64,000 bases of DNA from Vibrio sp. 05-20-BW147 (GTDB lineage: Bacteria > Pseudomonadota > Gammaproteobacteria > Enterobacterales > Vibrionaceae). A program made the translations under genes and the position numbers. The notes under the pieces are model-generated. The model did no database searches, had not been told where the DNA came from, and saw only the letters and a program-made list of their open reading frames with translations. This document shows positions 1 to 64,000 of the stretch, piece after piece (positions within the stretch are counted from its first letter, which is position 1; every line of letters starts with the position of its first letter). Where the stretch lies: assembly GCF_013369385.1 (NCBI RefSeq), contig NZ_SZTO01000010.1, forward strand, positions 186,001 to 250,000, written 5' to 3'.

Positions 1-1
1 T

Positions 2-1543
2 TTCCAAAAACTGCACTCTGAGCTGAGCGTTGGCATGAAAGAGTACGTCGATGACCAATCCAGCATATCTGTCAAAGTGATGGCAAAGAGCTATTTCGTC
101 AAACTCAAAGATGCCGAAGTAATCACCTCAGATGCACTGGCGAGTTCAGATCTAGAGTTTGTAAAAAATGCCGTCAACAAAAACAAGAAAGCGGTCACTC
201 ATCTGAATTACGCATACCGTGGTCTCACTACCCAACTGCCATCACTAAAAGATGTGTTTAATGCTTCTGTCGAGAAGTTTACGCAAGACGTGGGTCAAAA
301 AGGGGGCGTACTGGATCAACACGCCAGTTACCTTGAAGCCAAAGATGCCTTGTATGGCAACATTGCCAACCTTGCCATCAAAGTTGACTCAGCAATGCGT
401 TTGTTGGAAACCTTCACTACAACGGCAACCGACAATCTCAATACCTCTTTGGTGGAAGCGGGTGAAGTGTACGACCAAGGCTTACTCAAAGCGATTGTGA
501 TTGGCATTGCGGTGACCATTTTCGCAGCAGCTGTGGGTTATCATATTGCCCACAGTGTACGCGAGCCGTTAACGCGCATTCTTTCCACCCTTGAAGGCCT
601 TGCTGACGGTGATATGACCCAGCGTATCGATATTCGTTACAACAACGAGTTCAGTCGAGTGAGTGGACACATCAATACGTTAGCCGACAGTTTGCATAAT
701 ATCTTGGTTAAGCTTAATGATGCGGCAGAAAACCTAACCGACACCGCAGCAAACAATGAGCGCACATCTGGCGATGCACAACATCAACTCAACGTTCAAC
801 GCGAGCAGACCGCCAGCGTGGCGACAGCGATGACCGAAATGAGCCACTCCGTTCAAGAAGTGGCCCAGAGCGCACAAGGCTCACTAGAAATGGTGCAAAA
901 AGTGGAAACGGCATCTGAATCTGGCCGTACCATCATGAGCAGCAATATCTCGACCATCAATCAGCTCGAAGCTCGTCTTAACGAATCTGTTTGCGCCGTT
1001 TCTGAACTGCAACGAATGAGTGGTCAAATTGGTTCGATACTCGATGTTATTCGCAGTATCGCAGAGCAAACCAACCTACTTGCGCTCAACGCAGCGATCG
1101 AAGCGGCTCGCGCTGGTGAGCAAGGACGGGGTTTTGCTGTGGTTGCTGACGAAGTCCGTGTTTTGGCTTCTAAAACGACACAATCAACCACCGAAATCGA
1201 ATCGATGATCAGCAACTTGCAATCGAGTTCACAATCCGCAAACAGTGTCATTCAAAGCTGTATGAAGGATATGGAAATGTCGGTTGAGCAGGCGTCAAAA
1301 GCCAACGGTGCAATGGAAGAAATTCAAGCACTGATTATCGAGATCAGTCAAATGAGCACGCATATCTCTCAAGCAGCTGCAGAGCAGAGTGAAACCTCTA
1401 CTGCTATCGCTCGTAGTTTGGAAGACATCAATAACATTGCCGACCGCAGTTATCATGCGATGGCAGAAATCGCTTCTACCAGCGAGAACTTATCTAGCTT
1501 AGCAAGTCAGCAAACCGAGCTTGTTCACCGCTTCAAGTTGTAA
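2..1543 (+). CDS. Methyl-accepting chemotaxis protein (5' end outside window)
   Basis: A membrane chemoreceptor that signals to CheA/CheW. The frame is open to the window edge, so the first transmembrane segment and part of the periplasmic sensor are missing; the Met at 35 is internal. In order one sees a helical periplasmic region, a transmembrane segment (about 482-550), a HAMP linker (about 550-710) and a long coiled-coil signalling domain. The conserved hairpin tip, containing [19 protein letters not shown], lies around 1060-1120 and identifies the family. A strong terminator follows, so it is probably the last gene of its transcript. The ligand cannot be inferred. Confidence 0.95.
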
Positions 1544-1586
1544 GGTTCAACAGAAAACGGTCACTAGGCCTATAAAGTCATCGGAT

Positions 1587-1621
1587 AAGGGCAACTTTTG
1601 ACAAAGTTGCCCTTGTTTTTT
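1587..1621 (+). terminator. Rho-independent terminator of the chemoreceptor gene
   Basis: A perfect 12-bp stem (1587-1598 pairing with 1603-1614) has a TGAC loop and is followed by G and a run of six T. Confidence 0.9.
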
Positions 1622-1708
1622 ATGCGCTGTGTCTACATATGAAGATCAGGCGCTTGCACTCTCTTTCACATCCTCATTTTTTGCAAGCCGTACTGAGAAG
1701 GAAATGTT

Positions 1709-2869
1709 ATGGCTGTACACGTTGGTATCATTGATCAGGACCCTGTCAGACTGGTGACTCCTCTCCTCGATCTGCGTACCGTCAGCACTCATATCGTGTT
1801 TATCGGTGATGAGTCTCAACGCGATATGTATCAAAGACTTCATTCTGTGCTTGCTCAGCGTGATATCACTTCCGAACTGTTTGTCATCCCCTCTGTCGTC
1901 GATACTCGTTTGATCAAACAATCTATTCAGGCCTTAGCTGAAGATCTCAAAAGCCGTGGGGAAGATGTCAAACTGAACGCCAGCTGTGGCTTGCGTCATC
2001 GCCTTCTTTCTGTTTATGAGGTATTCCGCACTTACCATTGGCCAATTTTTGTGGTTGAACCAAACAGCGACAAACTGTGCTGGCTCTATCCTGATGGCCG
2101 TGAAGACACTCAAGTACAAGATCGCATTACCGTTGCTGATTATCTCACTATCTTTGGTGCGCGCGGTGAGTTCAATGAGGTCGAACTGCCACCTCAACTT
2201 GACCAAAAATTGCATGAACTCGGCGAGCGTTGGGCCAGTCACGCTTTGGAATTAGGCCCTGGTTTGGCGACTTTAAACTATCTCGCCACGACATGCCGCA
2301 AAGAGCAAAAGCTGGATGTAGAGTTATCTGAAAAGCAGCAAGGCTATCGCGAGCTGAATATGCTGCTGGCAGATTTGGTGGAAGCGCAGATCGCCACTTA
2401 CGAAAACGGCATTCTTACCTTTGCCAATGAAGACGCTCGTCGTTTCTCCAATGGCGAATGGTTAGAGACACTGGTTCACAGCACCGTCAAACAGATCCAA
2501 GATGATATGCCCACCATTCAAGACCACTCGCTCAATGTTCAGGTCTATCGTCAACTTGGCGAGCGCGAAGTGCGTAATGAGCTTGATGTCGCCTCTGTCG
2601 TTAACAATAAACTGCACATCATTGAATGTAAGACGAAGGGCATGCGTGATGACGGCGACGATACGCTTTATAAGCTTGAATCACTGCGTGATCTACTCGG
2701 TGGCCTACAAGCAAGAGCCATGTTGGTAAGCTTCCGTCCACTGCGTCACAACGATATTACCCGTGCAGAGGATCTTGGCTTAGCGCTGATCGGCCCAGAT
2801 GAATTGAAAGATTTGAAAAAGCATCTCACAGAGTGGTTTGCACAAGCGGGTGGTAGCGACGGGATCTAA
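1709..2869 (+). CDS. Stand-alone CARF-domain PD-(D/E)XK nuclease (VC1899 / Card1-Can2-like, DUF1887)
   Basis: 386 aa. The N-terminal half is Rossmann-like (CARF), the middle holds a winged-helix-like segment, and the C-terminal third is a restriction-endonuclease fold with E291-x-D293 and E306-C-K308, the PD-(D/E)XK signature. It is colinear with V. cholerae VC1899, an early structural-genomics target that became a reference CARF protein. Relatives Card1 and Can2 are nucleases switched on by cyclic oligoadenylate in type III CRISPR systems. Here no cas gene or CRISPR array is visible, and the usual CARF TGGTK-type ligand loop appears as S-C-G-L-R (residues 92-96). The start follows an AGAAGGAA ribosome site. 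A role in phage defence or nucleotide-triggered damage is inference. Confidence 0.85.
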   Translation: MAVHVGIIDQDPVRLVTPLLDLRTVSTHIVFIGDESQRDMYQRLHSVLAQRDITSELFVIPSVVDTRLIKQSIQALAEDLKSRGEDVKLNASCGLRHRLLSVYEVFRTYHWPIFVVEPNSDKLCWLYPDGREDTQVQDRITVADYLTIFGARGEFNEVELPPQLDQKLHELGERWASHALELGPGLATLNYLATTCRKEQKLDVELSEKQQGYRELNMLLADLVEAQIATYENGILTFANEDARRFSNGEWLETLVHSTVKQIQDDMPTIQDHSLNVQVYRQLGEREVRNELDVASVVNNKLHIIECKTKGMRDDGDDTLYKLESLRDLLGGLQARAMLVSFRPLRHNDITRAEDLGLALIGPDELKDLKKHLTEWFAQAGGSDGI

Positions 2870-2926
2870 TTCCCGTCTTGCTTGAAGGGGCTTAAAAGAC
2901 CAATTGCTTTTTCAACCGACAAACAA

Positions 2927-2954
2927 AAACCCCGAAGCGATCGCCTCGGGGTTT
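2927..2954. terminator. Bidirectional terminator between the CARF nuclease and udp
   Basis: A 9-bp stem (2927-2935 with 2946-2954) has a palindromic GCGATCGC interior. It has A-rich sequence on the left and T-rich on the right, so it can serve both converging genes. Confidence 0.85.
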
Positions 2955-2978
2955 CTTTATTCAATCAGTGTAATGTGA

Positions 2979-3737
2979 TTACAGCATTTTACGCGCAGAC
3001 TCGACAACCACTTTGATAGAGCGAGCTTCCGTCTCTTTTAGCGTCGCGTGATCTGGGATCTCTTTTTGTGTACGGTTGATGATTACACCCGCAACACAAC
3101 CCGCGCGTAGGCCAGAGCTTGCACACATGGTCAACAACGTCGCTGATTCCATTTCAAAGTTCAGTACGCCCATCTCCTGCCACTCTTTCATTGAGCCTTG
3201 GAAACGGCTCACTACGCGCCCAGTAAAGGTATCGTAACGCTCTTGACCTGGGTAGAAGGTATCACTTGACGCAGTAACACCGGTGTGAACTGTTGCACCA
3301 CTTTCTAATGCAGCCGCTTTCATTGCCGTTGCCACGTCAAAGTCAGCTACTGCAGGGAACTCCATTGGCGCAAAGTGCAAGCTCGCACCATCAAGACGAA
3401 CAGAACCTGTCGTGACGATCATGTCACCCACGTTAACATGCGGCTGGATCGCACCCGTGGTACCAACACGTAGGAAAGTACGCACACCCAGTTGAGCCAA
3501 CTCTTCAACCGCAATAGAAGTAGAAGGACCGCCGATACCCGTTGAACAAACAACCACTGGTTTGCCATCTAGCTCTGCACGGTACAAGGTGTACTCACGA
3601 TGGCTAGCTAGAAATACTGGGTTTTCCATTTCTTCAGCAATTTTTTGTACACGCGCAGGATCACCTGGGATGATCGCTAGCGTTGCACCGTTAAGATCTG
3701 CTTCAGTAACACCTAAGTGGAAAACAGCTTGAGACAT
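2979..3737 (-). CDS. udp: Uridine phosphorylase
   Basis: 252 aa, full length for the family. It reversibly cleaves uridine with phosphate to uracil and ribose-1-phosphate in pyrimidine salvage, as a cytoplasmic hexamer. Family motifs are visible: GDPARV near the N terminus (phosphate binding), [11 protein letters not shown] in the middle, and FEMESATLL near the C terminus, whose Glu-Met-Glu contacts the ribose. A good ribosome site (AAGGAGTGA) precedes the start. The upstream region holds a CRP-like site and CytR-like half-sites, matching the nucleoside-catabolism control known for E. coli udp. It is a single gene between terminators. Confidence 0.96.
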
Positions 3738-3830
3738 AAGTCACTCCTTATTGCGGCTTACTTGAAAATAAGCTCAGATAAATTTGTAGGGGTCTAAAAA
3801 TGCACTTTACTCAACCTCCTCACAACTTGG

Positions 3831-3846
3831 AGTGATCACCATCACA
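3831..3846 (-). promoter_or_regulatory. CRP-like site upstream of udp
   Basis: AGTGA-N6-TCACA is a near-consensus CRP half-site pair with correct spacing, about 95 bp upstream of the udp start codon. Regulation by cAMP-CRP is inferred from the E. coli homologue. Confidence 0.6.
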
Positions 3847-3888
3847 ATAGGTAAATGTAACAAATATTTATTACTTGGAAAAACCGGT

Positions 3889-3910
3889 TTGCATCACACT
3901 TTAAATGCAA
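3889..3910 (-). promoter_or_regulatory. CytR-like inverted repeat upstream of udp
   Basis: TTGCAT-N10-ATGCAA is an inverted repeat like the octamers bound by CytR, the nucleoside-operon repressor; a further ATTGCAT half-site lies at 3922-3928. The position next to udp supports the reading, but it lies about 150 bp from the start, so its role is unproven. Confidence 0.4.
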
Positions 3911-3943
3911 TCAAGAGCTTAATTGCATAAGGTGTCACAACAA

Positions 3944-3970
3944 AAAGCCCGCATCGTAAATACAGGCTTT
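3944..3970 (-). terminator. Terminator of zntA
   Basis: On the minus strand an 8-bp stem with one G-U pair is followed by TTTTTGTTG, just after the zntA stop codon. Confidence 0.65.
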
Positions 3971-3985
3971 ATAGATTCACACTGT

Positions 3986-6301
3986 CTAGTATTCATTTGA
4001 GGAACGGAATCGTAACAATCGCAATGCGTTTAGTGTGACCAATGCCGTTGCGCCACTGTCCGCTAATACCGCCACCCATAGCCCGGTGATGCCAAGCAAG
4101 CTGGTGACAAGAAACACCCCTTTTAGACCCAATGACAAGGCGACATTTTGACGGATGATGCTCATTGTTGCGCGTGAGAGCTCTATCATGCTTGGCAACT
4201 CAACCAAGCGATTATGCGTAAGCGCAGCATCCGCCGTTTCAAGGGCGACGTCGGTTCCTCCGCCCATGGCGATACCAATACTCGCCGCTTTCATGGCAGG
4301 CGCATCGTTGATGCCATCTCCAACCATGGCAACGGTTTTGCTTGCGGCAAACTGCTCCACATAGTGCACTTTGTCTGCTGGCAATAAGCTCGCTTGGTAA
4401 TCAATGCCAATCTGCTGAGCGATGGCTTGAGCACTGCGAGGGTTATCACCTGTCAACATCACCGCAGAAACGCCCAGTTTACCTAGCGCAACCACCGCTT
4501 TAGCTGCGTCTTTGCGCAATGTGTCTTGCCATGCGATGAGCCCGATGGCTTCACTATCATGACGCACAATCACCACGGTTTTCCCTTGCCCTTCTAAGCG
4601 GACAATTTCTCTTTCTAATTGCAAGGAGAGTGGAAATTGGGCTCGTGAAGGGGCCACCAGCTCCACGCTTTTACCATCGACGAAACCGGAAACGCCCGCC
4701 CCGACTTGAGCCATTTTGTCCGTTGCTTCCGCAATGGCGTAACCCAAACTCTCGGTGTGATTAATCAGCGCAACCGCTAAAGGGTGACTCGAACCCACTT
4801 CCACCGCTGCGCTCAAACTCAACAAGGTTTCATCGTCATAGAGGAATGACACCACATCTGTCACTTGCGGTTTGCCTTGTGTAAGTGTGCCGGTTTTATC
4901 AAAGGCAACCGCTTCGACTTTACCAAGCTGTTCTAACGCCGCGCCACCTTTGATCAAGGCGCCACGTTTGGCTGCCGCAGCAAGGCCAGAAGTAATTGCT
5001 GCCGGCGTTGAGATCACCAAAGCACAAGGACAAGCAATCAGTAGCAAAGCCAAACCGCGATACACCCACGTTTCCCAAGGCTGGGCGAAGAACATTGGCG
5101 GTACGACGATCACGGCCAACGACACCAACATCATTAATGGTGTGTACCAACGGCTGAATTTGTCTAAGAAACGCTCCAGTGGTGCTTTGCGCGATTCCGC
5201 CTCTTCGATGAGATGCAAAATACGATCTATCGCATTTTCACCTTGTTTTGAGGTGACTTCGATGCGCACGACTTTATCGACAGCCACCACACCCGCCATC
5301 AGCTTCGCGCCAGAGGTATGCTCTGCGGGCACCGATTCTCCCGTCAACGCACTTTCATCAAAACTGGCCGTTGGCGTAAGAAGCAAGCCATCCGCAGGCA
5401 AACGAGAACCGGGCGCAATTTCAACCACATCACCTGGCATCAACTCACTTGCCGCCACTTCTACTCGTTGACCATCGACAATTTTAATGCTGTTTTCCGG
5501 CACTAAGGCCATTAACGCTTGAACGCCACTTCTTGCTCTTGAGGCAGCGTACGCTTCCAATTTCTCACCAATTAAAAACAGCAGTAAAACCATGGCCGCT
5601 TCCACGCTTTCACCAAGATAAAGCGCACCAATGGCCGCCACGCTCATCAGCGTCTCAATGGCGAAAGGGGTTCCGCTGCGAGCAAGGCGCACGGCTTTTT
5701 TCGCCACAGGGTATAAACCCGCTAAACAGGTTAGAACAAATAAGCCATTACTTAACGCTTCGGAAACCGTCGCCAATAGAGCGGCGATAGCCATAGAAAA
5801 GGCTATGGCTAAAATGTGCCAGTTGGCGTAAACAAAACCGAGCCAACCTTGAGGTTGAGGCGCCGCAGTTGCCTTCGCTGCCGATGAACCAACGAGCGTA
5901 ATTGGAAAACCTGTTTTTGCCGCGACTTGTTCAATCTCTGCCATTAATGACGCAGAAGCGAAATCCACCACCAACTTCTCGGTGGCAAACAACACTTTCG
6001 CCTGCTGAACTCCGGCCACACCCAAGACGGCTTTTTCCAATTTCTGAGCGCAAGACGGGCAATCCATACCGGAGATGAGCCAACTTTGTCGCTCCGACGC
6101 GCTTTGAGCTAAGGGTGCCTCTCGCCGCTCACTCTCTTCATTCGGATCTGAGCTTGAGCACGCATCTGAGCTGCAGCAACTGTCTGCTACCGATGAAATT
6201 GCGGTCATTTTGCTAGCGGCTAAGCTCGGGCTGCAGCACGATACCGCAGTAGGTTTGGCAATGATTTTATTTGACTGACAAGCAGTATGTTTTGAGCACA
6301 T
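3986..6301 (-). CDS. zntA: Zn(II)/Cd(II)/Pb(II)-translocating P-type ATPase
   Basis: 771 aa P1B-type ATPase that exports soft divalent metals across the inner membrane. The cytoplasmic N terminus is rich in Cys (C2, C8, C22-23, C42-43, C48) and leads to a heavy-metal-associated domain with GMDCPSCA (C81, C84). Further on are the transmembrane CPC motif (CPCALVIS), the phosphorylation loop DKTGTLT, the TGDN motif and GDGINDAP. The frame could begin at 6382, but I place the start at 6301: it has an AAGGAAA ribosome site, and the MerR-type promoter at 6332-6363 lies between the two candidates, so a start at 6382 would precede the transcript. No zntR gene is in the window. Confidence 0.93.
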   Translation of the reverse strand: MCSKHTACQSNKIIAKPTAVSCCSPSLAASKMTAISSVADSCCSSDACSSSDPNEESERREAPLAQSASERQSWLISGMDCPSCAQKLEKAVLGVAGVQQAKVLFATEKLVVDFASASLMAEIEQVAAKTGFPITLVGSSAAKATAAPQPQGWLGFVYANWHILAIAFSMAIAALLATVSEALSNGLFVLTCLAGLYPVAKKAVRLARSGTPFAIETLMSVAAIGALYLGESVEAAMVLLLFLIGEKLEAYAASRARSGVQALMALVPENSIKIVDGQRVEVAASELMPGDVVEIAPGSRLPADGLLLTPTASFDESALTGESVPAEHTSGAKLMAGVVAVDKVVRIEVTSKQGENAIDRILHLIEEAESRKAPLERFLDKFSRWYTPLMMLVSLAVIVVPPMFFAQPWETWVYRGLALLLIACPCALVISTPAAITSGLAAAAKRGALIKGGAALEQLGKVEAVAFDKTGTLTQGKPQVTDVVSFLYDDETLLSLSAAVEVGSSHPLAVALINHTESLGYAIAEATDKMAQVGAGVSGFVDGKSVELVAPSRAQFPLSLQLEREIVRLEGQGKTVVIVRHDSEAIGLIAWQDTLRKDAAKAVVALGKLGVSAVMLTGDNPRSAQAIAQQIGIDYQASLLPADKVHYVEQFAASKTVAMVGDGINDAPAMKAASIGIAMGGGTDVALETADAALTHNRLVELPSMIELSRATMSIIRQNVALSLGLKGVFLVTSLLGITGLWVAVLADSGATALVTLNALRLLRFRSSNEY

Positions 6302-6331
6302 AACATTTTCCTTATTGGTGAGTACAGCGTA

Positions 6332-6363
6332 AGCATAAACCTTAGAGTCAGCTCCAAGGTCAA
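6332..6363 (-). promoter_or_regulatory. MerR-family (ZntR-type) promoter and operator of zntA
   Basis: On the minus strand, TTGACC (-35) and TATGCT (-10) are separated by an over-long 20-bp spacer filled by the dyad ACCTTGGAG...CTCTAAGGT (operator 6339-6360). This is the classic architecture that a metal-bound MerR activator untwists. It sits about 30 bp upstream of the zntA start chosen here. Confidence 0.88.
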
Positions 6364-6401
6364 GCGTTATTTCACTCGGCAAGGAATCGGCTATAAAAGT
6401 A

Positions 6402-6419
6402 AGCCCTCGTTAGAGGGCT
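6402..6419 (-). terminator. Terminator hairpin after the CBS-domain gene
   Basis: A perfect 7-bp stem AGCCCTC/GAGGGCT has a 4-nt loop. On the minus strand it is followed by TTACTTTTA, just downstream of the CBS gene stop. Confidence 0.65.
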
Positions 6420-6436
6420 CATCATAAGGAGGAAGG

Positions 6437-6853
6437 TTAAACCGGATGCTTGAAGCAATCATCGAGACTTTGGCCAATCGCTTTTAACACATCGCGACGG
6501 GTGATCACCCCGACCAATTTTTTGTTGTCGACCACCGGGTACATTTTCGGTTTGCCGACTTTCATCATGTCGGCCAGTTCGATGATCGACATATCAGACG
6601 AAACCGATAACACATCACTGTGCATGCACTCACCAACGGTATACGAATCTTGGCAGTGATAACTGGCTTTCACCAGTTTATCCAGCAAGTCTTGCTCTGA
6701 AAGGAAACCTATCACTTCTTCTTTTTCATTGATCACCGGACCACCCATGACCACGCTTTTCATGACTTTGTTCAATGCGGCACTTAAAGACATGTCAACT
6801 GTGAAGGTGACGGCTTGTAGGGTCATGTAATCTTTTACTTTGAGTGAATTCAT
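6437..6853 (-). CDS. CBS-domain-pair protein
   Basis: 138 aa made up almost entirely of two CBS domains (about 1-65 and 70-130), with the signatures VTFTVDMSLSAAL, GFLSEQDLL and GVITRRDVL. Such stand-alone Bateman modules bind adenosyl nucleotides and usually regulate a partner protein. No enzyme domain is fused. The ribosome site is reasonable (AAGGAGCACGCG ahead of the start). It is convergent with nothing and separated from zntA by a terminator, so it is probably transcribed alone. The partner is unknown. Confidence 0.85.
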   Translation of the reverse strand: MNSLKVKDYMTLQAVTFTVDMSLSAALNKVMKSVVMGGPVINEKEEVIGFLSEQDLLDKLVKASYHCQDSYTVGECMHSDVLSVSSDMSIIELADMMKVGKPKMYPVVDNKKLVGVITRRDVLKAIGQSLDDCFKHPV

Positions 6854-7068
6854 CGCGTGCTCCTTGGCGGTGTCATTTTGCCCTTTCTTTAAGTGTCGTC
6901 TAATTTCTTGTTTTTACTAAATTGGAATCAGCAATTTTATCTATTGTCCCTACCAATCAAGCGATTCTGATCACCCGTTTCAAAAATAAGACACTGAATT
7001 ACGTCTCCGTTGCCCCCAACTTTACGTTATTAAGCTATATGTTAATTAACATGGTAGGAGTCGTCTGC

Positions 7069-8037
7069 ATGGTAGAACAATCTATTTTCTCTCGAGTTAT
7101 CGCTAATAACCCATCGGTTGTGCATCACATTTTTGAGGCGCTACCTGAACCTACTTTTTTGATTAATGCCGAGGGTTACTATATCGAAGCATGGGGCGGT
7201 ACCGACAGTAAGCGACACCATGACCCAGCCAATCTCATCGGCTTGAATCAATACCAGGTGTTGCCGAGCGATAAAGCCAGGTGGTTCTCCGACGTGATTC
7301 AACAGGTCATCCAATCGCAAAGGCCTCAAGAGTTGGAATATGAGCTCCATCCAAAAGATCTTAGTTGTTTTGACGGTGTCGAAGGGCCGACTGAGTTGCA
7401 ATTTTTCAGCGCATTCGTCATTCCTCTCTTGGGCGAAAACAAAGTCCTTTGGACAGTGCGCAACATCACTGAATACAAAACAGCCCTGCAACGATTAGAG
7501 TCTCAACAACTCGAACTGGAACGCCTCTCATGCCTCGACCACCTCACTCAACTCTTCAATCGTTACGCGCTAGAGATCCATCTTCCCCATGCCCTATCAA
7601 AGGCTGCCCAGTCTGGCCACAGTGCCGCGCTGTTTATGGTTGATATTGATTGTTTTAAAGATCTCAACGACACCTTTGGCCATTTAACTGGCGACAAAGC
7701 GTTGAGAATGGTTGCCATGACACTCAAACAGTGGAGTGGTGAGCAGGGTATCGGCTTTCGTTATGGCGGCGATGAATTCCTTATATTTATCCAAGACATC
7801 TCAAAACAAGCATGCGAAGAGAAAGCAAGCGCGTTGCAAGCGTCCATCGCTCGGTTAGCCATTGCCAATCCACATTCGCAAGTATCCAAGATTCTCACCG
7901 TCACCATCGGCATTCAGTTTTACCCCAGCCTAACGAGCGACAGCCAAGATCTCGAACAGTTTATTTCCAAAGCGGATAAAGCGCTGTTTAACGCCAAAAA
8001 CACCCAACGTGGCACCGTTCACTTTCTCTCTCATTAA
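7069..8037 (+). CDS. Diguanylate cyclase with N-terminal PAS-like domain
   Basis: 322 aa soluble protein predicted to make cyclic di-GMP. A PAS-like sensor (about 15-125) leads through a short coil into a GGDEF domain (about 155-322) with an intact GGDEF at 233-237 and the upstream D-I-D-x-F-K motif for metal binding. The RxxD inhibitory site normally found five residues before GGDEF is not present (S-G-E-Q instead), so product inhibition may be weak. The open frame begins at 6922, but the start at 7069 has a TAGGAG ribosome site and removes an implausible leader. The signal sensed by the PAS domain is unknown. Confidence 0.88.
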   Translation: MVEQSIFSRVIANNPSVVHHIFEALPEPTFLINAEGYYIEAWGGTDSKRHHDPANLIGLNQYQVLPSDKARWFSDVIQQVIQSQRPQELEYELHPKDLSCFDGVEGPTELQFFSAFVIPLLGENKVLWTVRNITEYKTALQRLESQQLELERLSCLDHLTQLFNRYALEIHLPHALSKAAQSGHSAALFMVDIDCFKDLNDTFGHLTGDKALRMVAMTLKQWSGEQGIGFRYGGDEFLIFIQDISKQACEEKASALQASIARLAIANPHSQVSKILTVTIGIQFYPSLTSDSQDLEQFISKADKALFNAKNTQRGTVHFLSH

Positions 8038-8055
8038 TCGCTGGGATCTTCCGTG

Positions 8056-8088
8056 CAAAAAAAGAGAGCCATTTGTTTGGCTCTCTTT
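8056..8088 (-). terminator. Terminator of cadA
   Basis: A perfect 11-bp stem (8061-8071 with 8078-8088) is followed on the minus strand by seven T. The plus-strand side has little T-run, so it mainly serves cadA, though it may also stop the diguanylate cyclase transcript. Confidence 0.88.
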
Positions 8089-8149
8089 GGGTCACGCGTC
8101 TATTGGGGTAGTCACGTTGCGTTAAATCATTGACCTGATTTCAGGCAAA

Positions 8150-10285
8150 TCAGTCTTTCAGTACTTTTACGGTGTAACGGCCATCTTTTTGGCGGTATAG
8201 GCCGTGGATGTCGGTCTCGAAGCCTGGGTAATGCGCGCCGATTTCACACAACATTTCCAAGAAATCCAGTACTGGACGAGAGCTTTCTGTCACCACTTCA
8301 CCTGGTAGCACTAGAGGCACACCTGGAGGGTAAGGAAGGATCATGTTGGCACTGACACGGCCCACCATATCATTCAGCAAGATCTCTTCGGTTTGACCAC
8401 GAAGCTCTTGTTGCCAAGCTGCGTGTGGCGTGACTTTCATCTCTGGTAGCACATCGAACGCTTTGTACATCAATTCTGGTAGACGGTACTTACGAGTCAG
8501 ATCGTGAATGCCTTGTGCCAGCTCTTGAATACGCATGCCTTCGTAGAACGCTGGATCTTCACGGTACAGCGCAGGCAGCATGGTGCGAATCGTTAGGTTC
8601 AGATCGTAACCACGTTTGAACTCAGTCAAACCACGTAGCAATTGCATTGCTTTTGATTTATCGATACCAATTGAGAACAAGAACAACAAGTTGTAAGGGC
8701 CTGTTTTCTCTACCACAATGCCACGTTCATCAAGGTATTTCGCCACCAATGAAGCAGGAATACCACTGGTTTCCAATTCACCATCTTTGCTCATTCCAGG
8801 AGTCAGCAAGGTGATTTTGATTGGGTCAAGATACATGTGGTCATCGTCCATGTTCTTGAAGCCATGCCAGTCTTGGTTAGGGTCAAGTTTCCAGCATTCG
8901 GTTGTCTCAATATTCTCTGGTTGCCAAACATCGAAGAACCAACCGTCACTTTCACCTTTTAAGCGTTTGATCTCTTTACGGAAACGAATCGCACGATCGA
9001 TTGAATCTTGCATCAACTTACGACCCGTGTTGCCACGCATCATTGCCGCCGCGGTTTCTGTTGATGCCACAATGCCGTATTGAGGCGAGGTGGAGGTGTG
9101 CATCATAAAGGCTTCGTTGAACGACTCACGGTCAAATTCACCTTTTACGTGAATCATTGACGCTTGCGAGAACGCCGCCAACAGTTTGTGAGTGGACTGT
9201 GTTTCGTAGAACACTTTGCCTGGCATCGCTTCGCCACTCATGCCGCATTTGCCTTCGTAAATACGGTTGAAGTTAGTGTAAGGCACCCACGCACTATCAA
9301 AGTGGATGTGTTTACAGTCGAGAGACTCTTTGATGAATTGTGTGTTGTACAACAAACCATCGTAAGTTGAGTTGGTGATTACTGCATAGCTTGGCGCGCT
9401 CGCACCTGGTGTTTTAGCGACTTTCTCAGCAATCACTTCACGGCTGAATTCACTTTGTGGAATACCACCAAGAATGCCGTAAGCGTTACGGGTTGGACGG
9501 AAGTAAATGGGTGTTACGTCCGTCATCATCATTAGGTGAGTCAATGATTTATGACAGTTACGGTCAACCAATACCGTGCTGCCCGCTGGCGCTGAGAACA
9601 TACCGACAATTTTGTTTGATGTCGAAGTACCGTTCGTCACGATGTACGATGCGTCAGCGTTGAACGTACGCGCAATGTACTCTTCCGCTTCTTTGTGTGG
9701 ACCTGAATGGTCAAGCAGTGAGCCTAGCTCTGGCATCGAAATCGACACGTCCGCTTTGAAAGTATTTGGACCGTAGAAATCGTAGAAAATGCTGCCGACT
9801 GGGCTTTTTTGAAAAGCCGTACCACCCATGTGACCTGGAGTACAGAAGGTGTATTTGCCTTCTTCCACGTATTTAAACAGCGCTTTGGTGAATGGCGGTG
9901 TAATTGCGTCTTTGTATTCTTGTGTCGCTTGGTTGATCTTGATGGCGATGTCGTCCGCCATGCCCAATGCGTATTCAAAGAAATGCACGTTTAGGCGTAG
10001 ATCGGTAAGCGAAATATCCAGCGTTGATTGCTCGTTAGCAAACGCGTGTACTGGCAGTTTTTCGTTGATTTGGCTAATACGCTCACAAAGCTCAAGCGAG
10101 TATTTATCCCAGTCAAACAGCACACCACAAATGCGTGGGTTCATTTCGATCATCTTGATCAAATCTTTGTCATCCACTGGATAAACAACTTCATAACCGG
10201 CTTTTTCAAGTGCTGCATGCAATTGACGAACTGGCTCTTCTTTAAAGAACACACCCATGTGGTTCAAGATAGCGAAAATATTCAT
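8150..10285 (-). CDS. cadA: Lysine decarboxylase, inducible
   Basis: 711 aa, the usual length. This PLP enzyme converts lysine to cadaverine and CO2, consuming a proton, in acid stress. The N-terminal 'wing' domain (about 1-130) is followed by the PLP fold with the S-T-H-K lysine motif near residue 367 (in ETQSTHKLLAAFSQ), the HFDSAW aspartate that contacts PLP nitrogen, and the C-terminal ornithine-decarboxylase domain. It lies 113 bp downstream of cadB on the same strand, forming the antiporter-decarboxylase pair, and is followed by a strong terminator. The start has a TTGGAGATGTCC ribosome site. Confidence 0.97.
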   Translation of the reverse strand: MNIFAILNHMGVFFKEEPVRQLHAALEKAGYEVVYPVDDKDLIKMIEMNPRICGVLFDWDKYSLELCERISQINEKLPVHAFANEQSTLDISLTDLRLNVHFFEYALGMADDIAIKINQATQEYKDAITPPFTKALFKYVEEGKYTFCTPGHMGGTAFQKSPVGSIFYDFYGPNTFKADVSISMPELGSLLDHSGPHKEAEEYIARTFNADASYIVTNGTSTSNKIVGMFSAPAGSTVLVDRNCHKSLTHLMMMTDVTPIYFRPTRNAYGILGGIPQSEFSREVIAEKVAKTPGASAPSYAVITNSTYDGLLYNTQFIKESLDCKHIHFDSAWVPYTNFNRIYEGKCGMSGEAMPGKVFYETQSTHKLLAAFSQASMIHVKGEFDRESFNEAFMMHTSTSPQYGIVASTETAAAMMRGNTGRKLMQDSIDRAIRFRKEIKRLKGESDGWFFDVWQPENIETTECWKLDPNQDWHGFKNMDDDHMYLDPIKITLLTPGMSKDGELETSGIPASLVAKYLDERGIVVEKTGPYNLLFLFSIGIDKSKAMQLLRGLTEFKRGYDLNLTIRTMLPALYREDPAFYEGMRIQELAQGIHDLTRKYRLPELMYKAFDVLPEMKVTPHAAWQQELRGQTEEILLNDMVGRVSANMILPYPPGVPLVLPGEVVTESSRPVLDFLEMLCEIGAHYPGFETDIHGLYRQKDGRYTVKVLKD

Positions 10286-10398
10286 TTGGACATCTCCAAG
10301 ACGAAAAAGGGCGCTCTCTGTGATTAGTCACAGTGAGTAAGACGAGCGCCGTGATGAAATTAGGAAGCGCTGGCGTGGCAGTCCGCCAGCGGAATCAA

Positions 10399-11736
10399 TC
10401 AGTGTTGAGCCGAAGCTTCTTCAGGATGGGCAGCCATGTATTGTGCCAAGCCTGTTTTCTTGCTGTAGAACATCAAGATGATGAGAGACATGATGAAGGT
10501 TGCGGTGAGAGTTGAACCTTCTGCACCTGCTAGGGCAACCATACAGAACAAGCTAGCAATGCCCGAGAACAACATCACGAATGTATTGCGAGTTGTCATA
10601 CCTTCGAAGCGAATCAAGTTAATGCTTGAGTAGAAGTAAGGCAGCATGGTGAGTAGTACTGCGTCAGTGGTTAATTGGTTAAACATGTCTGAAGCGTGCG
10701 CGGTTTCTGAACTAAAGAACATCAGTACCAACATCAACATCGTCATCATGCTAGACGCGATAACCAAACCTTTCTTAGGCACGCCGTTTTTGTCGGTTTC
10801 GCCAAACACTTTAGGGAAGTTACCGTCGTTTGCGGCACGTTTACCCGCTTCGCTCACCAACATCATCCAAGAACCAAGAGAGGTGAAACACGCCAACGCA
10901 GTAAACGCAGAAACAAATGGCGCAGTCCAGCTACCGAACAGTTCAGTGGTCGCCAACGCAAATGGTGCACCTGATGCAGCCACTTCAGAAGCTGGGAACA
11001 TACCGCTGATCATTTGAGTAGACAGCACGTAAATCACACCAGCAATCGCAGTACCTAGCATAGTCGCAAGTGGTACTGTGCGTTTTGGGTTCTCAACCAT
11101 ACCTGATGATACCGCCGCAGATTCCACACCCACGAAAGACCATAGACAGATAAGTACCGCAGTGATGATCGCATGGCCATCGCTACCTGCAGAAACGTTC
11201 CAGTTTTGGCTGTAAATAGCGCTGTCGAAGTGCGTCCAACCAAAGAGCGCTGTACCTAATACAGGAACCAAAATCAGTACCAAACCGACGGTACAGAGTC
11301 GGCTTACCCAGCTACCACCGAGCAAGTTAACCAGCGTGAACACCCAAACAGAAGCAATGGTCGCAAGGCCTGCTGGAATCGGGTCATTCAGTACTGGGAA
11401 GAAAACCGATAGGTAAGAAACACCGGTAATGGCAATGGCTAAGTTACCAATCCAGTTCGCGTGGTAGTAAAGCACGCCCGTTTGGAAACCAAACACCGGT
11501 GACACCTCACCTGCATACGCAATAGGGCCACCCTCTTGAGGGTTTTTGGTTGCCAAACGAGCAAACACGAATGCCAGGCTCAATGCGCCAACAATACAAA
11601 TCGCCCAACTAAAAATAGAGATAGAACCTACACTCGCCAGTGTAGAAGGAAGTAAGGCAATACCACTGCCCATCATGTTACCAGCCACGACACCTGTACA
11701 GGCAATTAGGCCGATTTTCTTAGCATTAGATGACAT
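10399..11736 (-). CDS. cadB: Lysine/cadaverine antiporter
   Basis: 445 aa inner-membrane APC-superfamily transporter with about 12 transmembrane segments. It exchanges external lysine for cytoplasmic cadaverine, completing the acid-resistance cycle with CadA. The N-terminal motif (CTGVVAGNMMGSGIALLP) is essentially that of E. coli CadB. The frame extends to 11757, but the start at 11736 matches the E. coli N terminus (MSS-KKIGL) and has a GGAGATGTT ribosome site. Its promoter should lie in the long AT-rich region up to cadC. Confidence 0.96.
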   Translation of the reverse strand: MSSNAKKIGLIACTGVVAGNMMGSGIALLPSTLASVGSISIFSWAICIVGALSLAFVFARLATKNPQEGGPIAYAGEVSPVFGFQTGVLYYHANWIGNLAIAITGVSYLSVFFPVLNDPIPAGLATIASVWVFTLVNLLGGSWVSRLCTVGLVLILVPVLGTALFGWTHFDSAIYSQNWNVSAGSDGHAIITAVLICLWSFVGVESAAVSSGMVENPKRTVPLATMLGTAIAGVIYVLSTQMISGMFPASEVAASGAPFALATTELFGSWTAPFVSAFTALACFTSLGSWMMLVSEAGKRAANDGNFPKVFGETDKNGVPKKGLVIASSMMTMLMLVLMFFSSETAHASDMFNQLTTDAVLLTMLPYFYSSINLIRFEGMTTRNTFVMLFSGIASLFCMVALAGAEGSTLTATFIMSLIILMFYSKKTGLAQYMAAHPEEASAQH

Positions 11737-12080
11737 AACATCTCCAACTCGATTCAACTTAAGTTACAAAACTCAAACGAATAAATAACCGCAACGCGAA
11801 GCAACCTTGTCGCTGCTCTTTTGATGTTATTAACGCGATAGAGAGAAAACTTTCTCCGTGACCCCGTTAATGTTCGAAGTGGAGATTACGCCCAAAGCAG
11901 ATAAAAAAAATAAACTTACGATTATCAATAAAATGATGAGACAAAAATGAGTTTCTTGATATCAAGGTGATAAACACCCAATACATAAATCAACGTTTTC
12001 AGATAGTTAAGAAAAAACCTAAAAACATAAACTCATAGCAATAAAATTATCAACCTGCTCTTTCATTAGCTATCAAGTCA

Positions 12081-12109
12081 ATCAACTTGCCATTGAGGGG
12101 AAAGTTGAT
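12081..12109. promoter_or_regulatory. Inverted repeat upstream of cadBA
   Basis: ATCAACTT (12081-12088) and AAGTTGAT (12102-12109) form an 8-bp dyad with a 13-nt spacer. It could be an operator or a weak terminator; nothing identifies the binding protein. Confidence 0.35.
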
Positions 12110-12143
12110 AATGCGTTGATATCGAATTTATCCAAGCCGAAAT

Positions 12144-12317
12144 GCGAGGAAGCGAGGAAGCTAGGAAGCGAGGAAGCTAGGAAGCTAGGAAGCTAGGAAG
12201 CTAGGAAGCTAGGAAGCTAGGAAGCTAGGAAGCTAGGAAAAGAGTAAAAGAGTAAAAGAGTAAAAGAGTAAGAGAGTAAGAGAGTAAGAGAGTAAGAGAG
12301 TAAGAGAGTAAGAGAGT
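12144..12317 (+). repeat. Octanucleotide tandem array (22 units, two sequence families)
   Basis: Twelve units of GCGAGGAA or GCTAGGAA occupy 12144-12239. They run directly into four AAAAGAGT units (12238-12269) and six AAGAGAGT units (12270-12317). All share an 8-bp period, and the plus strand is almost all purine. It is not in a gene and there is no spacer structure, so it is not CRISPR. It is likely to vary in length by slippage. Confidence 0.95.
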
Positions 12318-12390
12318 AGACGATGGAACAAGACGTGCAACTCACAATGAGGTTCACACACAAAGAAGGGAAAGATAAGAAAATGAACCG

Positions 12391-12416
12391 CTCTCAGACA
12401 CAGCGACGTCTGAGAG
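12391..12416 (-). terminator. Hairpin downstream of cadC, possible terminator
   Basis: A perfect 9-bp stem CTCTCAGAC/GTCTGAGAG has an 8-nt loop, about 30 bp after the cadC stop. The T-run on the minus strand is poor, so termination may be inefficient. Confidence 0.5.
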
Positions 12417-12447
12417 CAAAGGTGAAAGGCAAACCCAAACTGGGTCG

Positions 12448-14028
12448 CTACATTAAACGCACCACCGAAGGATGCACTGAGCGATACATGGCGTAATCAA
12501 TCGATTTTAGATTCGATTGAAATACCAGCCTCTCACACAACAAATAGGTTTCTAGTGATGTGTCCATATAAAAAGCTTCGCTGTAACCATCACTGGCACC
12601 ATCAAGATCACCACGCAGTTCAGCGTGTTTTCCTTGCAGTACATAAGAGAGCACCGACTCACGCAATTGCTGCGCTTTGGCTAAATACCGCTCAGCCGAG
12701 GGCAGATCTTCATCCACTGTCGCTTGCAGCGCTAACGCTTCGTAAATTCTAGGTTGAACCACTGCGTCCAGTGCTTCACTGGCGCTTTGCAATTTGCTGC
12801 TCAGCAATAAAATGCGTTCTTGGTTTAGCGTCGGCATGTCCGACAAGGCTTGCTGAACATGGTAAGCAATCAAGAGCTCCGCCTGAACATAATGATTGTT
12901 CGGCTCTAAGTTAAGCACCTGTTCAAGCAAATCAATCCCCTTTTGTACCTGCTGCTGATCAGAGAGATTGAGGTAGTGATTCGCTCGCACATACAAGGCC
13001 AACGCCGCTGGCTGCTGAGGAAAATCCACCAGCAAGATTTGCGCTTGTTGCTCTGCGTTTGGCAAACGTAACGCCTGCATAATATCGACTTCCGCTCGGT
13101 GCAAAACCGACGAAAGATGCGATGTATCCAACGGGTATTGGCGGCTAAACAACACCGCGCCCGAGGAGTTGTTTTTTAACTCCAGTTCAATAAAGGCGTG
13201 ACCTTCTTTATCGCTCACTCGAACCATGATCGATTTACCGGGCAAAATGCCAGACGTAAACGCGGTTTTACTCAACATCACGCGATAGTCGGTCACTTGA
13301 GTGATGTCGGCCATCAGCTTCTGTGCAATACCATCGGCCAGATCGTGGCTTAACGCTTGGGCGTGATAGTCATCTTGAAACATGAATTCAATCAGATGAG
13401 TATCCACGACTTGCGTAATGCGCACTTGTGATTGTTTGATGGTAAAAAAGCCCATCGCAATGATCACCAAACCAATCCACAGCGCATTGAATGCGTTCAC
13501 ACGCCAACGAGAGATATTGGGTCGATTCGGCTTTTTCTGTTGCTGACTTTGGCACATGGCGCGTGTGAGTGGCCCTGCTGGAAAAACCATTTCATTTGCG
13601 CTGGGGGCTTCGGCTGCTAGCACCGCGGTCAATGGCTCGGTCATTGCCGGCTCCAACAACTCAACCTCGGCAGGTTCTGCCTGACGCAACAAATAAGGAT
13701 TGGCCGTTAAACGCTCAACATTGGCCACCAGCTTGTAACCGCGCTTTGGTACGGTCACCACATAGCTGAGATTTTCTTCTCGCCCATCGCGCAGTAATTT
13801 GCGGAGCTCAAAAATGGATTGCGTTACCACTTGATCGGTAACAATGGCCCCATCCCAAACGTGCTGGATCAGTTCCTCGCGCCCAAACACTTCTCCAACG
13901 TGTTCAGCAAGGAAATGCAGTAAATTTATTAGACGTGGCTCGACGGAGACTTCCCTATCTTGTCGATACAGCTTGTTCTCATCAATGCACAAAACCCAGT
14001 CATTGATTTGAAAATAGATTCCAATCAT
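12448..14028 (-). CDS. cadC: CadC-type membrane-bound transcriptional activator
   Basis: 526 aa ToxR-like regulator of the lysine decarboxylase genes. An N-terminal OmpR-type winged helix (about 1-105, with the VVTVPKRGYKL end motif) is joined by a proline-rich linker to one transmembrane helix (about 172-193). The C-terminal periplasmic domain of about 330 residues has TPR-like helical repeats and senses low pH and cadaverine in the E. coli protein. It lies upstream of cadBA on the same strand, but the gap is unusually long and carries the octamer array. The start is preceded by AAAGAGCGTTCT, a weak ribosome site. Confidence 0.93.
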   Translation of the reverse strand: MIGIYFQINDWVLCIDENKLYRQDREVSVEPRLINLLHFLAEHVGEVFGREELIQHVWDGAIVTDQVVTQSIFELRKLLRDGREENLSYVVTVPKRGYKLVANVERLTANPYLLRQAEPAEVELLEPAMTEPLTAVLAAEAPSANEMVFPAGPLTRAMCQSQQQKKPNRPNISRWRVNAFNALWIGLVIIAMGFFTIKQSQVRITQVVDTHLIEFMFQDDYHAQALSHDLADGIAQKLMADITQVTDYRVMLSKTAFTSGILPGKSIMVRVSDKEGHAFIELELKNNSSGAVLFSRQYPLDTSHLSSVLHRAEVDIMQALRLPNAEQQAQILLVDFPQQPAALALYVRANHYLNLSDQQQVQKGIDLLEQVLNLEPNNHYVQAELLIAYHVQQALSDMPTLNQERILLLSSKLQSASEALDAVVQPRIYEALALQATVDEDLPSAERYLAKAQQLRESVLSYVLQGKHAELRGDLDGASDGYSEAFYMDTSLETYLLCERLVFQSNLKSIDYAMYRSVHPSVVRLM

Positions 14029-14266
14029 AGAACGCTCTTTGTATCAGGCAGATAGCATTGGATACAGAGAGGCTCTCTCACCCAATGAGGGCGAGATTAT
14101 AAGCCCGATACGCCTGTTCACCTAAGAATGATAGCCGCGAAAAACGTAAACTAAGTTTCGCGGTTTAATCAGGCGAAAAAGCGACGTAGCGCAAAGACGA
14201 TAAATAGATGGGTAGATGCTTAATAAGAAAAATTTAACAAAATAACCATCGTTACCCACGGTTAAA

Positions 14267-15349
14267 CTAAACTGGCGTTCCTTTCTCAATTGATGATGAG
14301 TGAGACGTATCAAATTTAAAGCAGTCTTTACCGGCTTTTTTAGCGAGATAGAGCGCCTCATCGGCTCGACGGAATACTCTTTTATAATCTTCACAACCTA
14401 GATAGGCACAACCACAGCTAAACGTCACCGGTGCATCTAAACCACAATCCAACGATTTAACGTCTTGCTGTAGCTCATTAATTTTTCTCACCAAATCGTT
14501 TTTCTCTTGTGTATAAAACGCAATAAGAAACTCCTCGCCTCCCCAACGACATGCAACGCCATCTTGACCAACCTTAGTTTGTATTTGTCTTGCCACCTTT
14601 TGCAGAACATCGTCACCTTTATCATGACCATAGGTGTCATTGATCAACTTGAAATTATCAATATCCAAAACCACTATCCAACGTACATCATCAGAATTGA
14701 TGATCTTCTCTTCTAGATAGTAACGATTGGGAAGTTGAGTCAGTGCATCGGTCACCGACAAATGCTGCAACTTTGAGTTGGAAAGCTTCAATAACGTCAT
14801 CACTCGACGGCGGCCAGAATCGTAAAAATAGGATATTGCCGAGAGTAAGAAGTAAATCGTCGTTAAATGCATCAACCTGTAAGTTTCGGCAGTTCCCAAA
14901 ACCCATCCCGTTGAATTAATGTTGCAAATATACAAAATAACGAAAAAATTGACTGCGGCAACAATGGAGCCAACTCGATAACCCAACACAAATATCGCAA
15001 AAACAGGCACAACCAACGTAAATGCAATCGCCAATATTTCATTGTTGTGCCCGTTAGTGTTTGCGATATATAGCAAGCTAGACATAACCACTATCATCAC
15101 CGAAAGCCACTTCGATGCCATGGCATTTTTGTTCTCTTTTAGTAACCAAACGCCGATGAAATTTACGCACGCCGAAAAACTTCCTAGCACAAGCATGAAT
15201 GAAGAAGCTTTCATCAGGGTGTTGTGAACAAGAAAAAATAGAAAGCTAGCGCAAAGCAACAGATGAGTAATCAGTACAAAAGAGCTTTCTCTAAATTCTT
15301 CATGCTCTCGATTCAAAGCAAGCCACGTTTCTACTTTTTCAATAACCAC
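14267..15349 (-). CDS. Membrane diguanylate cyclase
   Basis: 360 aa. The first ~190 residues contain about six hydrophobic helices forming an integral membrane sensor of unrecognised type. A short basic linker leads to a GGDEF domain (about 200-350) with intact GGEEF at 270-274 and the D-I-D-N-F-K metal site, so it should be an active cyclic di-GMP synthase. There is no RxxD inhibitory site (V-G-Q-D at the expected position). The ligand is unknown. It stands alone between cadC and the MgtE-like gene. Confidence 0.88.
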   Translation of the reverse strand: MVIEKVETWLALNREHEEFRESSFVLITHLLLCASFLFFLVHNTLMKASSFMLVLGSFSACVNFIGVWLLKENKNAMASKWLSVMIVVMSSLLYIANTNGHNNEILAIAFTLVVPVFAIFVLGYRVGSIVAAVNFFVILYICNINSTGWVLGTAETYRLMHLTTIYFLLSAISYFYDSGRRRVMTLLKLSNSKLQHLSVTDALTQLPNRYYLEEKIINSDDVRWIVVLDIDNFKLINDTYGHDKGDDVLQKVARQIQTKVGQDGVACRWGGEEFLIAFYTQEKNDLVRKINELQQDVKSLDCGLDAPVTFSCGCAYLGCEDYKRVFRRADEALYLAKKAGKDCFKFDTSHSSSIEKGTPV

Positions 15350-15515
15350 TTTTCACATTCCGTTTCAAACACATTTGGCGACCACAAGCCATGCACCAAT
15401 TCTATATAACAAGACACTTTCAAACCATATAATTGATACTTCTATGTACAAGCAGTGTGACAACAGAATCTAAACCTCTCCTTGTGATTACGTGCCTAGG
15501 TTATTGCTATATCAT

Positions 15516-16139
15516 TTATAGCTCCAGAAGTACGCTTGCCACAGAGAAATAGATCATCACCCCAATCGCATCGGCAATGGTCGTGATCAATGGCGCGCTT
15601 GCAGAAGCGGGATCGAATCGAAGTTTGCTGAGCAAAAACGGCAGCAACATGCCCACAACAGAGCCAACAATCACCACAATCTGCATGGTGATCGCCACCA
15701 CAAGAGCGATGTGATAGCCCCCTCTCACAAAGCCCAGCAGTGACACCGCGCCAGCCATGGTGATACCAAGAAGAGCGGCGATGCAAAGCTCTTTACTGAG
15801 CATTTTCGCCCAATCTTTCGCCATCACTTCTCCTGTCGCGAGCGCACGTATCATTAAAGTGGCCGATTGCGAACCCGCATTACCGCCACTGTCGATAAGT
15901 AAGGGTAAGAAAAACACGAGTGCCACATGGCTTTGGATGATCTCCTCAAAATAAGCAATCCCAGCGCCTGAAAAAACATTGCCGAAAACGAGCAGCACCA
16001 ACCAGAAAACACGCTTGCGATACATCATCAAAATAGACGCATCTTTTAAGTTAGTGTGAGTATCGATGTGAGCAGCGTGACCGCCACAAACGCCTTGTGC
16101 GTTCGCGTTATCGATTTTTTGTGTCTGTAATAGAGTCAT
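15516..16139 (-). CDS. MgtE transmembrane-domain protein (divalent cation transporter, no N or CBS domains)
   Basis: 207 aa, about half the length of a full MgtE channel. The sequence corresponds to the five-helix transmembrane domain, with the signature P-L-L-I-D-S-G-G-N-A-G-S-Q (about 75-90) that lines the Mg2+ pore and the acidic D-P-A-S-A-S-A-P motif near the C terminus. The cytoplasmic N and CBS domains that gate classic MgtE are missing, so it may be a stand-alone pore, perhaps a dimer. The frame is open to 16223. I choose 16139 for its AGGAGAG ribosome site, which is folded into a hairpin (16150-16166). Confidence 0.82.
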   Translation of the reverse strand: MTLLQTQKIDNANAQGVCGGHAAHIDTHTNLKDASILMMYRKRVFWLVLLVFGNVFSGAGIAYFEEIIQSHVALVFFLPLLIDSGGNAGSQSATLMIRALATGEVMAKDWAKMLSKELCIAALLGITMAGAVSLLGFVRGGYHIALVVAITMQIVVIVGSVVGMLLPFLLSKLRFDPASASAPLITTIADAIGVMIYFSVASVLLEL

Positions 16140-16147
16140 GGTTATCT

Positions 16148-16166
16148 CTCCTGAGTATCGCTCAGG
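16148..16166 (-). promoter_or_regulatory. Hairpin covering the ribosome site of the MgtE-like gene
   Basis: On the minus strand CCTGAG and CTCAGG (6-bp stem, 5-nt loop, 16150-16166) pair so that part of the AGGAG sequence is buried 8 nt before the start. It may limit translation. I do not recognise the leader as an M-box. Confidence 0.4.
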
Positions 16167-16665
16167 ACAAAGAAACCCACGCAGCCACCTCCGCCCTTTC
16201 ATTGGACGAAAAGTTGTACGCATGACATGTCGTCGCTTATTGCTCTAGATGCGACAAAGCACTTAAGGCAAATCAATAAGCGTATCGTTCCTGCGGCAAA
16301 CGGCCGAAGGCATATATCAATAAAGAGATGGTATTAACGAGGAAAAGCAGTATTCGCTTATGCCAATGGGTATCGACTACCCAGCACAAGCTAACAGTGT
16401 AGATTGGCAGGCTAGCAGAAAACCGTTGGCATTTTCGAAGGCTCGAAAAAACCATTTTGTGATATTCGACTACTCGACGAGTCCATAGGTTTCTGTTGTA
16501 CCTCAATAAATGAAAAGGAAACGATGAGTGCTGCCCATCGCGCTGTAAAAACGAGCGGCATGCTATTTTTTGGACGCGGTAAAGTCAAGATGAGCCGGTC
16601 ACTTTGACACCATCGTGACATTACTAACAAAGCCCGGACAATCCAAATGAAGGGAAAAAATGACC

Positions 16666-16703
16666 AAAACGAAAAAGCCCCAGCACCATGAGATGCTAAG
16701 GCC
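16666..16703 (-). repeat. Left copy of a 38-bp repeat of the tRNA-Arg terminator (putative attL)
   Basis: 37 of 38 bases match 23498-23535, which is the transcription terminator directly after tRNA-Arg; the single difference is an A for a G. No tRNA sequence accompanies this copy. The pair brackets the 6.8-kb cassette region, as expected for attachment sites left by tRNA-linked integration. Confidence 0.8.
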
Positions 16704-16891
16704 AATTTTAGTTGACCACTACAATAATATTTAAACTTGCACTTATAAAACTTGATTCCATTTGTCATCCTCCGTGTACTGTGCTTTTTTTAAAAAAAAC
16801 TTGAACATCAAAAAAATAAAGAGGTACAGCACTTGCTACCAGAATTGTGTCGCTACTACCTATTGGTAAGTATGGTACGCATCAATATAGC

Positions 16892-17019
16892 TATACCCTT
16901 CCTACTTGAAGCTGCAGCGGTGTTGGCTGCATTCGTTCACCCTAATCACATAGCGTATCTATGCTCATGGGGATTCACTCACTTGCCGCCTACCTGCAAC
17001 TCCAAGTTGTTTGGGTATA
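16892..17019. repeat. ERIC element (128 bp imperfect palindrome)
   Basis: It begins TATACCC and ends GGGTATA, and contains a close match to the ERIC core (GCTCATGGGGATTCAC) and the matching inner arm TTCACCCTAATCAC. Length and termini fit the enterobacterial repetitive intergenic consensus family, which is common in Vibrio. Confidence 0.88.
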
Positions 17020-17067
17020 TACAGTTGATTTTTTAAAATATAAAACCACCCAAACAGTTTTTATGAA

Positions 17068-17096
17068 AAGAGCCTTGTTATAGGTATAAGGCTCTT
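17068..17096 (-). terminator. Terminator of the island operon
   Basis: A perfect 9-bp stem AAGAGCCTT/AAGGCTCTT (17068-17076, 17088-17096) has an 11-nt loop. It lies directly after the stop of the receiver gene; the U-tract is short. Confidence 0.65.
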
Positions 17097-17107
17097 CCAA
17101 AATATTG

Positions 17108-19018
17108 TTATTTCATGTTTGCAGAAACAAGATCAACACCAATCCGTGATTCATATTGTATTTGAATATTCTGGTAACGAGATGCGAACTCTGGTCGAAG
17201 TTTAGCCACCAACTCAAACATTTTGTTCTTAACTTCTAGTAACTGGGTTTCTCTATTAGTCACTAAAAATTGAACCTTTTTGGCTTTATTTCCTTCAATG
17301 AGCTTTGTATCGTGGTGAATAACAACACCTTGCTCGATAATTGGTCCATCTCCCCCTCTTTCGTAGACACCCAGAGCAAGACGTGTATCTCCATCACTAA
17401 CAAAAATAACATCCGACTGGTGTGCGTCTTTGAGTTTATCAGCCAATTTATCGGTATAGTCACTTAACTTAATGAAGCGCATTGGTCTATGTGGCGTCAT
17501 ACTTTTTGCCACTCCACCTGTCTTCTGGTTAGGAACCGTATTACAACTAGGAGCAATACAAAGATAGTATGAGCCTTCTACTGTATCCTTTAGCACAACA
17601 CCAGTTGATATATAGTTGGGCAACTCTTTTTCAACACTAAGTTGCTCATTTAGGGCATGGACGACAGAACAGCGAAAATCAGTATCATTTGCACCAACTT
17701 CATGCCGCAAATTTTTTCCAGCGACCTCGACTCCTCTTTTAAGATATTCAGCATGTGCTTGCTTTGCTCGTGCATCCCCACCAATTGGACTAACATAATC
17801 TGGAAGCTCACTAGCAATATCCTCAGCGGCATCTGAAACGAAATCAAGAAGCTCTGACTCGGACTGAATCTTATCAACGACATCACTCAACAAGCTTTCG
17901 AGCAACACTTTAGCTGAATTTTTTCGCTCGACTGAACTGACTCGAAGAAGTCCCCATAAAGCAGCTATTTGTTCAACTGTTCCTCTAGCTAGCACTTTCT
18001 CCATCGATAAGTTGGCATCTTCAATCTGATTTTGTAACTCAGATATTACTACGCGGTAGAAGCTCGGATACCAATCAATTAAAGCGGTCTCGATAAGATC
18101 CCATACTTCTATTGGTGTTGTATCCCTACTAACATTGTCCTCTCCCGCAACCTCCTTGCTACACAGCACAACAAAAACATCACCAGCTTGTATCCACAAA
18201 CTAGAAGTGCCATGAACTTTCAAGTTCGTTGTCTGAGTAGCATTCAGGTTGTGTCGTTTGAGTACGCGTTCAAGCATCCACTCAACATGTTCTTTCGATG
18301 GTTGAGCAAAGCCCTTTTCGTCGCACGATCCGACGAGTTCAGTGTGTAGTGTTTCGATATCATGGTTATCACACAAATAAGCGGCATCTATCGAACGTTC
18401 AGCAATACTTTCCCATTCAGACAGCCAGTCCTCGCTATTGAGCTCCCACTCTCGGATCAAATCGGCATCTGTGACAAATGTATCAAACTCGTCCATGTGG
18501 GAGCCTCTTAGAGACGTTGCAATCTCAAACCAGACATTGGGTAATGGTTCTGCGGTATAGACCACCACTACGTTCATATGTTTGCTTGCACTCAACTCAT
18601 TTATAAGCTGGAGTGATTTTCTTGCACGCTCTCTCTCAGGACCAATTTTGGTAAGATGATAATCGAGCATAATGAGATCACTTTTTCGGATCTTATTCTT
18701 ATCTAGATTTTCAGTATCATCTTCGACGTCGCAAAGTAGTTGCTTACAATGAAAAAACTCTACGAATTTCTTGGATCTATCGGACTCTAAATACGCATTT
18801 TCAAATTGACCAACTAAGTGGAGTATATCTGTAAGCTTTGTTTTTGCAATTTCCACTTCATCTACTGGCGCTGAAAGTGGCTTTAGTCCTTGAACTAAAG
18901 CCATATATTTTTCTGCCACACCTTCATAAGGTAAATATTCATCGTCAATAAGCAAAACCGACTTAATAGCATTATCACGAAACGCCTTAACGATTTTAGT
19001 TTTATAGTTTCTAGGCAT
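17108..19018 (-). CDS. Receiver-domain protein of a methylase-linked conflict system, putative effector or output
   Basis: 636 aa. The N terminus is a divergent response-receiver domain: acidic pocket D25-D26-E27, phosphoacceptor D119 in LIMLDYHL, and the Thr155 switch in VVVVYTAE. About 50 extra residues separate the acidic pocket from the aspartate compared with normal receivers. The remaining ~460 residues match no output domain I can name; there is no DNA-binding HTH and no obvious nuclease motif. A conserved-looking stretch LCIAPSCNTVP lies near residue 490. The start codon overlaps the stop of the upstream kinase by one base (TAATG), implying translational coupling. Receiver proteins of this kind are known from defence loci; the output activity here is unknown. 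Confidence 0.7.
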   Translation of the reverse strand: MPRNYKTKIVKAFRDNAIKSVLLIDDEYLPYEGVAEKYMALVQGLKPLSAPVDEVEIAKTKLTDILHLVGQFENAYLESDRSKKFVEFFHCKQLLCDVEDDTENLDKNKIRKSDLIMLDYHLTKIGPERERARKSLQLINELSASKHMNVVVVYTAEPLPNVWFEIATSLRGSHMDEFDTFVTDADLIREWELNSEDWLSEWESIAERSIDAAYLCDNHDIETLHTELVGSCDEKGFAQPSKEHVEWMLERVLKRHNLNATQTTNLKVHGTSSLWIQAGDVFVVLCSKEVAGEDNVSRDTTPIEVWDLIETALIDWYPSFYRVVISELQNQIEDANLSMEKVLARGTVEQIAALWGLLRVSSVERKNSAKVLLESLLSDVVDKIQSESELLDFVSDAAEDIASELPDYVSPIGGDARAKQAHAEYLKRGVEVAGKNLRHEVGANDTDFRCSVVHALNEQLSVEKELPNYISTGVVLKDTVEGSYYLCIAPSCNTVPNQKTGGVAKSMTPHRPMRFIKLSDYTDKLADKLKDAHQSDVIFVSDGDTRLALGVYERGGDGPIIEQGVVIHHDTKLIEGNKAKKVQFLVTNRETQLLEVKNKMFELVAKLRPEFASRYQNIQIQYESRIGVDLVSANMK

Positions 19019-22000
19019 TATCTGATTTCCATTCCACGAAATTGAATTACAAAGTTAGCGCCATCTGAGATAAGTTTCTCTTCTGCTTTTTCTCCATACC
19101 AGATTTTATGACGAGCCACTGCCAAGTTTTGCTTCGATAAATAAAGGCCTACTCCATTACCGCTAGGTCTTTTGCTGTAAAACAGTTGGAATAGGTTATC
19201 GACTTCATCTTGATCAACAGCTGGTCCACTATTGGCGATGATCACAAGATCATTGACAACATCGACCCTTATAACCCTTTCATATTGAGATAAACCAACC
19301 CAATAAAGCGCATTATTTATTAAGTTTACAAAGACAGGGATTATACGAGATTGAACGTCAACTATATTCATACGTTTAAAGGAATCACTGAATTCTAAGT
19401 AAATGTTCTGTTGCTCAAATTGATCACCAAAAAATTTCATAACGTTTCTAATGATATCTTTTCCAGAGATATCATCCCTAGGTTGATACCCTGAAAGCTT
19501 TAACGGCGAGAGGAAACGTAAGTAATCTGTAAACTGCCTGTGTGCCCTCATCGCGTTTTTAAAGCCCAACTCATTTTTGGCACTGCTACTCATGGAGTTT
19601 AGAGAACGAGTTACAGCTCTATCTTGAGCTGCTAGCTCGTGCGCAAGAATTTCAAAACTAACACCTAACTGAGCCAATGCGCGAATTTGGTTAACTTCTT
19701 TTTCTGCCTCTACACGCTCTTCTTCAGCTAACGAAAATGCAGACTCAAGATCAACGCCTTGCTCTAGCTTGCTAATTGCTTGTAAAAAGCCCTCATACTT
19801 AGTAGCGACATCATCAGATAAATCCCTATAGATTTTATCGAGAGCGTTTAACTCAAGTTCAATATTGCTTGAATGATCTATTGCATCGAGTATTGGTAAA
19901 GCTCTCGTAGAATATTGCTCTTTGTCAGTTCTAGCTTGCCTTCTCCATTCCTGAACCAAACGTTCTGTGGTTTTCTCTATCGCAGAAAAATACCTGTTTA
20001 CTTGTTTGTTTAAAGCGGATTCACTAGCATTATATTTGTTTTGAGCACTTTCGATGGGGTCTCTATGCTGACTCATCACTTCAATTTTATTGAGGCTCTC
20101 TCGACACGTTTGCAACAACTCTCCTAACTCGCCAAATAGATCTCTATAGCTTCGATACTTAGCTTCTAAAGACTCACTAATGCGGGTAGGTTTAGTTGGC
20201 GTTTTTAACTCAGGTCTCAACTCATCAAGCCGATTAACTTTTGCTACTAGTTCGTCAAGATGGTGCAACGATAACTTTATTCCCTCTTCAAGTTCACGGT
20301 GAATGTTTCTCGCAGATTCAACATATAAGTTCAACTTAGGTAAGTTGGAGCTCATTGTCTCAGTGAAAACTTCTCTGGAAATTCGAGAAGATGCATTCCT
20401 CGCCTTCGTTCGGTTCTTTTTATCTTTTGCTAACTGTTCTAGTAAAATCTGACGTTCATCGGATTTTGTGCCGAAATATTTATCAGCTAACTGCAACAAA
20501 AGAGACTTAACCACAGCCTTTAATTCTCGAGCTGCTTGGTTTATGACAAAACCTTCCCTACCTGCTTTGTCTTTTAATCGTTGGTTTGCTTTTTGATCTA
20601 ATGAAATTTGACCAAATAATCTGCGAGCTGACCAGTAGTACCTACCAGCATTCTTTGCGCGATTCTCCTCAATCTCAAAGAAGTCATTATCAACCCTGCC
20701 GTAGGGTAGAACACGGAGCCCATCTCTAAAAATCATAAATCCAGAGTATCTATTCGCTTGTAATTTTAAATACTCGTGATGTTCTTTCTCATGGGTAGAT
20801 TTCGACAACTCTAACTCAAAGGTTCCTAATTTGAAGCCAAAAGCCCCCGACTTGATATACTCTTCCATCCCTGATGATCGGCAAGGTATGACAACATTTT
20901 CATACTCTTTTCCAAAAGCTATGACTTTTCCTCTAAACCACCCTTTTTCATCTACTCTCCCGACAACTTGATGCTCTAATGACTCAAATTCCTGAACACC
21001 AAAAATTTCACCTCCATCAAGAATCCCTCCCGATTCGACGGCGATAGTCCCATCCCGCTCAAATGGGATGATTGAATAGTTAAATTCTTCTCTTAGCCAA
21101 CATATTTGCCCTTCAGCTACTTCATCAATAGGGAAAGTGGACTCTCTATTTGCATCCTTATAAGGATCAACAAATGCTCTCAGGGTATCAACAACATCTT
21201 CCTTAATTGCTTTATACTCTTCAGAGTCACGACTTAGGTTTCCTCTGTTAGTCAATAACGAAAGATCTCTATTTAGATCAATTAGAAATAGAGCTGTACC
21301 GTGCTCACCCTCACCATTCTCAGCTGTTTTCTGCAACAACGACTTCCACGAGCTCAAGCAGTCATCATTAAATTCATAATTCTGACACAAAGAACGTATC
21401 TTACTCTCGGTAGATACAAACTCATCAGAGTCCCTGGGGTTATGACGTAGTTTAAATGCACTTACTTCATCCTCAGTAAAACGCTCCCACATTCTACGAA
21501 GTCTCTTTTCGTCTTCTGTCGCGGGGTCAAGTGCGAGGTTATCCAACATATCGCTCTGGAAACCCTCAAACACTGTAGGAAGCTGCTCCAAGTCGTTAAA
21601 CTCTTGCATCGGAACTCGAATGTCATGCAAACCTAAATAGGTGTTTTCAAATAAACGCCAATCTATTAAGCCAGCAGAATAAGGAGTATCTGACTTCTTT
21701 GTCACTATAAGCGTCACAGGAGATAAAAATGCAGTCGATAGACGCCCTATCCCTTTCTCTCCTTGAGTATATCTTGGTGCTAACCCAAACCTATCATGAG
21801 GGGGAAGTTGCTCTTTCTTTGCCTTTGATGCTGTGCCAATAGTAAGCCAGCTACTAGTCAGTTGGTCAAAAGTCATACCGCAACCATTATCAATGATTGC
21901 TCCACATTTGATGTCACCATCAAAGAGGTGCAACGCTACATCGCGAGAATAAGCATCATACGAGTTTTTCCAAAGCTCACTGATTGCAGTTGGAGCATCA

Positions 22001-22083
22001 GCGATTTGCCCTTTACCTAAATGATCAATGGTCCGAGCTTGAGCCCTGAATGAGACAGATTTTCTGGTTAGTTTTTCGCTCAT
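19018..22083 (-). CDS. Dual-GHKL protein: MORC/Hsp90-like ATPase fused to histidine kinase module
   Basis: 1021 aa. The N-terminal ATPase has E36..N40 (AISELWKNSYDA), D65-N-G-C-G69 and GEKGIGR (108-114), the Bergerat-fold motifs of the MORC/MutL/Hsp90 type. A second block follows and then about 230 residues of predicted coiled coil (about 580-800). The C terminus is a histidine kinase: candidate phosphoacceptor H815 (LAHEL), N-box around N920-N924, NSGP at 951-954 and GNGVG at 975-979. It sits 49 bp after the cytosine methylase and is fused by a 1-nt overlap to the receiver gene. MORC-like GHKL ATPases in bacterial restriction-modification operons are known from comparative genomics. The start lacks a clear ribosome site. 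Confidence 0.78.
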   Translation of the reverse strand: MSEKLTRKSVSFRAQARTIDHLGKGQIADAPTAISELWKNSYDAYSRDVALHLFDGDIKCGAIIDNGCGMTFDQLTSSWLTIGTASKAKKEQLPPHDRFGLAPRYTQGEKGIGRLSTAFLSPVTLIVTKKSDTPYSAGLIDWRLFENTYLGLHDIRVPMQEFNDLEQLPTVFEGFQSDMLDNLALDPATEDEKRLRRMWERFTEDEVSAFKLRHNPRDSDEFVSTESKIRSLCQNYEFNDDCLSSWKSLLQKTAENGEGEHGTALFLIDLNRDLSLLTNRGNLSRDSEEYKAIKEDVVDTLRAFVDPYKDANRESTFPIDEVAEGQICWLREEFNYSIIPFERDGTIAVESGGILDGGEIFGVQEFESLEHQVVGRVDEKGWFRGKVIAFGKEYENVVIPCRSSGMEEYIKSGAFGFKLGTFELELSKSTHEKEHHEYLKLQANRYSGFMIFRDGLRVLPYGRVDNDFFEIEENRAKNAGRYYWSARRLFGQISLDQKANQRLKDKAGREGFVINQAARELKAVVKSLLLQLADKYFGTKSDERQILLEQLAKDKKNRTKARNASSRISREVFTETMSSNLPKLNLYVESARNIHRELEEGIKLSLHHLDELVAKVNRLDELRPELKTPTKPTRISESLEAKYRSYRDLFGELGELLQTCRESLNKIEVMSQHRDPIESAQNKYNASESALNKQVNRYFSAIEKTTERLVQEWRRQARTDKEQYSTRALPILDAIDHSSNIELELNALDKIYRDLSDDVATKYEGFLQAISKLEQGVDLESAFSLAEEERVEAEKEVNQIRALAQLGVSFEILAHELAAQDRAVTRSLNSMSSSAKNELGFKNAMRAHRQFTDYLRFLSPLKLSGYQPRDDISGKDIIRNVMKFFGDQFEQQNIYLEFSDSFKRMNIVDVQSRIIPVFVNLINNALYWVGLSQYERVIRVDVVNDLVIIANSGPAVDQDEVDNLFQLFYSKRPSGNGVGLYLSKQNLAVARHKIWYGEKAEEKLISDGANFVIQFRGMEIR

Positions 22084-22100
22084 ATCAAATGGTTACATAT

Positions 22101-22134
22101 AAAAAAAGTGCCTATCATTGTAGGCACTTTTTTT
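22101..22134. terminator. Perfect terminator between the methyltransferase and the kinase gene
   Basis: A 14-bp perfect inverted repeat (22101-22114 with 22121-22134) has a 6-nt loop and seven A or T at either end. It includes the methylase stop codon and lies 17 bp before the kinase start. On the minus strand it is a textbook intrinsic terminator or attenuator inside the operon. Confidence 0.9.
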
Positions 22135-23308
22135 AGTTCAATCCATTAATAATAGAGGATATCAGAGCTTGACCGAGAACTGTGGGGACGGCGTTACCAA
22201 TTTGCTTCGCTTGGTCTGTCGTACTACCAGTAAATATATAGTCATCCGGAAAAGTTTGGAACCTTGCCGCATGCCTTAATGTAAAACCATGATTCTTCCA
22301 CGGATGGATAAACCGACCCTTCGAAGGGTTATTACATCCAGTAGTCATCGTGTTTGAAGGTAAATGTATCAAAACCCTGCCATAAACATCCTTATGACCA
22401 GCATACCCATTTGCATGACAACGCTTATGAAACTCTTCAGGGATATCCATTCGACCGCCGTTCAGAGGTGTAGCAGCAAATTGTCTAGCCATTTTATCTT
22501 GAGGCTGCATATGGACATTGCAGGGGTCATCTTTCGAGACTGGCTCACCAAACTCCAAATTCCCCAAAAGCTCTCTAGCTTCATCATCCTCTAATATGGT
22601 TTTCTTTCTAAAGTATTCATCGATATATCGTTCGATTAACTCAGGAGTCAGAGGCTCGAACACTGCTGATGCAGTCCTCCAAGCTGGAGCACCTTCCCTC
22701 AAGAACTCTCGGGATGTCTTTGAAAAATGCGTAGGTGCTGGGGGGAAGTTAATATCTTGTCGGTCAACATCGTTGCGAACTCCTAAGATAAAAGCACGCT
22801 TACGGTTCTGAGGAACACCATAATCTTTAGCGTTCAAAGTGTCACAAAACAGTAGTTCATAACCATTGTCTTGAGCTAGTTGCTGGAAACTTTCTAAGTA
22901 ATGAGCATGCTTTTTCCAAAACAAACCCGATACGTTTTCCACCAAAAACACCATAGGCTGAAATTCTTCTACGAAATCATAGTACCGTAATAGAAGTTGG
23001 TTTCTTGGATCGTCAACACCTGCATCATTAATTCTATGACTGGAGAAACCTTGACAAGGAGGACCTCCAAGCATTAACTGCAGCTCTCCCTTTTGTATCC
23101 CTAGTTCATGCCTTAGTATACCGGGATCAATAGCAAGGATATCTCCGGTAATCAGCCTTGTTTGTTGACCTAGCCTATCTATAATATTGGCTTTATAAGT
23201 ACGAGCTGCTGAAGCATCTAGTTCAATTGCAGCCAGTACATCAAGTCCTGCTTGATGAGCAGCTAAACTAAACCCGCCAGCTCCAGCAAACAAATCAATA
23301 ACGCTCAT
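22133..23308 (-). CDS. DNA cytosine-5 methyltransferase
   Basis: 391 aa, typical length. The motifs are in canonical order: I (DLFAGAGGFS, 5-14), IV with the catalytic Cys85 (GGPPCQGFS), VI (E124-N-V), VIII (PQNRKRAFILG) and X (QIGNAVP) at the C terminus. The target-recognition region between VIII and X is long (about 190-330), so the recognition sequence cannot be inferred. It is the first gene of the island operon and should protect host DNA. No conventional restriction endonuclease lies beside it; its partners are the MORC-kinase and the receiver protein. The island looks more AT-rich than its flanks. Confidence 0.93.
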   Translation of the reverse strand: MSVIDLFAGAGGFSLAAHQAGLDVLAAIELDASAARTYKANIIDRLGQQTRLITGDILAIDPGILRHELGIQKGELQLMLGGPPCQGFSSHRINDAGVDDPRNQLLLRYYDFVEEFQPMVFLVENVSGLFWKKHAHYLESFQQLAQDNGYELLFCDTLNAKDYGVPQNRKRAFILGVRNDVDRQDINFPPAPTHFSKTSREFLREGAPAWRTASAVFEPLTPELIERYIDEYFRKKTILEDDEARELLGNLEFGEPVSKDDPCNVHMQPQDKMARQFAATPLNGGRMDIPEEFHKRCHANGYAGHKDVYGRVLIHLPSNTMTTGCNNPSKGRFIHPWKNHGFTLRHAARFQTFPDDYIFTGSTTDQAKQIGNAVPTVLGQALISSIINGLN

Positions 23309-23357
23309 ATATCTACAACCTGTAACTGCTCAACTCGCGCATTCTACCTTCTCAATT

Positions 23358-23474
23358 ATATAAAGCGAGTAAAACAAGCCTAACCAGTCATAGTTTTAGT
23401 TGTCAATACCACCTCATTCATACTTAGCCAGACAATTCTGACTCTTCTTAGTAGATTATGAGCTCGCTTTATAT
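23358..23474. promoter_or_regulatory. Widely spaced 12-bp inverted repeat in the methyltransferase promoter region
   Basis: ATATAAAGCGAG (23358-23369) and its exact reverse complement CTCGCTTTATAT (23463-23474) bracket the likely promoter of the island operon, 50 to 165 bp upstream of the methylase start. They could be operator half-sites or element ends. Confidence 0.45.
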
Positions 23475-23497
23475 CCATTCCTAGACCAAAAACTGCA

Positions 23498-23535
23498 AAA
23501 ACGAAAAAGCCCCAGCACCATGAGATGCTGAGGCC
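23498..23535 (-). repeat. Right copy of the 38-bp terminator repeat (putative attR)
   Basis: Matches 16666-16703 at 37 of 38 bases and contains the native tRNA-Arg terminator, suggesting that this is the target site duplicated on integration. Confidence 0.8.
23502..23534 (-). terminator. Terminator of tRNA-Arg
   Basis: A 9-bp stem with one G-U pair (23526-23534 with 23509-23517) has an 8-nt loop and on the minus strand is followed by TTTTTCGTTTT, 12 bp beyond the tRNA CCA end. Confidence 0.9.
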
Positions 23536-23545
23536 TTAGAATAAA

Positions 23546-23622
23546 TGGCACGCCCTGTAGGATTCGAACCTACGACCACATCCTTAGAAGGGACGTGCTC
23601 TATCCAGCTGAGCTAAGGGCGC
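23546..23622 (-). tRNA. tRNA-Arg (anticodon UCU)
   Basis: 77 nt including an encoded CCA. The acceptor stem GCGCCCT pairs with AGGGCGT (terminal G-U). The D-arm GCTC-AGCTGGATA-GAGC, the anticodon loop with TCT, and the T-arm GTAGG-TTCGAAT-CCTAC are all intact. It reads AGA and, by wobble, AGG codons. It is adjacent to folD, as argU is in E. coli, a known integration hot spot. Confidence 0.97.
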
Positions 23623-23636
23623 GCTACAGGGACAGG

Positions 23637-23664
23637 ATTATACGAGTTCATTTCGGTAAATCAA
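23637..23664 (-). promoter_or_regulatory. Promoter of tRNA-Arg
   Basis: On the minus strand TTGATT (-35), a 16-bp spacer and a consensus TATAAT (-10) are followed by a G/C-containing discriminator, about 14 bp upstream of the mature tRNA 5' end. Confidence 0.75.
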
Positions 23665-23738
23665 CGGGTTTTCTTAACAAACTGAATCAAATGGCTAAAA
23701 AAAGGGCGTCCACATTAAATATGCTTAAAAACGACCCA

Positions 23739-23754
23739 AAGCAAACGTTTGCGT
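23739..23754 (+). promoter_or_regulatory. PurR box upstream of folD
   Basis: AAGCAAACGTTTGCGT matches the PurR consensus ACGCAAACGTTTGCGT at 15 of 16 positions, 71 bp before the folD start. It fits the supply of one-carbon units for purine synthesis. Confidence 0.8.
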
Positions 23755-23824
23755 ATAGATATTTATTTGATCATTTGCGACAATACGCGCCAAGTTTTTG
23801 CCATTCGTATTCTTAAGGAAAGTC

Positions 23825-24682
23825 ATGACTGCTCAAAATATCGATGGAACTCTCATTTCCCAAACTGTTCGATCCGAAGTCGCTGCTCGCGTAAAAGCTC
23901 GTGTAGCTGCGGGATTACGTGCGCCTGGCTTAGCCGTTGTGTTGGTTGGCGAAGATCCAGCGTCTCAAGTTTACGTTGGCAGCAAGCGTCGCGCGTGTGA
24001 AGAAGTGGGCTTTGTCTCTAAATCGTTTGATCTTCCCGCTTCAACTTCAGAAGAAGAACTGTTGGCGCTGATCGATGAACTCAATAATGATGCTGAAATC
24101 GATGGTATTCTGGTGCAACTTCCTCTTCCTGCGGGCATTGACAGCACGCACGTGCTAGAAAGCATTCATCCAGAGAAAGATGTGGATGGTTTCCATCCGT
24201 ACAACGTTGGCCGCTTAGCGCAACGCATCCCAAAACTACGCTCATGCACGCCAAAAGGCATCATTACGCTGCTTGAGCGTTACAACATCGCACTGCGTGG
24301 TAAGCATGCGGTGATCGTGGGTGCATCAAACATTGTTGGCCGCCCAATGACACTCGAGCTTCTGCTGGCAGGTTGTACCACGACCACCTGTCACCGCTTC
24401 ACGAAAGATCTTGAAGGCCATGTTCGCCAAGCTGATGTGCTCGTGGTTGCGGTCGGTAAGCCAAATTTCATTCCTGGTGAATGGGTCAAAGAAGGCGCGA
24501 TCGTGGTCGATGTCGGCATCAACCGCCTTGAATCGGGTAAGCTGATTGGTGATGTGGAGTATAACAAGGCTCGTGAACGCGCCAGCTTCATTACTCCAGT
24601 GCCCGGTGGTGTTGGCCCAATGACGGTGGCCAGCCTCATCGAAAACACCATGCTTGCTTGCGAGCAATACCACACCAAATAA
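23825..24682 (+). CDS. folD: Bifunctional methylenetetrahydrofolate dehydrogenase / methenyltetrahydrofolate cyclohydrolase
   Basis: 285 aa. It interconverts 5,10-methylene-, 5,10-methenyl- and 10-formyl-THF in the cytoplasm. The signatures are Y-V-G-S-K-R (the active-site Lys region), VQLPLP, DVDGFHP, GRSxIVG-type G-A-S-N-I-V-G-R-P (NADP loop) and the C-terminal [12 protein letters not shown]. The frame extends back to 23798; the start at 23825 has a TTAAGGAAAG ribosome site and fits the family N terminus. Note ASNIVG in place of the commoner RSxIVG. A PurR box lies upstream and a terminator downstream. Confidence 0.97.
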
Positions 24683-24731
24683 GTCTTTTTCGGCGGGTAA
24701 AATCTTGGCCTGCCGAGACTCAAACTGGTTA

Positions 24732-24767
24732 AAACAGGCGGTTCCTGTTAGACTTTGCCGCCTGTTT
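24732..24767 (+). terminator. Terminator of folD
   Basis: A perfect 10-bp stem AAACAGGCGG/CCGCCTGTTT has a 16-nt loop. It is followed by CATCTCCCCC then T5, so the U-tract is displaced. Confidence 0.6.
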
Positions 24768-24791
24768 CATCTCCCCCTTTTTGAGGTCTTC

Positions 24792-25616
24792 ATGGCGTAT
24801 CAATGCCCCTTGTGTCACCTTGCGTTAGAGCAAGCAGAGCGCACGTTCAAATGTTCCAACAATCATCAATTTGACCTGGCCAAAGAAGGTTACGTTAACT
24901 TGATGCCTGCCCATCACAAACGTTCGAAAGATCCCGGTGACAACAAAGAGATGATGCAGGCTCGCCGCCGCTTCCTCGAAGGCAACCATTACGACCCAAT
25001 GCGTCAAAAAGTGGCGCAACTTTGCCGCCAATACCTGCAAGGTACGCCGCACCGCCTGCTCGATATTGGTTGTGGTGAAGGTTACTACACCGATGAAGTC
25101 GCCAAAACCTTGGTCGCACAGCACCCAGAAGCCAAAACATTTGGTTTGGACATTTCCAAAATCGCCGTTCGTTTCGCGGCAAAACGCTACCCTAACGTTA
25201 AGTTTTGTGTCGCTTCCAGCCATCGACTCCCCTTTGCAGACGAAGCGTTGGACGGCATCCTCCGCATTTACGCCCCATGCAAAGCCGAAGAGCTGGCGCG
25301 ATGCGTTAGCGACAATGGCGTTGTGATCACCGTAACGCCTGCTGGCCGCCACTTGCTGCAACTGAAAGAGAAGATTTACGCCGAGCTCAAACTGCATAGC
25401 GAAGAGCCAGAGCAAATGGATGGATTTGCGCTAGAGCACCAAGAAAAGCTCAATTACGTAATGGACTTAGCAGGCCAAGATGCGTTTGACTTACTGCAAA
25501 TGACCCCCTTTGCTTGGAAAGCCAGCGATGCCCTTCGCGACGAGCTAAAGTCCGCTACACTGTTCCAGTGTGAGGCCGATTTCATGTTGCGCGTTTACCG
25601 CAAAACAGCAAAATAG
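24792..25616 (+). CDS. rlmA: 23S rRNA (guanine-745-N1)-methyltransferase
   Basis: 274 aa. It methylates G745 in helix 35 of 23S rRNA using S-adenosylmethionine. An N-terminal zinc site is seen at C5, C8, C21 and H25 (CPLC...CSNNH), followed by the RSKDPGDNKEM substrate segment and a Rossmann methyltransferase with motif I LLDIGCGEGYY (about 90-100) and GLDISKIAV. The frame is open from 24654, but the start at 24792 gives the standard N terminus MAYQCPLC and follows a TTTTTGAGGTC ribosome site. Single gene between folD and the ChaN-like gene. Confidence 0.93.
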   Translation: MAYQCPLCHLALEQAERTFKCSNNHQFDLAKEGYVNLMPAHHKRSKDPGDNKEMMQARRRFLEGNHYDPMRQKVAQLCRQYLQGTPHRLLDIGCGEGYYTDEVAKTLVAQHPEAKTFGLDISKIAVRFAAKRYPNVKFCVASSHRLPFADEALDGILRIYAPCKAEELARCVSDNGVVITVTPAGRHLLQLKEKIYAELKLHSEEPEQMDGFALEHQEKLNYVMDLAGQDAFDLLQMTPFAWKASDALRDELKSATLFQCEADFMLRVYRKTAK

Positions 25617-25629
25617 CCAGACAAAACAA

Positions 25630-25652
25630 TAAAGAGAATTATTCTCATTATT
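25630..25652 (+). promoter_or_regulatory. Fur box upstream of the ChaN-like gene
   Basis: AAAGAGAATTATTCTCATTATT contains the palindrome GAGAATTATTCTC, a strong match to the Fur consensus. Iron repression of the downstream lipoprotein gene is expected. Confidence 0.85.
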
Positions 25653-25668
25653 ATTGAAGTTCTAGACC

Positions 25669-25704
25669 GCCTCCATTACACTCTGCGACGTTTTTAATGG
25701 AGGC
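25669..25704 (+). promoter_or_regulatory. Hairpin sequestering the ribosome site of the ChaN-like gene
   Basis: GCCTCCATTA (25669-25678) pairs perfectly with TAATGGAGGC (25695-25704). The 3' arm contains the GGAGG ribosome site, 7 nt before the start. The shape is that of a translational switch or thermometer. Confidence 0.6.
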
Positions 25705-25710
25705 AGTATT

Positions 25711-26637
25711 ATGCGATCAACTATTTCTCTTCTTCTGGCGTCAATGATGCTGAGCGGCTGTGCTAACCAAGCGCTCACAAGCGCCCCACTAAGCTTCTAC
25801 GACTATCAGCTTTACTCGCCAGAAGGTACTGCTCTTTCACTGCAACAATTGCCTCCATCGGTTCGAGATGCCGATGTCATTTTAATTGGTGAATGGCACA
25901 CGCACGCGGGTGTTCATCGCTTCCAAACCGACCTACTTAAAACGCTCAGCGCGCAACACCGCGTCGCTCTGTCTATGGAACAGTTTACCCGCGATAAACA
26001 AACCATCGTGAACCAATATTTGGCGGGTGAGATTGGTGAACAAGTGCTTATTCAACAAGGCAATGCGTGGCCAAACTACGAAAGTGATTACCGACCTTTG
26101 ATTGAACTGGCCAAATCCAAACAGATGGATGTGATTGCCGCGAACGCACCGAAAAGCACGGTACGTTGCATTGGCCGCCAAGGTTTGGCTTACCTCGATA
26201 AGCTAACCCAAGAGGAGCGTGGCTATTTGGCGAGTGAAATCAACACCGGTGAAAGCGAATACAAAAGCAAGTTCATGGCGTCGATGCACCACGGCAAACC
26301 AGAGCAAACCGAGAAACAGTTTGCTGCTCAAGTAACTTGGGATGAAACCATGGCAGAATCGATCGTCAACTACCGCCAGCAACACCCCAACACGCAAGTT
26401 ATCCATGTCGCAGGAAAATTTCATATTGAGCAGGGCTTAGGCACCGCTCACTCGATTCTGCGTCGTGATCCCTCCTTAAAGGTGGTGGTGATCTCTCCGG
26501 TATCAAGCGTCGATGAGCAAGGCAGCGATTACCAACTACTGGTACTGGAACCGCCGGTACGTTATGTGCAAAAAAGCAATCAAATGAAGGCGTTTCAGGA
26601 TTTAAAAAAACGTAATGACGATCTGATCTGCAAATAG
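25711..26637 (+). CDS. ChaN-family iron-regulated lipoprotein, probable haem binding
   Basis: 308 aa. A lipoprotein signal peptide ends in L-S-G-C17, so the protein is anchored to a membrane facing the periplasm or surface. The body matches the ChaN/DUF399 fold: ILIGEWHTHAGVHRF (about 56-70), SMEQFTRD, and H-V-A-G-K-F-H-I-E near residue 235, holding conserved His residues. Campylobacter ChaN binds two haems as a dimer. The Fur box upstream supports a role in iron or haem uptake. The ribosome site is folded into a 10-bp hairpin. Function as a haem carrier is inferred from the family. Confidence 0.83.
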   Translation: MRSTISLLLASMMLSGCANQALTSAPLSFYDYQLYSPEGTALSLQQLPPSVRDADVILIGEWHTHAGVHRFQTDLLKTLSAQHRVALSMEQFTRDKQTIVNQYLAGEIGEQVLIQQGNAWPNYESDYRPLIELAKSKQMDVIAANAPKSTVRCIGRQGLAYLDKLTQEERGYLASEINTGESEYKSKFMASMHHGKPEQTEKQFAAQVTWDETMAESIVNYRQQHPNTQVIHVAGKFHIEQGLGTAHSILRRDPSLKVVVISPVSSVDEQGSDYQLLVLEPPVRYVQKSNQMKAFQDLKKRNDDLICK

Positions 26638-26772
26638 CCTGATTCTTTTCAACTCCCATCTCAATTAGGCCTGTTTTTTGCTTGATTAAAAAAGCGGCAA
26701 AACAGGCTTTTTTTGCACAAGTTTTCTCCAACGCCGCCGATAGAGTATTTAGGATTCGCTTAGGAGATGGTT

Positions 26773-27129
26773 ATGAATCCAGTCGGTTCAAGACCTGTCG
26801 AAGCATACGCTTCCGCGCAGAAACAGACAGATAACCCAAATGCGGCAAAGGAAAGTGCCCCTGCTCCGCTGCAGGTAGAACAAAACAAAGTGACGCTTTC
26901 TGAAGAAGGAAAAGCGCTGCTTTCTGCACTCCAAGAGCTCGATAAAGAGAGCCAAAAAGTCGAAGCGGAAAACAAAACCGTGGGCGACAAAGTGGAATCC
27001 TTCACCTACGGCGCATTAGGCATGGACCATCCCGACAAGATAAAAGAGGAAGATGATGGCTCCTATTCCGCAGGACAATATCTTTCTGCCGCTGCCACTG
27101 TCGGTGGTTTGTTGATGATTTTGGTGTAA
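26773..27129 (+). CDS. Hypothetical protein with C-terminal hydrophobic tail
   Basis: 118 aa, unrecognised. The first half is polar with low-complexity Ala/Pro/Gln; a predicted helix VTLSEEGKALLSALQELDKES (about 39-60) and acidic stretches follow, and the last ~15 residues (SAAATVGGLLMILV) are hydrophobic. The helix resembles segments in SprA-related Vibrio proteins, but this is weak. I choose 26773 over 26767 because the TAGGAG ribosome site then has a normal 7-nt spacing. An open frame continues after the stop (27130-27354). Confidence 0.6.
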   Translation: MNPVGSRPVEAYASAQKQTDNPNAAKESAPAPLQVEQNKVTLSEEGKALLSALQELDKESQKVEAENKTVGDKVESFTYGALGMDHPDKIKEEDDGSYSAGQYLSAAATVGGLLMILV

Positions 27130-27204
27130 TTTTTACACTTATCCTCTCTACTGGGGGTTGAACATTGTCGGGAGCCTGCGCATTTTTCGCCACGACAAAT
27201 TTCA

Positions 27205-27354
27205 TTGGTTGAAGCATGTAAAACAAATCGCTATTTATATATCGATTCTTTGCTGGATGCAGAGGTGAAATTCACTGAAGTGAAACAGCAAGGATTGGTT
27301 TTAGCAAAAAACGATAGCGCGTTGCCGCTATCCCCAAATCGCTTTAGCCCATGA
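27205..27354 (+). CDS. Possible small protein or gene remnant (TTG start)
   Basis: 49 codons that read as a normal soluble peptide (about VEACKTNRYLYIDSLLDAE in its first part). No ribosome site is evident, and the frame is the same as that of the upstream hypothetical gene. It could be a remnant of a longer protein interrupted by a stop codon, a separate small protein, or chance. Confidence 0.25.
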   Translation: MVEACKTNRYLYIDSLLDAEVKFTEVKQQGLVLAKNDSALPLSPNRFSP

Positions 27355-27373
27355 ATTTCAACTCCCTTACTCA

Positions 27374-27400
27374 AAAGCTCACTTCGGTGAGCTTTTTCTT
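27374..27400 (+). terminator. Rho-independent terminator before the phosphatase gene
   Basis: A perfect 9-bp stem AAAGCTCAC/GTGAGCTTT has a stable TTCG tetraloop and is followed by TTCTTTT. Confidence 0.92.
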
Positions 27401-27469
27401 TTGCTCAATCAGACGTAATCATTGCTCGATCAAGTTTGTCACAACACTTTCTTTTTACTGATTTTTTCA

Positions 27470-27488
27470 CTTTCATGAAGTTTTTGTG
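27470..27488 (+). promoter_or_regulatory. Pho-box-like sequence upstream of alkaline phosphatase
   Basis: CTTTCATGAAGTTTTTGTG partly fits the PhoB direct-repeat pattern (two 7-mers 11 bp apart), and a second candidate, GTGTCACAAAGCAGTGTT, starts at 27501. The match is imperfect; the gene context supports it. Confidence 0.4.
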
Positions 27489-27553
27489 TCTGCCGCAAAA
27501 GTGTCACAAAGCAGTGTTGTAATGGCGCCGCTTTTATAAATAAGGGATAGACA

Positions 27554-29131
27554 ATGAAGCACCTGATCAAACCCGTTGTTGCCGTTGTAGCAACTTCTAC
27601 GCTCTCTTTTAATGCACTTTCTGCAGAAATTAAAAACGTCATTTTGATGATTGGTGATGGCATGGGGCCACAACAAGTTGGCCTATTGGAAACCTACGCC
27701 AACAACGCGCCAAATTCCATCTACCAAGGCAAAACCACCGCACTCTACACACTCGCTCAAGAAGGCGTTATCGGCTCATCGCTAACGCATCCAGAAGATG
27801 CGATTGTGGTAGATTCGGCCTGCTCTGCCACCATGCTGGCGACTGGCATCATGACAGGTTCAGAAGTGATCGGCATCGATTCCCAAGGGAACAGCGTCGA
27901 AACCGTACTCGAAAAAGCCAAACGTATGGGTAAAGCCACAGGCATTATTTCCGACACTCGCATGACGCACGCTACTCCTGCTGCCTTTGCCGCCCACCAG
28001 CCTCATCGCTCTTTGGAAAATGAAATTGCCGCCGACATGCTTGCCACCGATGTCGATGTGCTGCTGTCGGGCGGTTTGCGTCATTGGATTCCAAAGTCGG
28101 CAAACGACAAAGGTGAAACCTATCAACAGTTACAAGCCCTAACTCAAGGTGACGTTGCATTAAAATCAAAACGCAAAGACGAACGCAACTTGCTGACGGA
28201 AGCGCAACAAGCGGGTTACTCTCTGGCATTCAATAAAACCATGCTAGAGCAAGCGCAAGGGACGAAACTGTTGGGTCTTTTTGCCAACTCCGCCATGTAC
28301 GATGGCATCACCTACAGCCAAACCAAAGGTGACGCAGAGCGCAAAGAACCAACACTGGCAGAAATGACCAGCAAAGCATTAGACATCCTAGCCAAGGACA
28401 AAGACGGTTTCTTCTTGATGGTTGAAGGCGGACAAATCGACTGGGCTGGTCACAGTAACGATGCAGGTTCAATGCTGCATGAAATGATCAAGTTTGATGA
28501 AGCGATTAATACGGTTTACCAATGGGCTAAAGATCGTGATGACACTTTGATTATTGTCACGGCGGACCACGAAACTGGCTCTTTTGGCTTTAGCTACTCA
28601 GGCTATAATCTGCCGAAACCAGAGAAACGCCGAGGAAAAGCATTCGAAAATCGTGATTACGCGCCGAACTTTAACTTTGGTGCTTTCGATATTCTCGATG
28701 GTTTGTACAACCAAAAAACCAGCTACTATGGCATGCTTAGTGCGTTTGAAAAGTTGGATAAAAATCAGCAAACCGCGGCAAAACTAGCAGAAATCATCAA
28801 TAAAAATAGTGATTTTTCGATTACCGCAGGCCAAGCTGAAAACATCCTGAAGAACAAACCCAATCCATATCGTTTGGCCAACCACAGCTATCTTGCTGAG
28901 GAAACCGTGCCAGCCATTAACGACTTTGATGCGTTTTTCCCATACAACGACAGAACCAACCTGATCGCTCGTGAGCAAGCGACTAAGCAAAATATCGTCT
29001 GGGGGACAGGTACACACACCCATACTCCAGTGAATGTTTTTGCTTGGGGACCTGCAGAAACCATTCTCCCTGTGTCACGCATTTTGCACCACTCTGACTT
29101 GGGCGAGTTCATTAAAAATCAGGTGAAATAA
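27554..29131 (+). CDS. phoA: Alkaline phosphatase, Vibrio type
   Basis: 525 aa with a Sec signal peptide cleaved after A-L-S-A (residue 24), so it acts in the periplasm or outside. It hydrolyses phosphomonoesters. The active-site D87-S88 (VVDSACSATMLATG) provides the nucleophilic serine; MIGDGMG supplies a metal aspartate, and VEGGQIDWAGH, TADHETG and GTGTHTHTPV supply the remaining zinc and magnesium ligands. It is longer than E. coli PhoA (about 450), consistent with the large insert loops of the marine Vibrio enzyme. Flanked by terminators on both sides, with a Pho-like promoter region. Confidence 0.94.
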   Translation: MKHLIKPVVAVVATSTLSFNALSAEIKNVILMIGDGMGPQQVGLLETYANNAPNSIYQGKTTALYTLAQEGVIGSSLTHPEDAIVVDSACSATMLATGIMTGSEVIGIDSQGNSVETVLEKAKRMGKATGIISDTRMTHATPAAFAAHQPHRSLENEIAADMLATDVDVLLSGGLRHWIPKSANDKGETYQQLQALTQGDVALKSKRKDERNLLTEAQQAGYSLAFNKTMLEQAQGTKLLGLFANSAMYDGITYSQTKGDAERKEPTLAEMTSKALDILAKDKDGFFLMVEGGQIDWAGHSNDAGSMLHEMIKFDEAINTVYQWAKDRDDTLIIVTADHETGSFGFSYSGYNLPKPEKRRGKAFENRDYAPNFNFGAFDILDGLYNQKTSYYGMLSAFEKLDKNQQTAAKLAEIINKNSDFSITAGQAENILKNKPNPYRLANHSYLAEETVPAINDFDAFFPYNDRTNLIAREQATKQNIVWGTGTHTHTPVNVFAWGPAETILPVSRILHHSDLGEFIKNQVK

Positions 29132-29165
29132 GCTCGGTTGATGAGCAGGTAAAGCCTTTGATTCA

Positions 29166-29202
29166 AATAAGAAAGTGCCAGATGGCGCTTTCTTATTTTG
29201 TT
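29166..29202 (+). terminator. Terminator of alkaline phosphatase
   Basis: A 14-bp stem with one G-U pair (29166-29179 with 29184-29197) has an AGAT loop, followed by TTGTTTT. It overlaps the formal 5' end of the next open frame, which argues for a later start of that gene. Confidence 0.9.
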
Positions 29203-29298
29203 TTGCGCGCTAATAAAGCAATTTTTCCAGAGGTTGACGGCATACCAATTAGTCGCCAGTATGTAACGCTTTTCAACCCTAACGGTGCCCTTCCCGCT

Positions 29299-29607
29299 AT
29301 GTGTGAAATTTTTGCTAAGCAGCCCAAAGAAAATTACCAAACCATTACACGCTCGATCCGAATAGACGGACACGCCACCAGCGTCAAACTGGAAGCCAGT
29401 TACTGGGATATTTTACAAGAGATTGCTGACGCTCAGCAGCTAACCGTGCCGAAGTTCATCAGTACCGTCTATCGCGAAGCACTTGAGCACAATGGTGAAG
29501 TCTCAAACTTTGCCTCGCTACTGCGTTGCGCCTGCTTGATGTATGCTCGCCAACCCACTAACGTCATCGAAGTGGCGCGCCAAGAGCTCGTAAATAGACA
29601 AATTTAA
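29299..29607 (+). CDS. Ribbon-helix-helix domain protein
   Basis: 102 aa. Residues 20-85 fit the RHH_4-type ribbon-helix-helix: the strand TRSIRIDGHATSVKLEASYW, then helices around ILQEIADAQQLTVPKFISTVY and ASLLRCACLMYA. Such proteins are small DNA-binding or accessory regulators. The frame is open from 29158, but that start falls before the phosphatase terminator; the Met at 29299 gives a compact domain, though its ribosome site is weak. No partner toxin or operon neighbour is apparent. Confidence 0.7.
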   Translation: MCEIFAKQPKENYQTITRSIRIDGHATSVKLEASYWDILQEIADAQQLTVPKFISTVYREALEHNGEVSNFASLLRCACLMYARQPTNVIEVARQELVNRQI

Positions 29608-29678
29608 ATGTAATACTCACGTACTACCAAAGGTTGGTTTCTCAACATTATTCTGTCGCCTCGCAATGAGGAACCACC

Positions 29679-30074
29679 ATGACCAAAATGATTCACAGCA
29701 TGATCCGTGTCAGCGATCTCGACAGATCGATCGCTTTCTACCGTGATGCCCTAGAGCTCGAGCTCAAAGACCAATTTGTTTTCGATACTTTCACTCTGAC
29801 TTACCTCGCCAACAAAACCACCGGCTTCGAGCTTGAGTTGACTTACAATCACGGCATGAGTGATCCCTACACACATGGGACAGGCTACGGCCACCTTGCA
29901 GTGTGCGTTGAAGACATCGAACTCGCTCATAAACGCCTACGCGATTTAGGGATAGCAGCCAGTGATGTGAAAGCGATGGATCACAACCAAAAACACCTTG
30001 CGACCTTCTTCTTTATTACCGACCCAGACGGATACAAAATCGAGTTTTTGCAGCGCCAAGGCCGCTACCAATAA
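29679..30074 (+). CDS. Glyoxalase/VOC-family protein, GloA-like
   Basis: 131 aa, one vicinal-oxygen-chelate domain of the lactoylglutathione lyase type, which isomerises the glutathione-methylglyoxal hemithioacetal. The family motifs RVSDLDRSIAFY, ELELTYN, GTGYGHLAVCVED and FFITDPDGYKIEFLQR are all present, with the metal-binding His/Glu residues in expected places. A GAGGA ribosome site precedes the start. It is single and convergent with the YcgN-like gene across a shared terminator. Whether it is the main GloA or a paralogue is not decidable here. Confidence 0.88.
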   Translation: MTKMIHSMIRVSDLDRSIAFYRDALELELKDQFVFDTFTLTYLANKTTGFELELTYNHGMSDPYTHGTGYGHLAVCVEDIELAHKRLRDLGIAASDVKAMDHNQKHLATFFFITDPDGYKIEFLQRQGRYQ

Positions 30075-30085
30075 AGCCAATAAGC

Positions 30086-30111
30086 AAAAAGGCACGTTCT
30101 CGTGCCTTTTT
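30086..30111. terminator. Bidirectional terminator
   Basis: A perfect 11-bp stem AAAAAGGCACG/CGTGCCTTTTT has a TTCT loop and serves both the glyoxalase and the YcgN-like gene. Confidence 0.92.
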
Positions 30112-30149
30112 GTCTCTGCATCCTAGCCACTACTTAGCCTAGCCAGTGC

Positions 30150-30587
30150 TTAGTAATCTGGATTCTCAATGACGTGGTCTTCCCAATCTTTCACATCAAT
30201 TTCATAAACCACTTTGTTACGAATGCTCTGCCCTGCTGCATGCATGGCTGACTTAGAGCCGGTAATAAGAGGATGCCACTCCGGCAAAGGTTGGTTTTCT
30301 GAAAGTCGGCGATAAGCACAGGTGCGCGGTAGCCAATGGAACTCTGCGATTTTATCCTGAGTCAGCTTTAGGCAGTTTTCACCTGAAGAAAAACGATTTG
30401 GGTAATCTTTGCATGAACAGGTTTTACTGTTGAGCCAGCTACAAGCCACATTGGTGTAAAAGACTTCATCGGTCTCTTCGTCCATTAATTTGTGCAAACA
30501 GCATTTTCCGCAACCATCGCAAAGTGACTCCCACTCTTGCTCTGTCATCTCTTGCAAAGTTTTTGATTGCCAAAATGGTGTGCTCAT
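30150..30587 (-). CDS. YcgN-family cysteine-cluster protein (UPF0260)
   Basis: 145 aa. It contains C-D-G-C-G-K-C-C (about 23-30), [13 protein letters not shown] and C-x(n)-C-A-Y-R-R, the CxxCxxCC-type zinc/iron chelating pattern of UPF0260. The cluster is probably structural or metal-binding; the cellular role is not established for the family. It is divergent from a second cysteine-cluster gene at 30727, which may reflect shared ancestry. Terminator shared with the gene downstream. Confidence 0.88.
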
Positions 30588-30726
30588 AGGACTTCTTCTT
30601 ACTTTCTACTGCGGGAGCCGTTTTATACTCTTGCGGGCCTCAAAGTGCAAGGGTAAAAATTGTCCATTCAGTTCAGCGGAAATTTCTGCTACTATCGCGC
30701 CCCTTAATTTTTGACAGGTAACTAAG

Positions 30727-30975
30727 ATGGATTGCAGACTCGGTTGTGGCGCTTGCTGCATCGCCCCAAGTATCTCTTCCGCCATTCCAGGAATGCCAAA
30801 CGGTAAACCTGCCGGTGTACGCTGCATTCAACTCAACGAACACAATCTTTGTAAGCTATTTGGCCAGCCGGAGCGCCCAAAAGTTTGTCATGAATTCAAA
30901 CCGTGCCCTGTGGTTTGCGGCGAAACCAATCAACAAGCGCTCGACAATATTACCGAGTTAGAGCAGCTTACTTAA
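30727..30975 (+). CDS. YkgJ-family cysteine-cluster protein
   Basis: 82 aa with the N-terminal C-x3-C-G-A-C-C motif (CRLGCGACCIAPSIS), the central GKPAGVRCIQL and C-x(n)-C-x4-C-P-V-V-C, typical of the small YkgJ branch of CxxCxxCC proteins. Likely a metal-binding protein of unknown role. The start follows a CAGGTAACTAAG ribosome site. Divergently transcribed from the YcgN-like gene with a promoter region of about 140 bp. Confidence 0.85.
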   Translation: MDCRLGCGACCIAPSISSAIPGMPNGKPAGVRCIQLNEHNLCKLFGQPERPKVCHEFKPCPVVCGETNQQALDNITELEQLT

Positions 30976-31197
30976 CCTCCTTATCTGCTTGGTTGAACGC
31001 TTTTTCTTTCCTCTACCTGCACGCCTTTTCGATAGATGAGCTGAGCAATCTCCTCTCAAAATGGTGAAACATTTCTTAGCTCTAAGAAAACACAGCCCCA
31101 AGTAGAATTTCGCGACACAATATCACGACACTTTCTAGCAAGGTGCTGATTGTCAGCTATTTTTATTCCAATACTCCCCCTCTCAATAGGACATTGT

Positions 31198-31893
31198 ATG
31201 AATAAATATCTGGCGGAATTATTTGGCACCTTTTGGCTGGTGCTTGGTGGATGTGGCAGTGCCGTGTTGGCGGCCGCCTTTCCGGACGTTGGGATTGGCC
31301 TGCTAGGCGTATCCCTCGCGTTCGGTTTGACGGTGCTCACCATGGCTTTTGCCATCGGCCATATTTCCGGCTGTCACTTGAACCCTGCCGTCACCATTGG
31401 CTTATGGGCTGGCGGACGATTTGAAGCCAAAGAAATTGTTCCTTATATCCTTGCCCAAGTGATCGGTGGCGTCATTGCCGGTGGCGTGCTTTATAGCATC
31501 GCCTCTGGTCAAATGGGCTTCGATGCGGCGAACTCGGGTTTTGCCTCTAACGGTTATGGTGAGCATTCTCCCGGTGGCTATTCGCTGACTTCTGCGCTAG
31601 TGAGCGAAGTCGTGATGACCATGATGTTTTTGCTGGTGATTCTTGGCGCAACAGATCAGCGTGCACCTCAAGGTTTTGCGCCCATCGCTATCGGTTTATG
31701 CCTCACGCTTATCCACCTCATCAGCATTCCGGTGACCAACACATCGGTCAACCCAGCCCGAAGCACTGGTGTTGCTCTCTATGTTGGCGACTGGGCCACC
31801 GCGCAACTTTGGCTATTCTGGGTCGCGCCGATTCTAGGCGCACTACTGGGGGCGATGGCCTACAAGTTAATTTCCGGGTCTAACAAAGCCTAA
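31198..31893 (+). CDS. aqpZ: Aquaporin Z
   Basis: 231 aa inner-membrane water channel with six transmembrane helices and the two pore NPA motifs, HLNPAVTIG (about 61-69) and SVNPARSTG (about 181-189). The narrow-pore residues (Phe near the N terminus, His in helix 5, Arg after the second NPA) fit a water-selective channel. The frame is open from 31150; the start at 31198 gives the canonical N terminus [15 protein letters not shown] terminator follows. Confidence 0.95.
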
Positions 31894-31900
31894 TCACAAC

Positions 31901-31927
31901 GAGCCGCCGATTCGAGCGGCTCTTTTT
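31901..31927 (+). terminator. Terminator of aqpZ
   Basis: A 7-bp GC-rich stem GAGCCGC/GCGGCTC (31901-31907, 31916-31922), with extra inner pairing, is followed by TTTTTC. Confidence 0.9.
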
Positions 31928-32048
31928 CTATTGCGCATCTATATTTTATAAAACACATCACAACTTTGTGACTTGGTCACAAATGGTCACAGAGCAATTC
32001 ATTGGGCTGAGTTATAGTTCCACTATTCACTCTCTGCCGTGCAACTCT

Positions 32049-32768
32049 ATGACTTCACCTGCCTCATATCGGATTATTCTTGTTGAAGACGACTTGGAAC
32101 TCGCTGAGTTGATCAAAGATTTTCTACAAAATTATGAATTTCAGATTGATATCGTTTCGGATGGTTTTCACGCCGTGGATAAAATCTTGTCAAACCAACC
32201 TGATTTAGTGATTCTCGATGTTATGTTGCCTGGGCAAAGCGGCATGGAAGTGTGTAAAGCGATACGCAGTAAGTACCATGGCATGATTTTGATGCAAACT
32301 GCCCTAGATGACGACATTGACCAAGTCATGGGATTAGAACTGGGTGCAGACGACTACATCGTGAAGCAAGTAAAGCCAAGATTACTGCTGTCGCGCATTC
32401 GTGCGTTGCTGCGTAGACACGAGCGTTTAACGGCAGAAAGCAACAAGGATGATTTGCAACTCGGTCCTTTGGTGATTAATTTGCAACACCGCAGTGTCAC
32501 ATTGCATCAGCAAACGCTCAAACTGACCACCTCTGAATTTGAACTGCTGCTGCTTTTGGCCAGACACGTTGGCCAAGTGGTATCACGCGATGACATCGCA
32601 CAGCACATTCGCGGCTTTGAATATGACGGATTAGATCGCTCCATCGACCGAAGAATTTCTCGCCTGCGCCGCACCCTCAATGATGACCCTAACGAGCCAA
32701 CTTTAATCAAGACCATTCGCGGCGTTGGTTATCAACTGTGTGCCTCTTCTTGGGAGGCTTCACTATGA
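32049..32768 (+). CDS. OmpR-family response regulator, RstA-like
   Basis: 239 aa. A receiver domain (about 8-120) with D57 in VILDVMLPG as phosphoacceptor and an acidic VEDD pocket is followed by an OmpR-type winged helix ending in the IKTIRGVGYQL motif. The switch region reads Y-I-V-K-Q-V-K-P-R instead of the usual K-P, as in RstA-type regulators. The frame is open from 31968, but the start at 32049 gives the normal N terminus. The stop overlaps the next start by 4 nt (ATGA), so it is translationally coupled to its kinase. Confidence 0.88.
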   Translation: MTSPASYRIILVEDDLELAELIKDFLQNYEFQIDIVSDGFHAVDKILSNQPDLVILDVMLPGQSGMEVCKAIRSKYHGMILMQTALDDDIDQVMGLELGADDYIVKQVKPRLLLSRIRALLRRHERLTAESNKDDLQLGPLVINLQHRSVTLHQQTLKLTTSEFELLLLLARHVGQVVSRDDIAQHIRGFEYDGLDRSIDRRISRLRRTLNDDPNEPTLIKTIRGVGYQLCASSWEASL

Positions 32769-34372
32769 TTCGCGCATTTGCCATTTTATGGTTGGCGGTA
32801 TTTCTTCCAACCACACTGCTCGTCATTCCGAGTGGCATTAACCCTGTTTTGACTCTCAACGAGCAGTTTTCTGAAGACTTCTATAAACCTCTCTATCGCG
32901 TCAGTTTTGAATCGTTGTCAAAGAGACTGTTACAACAGCCGCAGTCCGAATGGCAACAAACGATTTCCCACTACGCACAGGATTTTGCTTATCCTTTGAA
33001 ACTCCTTCCTCTCGCTGATTACCAAACCGACAACAAACTCTATTCGTCACTCGAAAGTGGCGAGTTGACCTTTGTCTTTGGTGATCCAATGGCATTATTG
33101 CAACGAGTGGGACACAGTGACCAAATCATTTACATTGCCCTTAACGAGTCCCACGAAATCGCAGCACTCAATCAAGCCAAGGGCACACTGTCACTCGCCG
33201 TAGAAGATCTGCTCCAAATACCCAAAGAACAATGGCAATCCTATCTTGCAGACGTTAACACTAAGCTCCCGATTAAGATCAACCTGATGACAGATGAACA
33301 GCTGAGTGACGTTGCCATACAAGCGACTTCAGACAGCCCAAACAACATTGTCAGTTACATCAATCAAAATGGCGAGCTAGAACTACTGGCTTTAGTTGAA
33401 CAAGGATTGTGGTTGCACGTTAAAGATAACTTGTCTCAAACGATACAAATGAAACTAAGCACCACGATTGTTCTCACATTCTTCCTACTGATTTCTCTTG
33501 CTTTGATTTTGTGGGTCTACCCTCTTTGGCGTGATTTAACTCGGCTGGTGGCAACCGCCACCGAATTTGGCCAAGGCAAACTGTCACAACGGGCGCGAGC
33601 TTCCAAGCTCTCGGTGGTTTCTCAACTCAGTGGCTCCTTCAACAACATGGCCGACAATATCGAGAGTCTCATTGCTCGGCAGCGTGAGCTGACCAACGCC
33701 GTCGCACACGATTTACGTACGCCATTGTATCGGCTGCGCTTTGCGATTGAGATGCTGGAAGATCCTCACACCAGCGACGCGCAAAAAGAGAAATATCAAC
33801 GCGCACTGCACACAAGCATTGATGATCTCGACCATCTCATCAACCAAAACTTACTGCTCTCTCGCTACAATCGGATTGCCGATATCACCCACTTTTCGCC
33901 ATGCTGCTTTGCTAGGGAGCTGCTCAACGAAATCGATGATTTCAAACTCCAGCATCCCGATCTCGATATCCAGTTTTACTGTTCGCCAGAGTTAAAACAG
34001 CATCGCATGTTCATCGACAACAAAGGACTGATGCGCGCGGTGAAAAACCTTCTTACCAATGCAAGCCGATTTGCTCAAAGTACCATTATTGTCTCGTTTA
34101 AATACAGTGGCAGCGCATTTCACATTACGGTGGAAGACGATGGTCAAGGTGTGCCCAATGAACACGCAGAACGCATTTTTGAGCCTTTCACTCAGCTTGA
34201 TAACCAAGAACGAAGCAGCGAAAAAGGCCACGGGTTAGGATTGGCGATCGTTAAACAAATCATGCTTTGGCACAAAGGTAACGCGAAAGTGGTGTCATCG
34301 ACTTTGGGTGGTGCTGCGTTTGAACTGCAATGGCCTGAGCTGCATCCGAATACTGCCGAGTCGGAATTGTGA
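32765..34372 (+). CDS. Sensor histidine kinase, RstB-like with large periplasmic domain
   Basis: 535 aa. An N-terminal membrane anchor (1-25) is followed by a ~205-residue periplasmic sensor, a second transmembrane helix (about 233-256), a HAMP domain, a HisKA domain with H315 in AVAHDLRTPL, and an HATPase with NLLTNASRF, EDDGQG and GHGLGLAIV. All catalytic motifs look intact. The periplasmic domain is longer than in RstB and is not a PAS or Cache domain I recognise. The downstream genes encode outer-membrane and lipoprotein products, which hints at an envelope signal. Similar kinases in V. parahaemolyticus (VbrK) sense beta-lactams; equivalence here is not shown. Confidence 0.87.
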   Translation: MIRAFAILWLAVFLPTTLLVIPSGINPVLTLNEQFSEDFYKPLYRVSFESLSKRLLQQPQSEWQQTISHYAQDFAYPLKLLPLADYQTDNKLYSSLESGELTFVFGDPMALLQRVGHSDQIIYIALNESHEIAALNQAKGTLSLAVEDLLQIPKEQWQSYLADVNTKLPIKINLMTDEQLSDVAIQATSDSPNNIVSYINQNGELELLALVEQGLWLHVKDNLSQTIQMKLSTTIVLTFFLLISLALILWVYPLWRDLTRLVATATEFGQGKLSQRARASKLSVVSQLSGSFNNMADNIESLIARQRELTNAVAHDLRTPLYRLRFAIEMLEDPHTSDAQKEKYQRALHTSIDDLDHLINQNLLLSRYNRIADITHFSPCCFARELLNEIDDFKLQHPDLDIQFYCSPELKQHRMFIDNKGLMRAVKNLLTNASRFAQSTIIVSFKYSGSAFHITVEDDGQGVPNEHAERIFEPFTQLDNQERSSEKGHGLGLAIVKQIMLWHKGNAKVVSSTLGGAAFELQWPELHPNTAESEL

Positions 34373-34396
34373 CCAAAATGGACACAATTCGTCCAT
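34364..34396 (+). promoter_or_regulatory. Two interleaved inverted repeats after the kinase stop
   Basis: GAATTGTG (34364-34371) pairs with CACAATTC (34383-34390), and ATGGAC (34378-34383) with GTCCAT (34391-34396). They lie about 75 bp before the DUF2860 gene and may be an operator for it. Confidence 0.4.
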
Positions 34397-34471
34397 AAAA
34401 CACCAACGATTTATCAATGTGGTGAATGCTAATTTGGAATGGCTTTCAAACGTCATTCACAAGGAATTAGC

Positions 34472-35473
34472 ATGCAAGTTTCCCCAACACACGCGGCAAT
34501 ACTACTTAGTGCAATTGCCGCACTCGCCTCTTCATATAGCTTGGCAGAGTCGGACCCATTTGATCCCGGATTCAGCGGCACCATCAGTATTAATATTGGA
34601 TTTGGCCAAAGCCAATCACAAAACAACACTCATGAAGATAATGAAATCACCGCCGATCTCACCAACCAAGGCAAAAAGCTATCACAAGCGTCTCCATTTT
34701 TTCTTGGCCGATTGCAATACAGCTTTGGCGACACGTTACTCTTTCTTGGCAATAGTGAAGAACAGATAGCAGAAGCGCAATTTCAAGCTGAATTAGGCGT
34801 TGCACATCGGTTCAACAACGCCATGATCCTCACTGCCGCACTCTTTGGGAATGTCCCTAGCATGGAAGAAGTCTGGCGTGACCCTTATCTTACTGGTCAA
34901 AAAAGGCAAACAACGGAGCAAACGGTCGGTGGCGTGAGATTCGCGATGGACATCACCAGCCCTTTGCCAATCAGTTTGAAATACGCTGTCGCCAGCAGCG
35001 AAGTTGAATACGACGACATCGGCCTCTCACAAGGGTTAACCCCTGAAGCTCGTTCACAATTAAAGCGTGCCAGCGACTATCAACGCTTTGGCGCAGAGAT
35101 CTCCTTTCCTTTGAGCCAGTCGTTTGTACTGTCCCCTGCGTTTTACTACACGCTGCGCGACGCCGATGGCGATGCCAAAAGCAATCAGTTATTGACAGCA
35201 CAGATGTCATTTCTTGTCGCCCAAGGCAGACACAGTGTGATCACAACACTGAGAAACAGCTCTGCCAGTTTTGATGCAGACAACCCCGTTTTTTCTCGCA
35301 AGCAAGATTACGAGAGCTTTGGCTTTTTCTCCGTCTACAGCTATGCCGATCTTTGGGGCTGGCGAAATACCCAACTGAACGTTATGGCGGGTTATCAAGA
35401 GTCGGATTCCGATATCGATTTTTACGACAGTGAAGAGGCCTTTCTCTCCACTGGCATTAGCTACAGTTTCTGA
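34472..35473 (+). CDS. DUF2860 outer-membrane beta-barrel protein
   Basis: 333 aa. The signal peptide is cleaved near S-L-A25, followed by alternating hydrophobic and polar strands and an aromatic C terminus (ISYSF) typical of BAM-inserted barrels. The sequence pattern fits DUF2860, a family common in Vibrio. The frame is open from 34439, but the Met at 34472 has the AAGGAATT ribosome site. It is probably co-regulated with the upstream two-component system and is followed after 15 bp by a lipoprotein gene. Substrate unknown. Confidence 0.75.
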   Translation: MQVSPTHAAILLSAIAALASSYSLAESDPFDPGFSGTISINIGFGQSQSQNNTHEDNEITADLTNQGKKLSQASPFFLGRLQYSFGDTLLFLGNSEEQIAEAQFQAELGVAHRFNNAMILTAALFGNVPSMEEVWRDPYLTGQKRQTTEQTVGGVRFAMDITSPLPISLKYAVASSEVEYDDIGLSQGLTPEARSQLKRASDYQRFGAEISFPLSQSFVLSPAFYYTLRDADGDAKSNQLLTAQMSFLVAQGRHSVITTLRNSSASFDADNPVFSRKQDYESFGFFSVYSYADLWGWRNTQLNVMAGYQESDSDIDFYDSEEAFLSTGISYSF

Positions 35474-35488
35474 TCCGGAGGATTTAAG

Positions 35489-36634
35489 ATGTGTAACTTA
35501 CTCAAAATCGTCTTAATAGCCACACTGTTGTTCCTCGCTGGGTGCGATGTTGATGATGCCGCCGATGCTAACAAGTACACTAAACCAACAGTCAACGCAG
35601 GTTCCGACCAATACCATACGTTGCCCATCGACACCATTACCCTACATGGTTCTGCCAAAAGTTGGCCGAAACTGGTGTTCTCTATCAAGACTAAGCAATG
35701 GCGACAAATTTCGGGTCCACAGAGCCTAACCATTTTAAATGCTGACAGCTTTACGGCCACACTGCTCAATCCGACCGTTGCAGGAACGTACATCTTTGAA
35801 CTTTACGCCAAAGACAGTGGTGATCGCACCAATACGGACCAAGTTAAGATTGTGCTGCGTGAGCCTCAACCGGTGGTCGCAGCGCGAAACTCATTAAGCT
35901 ATGAAGACGACTACCAGCAACTTTGGCAAAGCGTAGCGACAAACTATCCGCACTACGCTCAAATTCAAGATGAGTGGCAGCAACTTTATCAACCCTATTT
36001 GATCAAAGCGGCACAGGCGCAAAACGAAGAGCAATGGCGTTCATTAGTCGAAGCCATGTTCACCGAACTAAGCGGATCAAGGCTAACCGCCATACAAGCC
36101 CCATCGGCAGAGCAATGGAGAGCGAGTCCAACAAGGGACCTCGTGGTTCACGGCCGTCAAGACAATGGCATCGGCTTACTTGAGATAGGCGCTCGACATG
36201 AGCAAGGCGCACGCCATGATATAGATGCGCTGCATGAGATAGGTGCGCTGCATGACGTTTCGCTGGCCGATTTCACAAAGCAGCTCGACGATGCACTTGT
36301 GCAGCTTAAGGAGGTTAGCGAGATACGCTTGGAAATAAGAACGCCAAATGCACTTGGCGAACAGGCACTTTTTACCCTTTTGGAAAAACTCACCACACGC
36401 GTGGCTTTGCTGTGCATCAACCCAAACAAGCAGCCATCTTCGTGTGTTTCACTGCCTGCAAATAGTGACCTCGATGGAATTGTGTTGTTTACCAACCCAA
36501 CGTGCGAACAGACCACTTGTAGGATATTGAGTGAGTATCTCAGCTACCTACACAGCGGCGAACAGCACTTCTACTACACACCATCACCCGTGCTCGACTC
36601 ACATTGGCGATTGGTCATGGAGCCCGAATCTTAA
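35489..36634 (+). CDS. Lipoprotein with Ig/PKD-like and degenerate S41-peptidase-like regions
   Basis: 381 aa. The lipobox F-L-A-G-C19 makes it a lipoprotein. Residues 32-130 look like a PKD/REJ-type beta sandwich (A-G-S-D-Q, GTYIFELYAKDSGDRTNTDQV). Residues 140-200 resemble the helical N-terminal bundle of S41 tail-type proteases, but the catalytic G-G-S-x-x motif cannot be found. Four hexapeptide repeats occupy 234-257 (see repeat). It lies 15 bp after the DUF2860 gene with a strong GGAGG ribosome site, so it is co-transcribed. Function unknown; I infer an envelope role linked to its barrel neighbour. Confidence 0.7.
   Translation: MCNLLKIVLIATLLFLAGCDVDDAADANKYTKPTVNAGSDQYHTLPIDTITLHGSAKSWPKLVFSIKTKQWRQISGPQSLTILNADSFTATLLNPTVAGTYIFELYAKDSGDRTNTDQVKIVLREPQPVVAARNSLSYEDDYQQLWQSVATNYPHYAQIQDEWQQLYQPYLIKAAQAQNEEQWRSLVEAMFTELSGSRLTAIQAPSAEQWRASPTRDLVVHGRQDNGIGLLEIGARHEQGARHDIDALHEIGALHDVSLADFTKQLDDALVQLKEVSEIRLEIRTPNALGEQALFTLLEKLTTRVALLCINPNKQPSSCVSLPANSDLDGIVLFTNPTCEQTTCRILSEYLSYLHSGEQHFYYTPSPVLDSHWRLVMEPES
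36188..36259 (+). repeat. Four 18-bp coding repeats in the lipoprotein gene
   Basis: Encodes G-A-R-H-E-Q, G-A-R-H-D-I, D-A-L-H-E-I and G-A-L-H-D-V. The period is a multiple of three, so length changes keep the frame. Confidence 0.85.
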
Positions 36635-36664
36635 CCCGTTCATCAAAGAAAAAGACGCAATGAA

Positions 36665-36691
36665 AAAGCGATGCTGTGACAGCATCGCTTT
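36665..36691 (-). terminator. Terminator of the recR operon (bidirectional hairpin)
   Basis: A perfect 12-bp stem (36665-36676 with 36680-36691) with a 3-nt loop is followed on the minus strand by a T-run. It may also stop transcription from the lipoprotein gene. Confidence 0.88.
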
Positions 36692-36695
36692 GGTG

Positions 36696-37298
36696 TTAGT
36701 TGAGTTTGTGTCGGCCCAATAACGAATGGGAGAGCGTCGTGCCATCCACCAGCTCAAGCTCCCCACCGACGGGAACACCATGAGCAATTCGACTGGCGTC
36801 CACTGTATGCGCTCGACAGAGTTCAGCGATGTAGTGCGCGGTCGCTTCACCTTCCACGGTAGGGTTGGTCGCTAAGATCACTTCTTTGATATCACCGCGA
36901 CGCAGACGATAATCGAGGACATCAAGGCCAATATCACTAGGTCCAATACCATCAAGCGGTGATAGGTGCCCCATCAACACAAAGTAACGACCAGAAAATT
37001 GCCCTGTGGCTTCCACCGCAGCGATATCGGCAGGGCTTTCGACCACACACAATAATCCGTTTTCTTGGCGTTTTGGGTTGTTGCAGATATGACAAACGTC
37101 TTCTTCGGTAAAAGTACGGCACTCGTTACAGTGACCAATTTCCGTCATGGCATGACTTAATGCATCCGCAAGCTGCAGGCCGCCTTTTCTATCTCGCTGT
37201 AACAAATGAAAGGCCATACGCTGTGCTGACTTGGGGCCAACCCCAGGCAAACAACGTAAGGCCTCCATCAATTGTTCCAGCATATGGCTGGTACGCAT
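36696..37298 (-). CDS. recR: Recombination mediator RecR
   Basis: 200 aa. It acts with RecF and RecO in loading RecA at gapped DNA. A helix-hairpin-helix ([14 protein letters not shown]), a C4 zinc finger (C-N-E-C...C-H-I-C), a Toprim domain (about 80-175, [11 protein letters not shown]) and the C-terminal Walker-B-like [11 protein letters not shown] are all in place. Last gene of apt-dnaX-ybaB-recR, 15 bp after ybaB, as in E. coli. Confidence 0.97.
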
Positions 37299-37313
37299 AG
37301 TTAACCTTTTCGA

Positions 37314-37643
37314 TTAAAACGGCATTTTCATGCCTGGTGGTAGTTGCATACCGCCAGTGATTGCTGCCATTTTCTCTTTTTGAGTTTCTTCAACTCGGCG
37401 TGCTGCATCGTTAAATGCTGCTGCGATCAAGTCTTCAAGCATCTCTTTGTCATCTTCCATCAAGCTTTCATCGATGTTGACACGACGTACGCTGTGGCTA
37501 CCAGTGATGGTGACTTTCACCAAGCCTGCGCCTGATTCGCCGACCACTTCCATATTTGCGATTTCTTCTTGAAGCTTTTGCATGCGTTCTTGCATTTGTT
37601 GGGCTTGCTTCATTAGGTTGCCCATACCGCCTTTACCAAACAT
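37314..37643 (-). CDS. ybaB: Nucleoid-associated protein YbaB/EbfC family
   Basis: 109 aa dimeric DNA-binding protein with the [15 protein letters not shown] start, a long N-terminal helix and the [17 protein letters not shown] strand, as in the family. The frame is open to 37706, but the start at 37643 is the family N terminus and has a GAGAAAAAC ribosome site. It lies between dnaX (77 bp gap) and recR (15 bp). Confidence 0.94.
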
Positions 37644-37720
37644 GTTTTTCTCTCTGGTTGAATGAGGTGTTTCACTATGGATGGGGTCGTTTGTCGAACA
37701 TTTCAACCCCGCGAATAAAT

Positions 37721-39913
37721 TCAGACAGGGCGAACACTGTCTCTGTCCAGTTCTGCACTGAATCGGCGCAGTATAAACTGAACATGGGTGTCATTTTCCA
37801 GGCTAGTGAAAGCCTGCTGTAATTTTTGCTGATAAAGCCTTTCGCGTAACTCTAGAGGAGTCTCACCTTGCTCTCCGACTTCCACAGAGAGATGGCAAGT
37901 TTCGCCCAGCGTTTCGTTGAGCGCAGAAAGCAGCTCTTTTTGCGCTTTATCGGTATTTAAATGTTGTTGATGGCTACGCAGCGTCAAAGCGATGGTTGAA
38001 CCATCTTTGTTAAACGCCGAGTTGAGCGCTAACTGTTCCACCAATTTTGCCGTTTCGAGCTGGGTGATCAATTTCGCCCACTCACTCTGCTCGAGCGATT
38101 CTGCAACGAGTTTTTCAGCCATTTCTGGCGTTTTTTCGTGCTCAAGTGCGCGTTTAATTTCCGTCGGTGTCAGCTCTTTGTTCTTAGATTGCACCACAGG
38201 CTGACTCGGACGCCATTGATAGGGTTCATCCTCTTTTACTTCAGGCTCTGACGATACAAGGCTTTGACGTGGCGACACCTGCGCTGCAGTTGCCTGCTTT
38301 TGCGCGACTCGATCGAGGACCGACTCTTTCTCAGCAGATGCCGCTTTAGACTTTTTTGAGCCACCATTTTGTGCCAACCCTTGACGTTGAGAACGCAGTT
38401 GATGGCGCAAACCAGTCAAGCCACCAGGAGCTGGATTTGCCCTTTCAGGCGCCTGCTGCGGCGCAGGTTGAGGCTCAGGCTGCAATGCGGCTGCATCCTC
38501 ATAGCCATAACCCATTGGCGGCATGTCATCCATAGGTGGATAATCGGCATAATCCATCGGTGGCGCATCATATTGAGGTGGCATCTCTGTCTGAACAGGC
38601 TGAGGGGCCACAGAACTTGGGGCATTCATCGATGAAGCGAGACGCGATGGCGCGTGACTGACCGCTTGAGGACGTTCTGCGGGAGCAACCCGTTCAGAGC
38701 TTGGCTTTGCGCTCATCGCCGGGGCCGTTTGGGCTGGCGACGTACTCACTTGAGGAGCGGCACTTTGAGCTGCCGGCGCTGATGCTAAATTCGCACCTTG
38801 CGCAGAAATGATGTTCGCTTGCGACACATCCGCAGGACGAAATGCCATCATACGCAACACAATCATTTCCATCCCGATACGCCCATTTGGCGCCAAAGAG
38901 AGGTCATCACGCCCTTTTAAGGCGATCTGATAAAACAGCTGAACATCTTGTGGCGACAGTGCACGACTAAGCAGTTCAATTTTTTCTGCATCAGGCTGCG
39001 CTTTGTCCAGACTTGAAGGCAACAGCTGGTACATGGCAATGCGATGCAGCTGAGTCGCTAATTGTTGCAACAAACCATCCCACTCCGCACCATTTTGCGC
39101 GAGCTGCTGGATCTTATCCATCGCCACTTGTGGCTGCTTGCTGCTGATAGCTTCTAAGAGATGGATCGCTTGGTCGGTGTCAATGGTGCCTAACATATGG
39201 CTGACCAGATCGGTTTCAATCTGACCATTACCTAACGCAATTGCTTGATCGGTTAAGCTTAGGGCGTCACGCATACTGCCATCGGCAGCATGCGCGATCA
39301 TACCAAGCGCACGTGCTTGAGCGGTGACACCTTCTTTCGCCAAAATAAAATCGAGCTGTTGATGGATAGCATCAACCGTGATCGGCTTAAGGTGGAACTG
39401 CAAACAACGAGACAAAATCGTCACAGGAAGTTTCTGTGGATCCGTCGTTGCCAATAGGAATTTCACATACTCTGGCGGCTCTTCTAAGGTTTTGAGTAAC
39501 GCATTAAAAGAGTGACGCGAGAGCATGTGCACTTCGTCGATCAAGTAAACCTTGAAACGACCGCGCGCTGGTTTGTATTGAACGTTGTCTAACAGTTCAC
39601 GAGTGTCTTCAACTTTAGTACGCGATGCGGCGTCAATCTCCAGTAGATCAACGAAGCGCCCTTCTTCAATCTCTCGGCAGGTATCACATTGTCCACAAGG
39701 CGCTGAGGTGATGCCCGTTTCGCAGTTGAGAGCTTTGGCAAACAAGCGACCAATCGAGGTTTTACCCACACCTCGTGTGCCACTGAACAAGTAAGCATGG
39801 TGCAGACGATTGTGCTCAAGAGCATTTTCTAGGGCAGTCAGCACATGGCCTTGCCCCACCACTTCTTTAAATTGACGCGGACGCCATTTTCGCGCTAAAG
39901 CTAAATAACTCAT
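37721..39913 (-). CDS. dnaX: DNA polymerase III subunit tau (and gamma by frameshift)
   Basis: 730 aa clamp-loader ATPase. Walker [12 protein letters not shown] (about 44-54), four zinc cysteines (about 64-79), Walker B L-I-D-E-V-H-M, sensor 1 and S-R-C (arginine finger) are all present. After residue ~370 comes a Pro/Ala/Gln-rich linker and then the tau-specific domains IV and V that contact DnaB and the polymerase core. A slippery heptamer A-AAA-AAG is in the right phase at codons 519-521; a -1 shift gives Val then stop, making a 522-aa gamma form as in E. coli. The start lies 8 bp after apt. Confidence 0.97.
38351..38357 (-). promoter_or_regulatory. Programmed -1 ribosomal frameshift site in dnaX
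   Basis: AAAAAAG occupies the last base of codon 519 and codons 520-521 (TCA AAA AAG). The -1 frame continues GTC TAA, ending one codon later. An AGGG upstream may act as the internal ribosome-stimulating sequence. Confidence 0.88.
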
Positions 39914-39921
39914 TGACTTAA

Positions 39922-40467
39922 TTAGTGTCCTTCGAATTCACAGATGCTGTAAACGTTAAGGCCAAGACCTTCCAAACGCTTGTCGCCACCAATTTCAGGT
40001 AGATTGATAACAAACGCGGCATGCTCAACCACACCGCCAAGCTGACGAATCAGTTTGGTTGTCGCTTCAATGGTGCCGCCTGTCGCAAGCAAGTCATCAA
40101 CCACTAAAACTTTGTCACCTTCAACGATCGCATCCGTATGGATTTCCAGTGTATCAACACCGTACTCAAGTTCGTATGATTGTGCGATGGTGTTGCGAGG
40201 CAGTTTACCCGGCTTACGTACAGGCACAAAGCCCACACCTAATTGCAACGCAAGCGGTGCACCAAATAGGAAACCACGCGCTTCAGTACCCACCACTTTG
40301 GTGAACCCCATGTCTTTGTACTTATCAACCAACAATTGGATGGTTGCCTGGTACGCCTGAGCGTCTTCTAGAAGGCTGGTCACATCGCGAAACAGGATAC
40401 CTGGTTTCGGGTAATCAGGGATGCTTTTAATACTGGCTTGGATCTGTGCAATGGTGTTTGTAGTCAT
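39922..40467 (-). CDS. apt: Adenine phosphoribosyltransferase
   Basis: 181 aa. It salvages adenine with PRPP to AMP in the cytoplasm. The PRPP loop [13 protein letters not shown] (about 123-135), FRDVTSLL and the hood [10 protein letters not shown] are all present. First gene of apt-dnaX-ybaB-recR; the start follows an ATTATG context with a weak ribosome site. The gap to dnaX is only 8 bp. Confidence 0.97.
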
Positions 40468-40584
40468 AATATCGATTTACTTAGATTGGCTCATCGCCCT
40501 CTCTTTTTGTCACGCTATTATGAGGGCTTAGAACAGGTGGTACTCATCGTTACAGGGCTGACGTCGAACATTCTCTGTAACGCT

Positions 40585-40614
40585 AAAAACAAAATGCCCA
40601 CTCGAAGAGTGGGC
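40585..40614 (-). terminator. Terminator of ybaN
   Basis: A perfect 8-bp GC-rich stem GCCCACTC/GAGTGGGC (40596-40603 with 40607-40614) is followed on the minus strand by ATTTTGTTTTT. Confidence 0.9.
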
Positions 40615-40632
40615 GCACTTTTCTTCCCAATT

Positions 40633-41025
40633 CTAGTCAGTTTCCCGTCGCGCGGCAACCGAGTCGCTCACAGGGAGGCGGACAAAAATGCCAAGCAAAA
40701 CGATTAAACCAAACATTAGTGCAATCTTTAGCCACATGAGTGGTGCAATCCAAATAGAAACAGAGAAGCTCAGCAGAATAAACAAGATAGCACGCTGTTT
40801 AACGCGACGCGTCACAGCACGATTTTGTTGCCAATTGTCCAGTACCGGACCAAAGGTTTTGTGGCTGTGTAACCAATGATGAAATCGCGGGCTGGAACGT
40901 AAAAAACAGGCGCTCGCGAGCAGAATAAAAGGCGTGGTTGGAAGCAGAGGAAGGATAATGCCTGCAATACCAAGGCATAAACTGAGTCCACCAACTATAT
41001 TGAGAAATAAACGTCGAATACGGAT
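40633..41025 (-). CDS. ybaN: YbaN family inner-membrane protein (DUF454), apparent ATC start codon
   Basis: 130 aa. The pattern of two N-terminal hydrophobic segments with I-L-P-L-L-P-T-T-P-F-I-L-L-A, then C-F-L-R-S-S-P-R-F-H-H-W-L and V-K-Q-R-A-I-L, closely follows E. coli YbaN. No ATG, GTG or TTG lies in frame upstream of the conserved sequence before a stop; the only well-placed codon is ATC at 41025, 6 nt after CGGGAG. Either a non-canonical start is used or a G-to-C change has damaged the start. Function of the family is unknown. Confidence 0.78.
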   Translation of the reverse strand: MRIRRLFLNIVGGLSLCLGIAGIILPLLPTTPFILLASACFLRSSPRFHHWLHSHKTFGPVLDNWQQNRAVTRRVKQRAILFILLSFSVSIWIAPLMWLKIALMFGLIVLLGIFVRLPVSDSVAARRETD

Positions 41026-41047
41026 GGTGAACTCCCGATATTAATGC

Positions 41048-41179
41048 TTAGAAACCCGCGTAACCGTTTAGTACACGAATCCAGGTTAATGTCGCAGGTA
41101 AAGTTGGAATTAAAAGAACTGCGATAAAACCAAGAAAATAAAACAGATTATAGGGCTCTTTAAAATCTTTGTCTGCCAT
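41048..41179 (-). CDS. 43-aa predicted single-pass membrane protein
   Basis: Starts MADKDFKEPYN, with one hydrophobic segment (about 12-30, FYFLGFIAVLLIPTLPATL) and a short polar tail ending YAGF. The ATG follows GAGTAGAAGC, a moderate ribosome site. It lies 22 bp upstream of ybaN on the same strand, so they probably form an operon. Too short for homology to be judged by eye; I do not recognise it. Confidence 0.62.
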   Translation of the reverse strand: MADKDFKEPYNLFYFLGFIAVLLIPTLPATLTWIRVLNGYAGF

Positions 41180-41482
41180 GATGCTTCTACTCTTGTGCTG
41201 ATAACTTTCTTTACGTTTTCTACCCCAAAAGAGTTAACCAATGGTTAAGAAAATGGTTCATTATTGTTTTCGCCGACAATATACCGCAAAGACACTTCGC
41301 TAAACACCAAGCAAAAGTAGGGATAATTGATAAATTAGCGGATAACACATCAACACCGCTGACTAAACGTTGTTTTTCTATAGATGCATCAATTCATAAA
41401 AAAACACAGCTTTAAGAAACTGTGTTTTTGCTGTTATGTGTTATTAAGCTAACACACCTACTCAAAGTTTGCGCTCACATCG
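41180..41482. other. Intergenic region between the 43-aa gene and rssB
   Basis: About 300 bp. It contains the dyad TTAACC-N3-GGTTAA (41234-41248), a possible operator ahead of the small membrane protein gene, and the terminator of rssB (41400-41429). No other gene is seen. Confidence 0.6.
41400..41429. terminator. Terminator of rssB
   Basis: A perfect 10-bp stem AAAAACACAG/CTGTGTTTTT has a 10-nt loop; the A and T runs make it work in either direction. Confidence 0.85.
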
Positions 41483-42589
41483 CTAACTCACTTTACTTCC
41501 TCGAGTAATAGTTAGGCTGAAGCTCGCTGATCCCAAGCAGCCGATAGAGAGTTGACTTCCCGAACCTATCTGCAAATCTCGAGTGATAAAATTCTTTAAG
41601 CTGTGATTACCCAAGCGATTTCCCGCCGAGATATGTTGATTAACTAATCCAGTCGACCATTGGCTGTCTAGACCTGCAGGTAATATTTCCACACTGCCGT
41701 CAACCAAGTCAGCAACACCAAATAAAGCATTCACAGGGCAAGCACAGTCCGAATAACGAATACCTCTCTCGAGGATCTCGGCAATATCCTTAAGATCCGC
41801 ACTGAAACTTTTCAAATTTCTCAAATAATCATCGAACAAAGCTCTTATCAGCAGTGTAGTCGCAACCCCCTGCTTTTCTACCGAAGCGGAATCCACCAAG
41901 TAAAAAGCAAACTGCCCGTTCATCAACCAACGGTAATCAAACACCAACGGCATCATATCGATAGATTGCAAAAGCTTGTAACAGACCTTCCAATCACCTT
42001 GAGAGGTATCCTTTTCAGGCAACAAGGCGTGAAGCAAGTCACGTGCAGCATTTGGATTGTCTTCCAGATAGTTAAGGTGCCAATGCAGTTCTTGTTCATC
42101 AGGCAACTCACCACCACCATCAACTCGGAACCACTGACTAGAAAAGTCTCGCTGATCGGCGATATGATTCATCGAGTCTTCCAAGGTACTCTCAATGGCA
42201 TCAGCCAAATGCTGATAGTTACCAATGGGTTTGGGAAGAAAATCTTTGATGCCAAATCGCAATGCCTTAGCGACATCTGACATCTCTCCGGTGGCAGAAA
42301 CAACAATCATCGGCAGAGAGGGATACTCAAGGCTCACCTCTTCCACAAACTCGATACCGCTTAGCACTGGCATCGACAAATCGCATAAAACAATATCAGG
42401 GTCGTGTTCACGTAGCTGCTGGAGCCCTTGCAAACCATTTTCTGATTCTACGACTCTGTATCCTTGGTTTTCGAGATAGGCACTGGTAATACGACGAAAG
42501 ATCGGATCATCATCAACCAATAGTACTAGCTTTGGTTGTACCGCATCCCTTGCCGAGGTCATTGCCGTTTGACTGTGAGTCTTATACAT
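41483..42589 (-). CDS. rssB: RssB-type response regulator (RpoS turnover adaptor)
   Basis: 368 aa. The receiver domain has D26-D27-D28 and phosphoacceptor D70 in IVLCDLSMP; the stretch S-A-T-G-E-M-S-D-V-A-K-A-L-R-F-G closely follows E. coli RssB. The C-terminal ~230 residues resemble the degenerate PP2C domain of RssB (LLIRALFDDYL), lacking phosphatase metal residues. In E. coli RssB delivers sigma-S to ClpXP. Two starts are possible; 42589 has the GAGGTGAAG ribosome site. Single gene between divergent promoters and a terminator. Confidence 0.8.
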   Translation of the reverse strand: MYKTHSQTAMTSARDAVQPKLVLLVDDDPIFRRITSAYLENQGYRVVESENGLQGLQQLREHDPDIVLCDLSMPVLSGIEFVEEVSLEYPSLPMIVVSATGEMSDVAKALRFGIKDFLPKPIGNYQHLADAIESTLEDSMNHIADQRDFSSQWFRVDGGGELPDEQELHWHLNYLEDNPNAARDLLHALLPEKDTSQGDWKVCYKLLQSIDMMPLVFDYRWLMNGQFAFYLVDSASVEKQGVATTLLIRALFDDYLRNLKSFSADLKDIAEILERGIRYSDCACPVNALFGVADLVDGSVEILPAGLDSQWSTGLVNQHISAGNRLGNHSLKNFITRDLQIGSGSQLSIGCLGSASFSLTITRGSKVS

Positions 42590-42866
42590 AGCTTCACCTC
42601 ACACACTCAGTCAAAGTGGTTATCAATGTTATTCTTATTGTTATTTAATGGAAGCAGGGTCATTACTTCCGTTGTAATACCCATGCAGTCTCTGTCATAA
42701 AAAGTAGCTGCAAAAAACCATTTATACAAATATTCCACCCTATATCAGCTTTTGCTACTAGATATTGAGTAAGTACAAATCGCGGTTCCAGTTGACTTCA
42801 AGCAAACTTTGATCGCAAAGTTAGCGTTAAATTAGGCCTATTTGGTAAATAGATGTGTCAGAAAAT

Positions 42867-43742
42867 ATGAAATTAGACGATCTCAACCTGTTTAGACTCG
42901 TTGTTGAAAATGGGAGCTACACCGCAACTTCACGTAAAACGATGATTCCGGTCGCCACCATTACCAGACGCATACAAGCTTTAGAAGAAGCCGTAAACTT
43001 ACGTCTTCTCAATCGCCATGCACGCAAGTTGTCGCTCACTGAAGCTGGAGAGCGCTTTTTCCGTGAATGTGCGCCTTTATTACAAAGACTAACCAACACC
43101 GCAGAGGAAATTACCGACGAATGCCGCGGTGCTTCGGGAAAAATCAAGATTTCAACGCCCTACAATCTCACCAAGCGCATGATGATGCCGATGCTCAACG
43201 GTTTTATGAGCAAATATCCCGACATCAATATTGAGCTCACCACTGAAAGTAATGCTGATCGACTTGATCCCACCGAATGGGACGTCATTTTCCGTGTAGG
43301 ACCACAAAGAGATTCAAGCCTTATCGCGCGTAAAATTGGTTCGGTAAAAGATATTTTGGTGGCTAGCCCTGAGTATGTAAACGCTCACCCTATGCCAACT
43401 CATGCTGAAGATCTGCACGACCACTTCCTGCTCAAAGGCCACCCGCTGTTAAAGTGGACATTAATCAACAGCAAAGGCGAAACCGTGGTTAACGTTGATC
43501 GTGGTCGCTTTCAAGCCAATGCACTGAATGTGGTACGTAGCGCATGTTCAGAGGGGCTAGGCATCACGCTCATGCCAGATGTGATGATAAAAGAGTACAT
43601 CGCTGATGGCAGCCTAGTGCGTATTCTGCCTGACTGGAGCGCAAACCCGCGCGATATTTATATGCTCTACAATCACAAAGATCACTTACCCGAAAAAGTG
43701 CGTTTGTTTATCGACTACGTGATTGCTTATAACATTCACTAG
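42867..43742 (+). CDS. LysR-family transcriptional regulator
   Basis: 291 aa. An N-terminal winged helix-turn-helix (DDLNLFRLVVENGSYTATS through RRIQALEEAVNLRLLNRHARKLSLTEAG) is followed by a substrate-binding domain (about 90-290). It belongs to the AaeR/CrgA-like group by its R-x-S-x-L-I-A-R-K-I pattern. The frame can start with GTG at 42855, but ATG at 42867 gives the usual M-K-L-D-D-L-N start. The target genes are unknown; rssB is divergently transcribed and could be one. Confidence 0.88.
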   Translation: MKLDDLNLFRLVVENGSYTATSRKTMIPVATITRRIQALEEAVNLRLLNRHARKLSLTEAGERFFRECAPLLQRLTNTAEEITDECRGASGKIKISTPYNLTKRMMMPMLNGFMSKYPDINIELTTESNADRLDPTEWDVIFRVGPQRDSSLIARKIGSVKDILVASPEYVNAHPMPTHAEDLHDHFLLKGHPLLKWTLINSKGETVVNVDRGRFQANALNVVRSACSEGLGITLMPDVMIKEYIADGSLVRILPDWSANPRDIYMLYNHKDHLPEKVRLFIDYVIAYNIH

Positions 43743-43759
43743 AAAAAAGTGTCTCAAAC

Positions 43760-43789
43760 AAAAAACCAGAACTAACGTTCTGGTTTTTT
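43760..43789. terminator. Bidirectional terminator between the LysR gene and purF
   Basis: A perfect 13-bp stem (43760-43772 with 43777-43789) has a TAAC loop, an A6 tract to the left and T6 to the right. Confidence 0.93.
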
Positions 43790-43832
43790 CATTTTCTTTT
43801 TATTTTGCCCAAAGGCAAACTTTACTCAAGCG

Positions 43833-45347
43833 CTATGCACCTTCGTTATGCAACTCTAGATTCGCTAAATCTAGCTGAATTTCGCGTTGTACTTTTGCAT
43901 CGTCGTTACGCATCGAATCTAGGAAATCAAGGTACTGCTGATCAATATCACCCGTCACGTACTCGCCATTAAAGACGGAGGTATCGAACTTGATGATATC
44001 GGGGTTTCCTAAGCCTACCGCATCCACTAAATCTTCCAGTTTTTGGAAAATCAGCGCGTCAGCACCAATCAGCTTACAGATTGTCTCGTTATCTCGTCCA
44101 TGCGCAATAAGCTCAGTTGCGCTTGGCATATCAATGCCGTAAACGTTCGGGAAACGCACCTCTGGTGCAGCAGAAACAATAAACACTTTCTTCGCGCCTG
44201 AGTCTCTCGCCATTTCGATAATTTGCTCAGAAGTGGTGCCACGTACAATTGAGTCGTCGACTAACAGTACATTCTTATCTTTGAATTCAGAGCGAATGGC
44301 ATTGAGCTTGCGACGTACCGATTTTTTACGCAATTGCTGGCCCGGCATGATAAAGGTACGGCCGACATAGCGGTTTTTAACAAACCCTTGGCGGTACGGC
44401 TTATCAATCGCTTGTGCAATTTGCAGTGCGATATCACAAGAGGTCTCTGGAATGGGAATGACAACGTCAATATCAAGATCGGCGTACTCTTCTTTAATGC
44501 GCTCACCCAACTTTTTACCCATTTCGACTCGCGCACTATAGACAGAAATTTTGTCGATAAACGAATCAGGACGCGCAAAGTAAACGAACTCAAAAATGCA
44601 CGGGTTGAGTTTTGGATTGTCAGCGCACTGCTTGGTAAAGAGTTCACCGTCAAAAGTCGCGTAAATCGCTTCACCTGGCGCAACGTCACGCACAAAATCA
44701 AAGCCAACCGCATCCAGCGCTACTGATTCTGACGCCACCATGTATTCCGTTTGTCCGTTCTCTTCGCGCTTACCTAAGCAAAGTGGACGAATACCATGTG
44801 GGTCGCGAAAGGCAATCATACCGTGACCGATGATCATCGCCGTGACCGCGTAAGCACCACGAATGGTACGATGGACATTGGCGATGGCTCGGAAGACATC
44901 ATCGGCAGTAACGTTGCCTTTTACTGTATCAATTTCATGAGCAAGAACGTTGAGAAGAACTTCGGAGTCTGAGGTGGTATTTACATGGCGGCGATCTTTT
45001 TCGAACAATTTCTGACGAACTTCGTGAGCGTTAGTCAGGTTGCCGTTGTGCGCTAAGCTAATGCCAAATGGCGAGTTAACGTAGAAAGGCTGTGCTTCTG
45101 AAGCACTTGAACTACCGGCCGTTGGATAGCGTACATGACCAATGCCGACGTTGCCTTGAAGACGTTGCATGTGTTTTGCTTCAAACACATCTTTGACCAG
45201 ACCGTTTGCCTTACGCAGACGAAAACGATTGCTTTCTATGGTACAAATACCAGCGGCATCTTGGCCACGATGCTGTAACACTGTTAACGCGTCATAAATT
45301 GACTGGTTTACAGGGGTTGTGCCCACGATTCCAACAATACCACACAT
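43833..45347 (-). CDS. purF: Amidophosphoribosyltransferase
   Basis: 504 aa. First step of purine synthesis: PRPP plus glutamine gives phosphoribosylamine. After Met removal Cys2 is the glutaminase nucleophile (M-C-G-I-V-G-I-V-G); the GHVRYPT and the PRPP loop [14 protein letters not shown] are in place. It lies 36 bp after cvpA and shares its PurR-controlled promoter. A terminator follows. Confidence 0.98.
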
Positions 45348-45383
45348 GTCCTAATCCTCGATTTGCGACAGTAGCTGGCACCG

Positions 45384-45875
45384 CTAGAGAGTGCCAGACA
45401 AAAAACTCGATGTTGCTTGTAAATGCTCGAAGAATGGGGCAATGATTCGACTGAACTCAGGGACCAGTTGCGAACTCTTCCACCACTCCGAACTTGGGAA
45501 TGCCGTAAAAGCATCCATAAAAAACAGCACCGCAGAGACAATTAGCACCCCACGTAGACCACCAAACACCACACCCAAAATTCGGTCTGTGCCTGAAAGC
45601 CCTGTTTTTTGTACTAGTTGAGCAATGACATAATTGACCACTGCACCAACTACCAAGGTCGCGACAAACAATGCCGCGATTGCGGCTCCGTTTCGAAACA
45701 TGTCGTCTTCGATATTGGTGAAATACACCGCGAGTTTGGTGTAATAGTTACTGGAGATAAAAAAGGCTCCAAACCAAATCACCAATGACAATGCTTCTTT
45801 CGCAAAACCGCGAACTAAACTGATCAGAGCTGAAAATCCGATCACACCTAAAATGACAAAATCTAACCAATTCAT
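45384..45875 (-). CDS. cvpA: Colicin V production family inner-membrane protein
   Basis: 163 aa with four predicted transmembrane helices and the N-terminal motif NWLDFVILGVIGFSALISLVRG typical of CvpA. The role is in envelope homeostasis and, in E. coli, colicin V export; mechanism unknown. First gene of cvpA-purF behind a PurR box at 45923-45938. Confidence 0.94.
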   Translation of the reverse strand: MNWLDFVILGVIGFSALISLVRGFAKEALSLVIWFGAFFISSNYYTKLAVYFTNIEDDMFRNGAAIAALFVATLVVGAVVNYVIAQLVQKTGLSGTDRILGVVFGGLRGVLIVSAVLFFMDAFTAFPSSEWWKSSQLVPEFSRIIAPFFEHLQATSSFLSGTL

Positions 45876-45922
45876 GTTTTCTTCATCTTAAGTTGGCGCG
45901 CATTTTAACAGAAAAAATGCTG

Positions 45923-45938
45923 ACGCAAACGTTTTCTT
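45923..45938 (-). promoter_or_regulatory. PurR box controlling cvpA-purF
   Basis: ACGCAAACGTTTTCTT matches the PurR consensus at 14 of 16 positions. It lies 48 bp upstream of the cvpA start and overlaps the end of dedD, as in E. coli. Confidence 0.82.
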
Positions 45939-46500
45939 ATGGGTTTAGTGGTTTAAATTTGAGCAATTGACCTTTGGAACCGGTAATTTTTTCCAATTCC
46001 ACGACTTGTCTTTCAAGTTTACTTTTTGACACATCAGGACCAATTACAACTCGAGTAAAACCATTTTCTTTGATGGTATGCGCTTGATAACCGCGTTTCT
46101 GCAAATCCTTCGCCATGTTCTGCGCGTTCTCTTCATTACGCAGTGCCATTAACTGAATGATCCATGCTGAATCTTCGTAGTTATTCTTTTCTGCGACCTC
46201 GTTGATTTTGACTTCAACAGATTTCGGTTTTGTTTGGCTTTGTTGCGTTTCACTTGACGTTGACACAGACTGCCCCACCGTCGCGACCACAGGAGAGTCT
46301 GGTAGCTTGATGTCGTCTTCTACGGGCTCAAGAATTTCAAAACTCTCCACTTCATTGCTCAATTCCGGTTTGATCGGAATGGTGGCAAACTCTTCTTTAT
46401 AGTGAAGCTTCTGGCCATCGAGGACATCAGGAAGCACTATCACGCCGATAGCGACCAAGATAATGGTCCCCACCAGACGGCTTTGGAACTTACTTGCCAT
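45937..46500 (-). CDS. dedD: SPOR-domain cell division protein DedD
   Basis: 187 aa. One N-terminal transmembrane helix (about 6-24), an acidic and Ser/Gln-rich periplasmic linker, and a C-terminal SPOR domain (about 108-187, YEDSAWIIQLMALRNEENAQ start) that binds denuded septal peptidoglycan. The ATG follows directly on the folC stop with no gap, so translation is coupled. Confidence 0.93.
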   Translation of the reverse strand: MASKFQSRLVGTIILVAIGVIVLPDVLDGQKLHYKEEFATIPIKPELSNEVESFEILEPVEDDIKLPDSPVVATVGQSVSTSSETQQSQTKPKSVEVKINEVAEKNNYEDSAWIIQLMALRNEENAQNMAKDLQKRGYQAHTIKENGFTRVVIGPDVSKSKLERQVVELEKITGSKGQLLKFKPLNP

Positions 46501-47766
46501 TTAATTACCTTTGTTTTGTTGCCAATGCTCCAACACTTCACCCACGGTGTGGAAAGAGCCAACCACTAACACTATCTCATCAGATTGTGCTTGTGACAGT
46601 GCTTGGTCAAAAGCGTGTGCTGGATCGGTATAACTTTGTGTGCCTTGCGGCAAATATTGAATCAATTCTTCTGCTGTCGCGGCTCTTGGTCCTGTCAGCG
46701 AGGCTGGGTACCAATGGCGTGTCACGGGCGCTAAAACTTCTAGCGTCGATTTGATGTCTTTATCCTTCAACATGCCAATCACCGCATGGATGATTTTGCC
46801 TTGGTAGCGAGACTGAAGCTGAGTCACTAAATATTCCGCGGAATGAGGATTATGCGCCACATCCAAAAGAATTAACGGCGCTGTCTGCAACACCTGCATT
46901 CGACCCGCTAACTTCGCATTTTTTAGTCCGTTGACTATGTTGATATCGCTCAGTTCAAGATCGGAGGCACCTAGCGCCATTAACGCGGTTGCGGCATTTG
47001 GCAAAGGCAACCCTGGGAGAGGCAAATCTTCCAATGCGAAAGCACCATGCTGCCAGCGCCAACCTTCGCCCGAAAGCTGATAGTCAAACTGAATACCGAC
47101 TTGGTAAAGCTCTGCGCCGATATCGTCTGCATGTGCAGCAACGGTTGACGGAGGCGTTGGCTGGCCACAAATAGCTGGCTTACCACTACGATAAATGCCC
47201 GCTTTCTCAAAGCCGATAACGTTAATGTCATCTCCGAGCCAATCTACGTGGTCAAGCGCCAAGCTAGTGATCACTGAGACATCGTGATCCACCACGTTGG
47301 TGGCGTCCAATCGCCCGCCCAGCCCAACTTCCAAAAGAACCACATCGACCTTTTCCGTTTGGAACAAGCGTAATGCAGCCAGCGTTCCATACTCAAACAA
47401 GCTTAGGCTGATATCACCACGTTGTTGCTCAATGAAATCAAACGCTTCACAGTGCTTTTCGTCCGCAAGGTCTTGACCATTAATGCGGACTCGTTCGTTA
47501 TAACGAATTAAGTGTGGCGAGCTGTAAACGCCAACGGAATATCCAGCATCAAGTAAGATCGCTTCCATTAACGCACAAGTTGAACCCTTGCCGTTCGTGC
47601 CAGCAACAGTGATCACAGTAGGTGCAGGTTTGGTGAGGTTTGCTTTGAGAGCAACAGCTTGAACTCGGTCTAGGCCAAGATCAATGGCAGAAGTGTGTAT
47701 GTTGGCTAAATAATCAAGCCACACCGCCATAGGGGATGTGGCTTGTGGAATAGAGTTTTGTTTCAT
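46501..47766 (-). CDS. folC: Bifunctional folylpolyglutamate synthase / dihydrofolate synthase
   Basis: 421 aa. It adds glutamate to dihydropteroate and folates. The P-loop V-A-G-T-N-G-K-G-S-T (about 57-66), the YSSPHLIRYNERVRINGQ omega loop, LEVGLGGRLDATNVVD and the ALDHVDWLGD motif are all clear. 44 bp after accD; immediately before dedD. Standard accD-folC-dedD-cvpA-purF order. Confidence 0.97.
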   Translation of the reverse strand: MKQNSIPQATSPMAVWLDYLANIHTSAIDLGLDRVQAVALKANLTKPAPTVITVAGTNGKGSTCALMEAILLDAGYSVGVYSSPHLIRYNERVRINGQDLADEKHCEAFDFIEQQRGDISLSLFEYGTLAALRLFQTEKVDVVLLEVGLGGRLDATNVVDHDVSVITSLALDHVDWLGDDINVIGFEKAGIYRSGKPAICGQPTPPSTVAAHADDIGAELYQVGIQFDYQLSGEGWRWQHGAFALEDLPLPGLPLPNAATALMALGASDLELSDINIVNGLKNAKLAGRMQVLQTAPLILLDVAHNPHSAEYLVTQLQSRYQGKIIHAVIGMLKDKDIKSTLEVLAPVTRHWYPASLTGPRAATAEELIQYLPQGTQSYTDPAHAFDQALSQAQSDEIVLVVGSFHTVGEVLEHWQQNKGN

Positions 47767-47810
47767 CTAACGATAACCATCAAAGACTTGGTTGTTTGTT
47801 AGAGGCTACT

Positions 47811-48737
47811 TTACCCTTTTTCGTTCGCTTCTGGTACAGAATATGCCGCTTCATTTGGTGAATCGTTCACAGAAACAACGAGAGGCGACTTGTGATTGGT
47901 CAGCTTGGCGATCAAACCACCAACGCGCTGGCGCATTTCACGGCGATCGACGATCATATCGATGGCACCGTGCTCAAGTAGGAACTCGCTGCGCTGGAAG
48001 CCTTCAGGCAGATCTTCACGCACGGTTTGCTCGATAACACGACGACCAGCAAAACCGATCAGCGCTTTTGGCTCACCGATATTAATGTCGCCAAGCATCG
48101 CTAAACTCGCTGAAACACCACCCATGGTTGGGTCGGTCATCACAGAGATAAACGGCAGACCTTTCGCAGATAGACGCTCTAACGCCGCACTGGTTTTTGC
48201 CATTTGCATGAGAGACATCAGAGCCTCTTGCATGCGTGCACCACCACTTGCTGAGAAACATACCAGCGCGCAGTTGTTTTCCATTGCCGCTTCAACCGCA
48301 CGTACGAAACGCGCACCGACAACAGAGCCCATTGAACCACCCATAAACGAGAATTCAAACGCACAAGCGACAATAGGCATGCCTAGCAATTCACCTTTCA
48401 TCGCAACAAGGGCGTCTTTCTCACCGCTGCTCTTCTGCGCCGCTGCGATACGCTCTTTATAACGCTTAGAGTCTTTAAACTTCAGTTTATCTTGCGGCTC
48501 AAGTTCACCACCTAGCTCCACGCGATTGCCTTCGTCCAAAAACGTTTCTAGACGACGACGCGCTTTCATACGCATGTGGTGATTACACTTAGGACACACC
48601 TCAAGGTTACGCTCAAGCTCCGCATGATACAGAACTTGCTCACATGAAGTACATTTCGTCCACACACCCTCAGGGATAGACGCTTTACGTGAGCTTACGA
48701 TGTTGCTTTTTTCTAAAATCTTTTCAAGCCAACTCAT
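47811..48737 (-). CDS. accD: Acetyl-CoA carboxylase carboxyltransferase subunit beta
   Basis: 308 aa. With AccA it transfers carboxyl from biotin to acetyl-CoA. A C4 zinc finger (C-T-S-C at about 29, C-P-K-C at about 51) precedes the crotonase-type fold with [11 protein letters not shown] and [20 protein letters not shown]. The ribosome site AGAGAAAAGG precedes the start. First gene of the accD-folC-dedD group. Confidence 0.98.
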
Positions 48738-48911
48738 GGAAGACCTTTTCTCTCAACGCTTCCGCTCCATAGCGAAAGACAAAAATTCGAATTTACGCGT
48801 GTGGATTAAACCACATATAACGACAACTGTAGATAAAAAACTGGTTGTACCTATTTTTTCAGTCAAAGTCGCACGCTAAGTTACTCATTTTTTTGAATCT
48901 GAATCTCTCGA

Positions 48912-49706
48912 TTAGTTCAAATTATCGGGCAAAAACAACGGACCGATCGACTCGCGAGGTAAATCGAACTCTTCAGGGTAGTCCACATCGACGAGATACA
49001 AACCTTCGGCTTTGGCCGTCGGGCCGGCGAACTTACGATCTTTCGCTTCGAGCAACCATTTGATCCACTCTGGATCTTGCTCACCACGACCGACCATAAT
49101 TAAGCTGCCCGTAATGTTGCGCACCATGTGGTGCACAAAGGCATTGGCTTTAATGTCGATCACCACATAGTGTCCGTGACGCGTCACATTCAAATGGATC
49201 ATATTGCGAAATGGACTGAGCGATTGACATTGCACCGCACGAAACGAGGTGAAGTCATTTTCGCCCAACAAATATTGTCCCGCCTCATGCATTTTCTTCT
49301 CATCAAGATCGCCATGATAATGGCTTACCCCTGAGCCTAAAATGCCAGGACGCAATGCATGGTTGAAAATGATGTAGCGGTAGCGGCGAGCAGTTGCTGA
49401 GAAACGCGCATGGAACTCATCTGGTACTTCTTTTGCCCAACGTACTGCGATGTCTTTGGGTAAGTTCGCATTGGCCCCCATGGTCCAAGCAACCATTTTG
49501 CGCTCAACATTGGTATCGAAGTGAACCACTTGCCCAGTACCGTGAACCCCAGCATCGGTGCGACCTGCACATTGGACTTCTACTGGATGGTTAGCTACTT
49601 TCGACAGCGCCTTCTCCAGCTTTTCTTGAACACTGGCGACTTCGCGTTGACGTTGCCAACCGAAATAGTCAGTGCCATTGTATTCGATGCCTAATGCAAT
49701 TCTCAT
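48912..49706 (-). CDS. truA: tRNA pseudouridine(38-40) synthase
   Basis: 264 aa. It isomerises U38-U40 in the anticodon stem-loop of many tRNAs. The catalytic aspartate lies in [14 protein letters not shown] (about residue 52), with R-Y-R-Y and the C-terminal [12 protein letters not shown]. It is separated from fimV by a strong terminator and from accD by 174 bp. Confidence 0.97.
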
Positions 49707-49789
49707 GATAACCTTCGATTTGAATTTGGGGCGGGAAGTATAAACGGTTGTGGCTTGAATTTCTAATCCTCAAACTTTGAGCGATAAAA

Positions 49790-49819
49790 CAAGGGGCAGC
49801 GAAAGCTACCCCTTGTTAC
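49790..49819 (-). terminator. Terminator of fimV
   Basis: A perfect 9-bp stem AACAAGGGG/CCCCTTGTT with extra inner pairing is followed on the minus strand by TTATCGC after a short T-run. Confidence 0.85.
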
Positions 49820-49831
49820 TGAAGAACAAAA

Positions 49832-52800
49832 TTAACGGCCGTTAATCATATCAATAAGATTTTTCGCTTCACGGCGAACATCGTCATCACCATAAACAAT
49901 CGCTTCTTCGAGCAGTTTGGTCGCCCCTTCCGCATCGTTCATTTCGATGTAAATTTTTGCCAGATCCAGTTTACCTGCCGCTTCTGCGTTTTCATCCACA
50001 TCGACGTTGCTAATGTCCCCAATCACATCAGGAAATTCATCCAGGCCGACATCCAGTTTGAGATCTTCCTCTTCAAACTCCACTTCATCACCATCCACTT
50101 GAGCCATGAGCTCGTCAATCGTCATGTATTGGTTTTTCTTCGGATCAAAGTCGTCTTGCTCAGCCCAGTTTTCTTCATCAATGCTTGGCTGTCTTAATGC
50201 TTCTTCTGAACTCCAAATTTCACGCTCATCAACAGGGAGTTCAGATGCTACCGTTTCAGACGGCTCTTCTGGAAGTTTAAAGCCAGCCCAGTCATCTCCT
50301 CCAAATTCTAGCATCGCTTCTAGATCAAGGCCGGCACTGGCGACAGCATCCCTGTCAGATACATCTGGGAAAAAGTTATTGTCTAACGCATCTTCCGAGA
50401 GCAAATTAGCCATAGCAGCTTCATCAAACTCTTGATGAAGAATTTCTTCTTCCGCCGTTTCGAATCCCACCTCTTGGGCAAATACGTCAAACAATGCATC
50501 TTGTTCTTCATAGGAAGAAGGATTGATGTGCGGCTTGTTAACGGTATTTAACTCACCACTCTCTTCAATCGATGGTAATTCCAAAGAGTCAAAATGATAA
50601 TCTTGCTCTTCTGGCTCGGAGGTAATTGGCGCTTCATCGAGCTCCTCTGCCACCGAAACGATGGCATCTTCTTCGCCAAATTCTGGCAGTTCGATATCAT
50701 CAATTTCAAAATCGTCTGATTCTGCTTCAGGCTCAGCATCAGGTTCGATGTTTGGCTCACTGGCAACCGCTTCTGCCGCCTCATCTTCGCCAAACTCTGG
50801 CAATTCGAGTTCGTCAAAGTCGAACGCATCGTCCGTTGTTTCGGCTTTAGCTTGCTCTTCTGCACTTTCTACGTTGTCAGCTGCGACTTCGCTTGGCTCA
50901 AGCACTTCATCTGACGCGGACTCGTCACTTGTGATTTCGGATTCGACTGCTGGCTCTTCCGTTGCAAACGCGTCCTCTTCCACAGCTGGGGCATCGTAAG
51001 AAGGCTCATCTGCCATTGCGGCCAGTGCTTCGTCTTCACCAAACTCTGGCAATTCGAGTTCGTCAAAGTCGAACGAATCGTCCGTTGTTTCGGCTTGAGC
51101 TTGCTCTTCTGCACTTTCTACGTTGTCAGCTGCGACTTCGCTTGGCTCAAGAACGTCATTTAACGCAGATTCTTCGCTTGTCACTTCAGATTTAACGGCT
51201 GGCTCTTCAGCCGCAAACGCATCCTCTTCCATAACCGGAGCATCGTAAGAAGGCTCGTCTGCCATCGCAGCCAGTGCTTCGTCTTCACCAAACTCTGGCA
51301 GTTCTAGCTCGTCAAAGTCGAATACATCGTCCGTTGTTTCGGCTTGTGCTTGCTCTTCTGCACTTTCTACGTTGTCAGTTACATCTTCACTTGGCTCAAG
51401 AACGTCATCTAACGCAGATTCTTCGCTTGTCACTTCAGATTCAACGGCTGGCTCTTCAGCCGCAAACACTTCCTCTTCCACAAGCGGAGCATCGTAAGAA
51501 GGCTCGTCTGCCATTGCGGCCAGCGCTTCGTCTTCGCCAAACTCTGGCAGTTCGAGTTCGTCAAACTCAACCTCATCAGCAAGGTCGATTTCACCTTCTT
51601 CAACGGGCTCATCTAATTCAAAATCTGCGAGTGAAGGTTCATCTGCCATTGCAGACAGTGCATCTTCCTCACCGAACTCCGGTAGTTCACTCTCATTAAA
51701 TTCAATGCTGCCGAGATCAGTCACCGCGCTTTCAGCTTGCTCCAGTAGCTCAGTTTCGTCGATTGGTGGCGTCACCAACTCCGACTCAGACAATTCGACC
51801 TCAGATAGCATCGGCTCCTCTTCAAGAGATGCTAACGCTTCTTCTTCGCCAAACTCTGGGAAATCCAGTTCGTCAAGATCAATGTCTTCAAGCTCACTCT
51901 CAAGCGAAGGTTCTGCAAAACCAGGCTCATCGGCTAGCACAGCCAACTCGTCATCTTCGCCAAACTCGTTAAGCGCTAACTCATCCAAGCCGATAGCATC
52001 TTCACCGAGAACCGCATTGGCTTCTTGTGCAGACTCATCAGCTAAGGCTTCCAGTGCATCTTCTTCATCGAATTCCAACAGTTCTAAGTCGTCGAGACTG
52101 TCGTCCTGTTCTGCCGTCGATTCAGCCTCTGCTAATACTGCTAGCGATTCTTCTTGTTGTGCTTGTGGCAGTTCACTGTCGGTTACTAGACCATCAAAAA
52201 GAGTCTCTGCTTCTGCCCAATCTTCTTCGACGGGAGTACCAAATTCATTTGGCACTGCGTTTGGTGTCGGCGTTTCATGAACAGGCTCTTCTAACGGCAT
52301 CTCCGTTGCAGGTGCCTCAAGCTCTTGAGCATCCTCAATGTCCTGCGCCAACAACGCTTCTGCGTCAGTCGAAACAGGCTCTGCGATATCGTCGATAAGA
52401 TCCACAAGCTCATCGTCTTGAGCTTGTGTGTCATCGAGCTCTGAAAGCATGGCGTCATCAGGATGCCCATCTAACGCTTCTTCAGTAACCTCTGTCGCCA
52501 AAGAAGTCGATGCAATGCGCTCATCTGAATCGACCTCATGCAGCTCTGAATCAATCTGTGGTGATTCAACTTCATCAATCGCACTTTGTAGCCAGTCTTC
52601 TTCCTGTAGCTCTTGTGCTTCCTCAACATCAAGCTCAGGTGCCGTGGTCGCTATCTCATGGTCAGAAAGCAGTTCTTGCTCTGCGGTTTCCGTCTGCGTT
52701 GTAGGCTCATACTCATCGATTGACTGACGTGGGCTTTCTACTTCATCAATGGCGGCTTGCAACCAGTCATCATTTTGGTCATCTAGGTCATCTTGAGCAT

Positions 52801-55447
52801 CGATGTCATCGACATCACCAGTTTCTCCCTCTTCCACTGGCAGATCGGCAAGCAGCTCTGTAGGTAAGACAGACTCAGACGGCGCCGCCTCTTCAAGCAG
52901 TGATTCTGCTGAATCGTCCAGCGACTCTTGTAGGGTCTGGGGATCGGTATTCAGTTCTGCTTCAGCGGTGCTGACTTCTTCAATATCCTCTGGGAATGCA
53001 TCTAGCAGTGGATCAAGCGTCGGCGCAACGTTAGCCAAATCTTCAGCAAAATGGCTGCTATTGAATTCTGTTGATTCAAATTCATCGTCAGCCATTGGGC
53101 TATCGATGGACTCAACAAGTTCTTCGACCTCTGCCGTCGGTTCATCTTGCTCAGGTGACGCTTCCTCAAGAGGGAGAACGTCATCCAATAGCTCATCAAT
53201 CGCTGTGTTGTCTACCGAGTCAACTTCCGCACTCACCTCTTCAATCGCAGGTTCAGAAACGGACAGTTCAACAAAATCTTCTGATGAATCTAATGCAGCA
53301 TCCAGCTCTGCGGCAAAATCGAACGACTCAGCGGCATCGTCCTCTTGAGCTTTGTCGCTCTCATCTAAGCCAATCAGTTCATCAAAGAGATCGCTTTCCT
53401 CTGTCGTTGCCAACTCTTCTTCTGGCCACTCAAGCGACTCATCACTCTCTGGTGCACTTTCCAGTAATTCATCGAGCAGATCGGTGCTGTTTTCATCCAG
53501 CTCAGGCACAACCTCATCTTGACCAAAGGCCGCGAGTTCCTCTAACTCACTGAGTGGATCAAATTCATCAAGTGATTCTTCTTCGTCCGCTTCGAGTAGC
53601 TCATCAAGCAGCTCTGTGTCTGTTGGCGATACCTCAATCTCATCGTCAGTTAGACCCGCCAGAGCTTCGAGCTCATCAAGAGGATCGAGGCTCACTTCAT
53701 CATCTGAAGCCTGTTCCAACATCTCATCTAACAATGAGGTGGATAAGTCGTCTTGCGTGTCGTCAGCACCAGACTCCAATAGCGACTCTAATTCGTCTAG
53801 GCTGCTTTGCGTTTCCAGTTCTGATTCATCGATGACTGGCTCATCAAACTGGGCCAGTAGCTGATCAATATCTTCATCTGATGCCATCGTTCCAGACATT
53901 GCATCAGACATCTGTTTGTTTTCAGTTGGTGCAGCCGCGCTATCTTCATCTAAACCTAAATCAAACTCGTCAACTTCATCATCGTCACCCAAGTTGGAGA
54001 ACAGATCATCAAGCATTGACTGGTCAAGGGCTGAATCACCTAGGTCTTCCGTCGGTTCATCGGACGCCAGCAATTCCGCTAAGTCATCTTCTGACATGCC
54101 GACGTTTTCACCAGAAAGATCAAAGTCACTCTCTTCGTCGTCAGTGATTTCTAGCTCTGGGCTAACTTCATCCAGCGCACGCTCCATCTCTTCAAGACCC
54201 AGCGCTTTGTCAGAACCTTTAACACTGATGCCGTTGTTTGACGAGTCAAAGTCATCGAAGTCAGTATCCAGATCGCCGTCATCACCGATGCTAGCAAATG
54301 GGTCTTCACCATCTTCGCCTTCAAGATTGAAATCGAGATCACTGTCGTCAAGATCACCAAAGACGTCGTTTTCGTCGTCTCCCATAGTGTCATCAAACAG
54401 CAACTCGCTATTGTCATCGCTGTCGCTGAAGAGGTCATCATCGAGGGTGAGATCATCGGTCAGATCGTCCAGATCCGAATCTGACATTGGCGGTGGTGTT
54501 AATGGCGCTTCAGTTTGTGTTTCACTTGCGCTTGGTTCCGCTTCTTTACGGCGCCCCAGTAGCATCACAATCAAAAGGCCGATCAATGCCCCAGGAATCA
54601 GGGCAGCGGCAGCCACCATCCAGCCATTTGATAAGAATTGATCAAACGCCGATGGTTGCATGCGTTGCTGTTCTTCAAGCTTCGCCTTTTCTTCTGCGAG
54701 TAACTTCTCGACTTCGGAACGAATACGGTTTTCATCACCCAGCTCGGTTTTCAATCCATCCACTTCGGACTGAACTTCCGCCAACATCAAACGCAAATTG
54801 TGGTTCTTTTCTTCCAGTGCGGTTAACTCGCTTTCAGACATCTCGAGCTGTTTCTCAAGTGTTTTTACTTGAGGAACGTCTAGTGTCTTCACTGGTGTAG
54901 TGTCGACTGGGGACTCCACCTTCACCGTTTCACTCACTGCTTGGGCTGGTGTCGCTGGCGTCACTTTGACTGGGCGAGTAACTGGCGTTGGCGCAATAGG
55001 ACGAGGAGTCGCGTTGAGCTTATCCTGATGTGCTTTCATCACCGTGACCGCTTGCTCGGTTGAAGCGCTGCGCACTTGAGCGAGCGACGGCACACGCAAG
55101 GTACTACCAGGTACTAAACTGTGAATATTTTGGTTCTCAAACGCCTGCGGGTTTAATCGGTAAATGGCTAAGAGAGTTTGTTGTACCGAGACGTTATTAG
55201 CGGGGCGTAATTTGCTGGCGATTGACCACAAGGTTTCGTTTGCACTTGTTGGGCCATAGAAACGAGAGGGTTCATCGGAAACAGGCAGTGGCGAGTTGGC
55301 ACGCTCAACTTGTTCTGAAAAACTTGGCGATGATTGCACTTCACCAGTAGGACCGACTAATCGAATGCCGTCCGCTTGTGAAACTGATGTCGGTAGCGCA
55401 GTCATTAGCAATAAAGGGGCTAACAGGCGCTTAAAAATTTGACGCAT
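49832..55447 (-). CDS. fimV: FimV-family polar landmark protein (very long)
   Basis: 1871 aa. The signal peptide (about 1-25) is followed by a LysM peptidoglycan-binding region (about 68-120), a coiled coil (about 190-265) and one transmembrane helix (275-297). A very acidic cytoplasmic part of about 1500 residues contains L-P-E-F-G-E-D-E-A-L repeats and a C-terminal TPR-like FimV domain (about 1817-1871). V. cholerae HubP, the homologue, anchors chromosome origin, chemotaxis and flagellar factors at the pole. Three near-identical 83-residue units lie at about 1300-1550. Gene order truA-fimV-asd is conserved. Confidence 0.95.
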   Translation of the reverse strand: MRQIFKRLLAPLLLMTALPTSVSQADGIRLVGPTGEVQSSPSFSEQVERANSPLPVSDEPSRFYGPTSANETLWSIASKLRPANNVSVQQTLLAIYRLNPQAFENQNIHSLVPGSTLRVPSLAQVRSASTEQAVTVMKAHQDKLNATPRPIAPTPVTRPVKVTPATPAQAVSETVKVESPVDTTPVKTLDVPQVKTLEKQLEMSESELTALEEKNHNLRLMLAEVQSEVDGLKTELGDENRIRSEVEKLLAEEKAKLEEQQRMQPSAFDQFLSNGWMVAAAALIPGALIGLLIVMLLGRRKEAEPSASETQTEAPLTPPPMSDSDLDDLTDDLTLDDDLFSDSDDNSELLFDDTMGDDENDVFGDLDDSDLDFNLEGEDGEDPFASIGDDGDLDTDFDDFDSSNNGISVKGSDKALGLEEMERALDEVSPELEITDDEESDFDLSGENVGMSEDDLAELLASDEPTEDLGDSALDQSMLDDLFSNLGDDDEVDEFDLGLDEDSAAAPTENKQMSDAMSGTMASDEDIDQLLAQFDEPVIDESELETQSSLDELESLLESGADDTQDDLSTSLLDEMLEQASDDEVSLDPLDELEALAGLTDDEIEVSPTDTELLDELLEADEEESLDEFDPLSELEELAAFGQDEVVPELDENSTDLLDELLESAPESDESLEWPEEELATTEESDLFDELIGLDESDKAQEDDAAESFDFAAELDAALDSSEDFVELSVSEPAIEEVSAEVDSVDNTAIDELLDDVLPLEEASPEQDEPTAEVEELVESIDSPMADDEFESTEFNSSHFAEDLANVAPTLDPLLDAFPEDIEEVSTAEAELNTDPQTLQESLDDSAESLLEEAAPSESVLPTELLADLPVEEGETGDVDDIDAQDDLDDQNDDWLQAAIDEVESPRQSIDEYEPTTQTETAEQELLSDHEIATTAPELDVEEAQELQEEDWLQSAIDEVESPQIDSELHEVDSDERIASTSLATEVTEEALDGHPDDAMLSELDDTQAQDDELVDLIDDIAEPVSTDAEALLAQDIEDAQELEAPATEMPLEEPVHETPTPNAVPNEFGTPVEEDWAEAETLFDGLVTDSELPQAQQEESLAVLAEAESTAEQDDSLDDLELLEFDEEDALEALADESAQEANAVLGEDAIGLDELALNEFGEDDELAVLADEPGFAEPSLESELEDIDLDELDFPEFGEEEALASLEEEPMLSEVELSESELVTPPIDETELLEQAESAVTDLGSIEFNESELPEFGEEDALSAMADEPSLADFELDEPVEEGEIDLADEVEFDELELPEFGEDEALAAMADEPSYDAPLVEEEVFAAEEPAVESEVTSEESALDDVLEPSEDVTDNVESAEEQAQAETTDDVFDFDELELPEFGEDEALAAMADEPSYDAPVMEEDAFAAEEPAVKSEVTSEESALNDVLEPSEVAADNVESAEEQAQAETTDDSFDFDELELPEFGEDEALAAMADEPSYDAPAVEEDAFATEEPAVESEITSDESASDEVLEPSEVAADNVESAEEQAKAETTDDAFDFDELELPEFGEDEAAEAVASEPNIEPDAEPEAESDDFEIDDIELPEFGEEDAIVSVAEELDEAPITSEPEEQDYHFDSLELPSIEESGELNTVNKPHINPSSYEEQDALFDVFAQEVGFETAEEEILHQEFDEAAMANLLSEDALDNNFFPDVSDRDAVASAGLDLEAMLEFGGDDWAGFKLPEEPSETVASELPVDEREIWSSEEALRQPSIDEENWAEQDDFDPKKNQYMTIDELMAQVDGDEVEFEEEDLKLDVGLDEFPDVIGDISNVDVDENAEAAGKLDLAKIYIEMNDAEGATKLLEEAIVYGDDDVRREAKNLIDMINGR
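50791..51570 (-). repeat. 249-bp tandem repeats inside fimV
   Basis: The same CAAACTCTGG landmark recurs at 50791, 51040, 51289 and 51538, exactly 249 bp apart, giving three full 83-codon units plus part of a fourth. The period keeps the frame. The plus-strand open frames over this region are shadows of the acidic repeats. Confidence 0.93.
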
Positions 55448-55601
55448 AGAAGGCTCAGCTCTGTGCTTAGTTATAATTTAAATCATGATCTGTTAAATAT
55501 ATCGGATAACCACGGCAAAACTATAGGAATTAAGCCAAAAAATGTGGGGCTGACATGATATTCGTACTAATCTCACACAATTGCTCTCTAATCGAACAAA
55601 A

Positions 55602-55624
55602 AAGCCTCGCACATGGCGAGGCTT
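55602..55624 (-). terminator. Terminator of asd
   Basis: A perfect 9-bp stem AAGCCTCGC/GCGAGGCTT has a 5-nt loop and on the minus strand is followed by TTTTTGTT. Confidence 0.92.
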
Positions 55625-55660
55625 GAGTATTCTTAAGGCTTGAAGCCGAGTGTTTCGAGA

Positions 55661-56674
55661 TCAGTAGTAGTCGCGAATCAACACTTCTGCGATTTGAACA
55701 GCATTGGTTGCAGCACCTTTACGCACGTTATCCGCCACGATCCACAAGTTCACGCCACTGTGATGGCTGATGTCGTTACGGATGCGACCAACCATCACAT
55801 GGTTTTTACCACCAGCATCGCGAACTTGGGTTGGGAAATCTTCACCATGGAATACTTCAACGCCCTCGGTTTCTTCCAATAGACGAACCACTTCTTCTGC
55901 ATCAATCGGTGAACCCGTTTCGATATGAACCGCTTCAGCGTGACCATAGAAAACCGGGACGCGCACGCACGTTGGGTTAACGGTAATCGACGCATCATTA
56001 AAGATTTTCTGCGTTTCCCACACCATTTTCATCTCTTCTTTGGTGTAGCCGTTATCCATGAATTTGTCGATTTGTGGAATACAGTTAAACGCAATTTGCT
56101 GAGCAAACTGTTTGTTTTCCGCCGGAATACCGTTTAAGAGTTTCGCGGTTTGTCCCGCTAGCTCATCAATACCTGCCTTGCCCGCACCAGAAACCGACTG
56201 ATAAGTACAAACGTTAATGCGCTCAATACCTACTGCATCGTAGATTGGCTTAAGTGCCACCAGCATCTGGATGGTTGAACAGTTAGGATTGGCAATGATA
56301 TTGCGGTTACGGAATTCAGCAATGGCTTCTGGGTTAACTTCTGGAACCACCAATGGAATATCGTGCTCATAACGGAAATGTGACGTGTTGTCGATCACAA
56401 CCACACCAGCCTCTGCTGCGATAGGCGCCCATTTCGCAGAAAGGTCGCCGCCAGCAGAGAACAAACCGATGTGTGCTTGCGACCAGTCAAACTCTTCGAC
56501 ATTTTGCACGTAAATTGTTTTACCGTTGAAACGGTAAGTCTTACCTTCACTGCGCTCACTGGCTAGCAAGTACAACTCACCGACAGGAAATTTGCGCTCT
56601 TGAAGCACTTCAAGAATGGTTTCACCGACCGCTCCGGTCGCCCCTAGAATGGCAACATTGTATTGTTGGCTCAT
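55661..56674 (-). CDS. asd: Aspartate-semialdehyde dehydrogenase
   Basis: 337 aa. It makes aspartate semialdehyde from aspartyl phosphate with NADPH, feeding Lys, Met, Thr and diaminopimelate. The NADP loop G-A-T-G-A-V-G-E-T (about 10-18), the catalytic Cys in N-P-N-C-S-T (about 133) and [11 protein letters not shown] are clear; it is of the usg/asd2 type. The ATG overlaps the pdxB stop by 4 nt (ATGA). Confidence 0.96.
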
Positions 56675-57804
56675 TGACTTACCTCAACTTGAAAACCTAG
56701 TTTTGCTAGTGGTTTTAGACGACATTGCGCGCTTCCCACTAGCGTGACTGCACTGTATTCACGACGATCCCAATACTCTTTGCGCATTAGGTCAAACGCA
56801 CCTGGCGCACCGATTTCGCGTCGGAATTGTGCGTCATCTCTACGCACATCGTAGACCAATTGCGTCAGGGTATGGAGCGTTGCTTCATCCCACTTGCGAT
56901 CCAGTACCACTTTTGGCACAGGCGCAGTTGGCAAGAGGTCGCTGGCATGCGCACGAAGTTCATTACCGATGAACTCACAATAACTATTGAAGATCATTGT
57001 GGTTCCGCGAGCTTTCCCCTCAAGACCATAACCAGCCACGTGAGGGGTGGCGAATGCTAACAGAGGCAGTAGCTCCATATCAACCTCTGGCTCAAATTCA
57101 AACACGTCAAGTGCCGCCGTAAAGCCATCAGCTTGTTGCAGACGACGCTTAAGCGCTTGATTATCGACCACAGGACCACGTGCAGCGTTAATCAAAATTT
57201 GATCCGCACGCAATGAGTTTAGAATTTCTTCGTTGATCAGGTGATGTGTCGGATATTTACCGTCGCGTGTGATTGGCGTGTGTAAGGTGATAACATCCGC
57301 TTCTTGCAACAAACGATCCAGCGAGGTGAACTCACGTTCGTCCCCTTCTTCTTGCTTAAAAGGGTCATTAATCAGTACTTTAATACCGATGCCTTCCAAA
57401 CATTGCTGTAAGTAACTGCCAACTTGTCCAGCACCAATTATGCCAACGGTTTGTTCAAAAACCGAAAAACCTTGCTGCTGTGCCAGTACCATCATGACAC
57501 TAAAGACATACTCGGCGACACCCACTTTGTTGCAGCCTGGAGCCGCGGTAAAGTAAATGCCCTTTTCTTTCAATAGCGCTTGGTCAACGTGATCCATGCC
57601 CGCTGTTGCGGTACCGACAAACTTCAGTTTGTTGGCTTTGCTGATCAATGCAGCGTTCACTTTCGTCACTGAGCGAATCATCAGTGCATCAATATCCACC
57701 AAGTCGTCAGCCGTCAAACTGCGGCCCGGCTTCAAAATTACTTCACCAAGCTGGCTAAACAGCGTCTCGGCGTAAGGCATGTTTTCATCAACAAGAATTT
57801 TCAT
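56671..57804 (-). CDS. pdxB: Erythronate-4-phosphate dehydrogenase
   Basis: 377 aa. Second step of DXP-independent PLP synthesis, oxidising 4-phosphoerythronate. D-isomer 2-hydroxyacid dehydrogenase fold with G-A-G-Q-V-G-S-Y-L (about 123-131), [10 protein letters not shown] and the catalytic H in [11 protein letters not shown], plus the PdxB-specific C-terminal dimer domain. The frame is open to 57825; the Met at 57804 gives the family start [12 protein letters not shown]. Coupled to asd by a 4-nt overlap. Confidence 0.96.
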
Positions 57805-57887
57805 TGTGGCAAATCCCAGATCCATATTGGAAAGTTGCAGTGATTGTGCCCTTTTTCATAAAAATCTCAACACATTCACCGACAAAC

Positions 57888-58047
57888 AAAAAGAAAAAAC
57901 CCGGTACAAGACCGGGTAAAATTCCAGAACAAAAGGATCCTGTCCCGCTCTCCATGGGACAGAGTCTGCGTCTGTTCGATCAGTGGTACTGATCAAGCTC
58001 TGGAAACTGGTGACCGTGCTGCGATGCAACACGGCTGAGCTTTGCCA
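57888..58047 (-). ncRNA. Probable FarS-type sRNA from the fabB 3' UTR
   Basis: The 160 bp between the fabB stop and its terminator holds three further stem-loops on the minus strand: GTGTTGC/GCAGCAC, GATCAGT/ACTGATC and CTGTCCC/GGGACAG. It ends in an ACCCGGT/ACCGGGT hairpin with a strong T-run, the shape of an Hfq-dependent 3'-UTR sRNA. In V. cholerae the sRNA FarS is cut from this same UTR by RNase E and represses fadE. Location and structure agree; I cannot check the seed sequence, and the processed 5' end is not known. Confidence 0.65.
57890..57917 (-). terminator. Terminator of fabB / 3' end of the sRNA
   Basis: A 7-bp stem ACCCGGT/ACCGGGT (57899-57905 with 57911-57917) is followed on the minus strand by TTTTTCTTTTTG. 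Confidence 0.9.
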
Positions 58048-59259
58048 TTAACCTTGGTATTTCTTAATCACCAAAGTCGCATTGGTACCACCGAAACCAA
58101 AGCTGTTCGACATCACTGTATTCAATTCTGCTTCACGCATTTCCGTCACAATATCAAGACCTTCAGCCGCAGCGTCTAGGTTTTCGATATTGATGCTTGG
58201 CGCAATAAAGTTGTGGTGTAGCATCAGCGTTGAGTAAATCGCTTCGTGAACACCTGCGGCACCCAATGCGTGACCTGTCATCGCTTTGGTTGCTGAAATA
58301 GCAGGGCTGTTACCCGCGAAGACTTCTTGAATCGCACCCAATTCTTTGACATCGCCGACTGGCGTTGAAGTACCATGCGTGTTGATGTAGTCGATTTTCT
58401 CTACATCTTGCATCGCCATCTTCATACAACGCACAGCGCCTTCACCGGATGGTGCCACCATGTCGTAGCCATCCGATGTCGCACCATAGCCGACGATCTC
58501 ACCGTAAATTTTCGCGCCACGCGCTAAGGCGTGCTCAAGCTCTTCGATCACCAGCATGCCGCCGCCGCCAGAGATAACAAAACCATCACGGTCTGCATCG
58601 TAAGTACGAGACGCTTTTTCTGGCGTCTCATTGTATTTGGTTGACAGTGCGCCCATCGCATCGAACATCATAGTCAATGTCCAATCGAGCTCTTCACCAC
58701 CACCTGCAAACACGATATCTTGTTTGCCTAGTTGAATAAGTTCCGCTGCGTGACCAATACAGTGTGCTGAAGTCGCACACGCTGAACTCATGGTGTAGTT
58801 CACACCGCGAATCTTAAATGGTGTTGCCAAACACGCAGAAACGGTTGATGACATGGTACGAGGCACCATGTAAGGACCGATACGTTTCACACCTTTTTCA
58901 CGTAGCGTGTCTACTGCCGCCGCTTGGTTTAGTGATGAAGCACCACCAGAACCCGCAACGATACCTGTACGGTCGTTTGAAACTTGATCTTCTGTCAGGC
59001 CCGCATCCGCGATTGCCTGTTCCATCGATAGGTATGCATACGCAGCCGCATCGCCCATAAAGCGCATTTGTTTGCGATCGATATGATCGGCAGGAGTAAT
59101 TTTCAGATCGCCCCACACCTGAGAACGCAGGCCTTTCTCTTTGAATTGCTCAGACGAAGTGATACCTGATTTACCTGCTTTTAGAGAAGCAAGCACTTCT
59201 TCGACGTTGTTACCGATACTTGAAACAATACCCATACCGGTGATTACGACTCGTTTCAT
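58048..59259 (-). CDS. fabB: Beta-ketoacyl-ACP synthase I
   Basis: 403 aa. It condenses malonyl-ACP with acyl-ACP and is required for unsaturated fatty acid synthesis. The Cys nucleophile is in [15 protein letters not shown] (about 163); the two active-site His are in [11 protein letters not shown] (about 298) and T-G-H-A-L-G-A-A-G (about 333). The start follows AGGAATGTCAC. A possible FadR site lies upstream and a probable regulatory RNA in its 3' UTR. Confidence 0.97.
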
Positions 59260-59312
59260 GTGACATTCCTATAATTCAAAATCCGCTAGATAATAACTAA
59301 GAAGCATAACAA

Positions 59313-59329
59313 AAGTGGTCAGCTTTCCC
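59313..59329 (-). promoter_or_regulatory. Possible FadR site upstream of fabB
   Basis: AAGTGGTCAGCTTTCCC matches the left half of the FadR consensus (AACTGGTCAGACCAGTT) well but the right half poorly. FadR is known to activate fabB in E. coli and Vibrio; this match alone is suggestive. Confidence 0.35.
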
Positions 59330-59387
59330 AGAAATTCGTACAATCGCCCTATTCTAACCGCGCTACATCACAGATTTACATTCTACT

Positions 59388-61400
59388 ATGACATCCATTA
59401 CCCATGCAGAACTCGGCTGGAATGAAGTCGGCACACCGGTTTCTGACCAATTTGATGACGTTTACTTCTCCAATGTGAACGGCCTAGAAGAAACGCGCTA
59501 TGTGTTTCTTAAACAAAATCTTATTCCTGAAAGATGGCAAGAATTTGACCGCCGTCGTTTTGTGATTGGCGAAACGGGTTTTGGCACTGGATTGAATTTC
59601 CTCGCGGTTTGGCAGGCGTTCAATGACTTTCGCCGTGCAAACCCTGACGCAACACTCAAAGAGTTACATTTTGTCAGCTTTGAAAAGTTTCCCCTTAGCA
59701 AACAAGATTTGATCAAAGCGCATCAAGCTTGGCCTGAGTTGGCGGAACTCGCGGAAAAACTTCATCGTCATTATCCACCTGCTGTTCCAGAATGTCATCG
59801 CATTGTGCTGGACAATGGCGCTGTCACGCTTGATCTGTGGCTGGGCGATATTAAAGATTGCCTACCCTCGGTGCCTTACGGTGAAGAAGGCATCATCGAT
59901 ACTTGGTTCCTTGATGGGTTTGCTCCAAGTAAAAATCCCGAGATGTGGAATCAAGATCTTTTCAATGGAATGGCGAAACTGGCGAAGTCTGAGTGTCGCG
60001 TGGCGACGTTTACCTCTGCGGGTTTTGTAAGACGAGGCTTGATTGAAGCGGGCTTTGCCATGAAAAAAGTGAAAGGCTTTGGCACCAAGCGAGAAATGAT
60101 CGCAGGCTGCATGGAAACAAGACAACCACAAAGTCGCCACGCGCCTTACTTCAATCGCACCTCTGCATCTCATCTCGATTCTATTGCCATCATTGGCGGA
60201 GGGATTGCCAGCGCAGCCCTCGCAAAAGCCTTGGTTCAACGTGGGCAAAAAGTGACCCTCTATTGCAAACACGCCCAAGCGGCAGAAGGTGCATCGGGTA
60301 ACCGACAAGGCGCAGTTTACCCTTTACTCAATGGCAATCATGATGGCGTTTCACGCGTATTTGCCCCCGCGTTTTTGTTTGCTCGCCAGTTTGTAGAGCA
60401 AGCCGCACAAGCGCTCACCTTCGATCATGACTGGTGTGGCGTGACTCAGTTGATGTGGGATGAAAAATCAACCAACAAGTTGGACAAGATGCTCGCTGGG
60501 AACTTTGCACCCGAGTTGATTCAAAAGCTCTCCGTAGAAGAAACCGCAGCAAAAATTGGTTTGCCGATCGACATGGCATCGGTTCATTATCCACTTGGCG
60601 GCTGGCTATGCCCGGCAGAGTTAACCCAAGCCCTCTTTGCGCACTTGGACACCCTCGGTAACTTCACGGCCAAATTTGAGCAGAGTGTTGAACAACTCAT
60701 CTGGGATGAAATGTCACAACAATGGCAAGTTCATGCCCAGGGTCAACACGATGCTCATAGTGCTGTGGTTATTGCCAATGGTCATGAGTACCAAACCTTC
60801 AGCCAAACCGCTGACATTCCTTTGGCGAAAGTTAAAGGTCAAGTCAGCCATGCTCCTGCTACTGAGACGCTTTCTAAGCTCAAAAGTGTGCTGTGTTACG
60901 ACGGCTACATGACTCCCGTCAACCCAAACAATCAGCATCTTTGCATTGGCGCGAGTTACGATCGCCGCCATTTGGATACTGAGTTTGATGCCAATGCGCA
61001 ACAAGAGAATGCCGAGAAACTGACGCAATGTGTCCCAAACCAAGCGTGGGCAAAAGAAGTGGATACATCTGGCAATTTATCTCGCCAAGGGATCCGCTGT
61101 GTGAGCCGAGATCATCTGCCGTTTGTTGGCAATGTCGGCGACTTCTCGGCCATTAAACATCAATACGCCGATTTGCAGCACACTCAAGTAGAAGAGATTG
61201 AGGTAATTTCTCAGTTTCCGAACTTATTCTGCCTCCTTGGTCTTGGCTCTCGTGGCTTGAGCTCTGCCCCACTGATGGCTGAGTTGCTCGCCTCGCAAAT
61301 CTGTAGCGATCCGCTGCCTTTGCCTGTTGACGTGCTTGAGGAGTTACACCCAAGCCGCATGTGGGTAAGAAAACTGCGCCGCGGTAAAACATTCATATAA
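59388..61400 (+). CDS. mnmC: Bifunctional tRNA 5-methylaminomethyl-2-thiouridine biosynthesis protein
   Basis: 670 aa. Its C-terminal FAD domain removes the carboxymethyl group from cmnm5s2U and the N-terminal domain methylates nm5s2U to mnm5s2U at the wobble position. The N-terminal half has the methyltransferase motif [12 protein letters not shown] (about 61-72) and D-G-F-A-P-S-K-N-P; the C-terminal half the dinucleotide loop [10 protein letters not shown] (about 268-277). Divergent from fabB. A weak ribosome site precedes the start. Confidence 0.96.
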
Positions 61401-61859
61401 CTTTCAATGTATATCTCTAAAGATAACACTTTTAGTGCCTAGAACTTAGGCCATCATCACCAACGTATCTAACGGGTAGATAGAGATGGCCTTTTGTTAT
61501 TAACGGCTTGGCTGCACATTTTTATAGCAGCGCCAGTTCAAGAAAACGCCATTTATGTACATATTCTGTCTGCCGATGTACAGTTTTAGTTGTTCTTCAT
61601 AATGCCGCTCTTGTTTACCTAAACATACTCAAAAAGGATTATTTGTCAGTGAGTGACTCATAAACCCATATCTCCCATCCTTCCCGCTACAACGTCAATA
61701 TCTAGATATAAAAAATCGATGCAAAAAGTATTTTAGCTTAAATGATTCAAACACGTCTCTCACCCTGCGATTAAATCGGTTTTCTTAGCAAAAAAAATCT
61801 AATATATTTGTTTTTTGATAACTCTAATTGAAAGCACTGACGTATATCATGGAGTGATT
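61401..61859. other. Intergenic region between mnmC and the DUF2057 gene
   Basis: About 460 bp. It starts with the mnmC terminator (61448-61497). The rest is AT-rich with no recognisable gene; it should contain the promoter of the next gene, but no clear boxes are visible. Confidence 0.6.
61448..61497 (+). terminator. Terminator of mnmC
   Basis: An outer stem AGGCCATC/GATGGCCT (61448-61455 with 61485-61492) and an inner stem TATCTA/TAGATA are followed by TTTGTT. Confidence 0.65.
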
Positions 61860-62492
61860 ATGAAACTCAAGAAAACCCTATTTTCTGTTTTACTACTGTC
61901 TGCAGCACCTGCTCTTGCAGATATTTCTATCGACATTCCTCGTGGTGTTCAATTACTTACGGTGAATGGTGAAGACGCTGGCTATTCAAGTCTTGGTTTT
62001 GATTATCAAGACAACTTGACGCTAAAAGATGGTGTTAACCAGATTGTGTTTAGGCTTGCTAATATTGTTAGAGAATCAGGTGGGCAAAAAACCAAATTCA
62101 AATCCGAACCTTTGGTTGCTACATTCGATGCTGAAAACACCAAACTTGTATTAAAAGTCCCAAAGATTGAGACTTTTGATCAAGGCATGAAGTTTAACAA
62201 TAGTCCAACATTTCAACTAATCGATTCGGAAAATATCGAACCGCCTTCACTTAAAAAAGGCCAAATTTCGATTGGATTTAAGCTAATGCCCGATATGGTC
62301 CACGAGGTTGAGAAGTACAACATGAGCAAAGAAATTGCGAGCTTAAAAAACTTTTCATCATCGAAGAATACCACAAGCGGAAGCGAAACCGAATCAAGCT
62401 CTAGTTATGAAGTCCTAAGAAATGCTTATGAGAATGCAACTCTAGAGGAAAAGAGAAAGTTCTTAACTTGGGCTATAAGCAACTTAGAATAA
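61860..62492 (+). CDS. DUF2057 (YccT/UPF0319) family secreted protein
   Basis: 210 aa with a signal peptide cleaved after A-L-A (residue 20). The body matches the DUF2057 family: D-I-S-I-D-I-P-R-G-V-Q-L-L-T-V-N-G, then L-K-D-G-V-N-Q-I-V-F-R and a Ser-rich linker before a C-terminal helical segment ending FLTWAISNLE. The family is periplasmic; in enteric bacteria YccT (CsgI) is reported to affect curli. The frame is open from 61815, but the Met at 61860 has a TGGAGTG ribosome site. Function in Vibrio unknown. Confidence 0.82.
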   Translation: MKLKKTLFSVLLLSAAPALADISIDIPRGVQLLTVNGEDAGYSSLGFDYQDNLTLKDGVNQIVFRLANIVRESGGQKTKFKSEPLVATFDAENTKLVLKVPKIETFDQGMKFNNSPTFQLIDSENIEPPSLKKGQISIGFKLMPDMVHEVEKYNMSKEIASLKNFSSSKNTTSGSETESSSSYEVLRNAYENATLEEKRKFLTWAISNLE

Positions 62493-62501
62493 AACAACCA
62501 G

Positions 62502-62527
62502 AGACATGAAATCATATTCATGTCTCC
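62502..62527. terminator. Hairpin after the DUF2057 gene
   Basis: A perfect 10-bp stem GAGACATGAA/TTCATGTCTC has a 6-nt loop, 10 bp after the stop. The T-run is absent on the plus strand. Confidence 0.5.
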
Positions 62528-63016
62528 ATTCAATCAAGAACAACACACCCATATTTAGCACATATGAATCGCTCTCATATCAAATCTCAACGATGAGTTA
62601 TTATTATCACCTTCCTAACAAGTTCATGCTTTATATTTTTACTCAATTCGCAATTAAGTTAGAAGCCTAGAAAATTTCTAATATAGGCAGCGCCTTCCAT
62701 TTTATGCGTACTTAATACACTATCTAATAAATAAATTAGTTCAGAATGAACTCAATCTCATAACAACTATCCGATAATCAAAAAATTACTCTATTCGACC
62801 CTAAAAATGGTTATTACTTAATGTAACGTTTCATAATATGACTAAACCAAAAAAGATAATGTAGAATTTTCAAACAAATGCAAATCCGCTGTGGCACTTT
62901 ACGAACGCTTGTGCACTATTCATCCAAATTAGCAGTTAGCTTAACTCAACATAGCTAACTACAAGAAACCATTCTAGATAAATGTGTAGACAATAGTGAC
63001 TTAAAAAAGGTAACAA

Positions 63017-63041
63017 AAAAGCCAGCTTTTTGCTGGCTTTT
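63017..63041 (-). terminator. Terminator of the porin gene
   Basis: A perfect 10-bp stem AAAAGCCAGC/GCTGGCTTTT has a 5-nt loop and on the minus strand is followed by TTGTTACC. Confidence 0.88.
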
Positions 63042-63065
63042 CATTGGTATTAGCAAGAGATTGTA

Positions 63066-64000
63066 TTAGAAGTAGTATTCTAGACCAACACCCCAACCAA
63101 ACTCTGCATCAGAGTCATCTTTGGAGATCATGTATGGTCGAACATAAGCCAATGCAGAATCATCTAAGAAGTACATTGCTTGTGCAGACACAATGTAGTC
63201 GTTTGAACCTTTAACTTCTGTGCTGTCTAGCTCTGCGTCTAGGTTAGCCGCATAGTTCATCTTGAAGTTCCAGTTTTCCACACCTGAGTAGTATACACCC
63301 AGAGAGTAGCTGTTTTGAGCGATGTCGACACCAGTCAACTCAGGTCTTGCAACATCGGCTAGCACAACATCTTTGTACTCTGCTGATTCATTTTTAAACG
63401 CACCGTTGATGCCAAAGCCATCGAAGTGAAGCTCGAAACCGATGATAGCTGCCGTTGTATCAGATTTTGCAGAACCTTTAAGATTTTGAACACCTTGACC
63501 TGGATTTTGAGCCAACCACTGAGCGTATACTGAATCAAAAGTGCCAACGCTACGGTCTTGACCCACTTCGTAGCCAGCGTGAACAGTTAGAACGCCTTTA
63601 GTAAAGTGACCACCCAAGCTGTAGAAGTTAGAATCTTTATCAGATTCTGTACCACGACCTGCCGCTACGTTAAATGTGAAACCACCTAGATTTGCAGAAT
63701 CGTAACGCACCATGTTTGATTGACGGTCGTAGCGAGCACCACCGATGACATCGCCGCCCCAGTCAAAAATTGCACCTGCGCGTTGACCAGAATAAGGCCA
63801 GTCAATGATTTCATAAGTCGGAGTTAGTAAACGACCAGCGCGAATCTTACCACCGTTGTCAAACTCAAAACCAACGAAAGTATCACGTACACCTACACCA
63901 CTGGCTGCACCGGTGTCACCAACGTTACCACCTTCCATTTGCCAAATCAGTTTAGGACCGCGAGCAAGTTCTTTAGAGCCGCGAAGACCAAAACGTGATT
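63066..64000 (-). CDS. Gram-negative porin, OmpU-like (5' end outside window)
   Basis: The frame is open to the window edge, so the signal peptide and first strands are missing; the Met at 63938 is internal. It shows the trimeric porin pattern: S-R-F-G-L-R-G-S-K-E-L at the start, the conserved G-G-K-I-R-A-G-R-L strand, the eyelet-loop region D-W-P-Y-S-G-Q-R-A-G and a C-terminal Phe (V-G-L-E-Y-Y-F) recognised by BAM. It allows diffusion of small solutes across the outer membrane. Closest in feel to Vibrio OmpU and its paralogues, but the exact paralogue is not clear. Confidence 0.9.
   Translation of the reverse strand, partial: SRFGLRGSKELARGPKLIWQMEGGNVGDTGAASGVGVRDTFVGFEFDNGGKIRAGRLLTPTYEIIDWPYSGQRAGAIFDWGGDVIGGARYDRQSNMVRYDSANLGGFTFNVAAGRGTESDKDSNFYSLGGHFTKGVLTVHAGYEVGQDRSVGTFDSVYAQWLAQNPGQGVQNLKGSAKSDTTAAIIGFELHFDGFGINGAFKNESAEYKDVVLADVARPELTGVDIAQNSYSLGVYYSGVENWNFKMNYAANLDAELDSTEVKGSNDYIVSAQAMYFLDDSALAYVRPYMISKDDSDAEFGWGVGLEYYF

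What the first reader, a model, noticed from the sequence alone, without database searches (positions are those of the whole stretch)
1709..2869. CARF nuclease outside any CRISPR context with an altered ligand motif
The protein has the CARF plus PD-(D/E)XK layout of Card1/Can2 (E291, D293, E306, K308 present), yet no cas genes or arrays lie in the window and it sits between a chemoreceptor and udp as in V. cholerae (VC1899). The CARF loop, usually TGGTK-like, reads S-C-G-L-R at 92-96. It may respond to a different cyclic nucleotide or be a vertically inherited stress nuclease.
Basis: partly seen in the sequence, partly recalled or inferred. Interest (0 to 1): 0.74.

Follow-up and report, generated by a model that had tools for sequence, protein, structure and literature searches.

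The report
CRISPR-independent nuclease conserved across Vibrionaceae
A DNA/RNA-cutting enzyme related to CRISPR immune effectors is kept by nearly all members of the Vibrio family even though most lack that type of CRISPR, and its signal-binding pocket is altered but tightly conserved, which suggests that it works with a different, still unknown signal.

Summary
The ORF at 1709-2869 is real: the orthologue of Vibrio cholerae VC1899 (PDB 1xmx), a CARF + PD-(D/E)XK protein with all named catalytic residues and the SCGLR loop. That VC1899 is an orphan, is not activated by cA4 and lacks the cA4 pocket is already in print (PMC7969007), read there as possibly 'degenerate'. My data argue against degeneration. 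The gene is in 290 of 296 genomes of the family; RAMP (type III CRISPR) proteins are in only 19 of 296, none in this genome. In 133 distinct family proteins E291, D293, E306, K308 and pocket residues D9, D11, R14, R96 are invariant; median dN/dS is 0.02, about as low as for udp. The sampled orthologues form one clade (100/100) apart from CRISPR-linked copies in the same family. The nearest relative found outside, 39% identical, sits among type III-D CRISPR genes. Most likely it is a CRISPR-type effector domesticated in the Vibrionaceae ancestor as a nuclease gated by another ligand; ligand and substrate are unknown. A covarying inverted repeat, probably a leader hairpin, precedes the start codon in many Vibrio loci.

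The parts
1709..2869 (+). VC1899 orthologue: orphan CARF + PD-(D/E)XK nuclease gene, 386 aa
   Evidence: AF2 model pLDDT 90.9 matches 1xmx Z 51.9, rmsd 1.1 over 378 residues
1709..2158 (+). CARF domain (about residues 1-150)
   Evidence: PF23400 match 25-145, below its cut-off; structural matches over about residues 1-130 to CARF domains of Csm6, Cad1 and ring nucleases
1733..1750 (+). Pocket motif D9-Q10-D11-P12-V13-R14; D9, D11, R14 are 133 of 133
   Evidence: pocket positions named in PMC7969007
1976..2008 (+). Loop N90-A-S92-C-G-L-R96-H-R-L-L100, in place of the TGGTK-like loop of Can2
2426..2848 (+). PD-(D/E)XK nuclease domain (residues 240-380)
   Evidence: PF09002 240-379, 1.9e-64; median dN/dS 0.0065
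2576..2587 (+). Active-site residues N290-E291-L292-D293
   Evidence: E291 and D293 133 of 133; equivalent to Can2 E276/D278 (PMC7969007)
2624..2638 (+). Active-site residues E306-C-K308-T-K310
   Evidence: E306, C307, K308, T309 133 of 133
1650..1689 (+). Inverted repeat GCTTGCA ... TGCAAGC, probably a 5' leader RNA hairpin (arms 1652-1658 and 1682-1688) just before the ribosome-binding site
   Evidence: covariation in 7 of 8 pairs on 46 selected rows; no energy excess in this one sequence
1589..1620 (+). Terminator-like inverted repeat plus T run after the chemoreceptor gene, so the nuclease gene is probably transcribed alone
   Evidence: sequence, similar block in most rows with the chemoreceptor upstream in the alignment; the pattern scan did not call it
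35..1543 (+). Methyl-accepting chemotaxis protein gene (the protein may start upstream of the window)
   Evidence: PF00015 5.5e-42; directly upstream in 75 of 80 named Vibrio loci
2979..3737 (-). udp-type nucleoside phosphorylase gene, convergent
   Evidence: PF01048 4.9e-42; downstream in 14 of 20 loci of other genera of the family, one of them partial, and 28 of 80 named Vibrio loci

Best explanation
It is the VC1899-type protein, a core, vertically inherited gene of the Vibrionaceae. Shown here: near-universal presence, largely fixed neighbours, one clade, strong purifying selection, invariant catalytic residues, an invariant but non-Can2 pocket, and independence of type III CRISPR. Inferred from family knowledge: it is a homodimer whose two CARF domains form one pocket; binding of a small ligand there closes the two nuclease domains on DNA or RNA, as in Can2/Card1. 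Inferred with less certainty: the ligand is not cA4 but a molecule of the cell itself, recognised through D9/D11/R14 and the NASCGLRH loop (a guanine-containing or metal-bridged nucleotide, or an RNA end, would suit such residues), and the protein descends from a type III CRISPR effector domesticated in the ancestor of the family.
For: 290 of 296 family genomes carry it. Outside the family only 11 hits in the 394-genome order draw and 22 in the 370-genome class draw besides this genome. RAMP proteins in 19 of 296 family genomes, own genome 0; none of the six genomes without the gene is among those 19, so 271 of 277 RAMP-free genomes carry it. 133 of 133 distinct family proteins keep E291, D293, E306, K308, D9, D11, R14, S92, G94, R96. 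dN/dS median 0.0196 over 176 unsaturated pairs, nuclease domain 0.0065, udp 0.0235 over 831 pairs. Published CARF pocket positions are more conserved than random CARF positions (mean entropy 0.32 vs 0.94, p 0.013). The sampled orthologues are one clade, 100/100, joined at 100/99 by six relatives with NAS[TNC]G or NTTTG loops. Genomes that also hold CRISPR-type copies (G197, G264, G098, G013, G112) keep a core copy with D9, D11, R14 and NASCGLRH. The nearest relative found outside lies among type III-D genes.
Against: No ligand, substrate or phenotype is known. Published assays found no cA4 activation, no plasmid nicking and only weak RNase activity of VC1899 (PMC7969007); an invariant pocket could be kept for folding or dimerisation. 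D9 plus an acidic residue 11 also occur in two type III-D-linked proteins (L089 D9/E11, L111 D9/D11), so they are not a private mark of the orphan clade. Two of nine CARF pocket positions (10 and 34) vary (115 and 85 of 133). Two of 135 distinct proteins are pseudogene-like pieces (L081, L086), and 6 of 296 genomes lack the gene, so it is dispensable in some species.
Confidence: 0.6

Rival explanations
1. A maintained nuclease of ordinary DNA/RNA metabolism in which the CARF domain only dimerises or places the nuclease; the pocket binds nothing that matters.
For: The nuclease domain is the most constrained part (median dN/dS 0.0065 vs 0.024 for CARF). The published protein showed weak RNase activity not regulated by cA4 (PMC7969007).
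Against: Pocket residues D9, D11, R14, R96 are invariant while the CARF domain as a whole varies, which is hard to explain without a ligand or a structural metal.
Confidence: 0.2
2. The CARF pocket has become a metal site or catalytic site (the invariant D9-x-D11 with H97 could hold Mg/Mn), so the protein acts on its nucleotide rather than only sensing it.
For: D-x-D at the end of strand 1 is invariant, 133 of 133; acidic residues argue against a bare anionic ligand (PMC7969007).
Against: No structural or biochemical support was found; the related SthCan2 and Can1 are reported to lack ring-nuclease activity (PMC7969007, passage).
Confidence: 0.1
3. A degenerate defence enzyme cast adrift from CRISPR, without present function (the published suggestion for VC1899).
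For: Loss of the cA4 contacts and very low activity in vitro (PMC7969007); two pseudogene-like copies among 135 distinct proteins.
Against: 290 of 296 genomes, median dN/dS 0.02, catalytic residues invariant in 133 of 133.
Confidence: 0.05
4. Still a type III CRISPR effector acting in trans with a Cas10 elsewhere in the genome.
For: The protein scores in CARF4 and Csx1 models of CRISPR-linked proteins and 19 of 296 genomes do have RAMP proteins.
Against: No Cas10, RAMP or Cas1 match in this genome; 271 of 277 RAMP-free genomes keep the gene; several genomes with type III genes carry separate CRISPR-type copies. A Cas10 unlike the models used could be missed: the III-D genome G264 was not found by the Cmr2 and Csm1 models.
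Confidence: 0.03

Closest known systems
VC1899 of Vibrio cholerae (PDB 1xmx; DUF1887/PF09002)
   Same: Orthologue: phmmer 4.3e-219, model Z 51.9, rmsd 1.1, 84% identity; same loop and active site in the alignment
   Different: Nothing of weight seen; this is the same gene in another Vibrio
Can2 / Card1 (CRISPR ancillary nucleases, type III)
   Same: Same two-domain layout and fold (7bdv Z 35.5, 6xl1 Z 28.0); same catalytic E-x-D ... E-x-K
   Different: No CRISPR locus; pocket mostly S-x-Q-P-x-P-N / N-[AV]-T-G-G-T-K / Y in cas-linked relatives is here D-x-D-P-x-R-L / N-A-S-C-G-L-R-H / V; VC1899 not activated by cA4 in print
VC1899-like protein among type III-D genes (L089, genome G384)
   Same: Nearest relative found outside the family, 39%; NASTG loop, D9 and an acidic residue 11
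   Different: Lies beside Cas6, Cas7_IIId, Csx19 and a CARF-TM protein; no Cas10 seen in the 12 kb held
Cdn1 (CARF-domain dual-activated nuclease, 9u49/8z4i)
   Same: Same fold (Z 32.2) and nuclease-domain sequence match
   Different: CRISPR-associated and cA_n-activated according to title and abstract start (listing)

Membership tests
Can2/Card1 superfamily (CARF + PD-(D/E)XK, DUF1887) | CARF domain plus Card1-type endonuclease domain in one chain | tested here: met
   PF09002 1.9e-64 (CARF model slightly below its cut-off); PADLOC CARF4--CARF_PDDEXK 1.4e-147; fold match
Can2/Card1 superfamily (CARF + PD-(D/E)XK, DUF1887) | Catalytic E-x-D ... E-x-K | tested here: met
   E291, D293, E306, K308, 133 of 133 distinct family proteins
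[quoted passage not shown]
   Own genome: Cmr2 0, Csm1 0, RAMPs 0, Cas1 0; window has no exact array and no match to 20 cas-locus queries
CRISPR ancillary effector (Can2 sensu stricto) | cA4-contacting pocket residues (Can2 Ser19, Thr42, Lys99, Tyr118) | tested here: not met
   Here D9, D34, R96, V115 (correspondence from PMC7969007); positions 9, 96 and 115 differ between 33 clade rows and most of 18 cas-linked rows
CRISPR ancillary effector (Can2 sensu stricto) | Activation of the nuclease by cA4 | not testable with these tools
   Published as absent for VC1899 (PMC7969007, passages)
VC1899 orthologue group of Vibrionaceae | Belongs to the single orthologue clade with NASCG loop and DxDPxRL | tested here: met
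   Clade of 33 rows, 100/100, in a 65-row tree; motifs
CBASS effector | A CD-NTase gene in the genome or beside it | tested here: inconclusive
   SMODS PF18144 0 in own genome; other CD-NTase-like families were not searched

The most novel reading that the evidence does not exclude
A CRISPR type III-like effector was domesticated in the ancestor of the Vibrionaceae into a housekeeping nuclease with a new pocket specificity, so that nearly every Vibrio has an undescribed ligand-gated nuclease pathway whose signal is made by a core cellular enzyme and not by Cas10, and whose expression is set by its own leader hairpin.
Probability: 0.4. Interest if true: 0.8.

Novelty: new variant of a known kind. 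Interest (0 to 1): 0.55.

Why it matters
VC1899 was one of the first CARF proteins with a solved structure (so PMC7969007), yet its function is unknown and the published guess is that it is a relic. Family-wide presence, fixed pocket and fixed active site turn it into a maintained protein with a definable missing ligand. If a CARF domain senses something other than a Cas10 product in a whole bacterial family, this would be a clear case of domestication of a CRISPR effector and a new nucleotide or RNA-end signal in Vibrio. It also gives the residues to test (D9, D11, R14, R96, H97).

Tried and rejected
PF22335 (Cas10 palm) hits in the own genome: all four ORFs carry GGDEF-type motifs read by eye, rejected as Cas10. 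Mobile origin: 0 matches in the phage collection, one weak plasmid match (Aeromonas, 31%, half the protein), none in viral contigs with the L090 protein (the window protein itself was not used there). NCBIfam gave no relevant family. Rfam: three matches with E up to 1 in 1500-3000, all far below their gathering scores and none in the leader. Leader hairpin by folding energy: z 0.66, no excess, so that claim rests on covariation alone. A regulon sharing the inverted repeat: in four genomes the pattern is rare; the single place in G263 and in G197 and one of two in G268 lie at this gene; in the own genome three places, none at this gene, whose repeat is interrupted. V. cholerae-type synteny with udp: not found in V. 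mimicus and V. metoecus. The Cmr2 and Csm1 models miss the type III-D genome G264, so their counts are lower bounds; RAMPs were used instead. Guanine or metal-bridged ligand is inference only, untested. Makarova 2020 (PMC7498327) is not held; it may discuss orphan CARF4 proteins. No missing fold-library match is used as evidence.

Limits: the 133 proteins and 128 leader regions are a sample biased to the nearest Vibrio and include one second copy (L088); identical proteins were collapsed on their last 340 residues. The 46 rows of the hairpin count were picked by me from leaders with the repeat, which inflates pairing (slide control). Only 176 of 8,778 protein pairs had unsaturated dS, pairs are not independent, and the udp figure comes from 61 loci and other pairs. 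The cas-neighbour test used 20 query proteins only, and flanks of most unnamed family loci were 1.5 kb.

Full report
1. The observation. The ORF 1709-2869 encodes 386 aa. Pfam gives PF09002 (Card1 endonuclease) at 1.9e-64 and the Card1 CARF model just under its cut-off; PADLOC gives CARF4--CARF_PDDEXK at 1.4e-147. The best solved relative is VC1899 of V. cholerae, 1xmx (4.3e-219), then Can2 7bdv (3.7e-27). An AlphaFold model from an 11-row alignment (pLDDT 90.9) matches 1xmx with Z 51.9, rmsd 1.1 over 378 residues, Can2 7bdv with Z 35.5, Cdn1 9u49 with 32.2 and Card1 6xl1 with 28.0. The window has no CRISPR-like exact array and no match to the cas-locus queries among 152 ORFs.

2. What is already in print. 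I read passages of the Can2 paper (PMC7969007): VC1899 is called an orphan CARF protein, it was not activated by cA4, did not nick plasmid and had weak RNase activity; its pocket residues (Asp9, Gln10, Asp11, Arg14, Asp34, Leu95, Arg96, Val115, Pro118, Gln334) were judged unfit for cA4, and it was suggested to be a degenerate defence enzyme 'cast adrift'. Passages of PMC6981274, PMC4012209, PMC1462988, PMC8211822 and PMC3974666 mention VC1899; PMC4012209 notes that some members of the family are not linked to CRISPR and that one lies in a cluster with Ter genes. Two further papers that name VC1899 (PMC3599296, PMC3137634) were seen only in the listing. Searches for VC1899, DUF1887, 1XMX, CARF with Vibrio or Vibrionaceae, orphan CARF, CARF with c-di-GMP, and VC1898/VC1899 listed no family-wide conservation study by title or abstract start, but no paper was read whole and Makarova 2020 is not held.

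3. Distribution. The protein was found in 290 of 296 genomes of the window's family at E <= 1e-10, in 12 of 13 genera. The six misses are G165, G188, G189, G002, G003 and G021; four of them have genomes of 1.0 to 2.6 Mb. In the order draw 47 of 394 genomes hit (E <= 1e-5), 36 of the hits in the same family and 11 outside it; in the class draw 23 of 370 hit (E <= 1e-10, profile), this genome included. A scan of named genome contigs confirmed 441 relatives; the best 80 kept are all titled Vibrio, Vibrionales or Vibrionaceae. No phage record matched and one plasmid weakly.

4. No CRISPR partner. In this genome: Cmr2 none, Csm1 none, RAMPs none, Cas1 none, SMODS none; four PF22335 hits are GGDEF-type proteins. 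In the family draw, Cmr2 was matched in 10 of 296 (7 over the cut-off), Csm1 in 19 of 296 (0 over the cut-off), RAMPs in 19 of 296 (all over the cut-off). The six genomes without the nuclease are not among the 19, so 271 of the 277 RAMP-free genomes carry it (derived, same handles). The Cas10 models miss some type III-D systems, as G264 shows.

5. Vertical inheritance. In a 65-row tree the 33 rows of the family's core type (31 main or duplicate loci chosen from 169, plus the second copies L107 and L108) form one clade with support 100/100; it joins at 100/99 a group of six relatives with NAS[TNC]G or NTTTG loops (L089-L093, L110) (loops). Additional copies in family genomes that lie by cas genes (L111, L112, L114, L115, L116) fall elsewhere in the tree. 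The tree warns of long branches for L087, L093, L099 and others. Of 25 complete relatives outside the family whose surroundings were fetched, 13 have a cas match nearby (two of these loci supplied the queries). The chemoreceptor gene is directly upstream in 75 of 80 named Vibrio loci; in other genera udp, not the chemoreceptor, is the usual neighbour (udp 14 of 20, one partial; chemoreceptor 0 of 20). No cas match appeared in the 80 named loci with up to 8 kb flanks nor in the family's unnamed main loci, most with 1.5 kb flanks.

6. Selection. From 169 family loci I kept 135 distinct proteins and dropped two short ones (L081, L086, pseudogene-like pieces). In the remaining 133 (one of them the second copy L088), G249, W251, E253, N290, E291, D293, E306, C307, K308, T309 are 133 of 133; D9, D11, R14, R96, N90, A91, S92, G94 133 of 133; C93, H97, V115, Q334 132; P118 131; L95 128; but Q10 115 and D34 only 85. 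The nine CARF pocket positions named in print have mean entropy 0.32 against 0.94 for the CARF domain (one-sided permutation p 0.013); the tenth, Q334, lies in the nuclease domain. dN/dS by Nei-Gojobori, pairs with 0.1<dS<1.5: median 0.0196 (176 pairs); CARF 0.024, nuclease 0.0065; udp 0.0235 (831 pairs from 61 loci). This is not how a degenerate gene evolves.

7. The pocket is different, not broken. Against 18 cas-linked homologues, the 33 clade members have D9 33 (cas-linked S 13 of 18), D11 33 (Q 12, N 4), R14 33 (P 14), S92 33 (T 14), C93 33 (G 13), L95 29 (T 11), R96 33 (K 13), V115 32 (Y 13, W 4), while E291, D293, E306, K308 are the same in all 51. Two III-D-linked proteins share the acidic pair or nearly so: L089 (D9, E11) and L111 (D9, D11). 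So acidic residues there need not exclude a Cas10-made ligand, and an origin near type III-D effectors is plausible.

8. Mechanism, marked. Shown: maintained, CRISPR-independent, conserved pocket and active site. From family knowledge: CARF dimer binds a ligand, the nuclease domains close on nucleic acid. Inferred: another ligand. D9/D11/R14/R96/H97 would suit guanine recognition or a metal-bridged nucleotide; this is a guess to be tested.

9. Leader element. Upstream of the start codon many Vibrio loci have GGCTTGC, a loop of variable length, GCAAGCC ending about 17 nt before ATG. A stem score of 17 or more, counting any stem in the leader, is found in 109 of 128 distinct leaders against 118 of 640 mononucleotide-shuffled ones. 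A core of six pairs near this position is fully paired in 96 of 128; choosing the best pairing biases this; loci of other genera mostly lack it. On 46 rows that I selected, 92.3% of cells pair, 7 of 8 pairs show changes on both sides, 0 of 500 shuffles reach these values, and slid registers give 20-43%. Rfam has no match there, and the single-sequence energy is not unusual. It is likely an RNA hairpin; function unknown.

10. Verdict. What the present calls add is strong evidence that the gene is not a relic.

Noticed in passing
window 1650-1689; upstream regions of many Vibrio orthologues: Covarying inverted repeat (probable leader RNA hairpin) between a TATATG-like block and the ribosome-binding site, with a loop of about 17 to 75 nt.
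   Followed up: partly
L107 (G282 contig 2) and L108 (G294 contig 9): Second VC1899-clade copies (57-59% identity) beside type VI secretion (VasE) and TerD/TelA genes (L107 by Pfam; L108 by similar ORFs), which recalls the Ter-cluster link noted in PMC4012209.
   Followed up: partly
L089 (G384), 5269-6411: Nearest relative of VC1899 found outside the family lies among type III-D CRISPR genes (Cas6, Cas7_IIId, Csx19, a CARF-TM protein); a possible link between CRISPR effectors and the orphan clade.
   Followed up: partly
L111 (G112), 5623-6765: CARF nuclease near Cas10 and Cas7_IIId genes with D9-x-D11 but an NVTQGN loop.
   Followed up: no
L112 (G197), 7238-10087: 949-aa reverse transcriptase-Cas1 fusion with an N-terminal extension near a CARF nuclease.
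   Followed up: no
L081 (G057) and L086 (G016): Pseudogene-like copies of the orthologue (in-frame stops or split frames).
   Followed up: no
L117 (G001), 5491-7046: In the 2.6 Mb genome G001 the divergent orthologue (40%) lies beside a gene that resembles by eye the CBS-domain gene at window 6437-6853.
   Followed up: no
L096 and L097 (G364, G429): Can2-like CARF nucleases with NSNGGTK loops near genes that look like small GTPases by eye, without cas matches in 9-12 kb.
   Followed up: no
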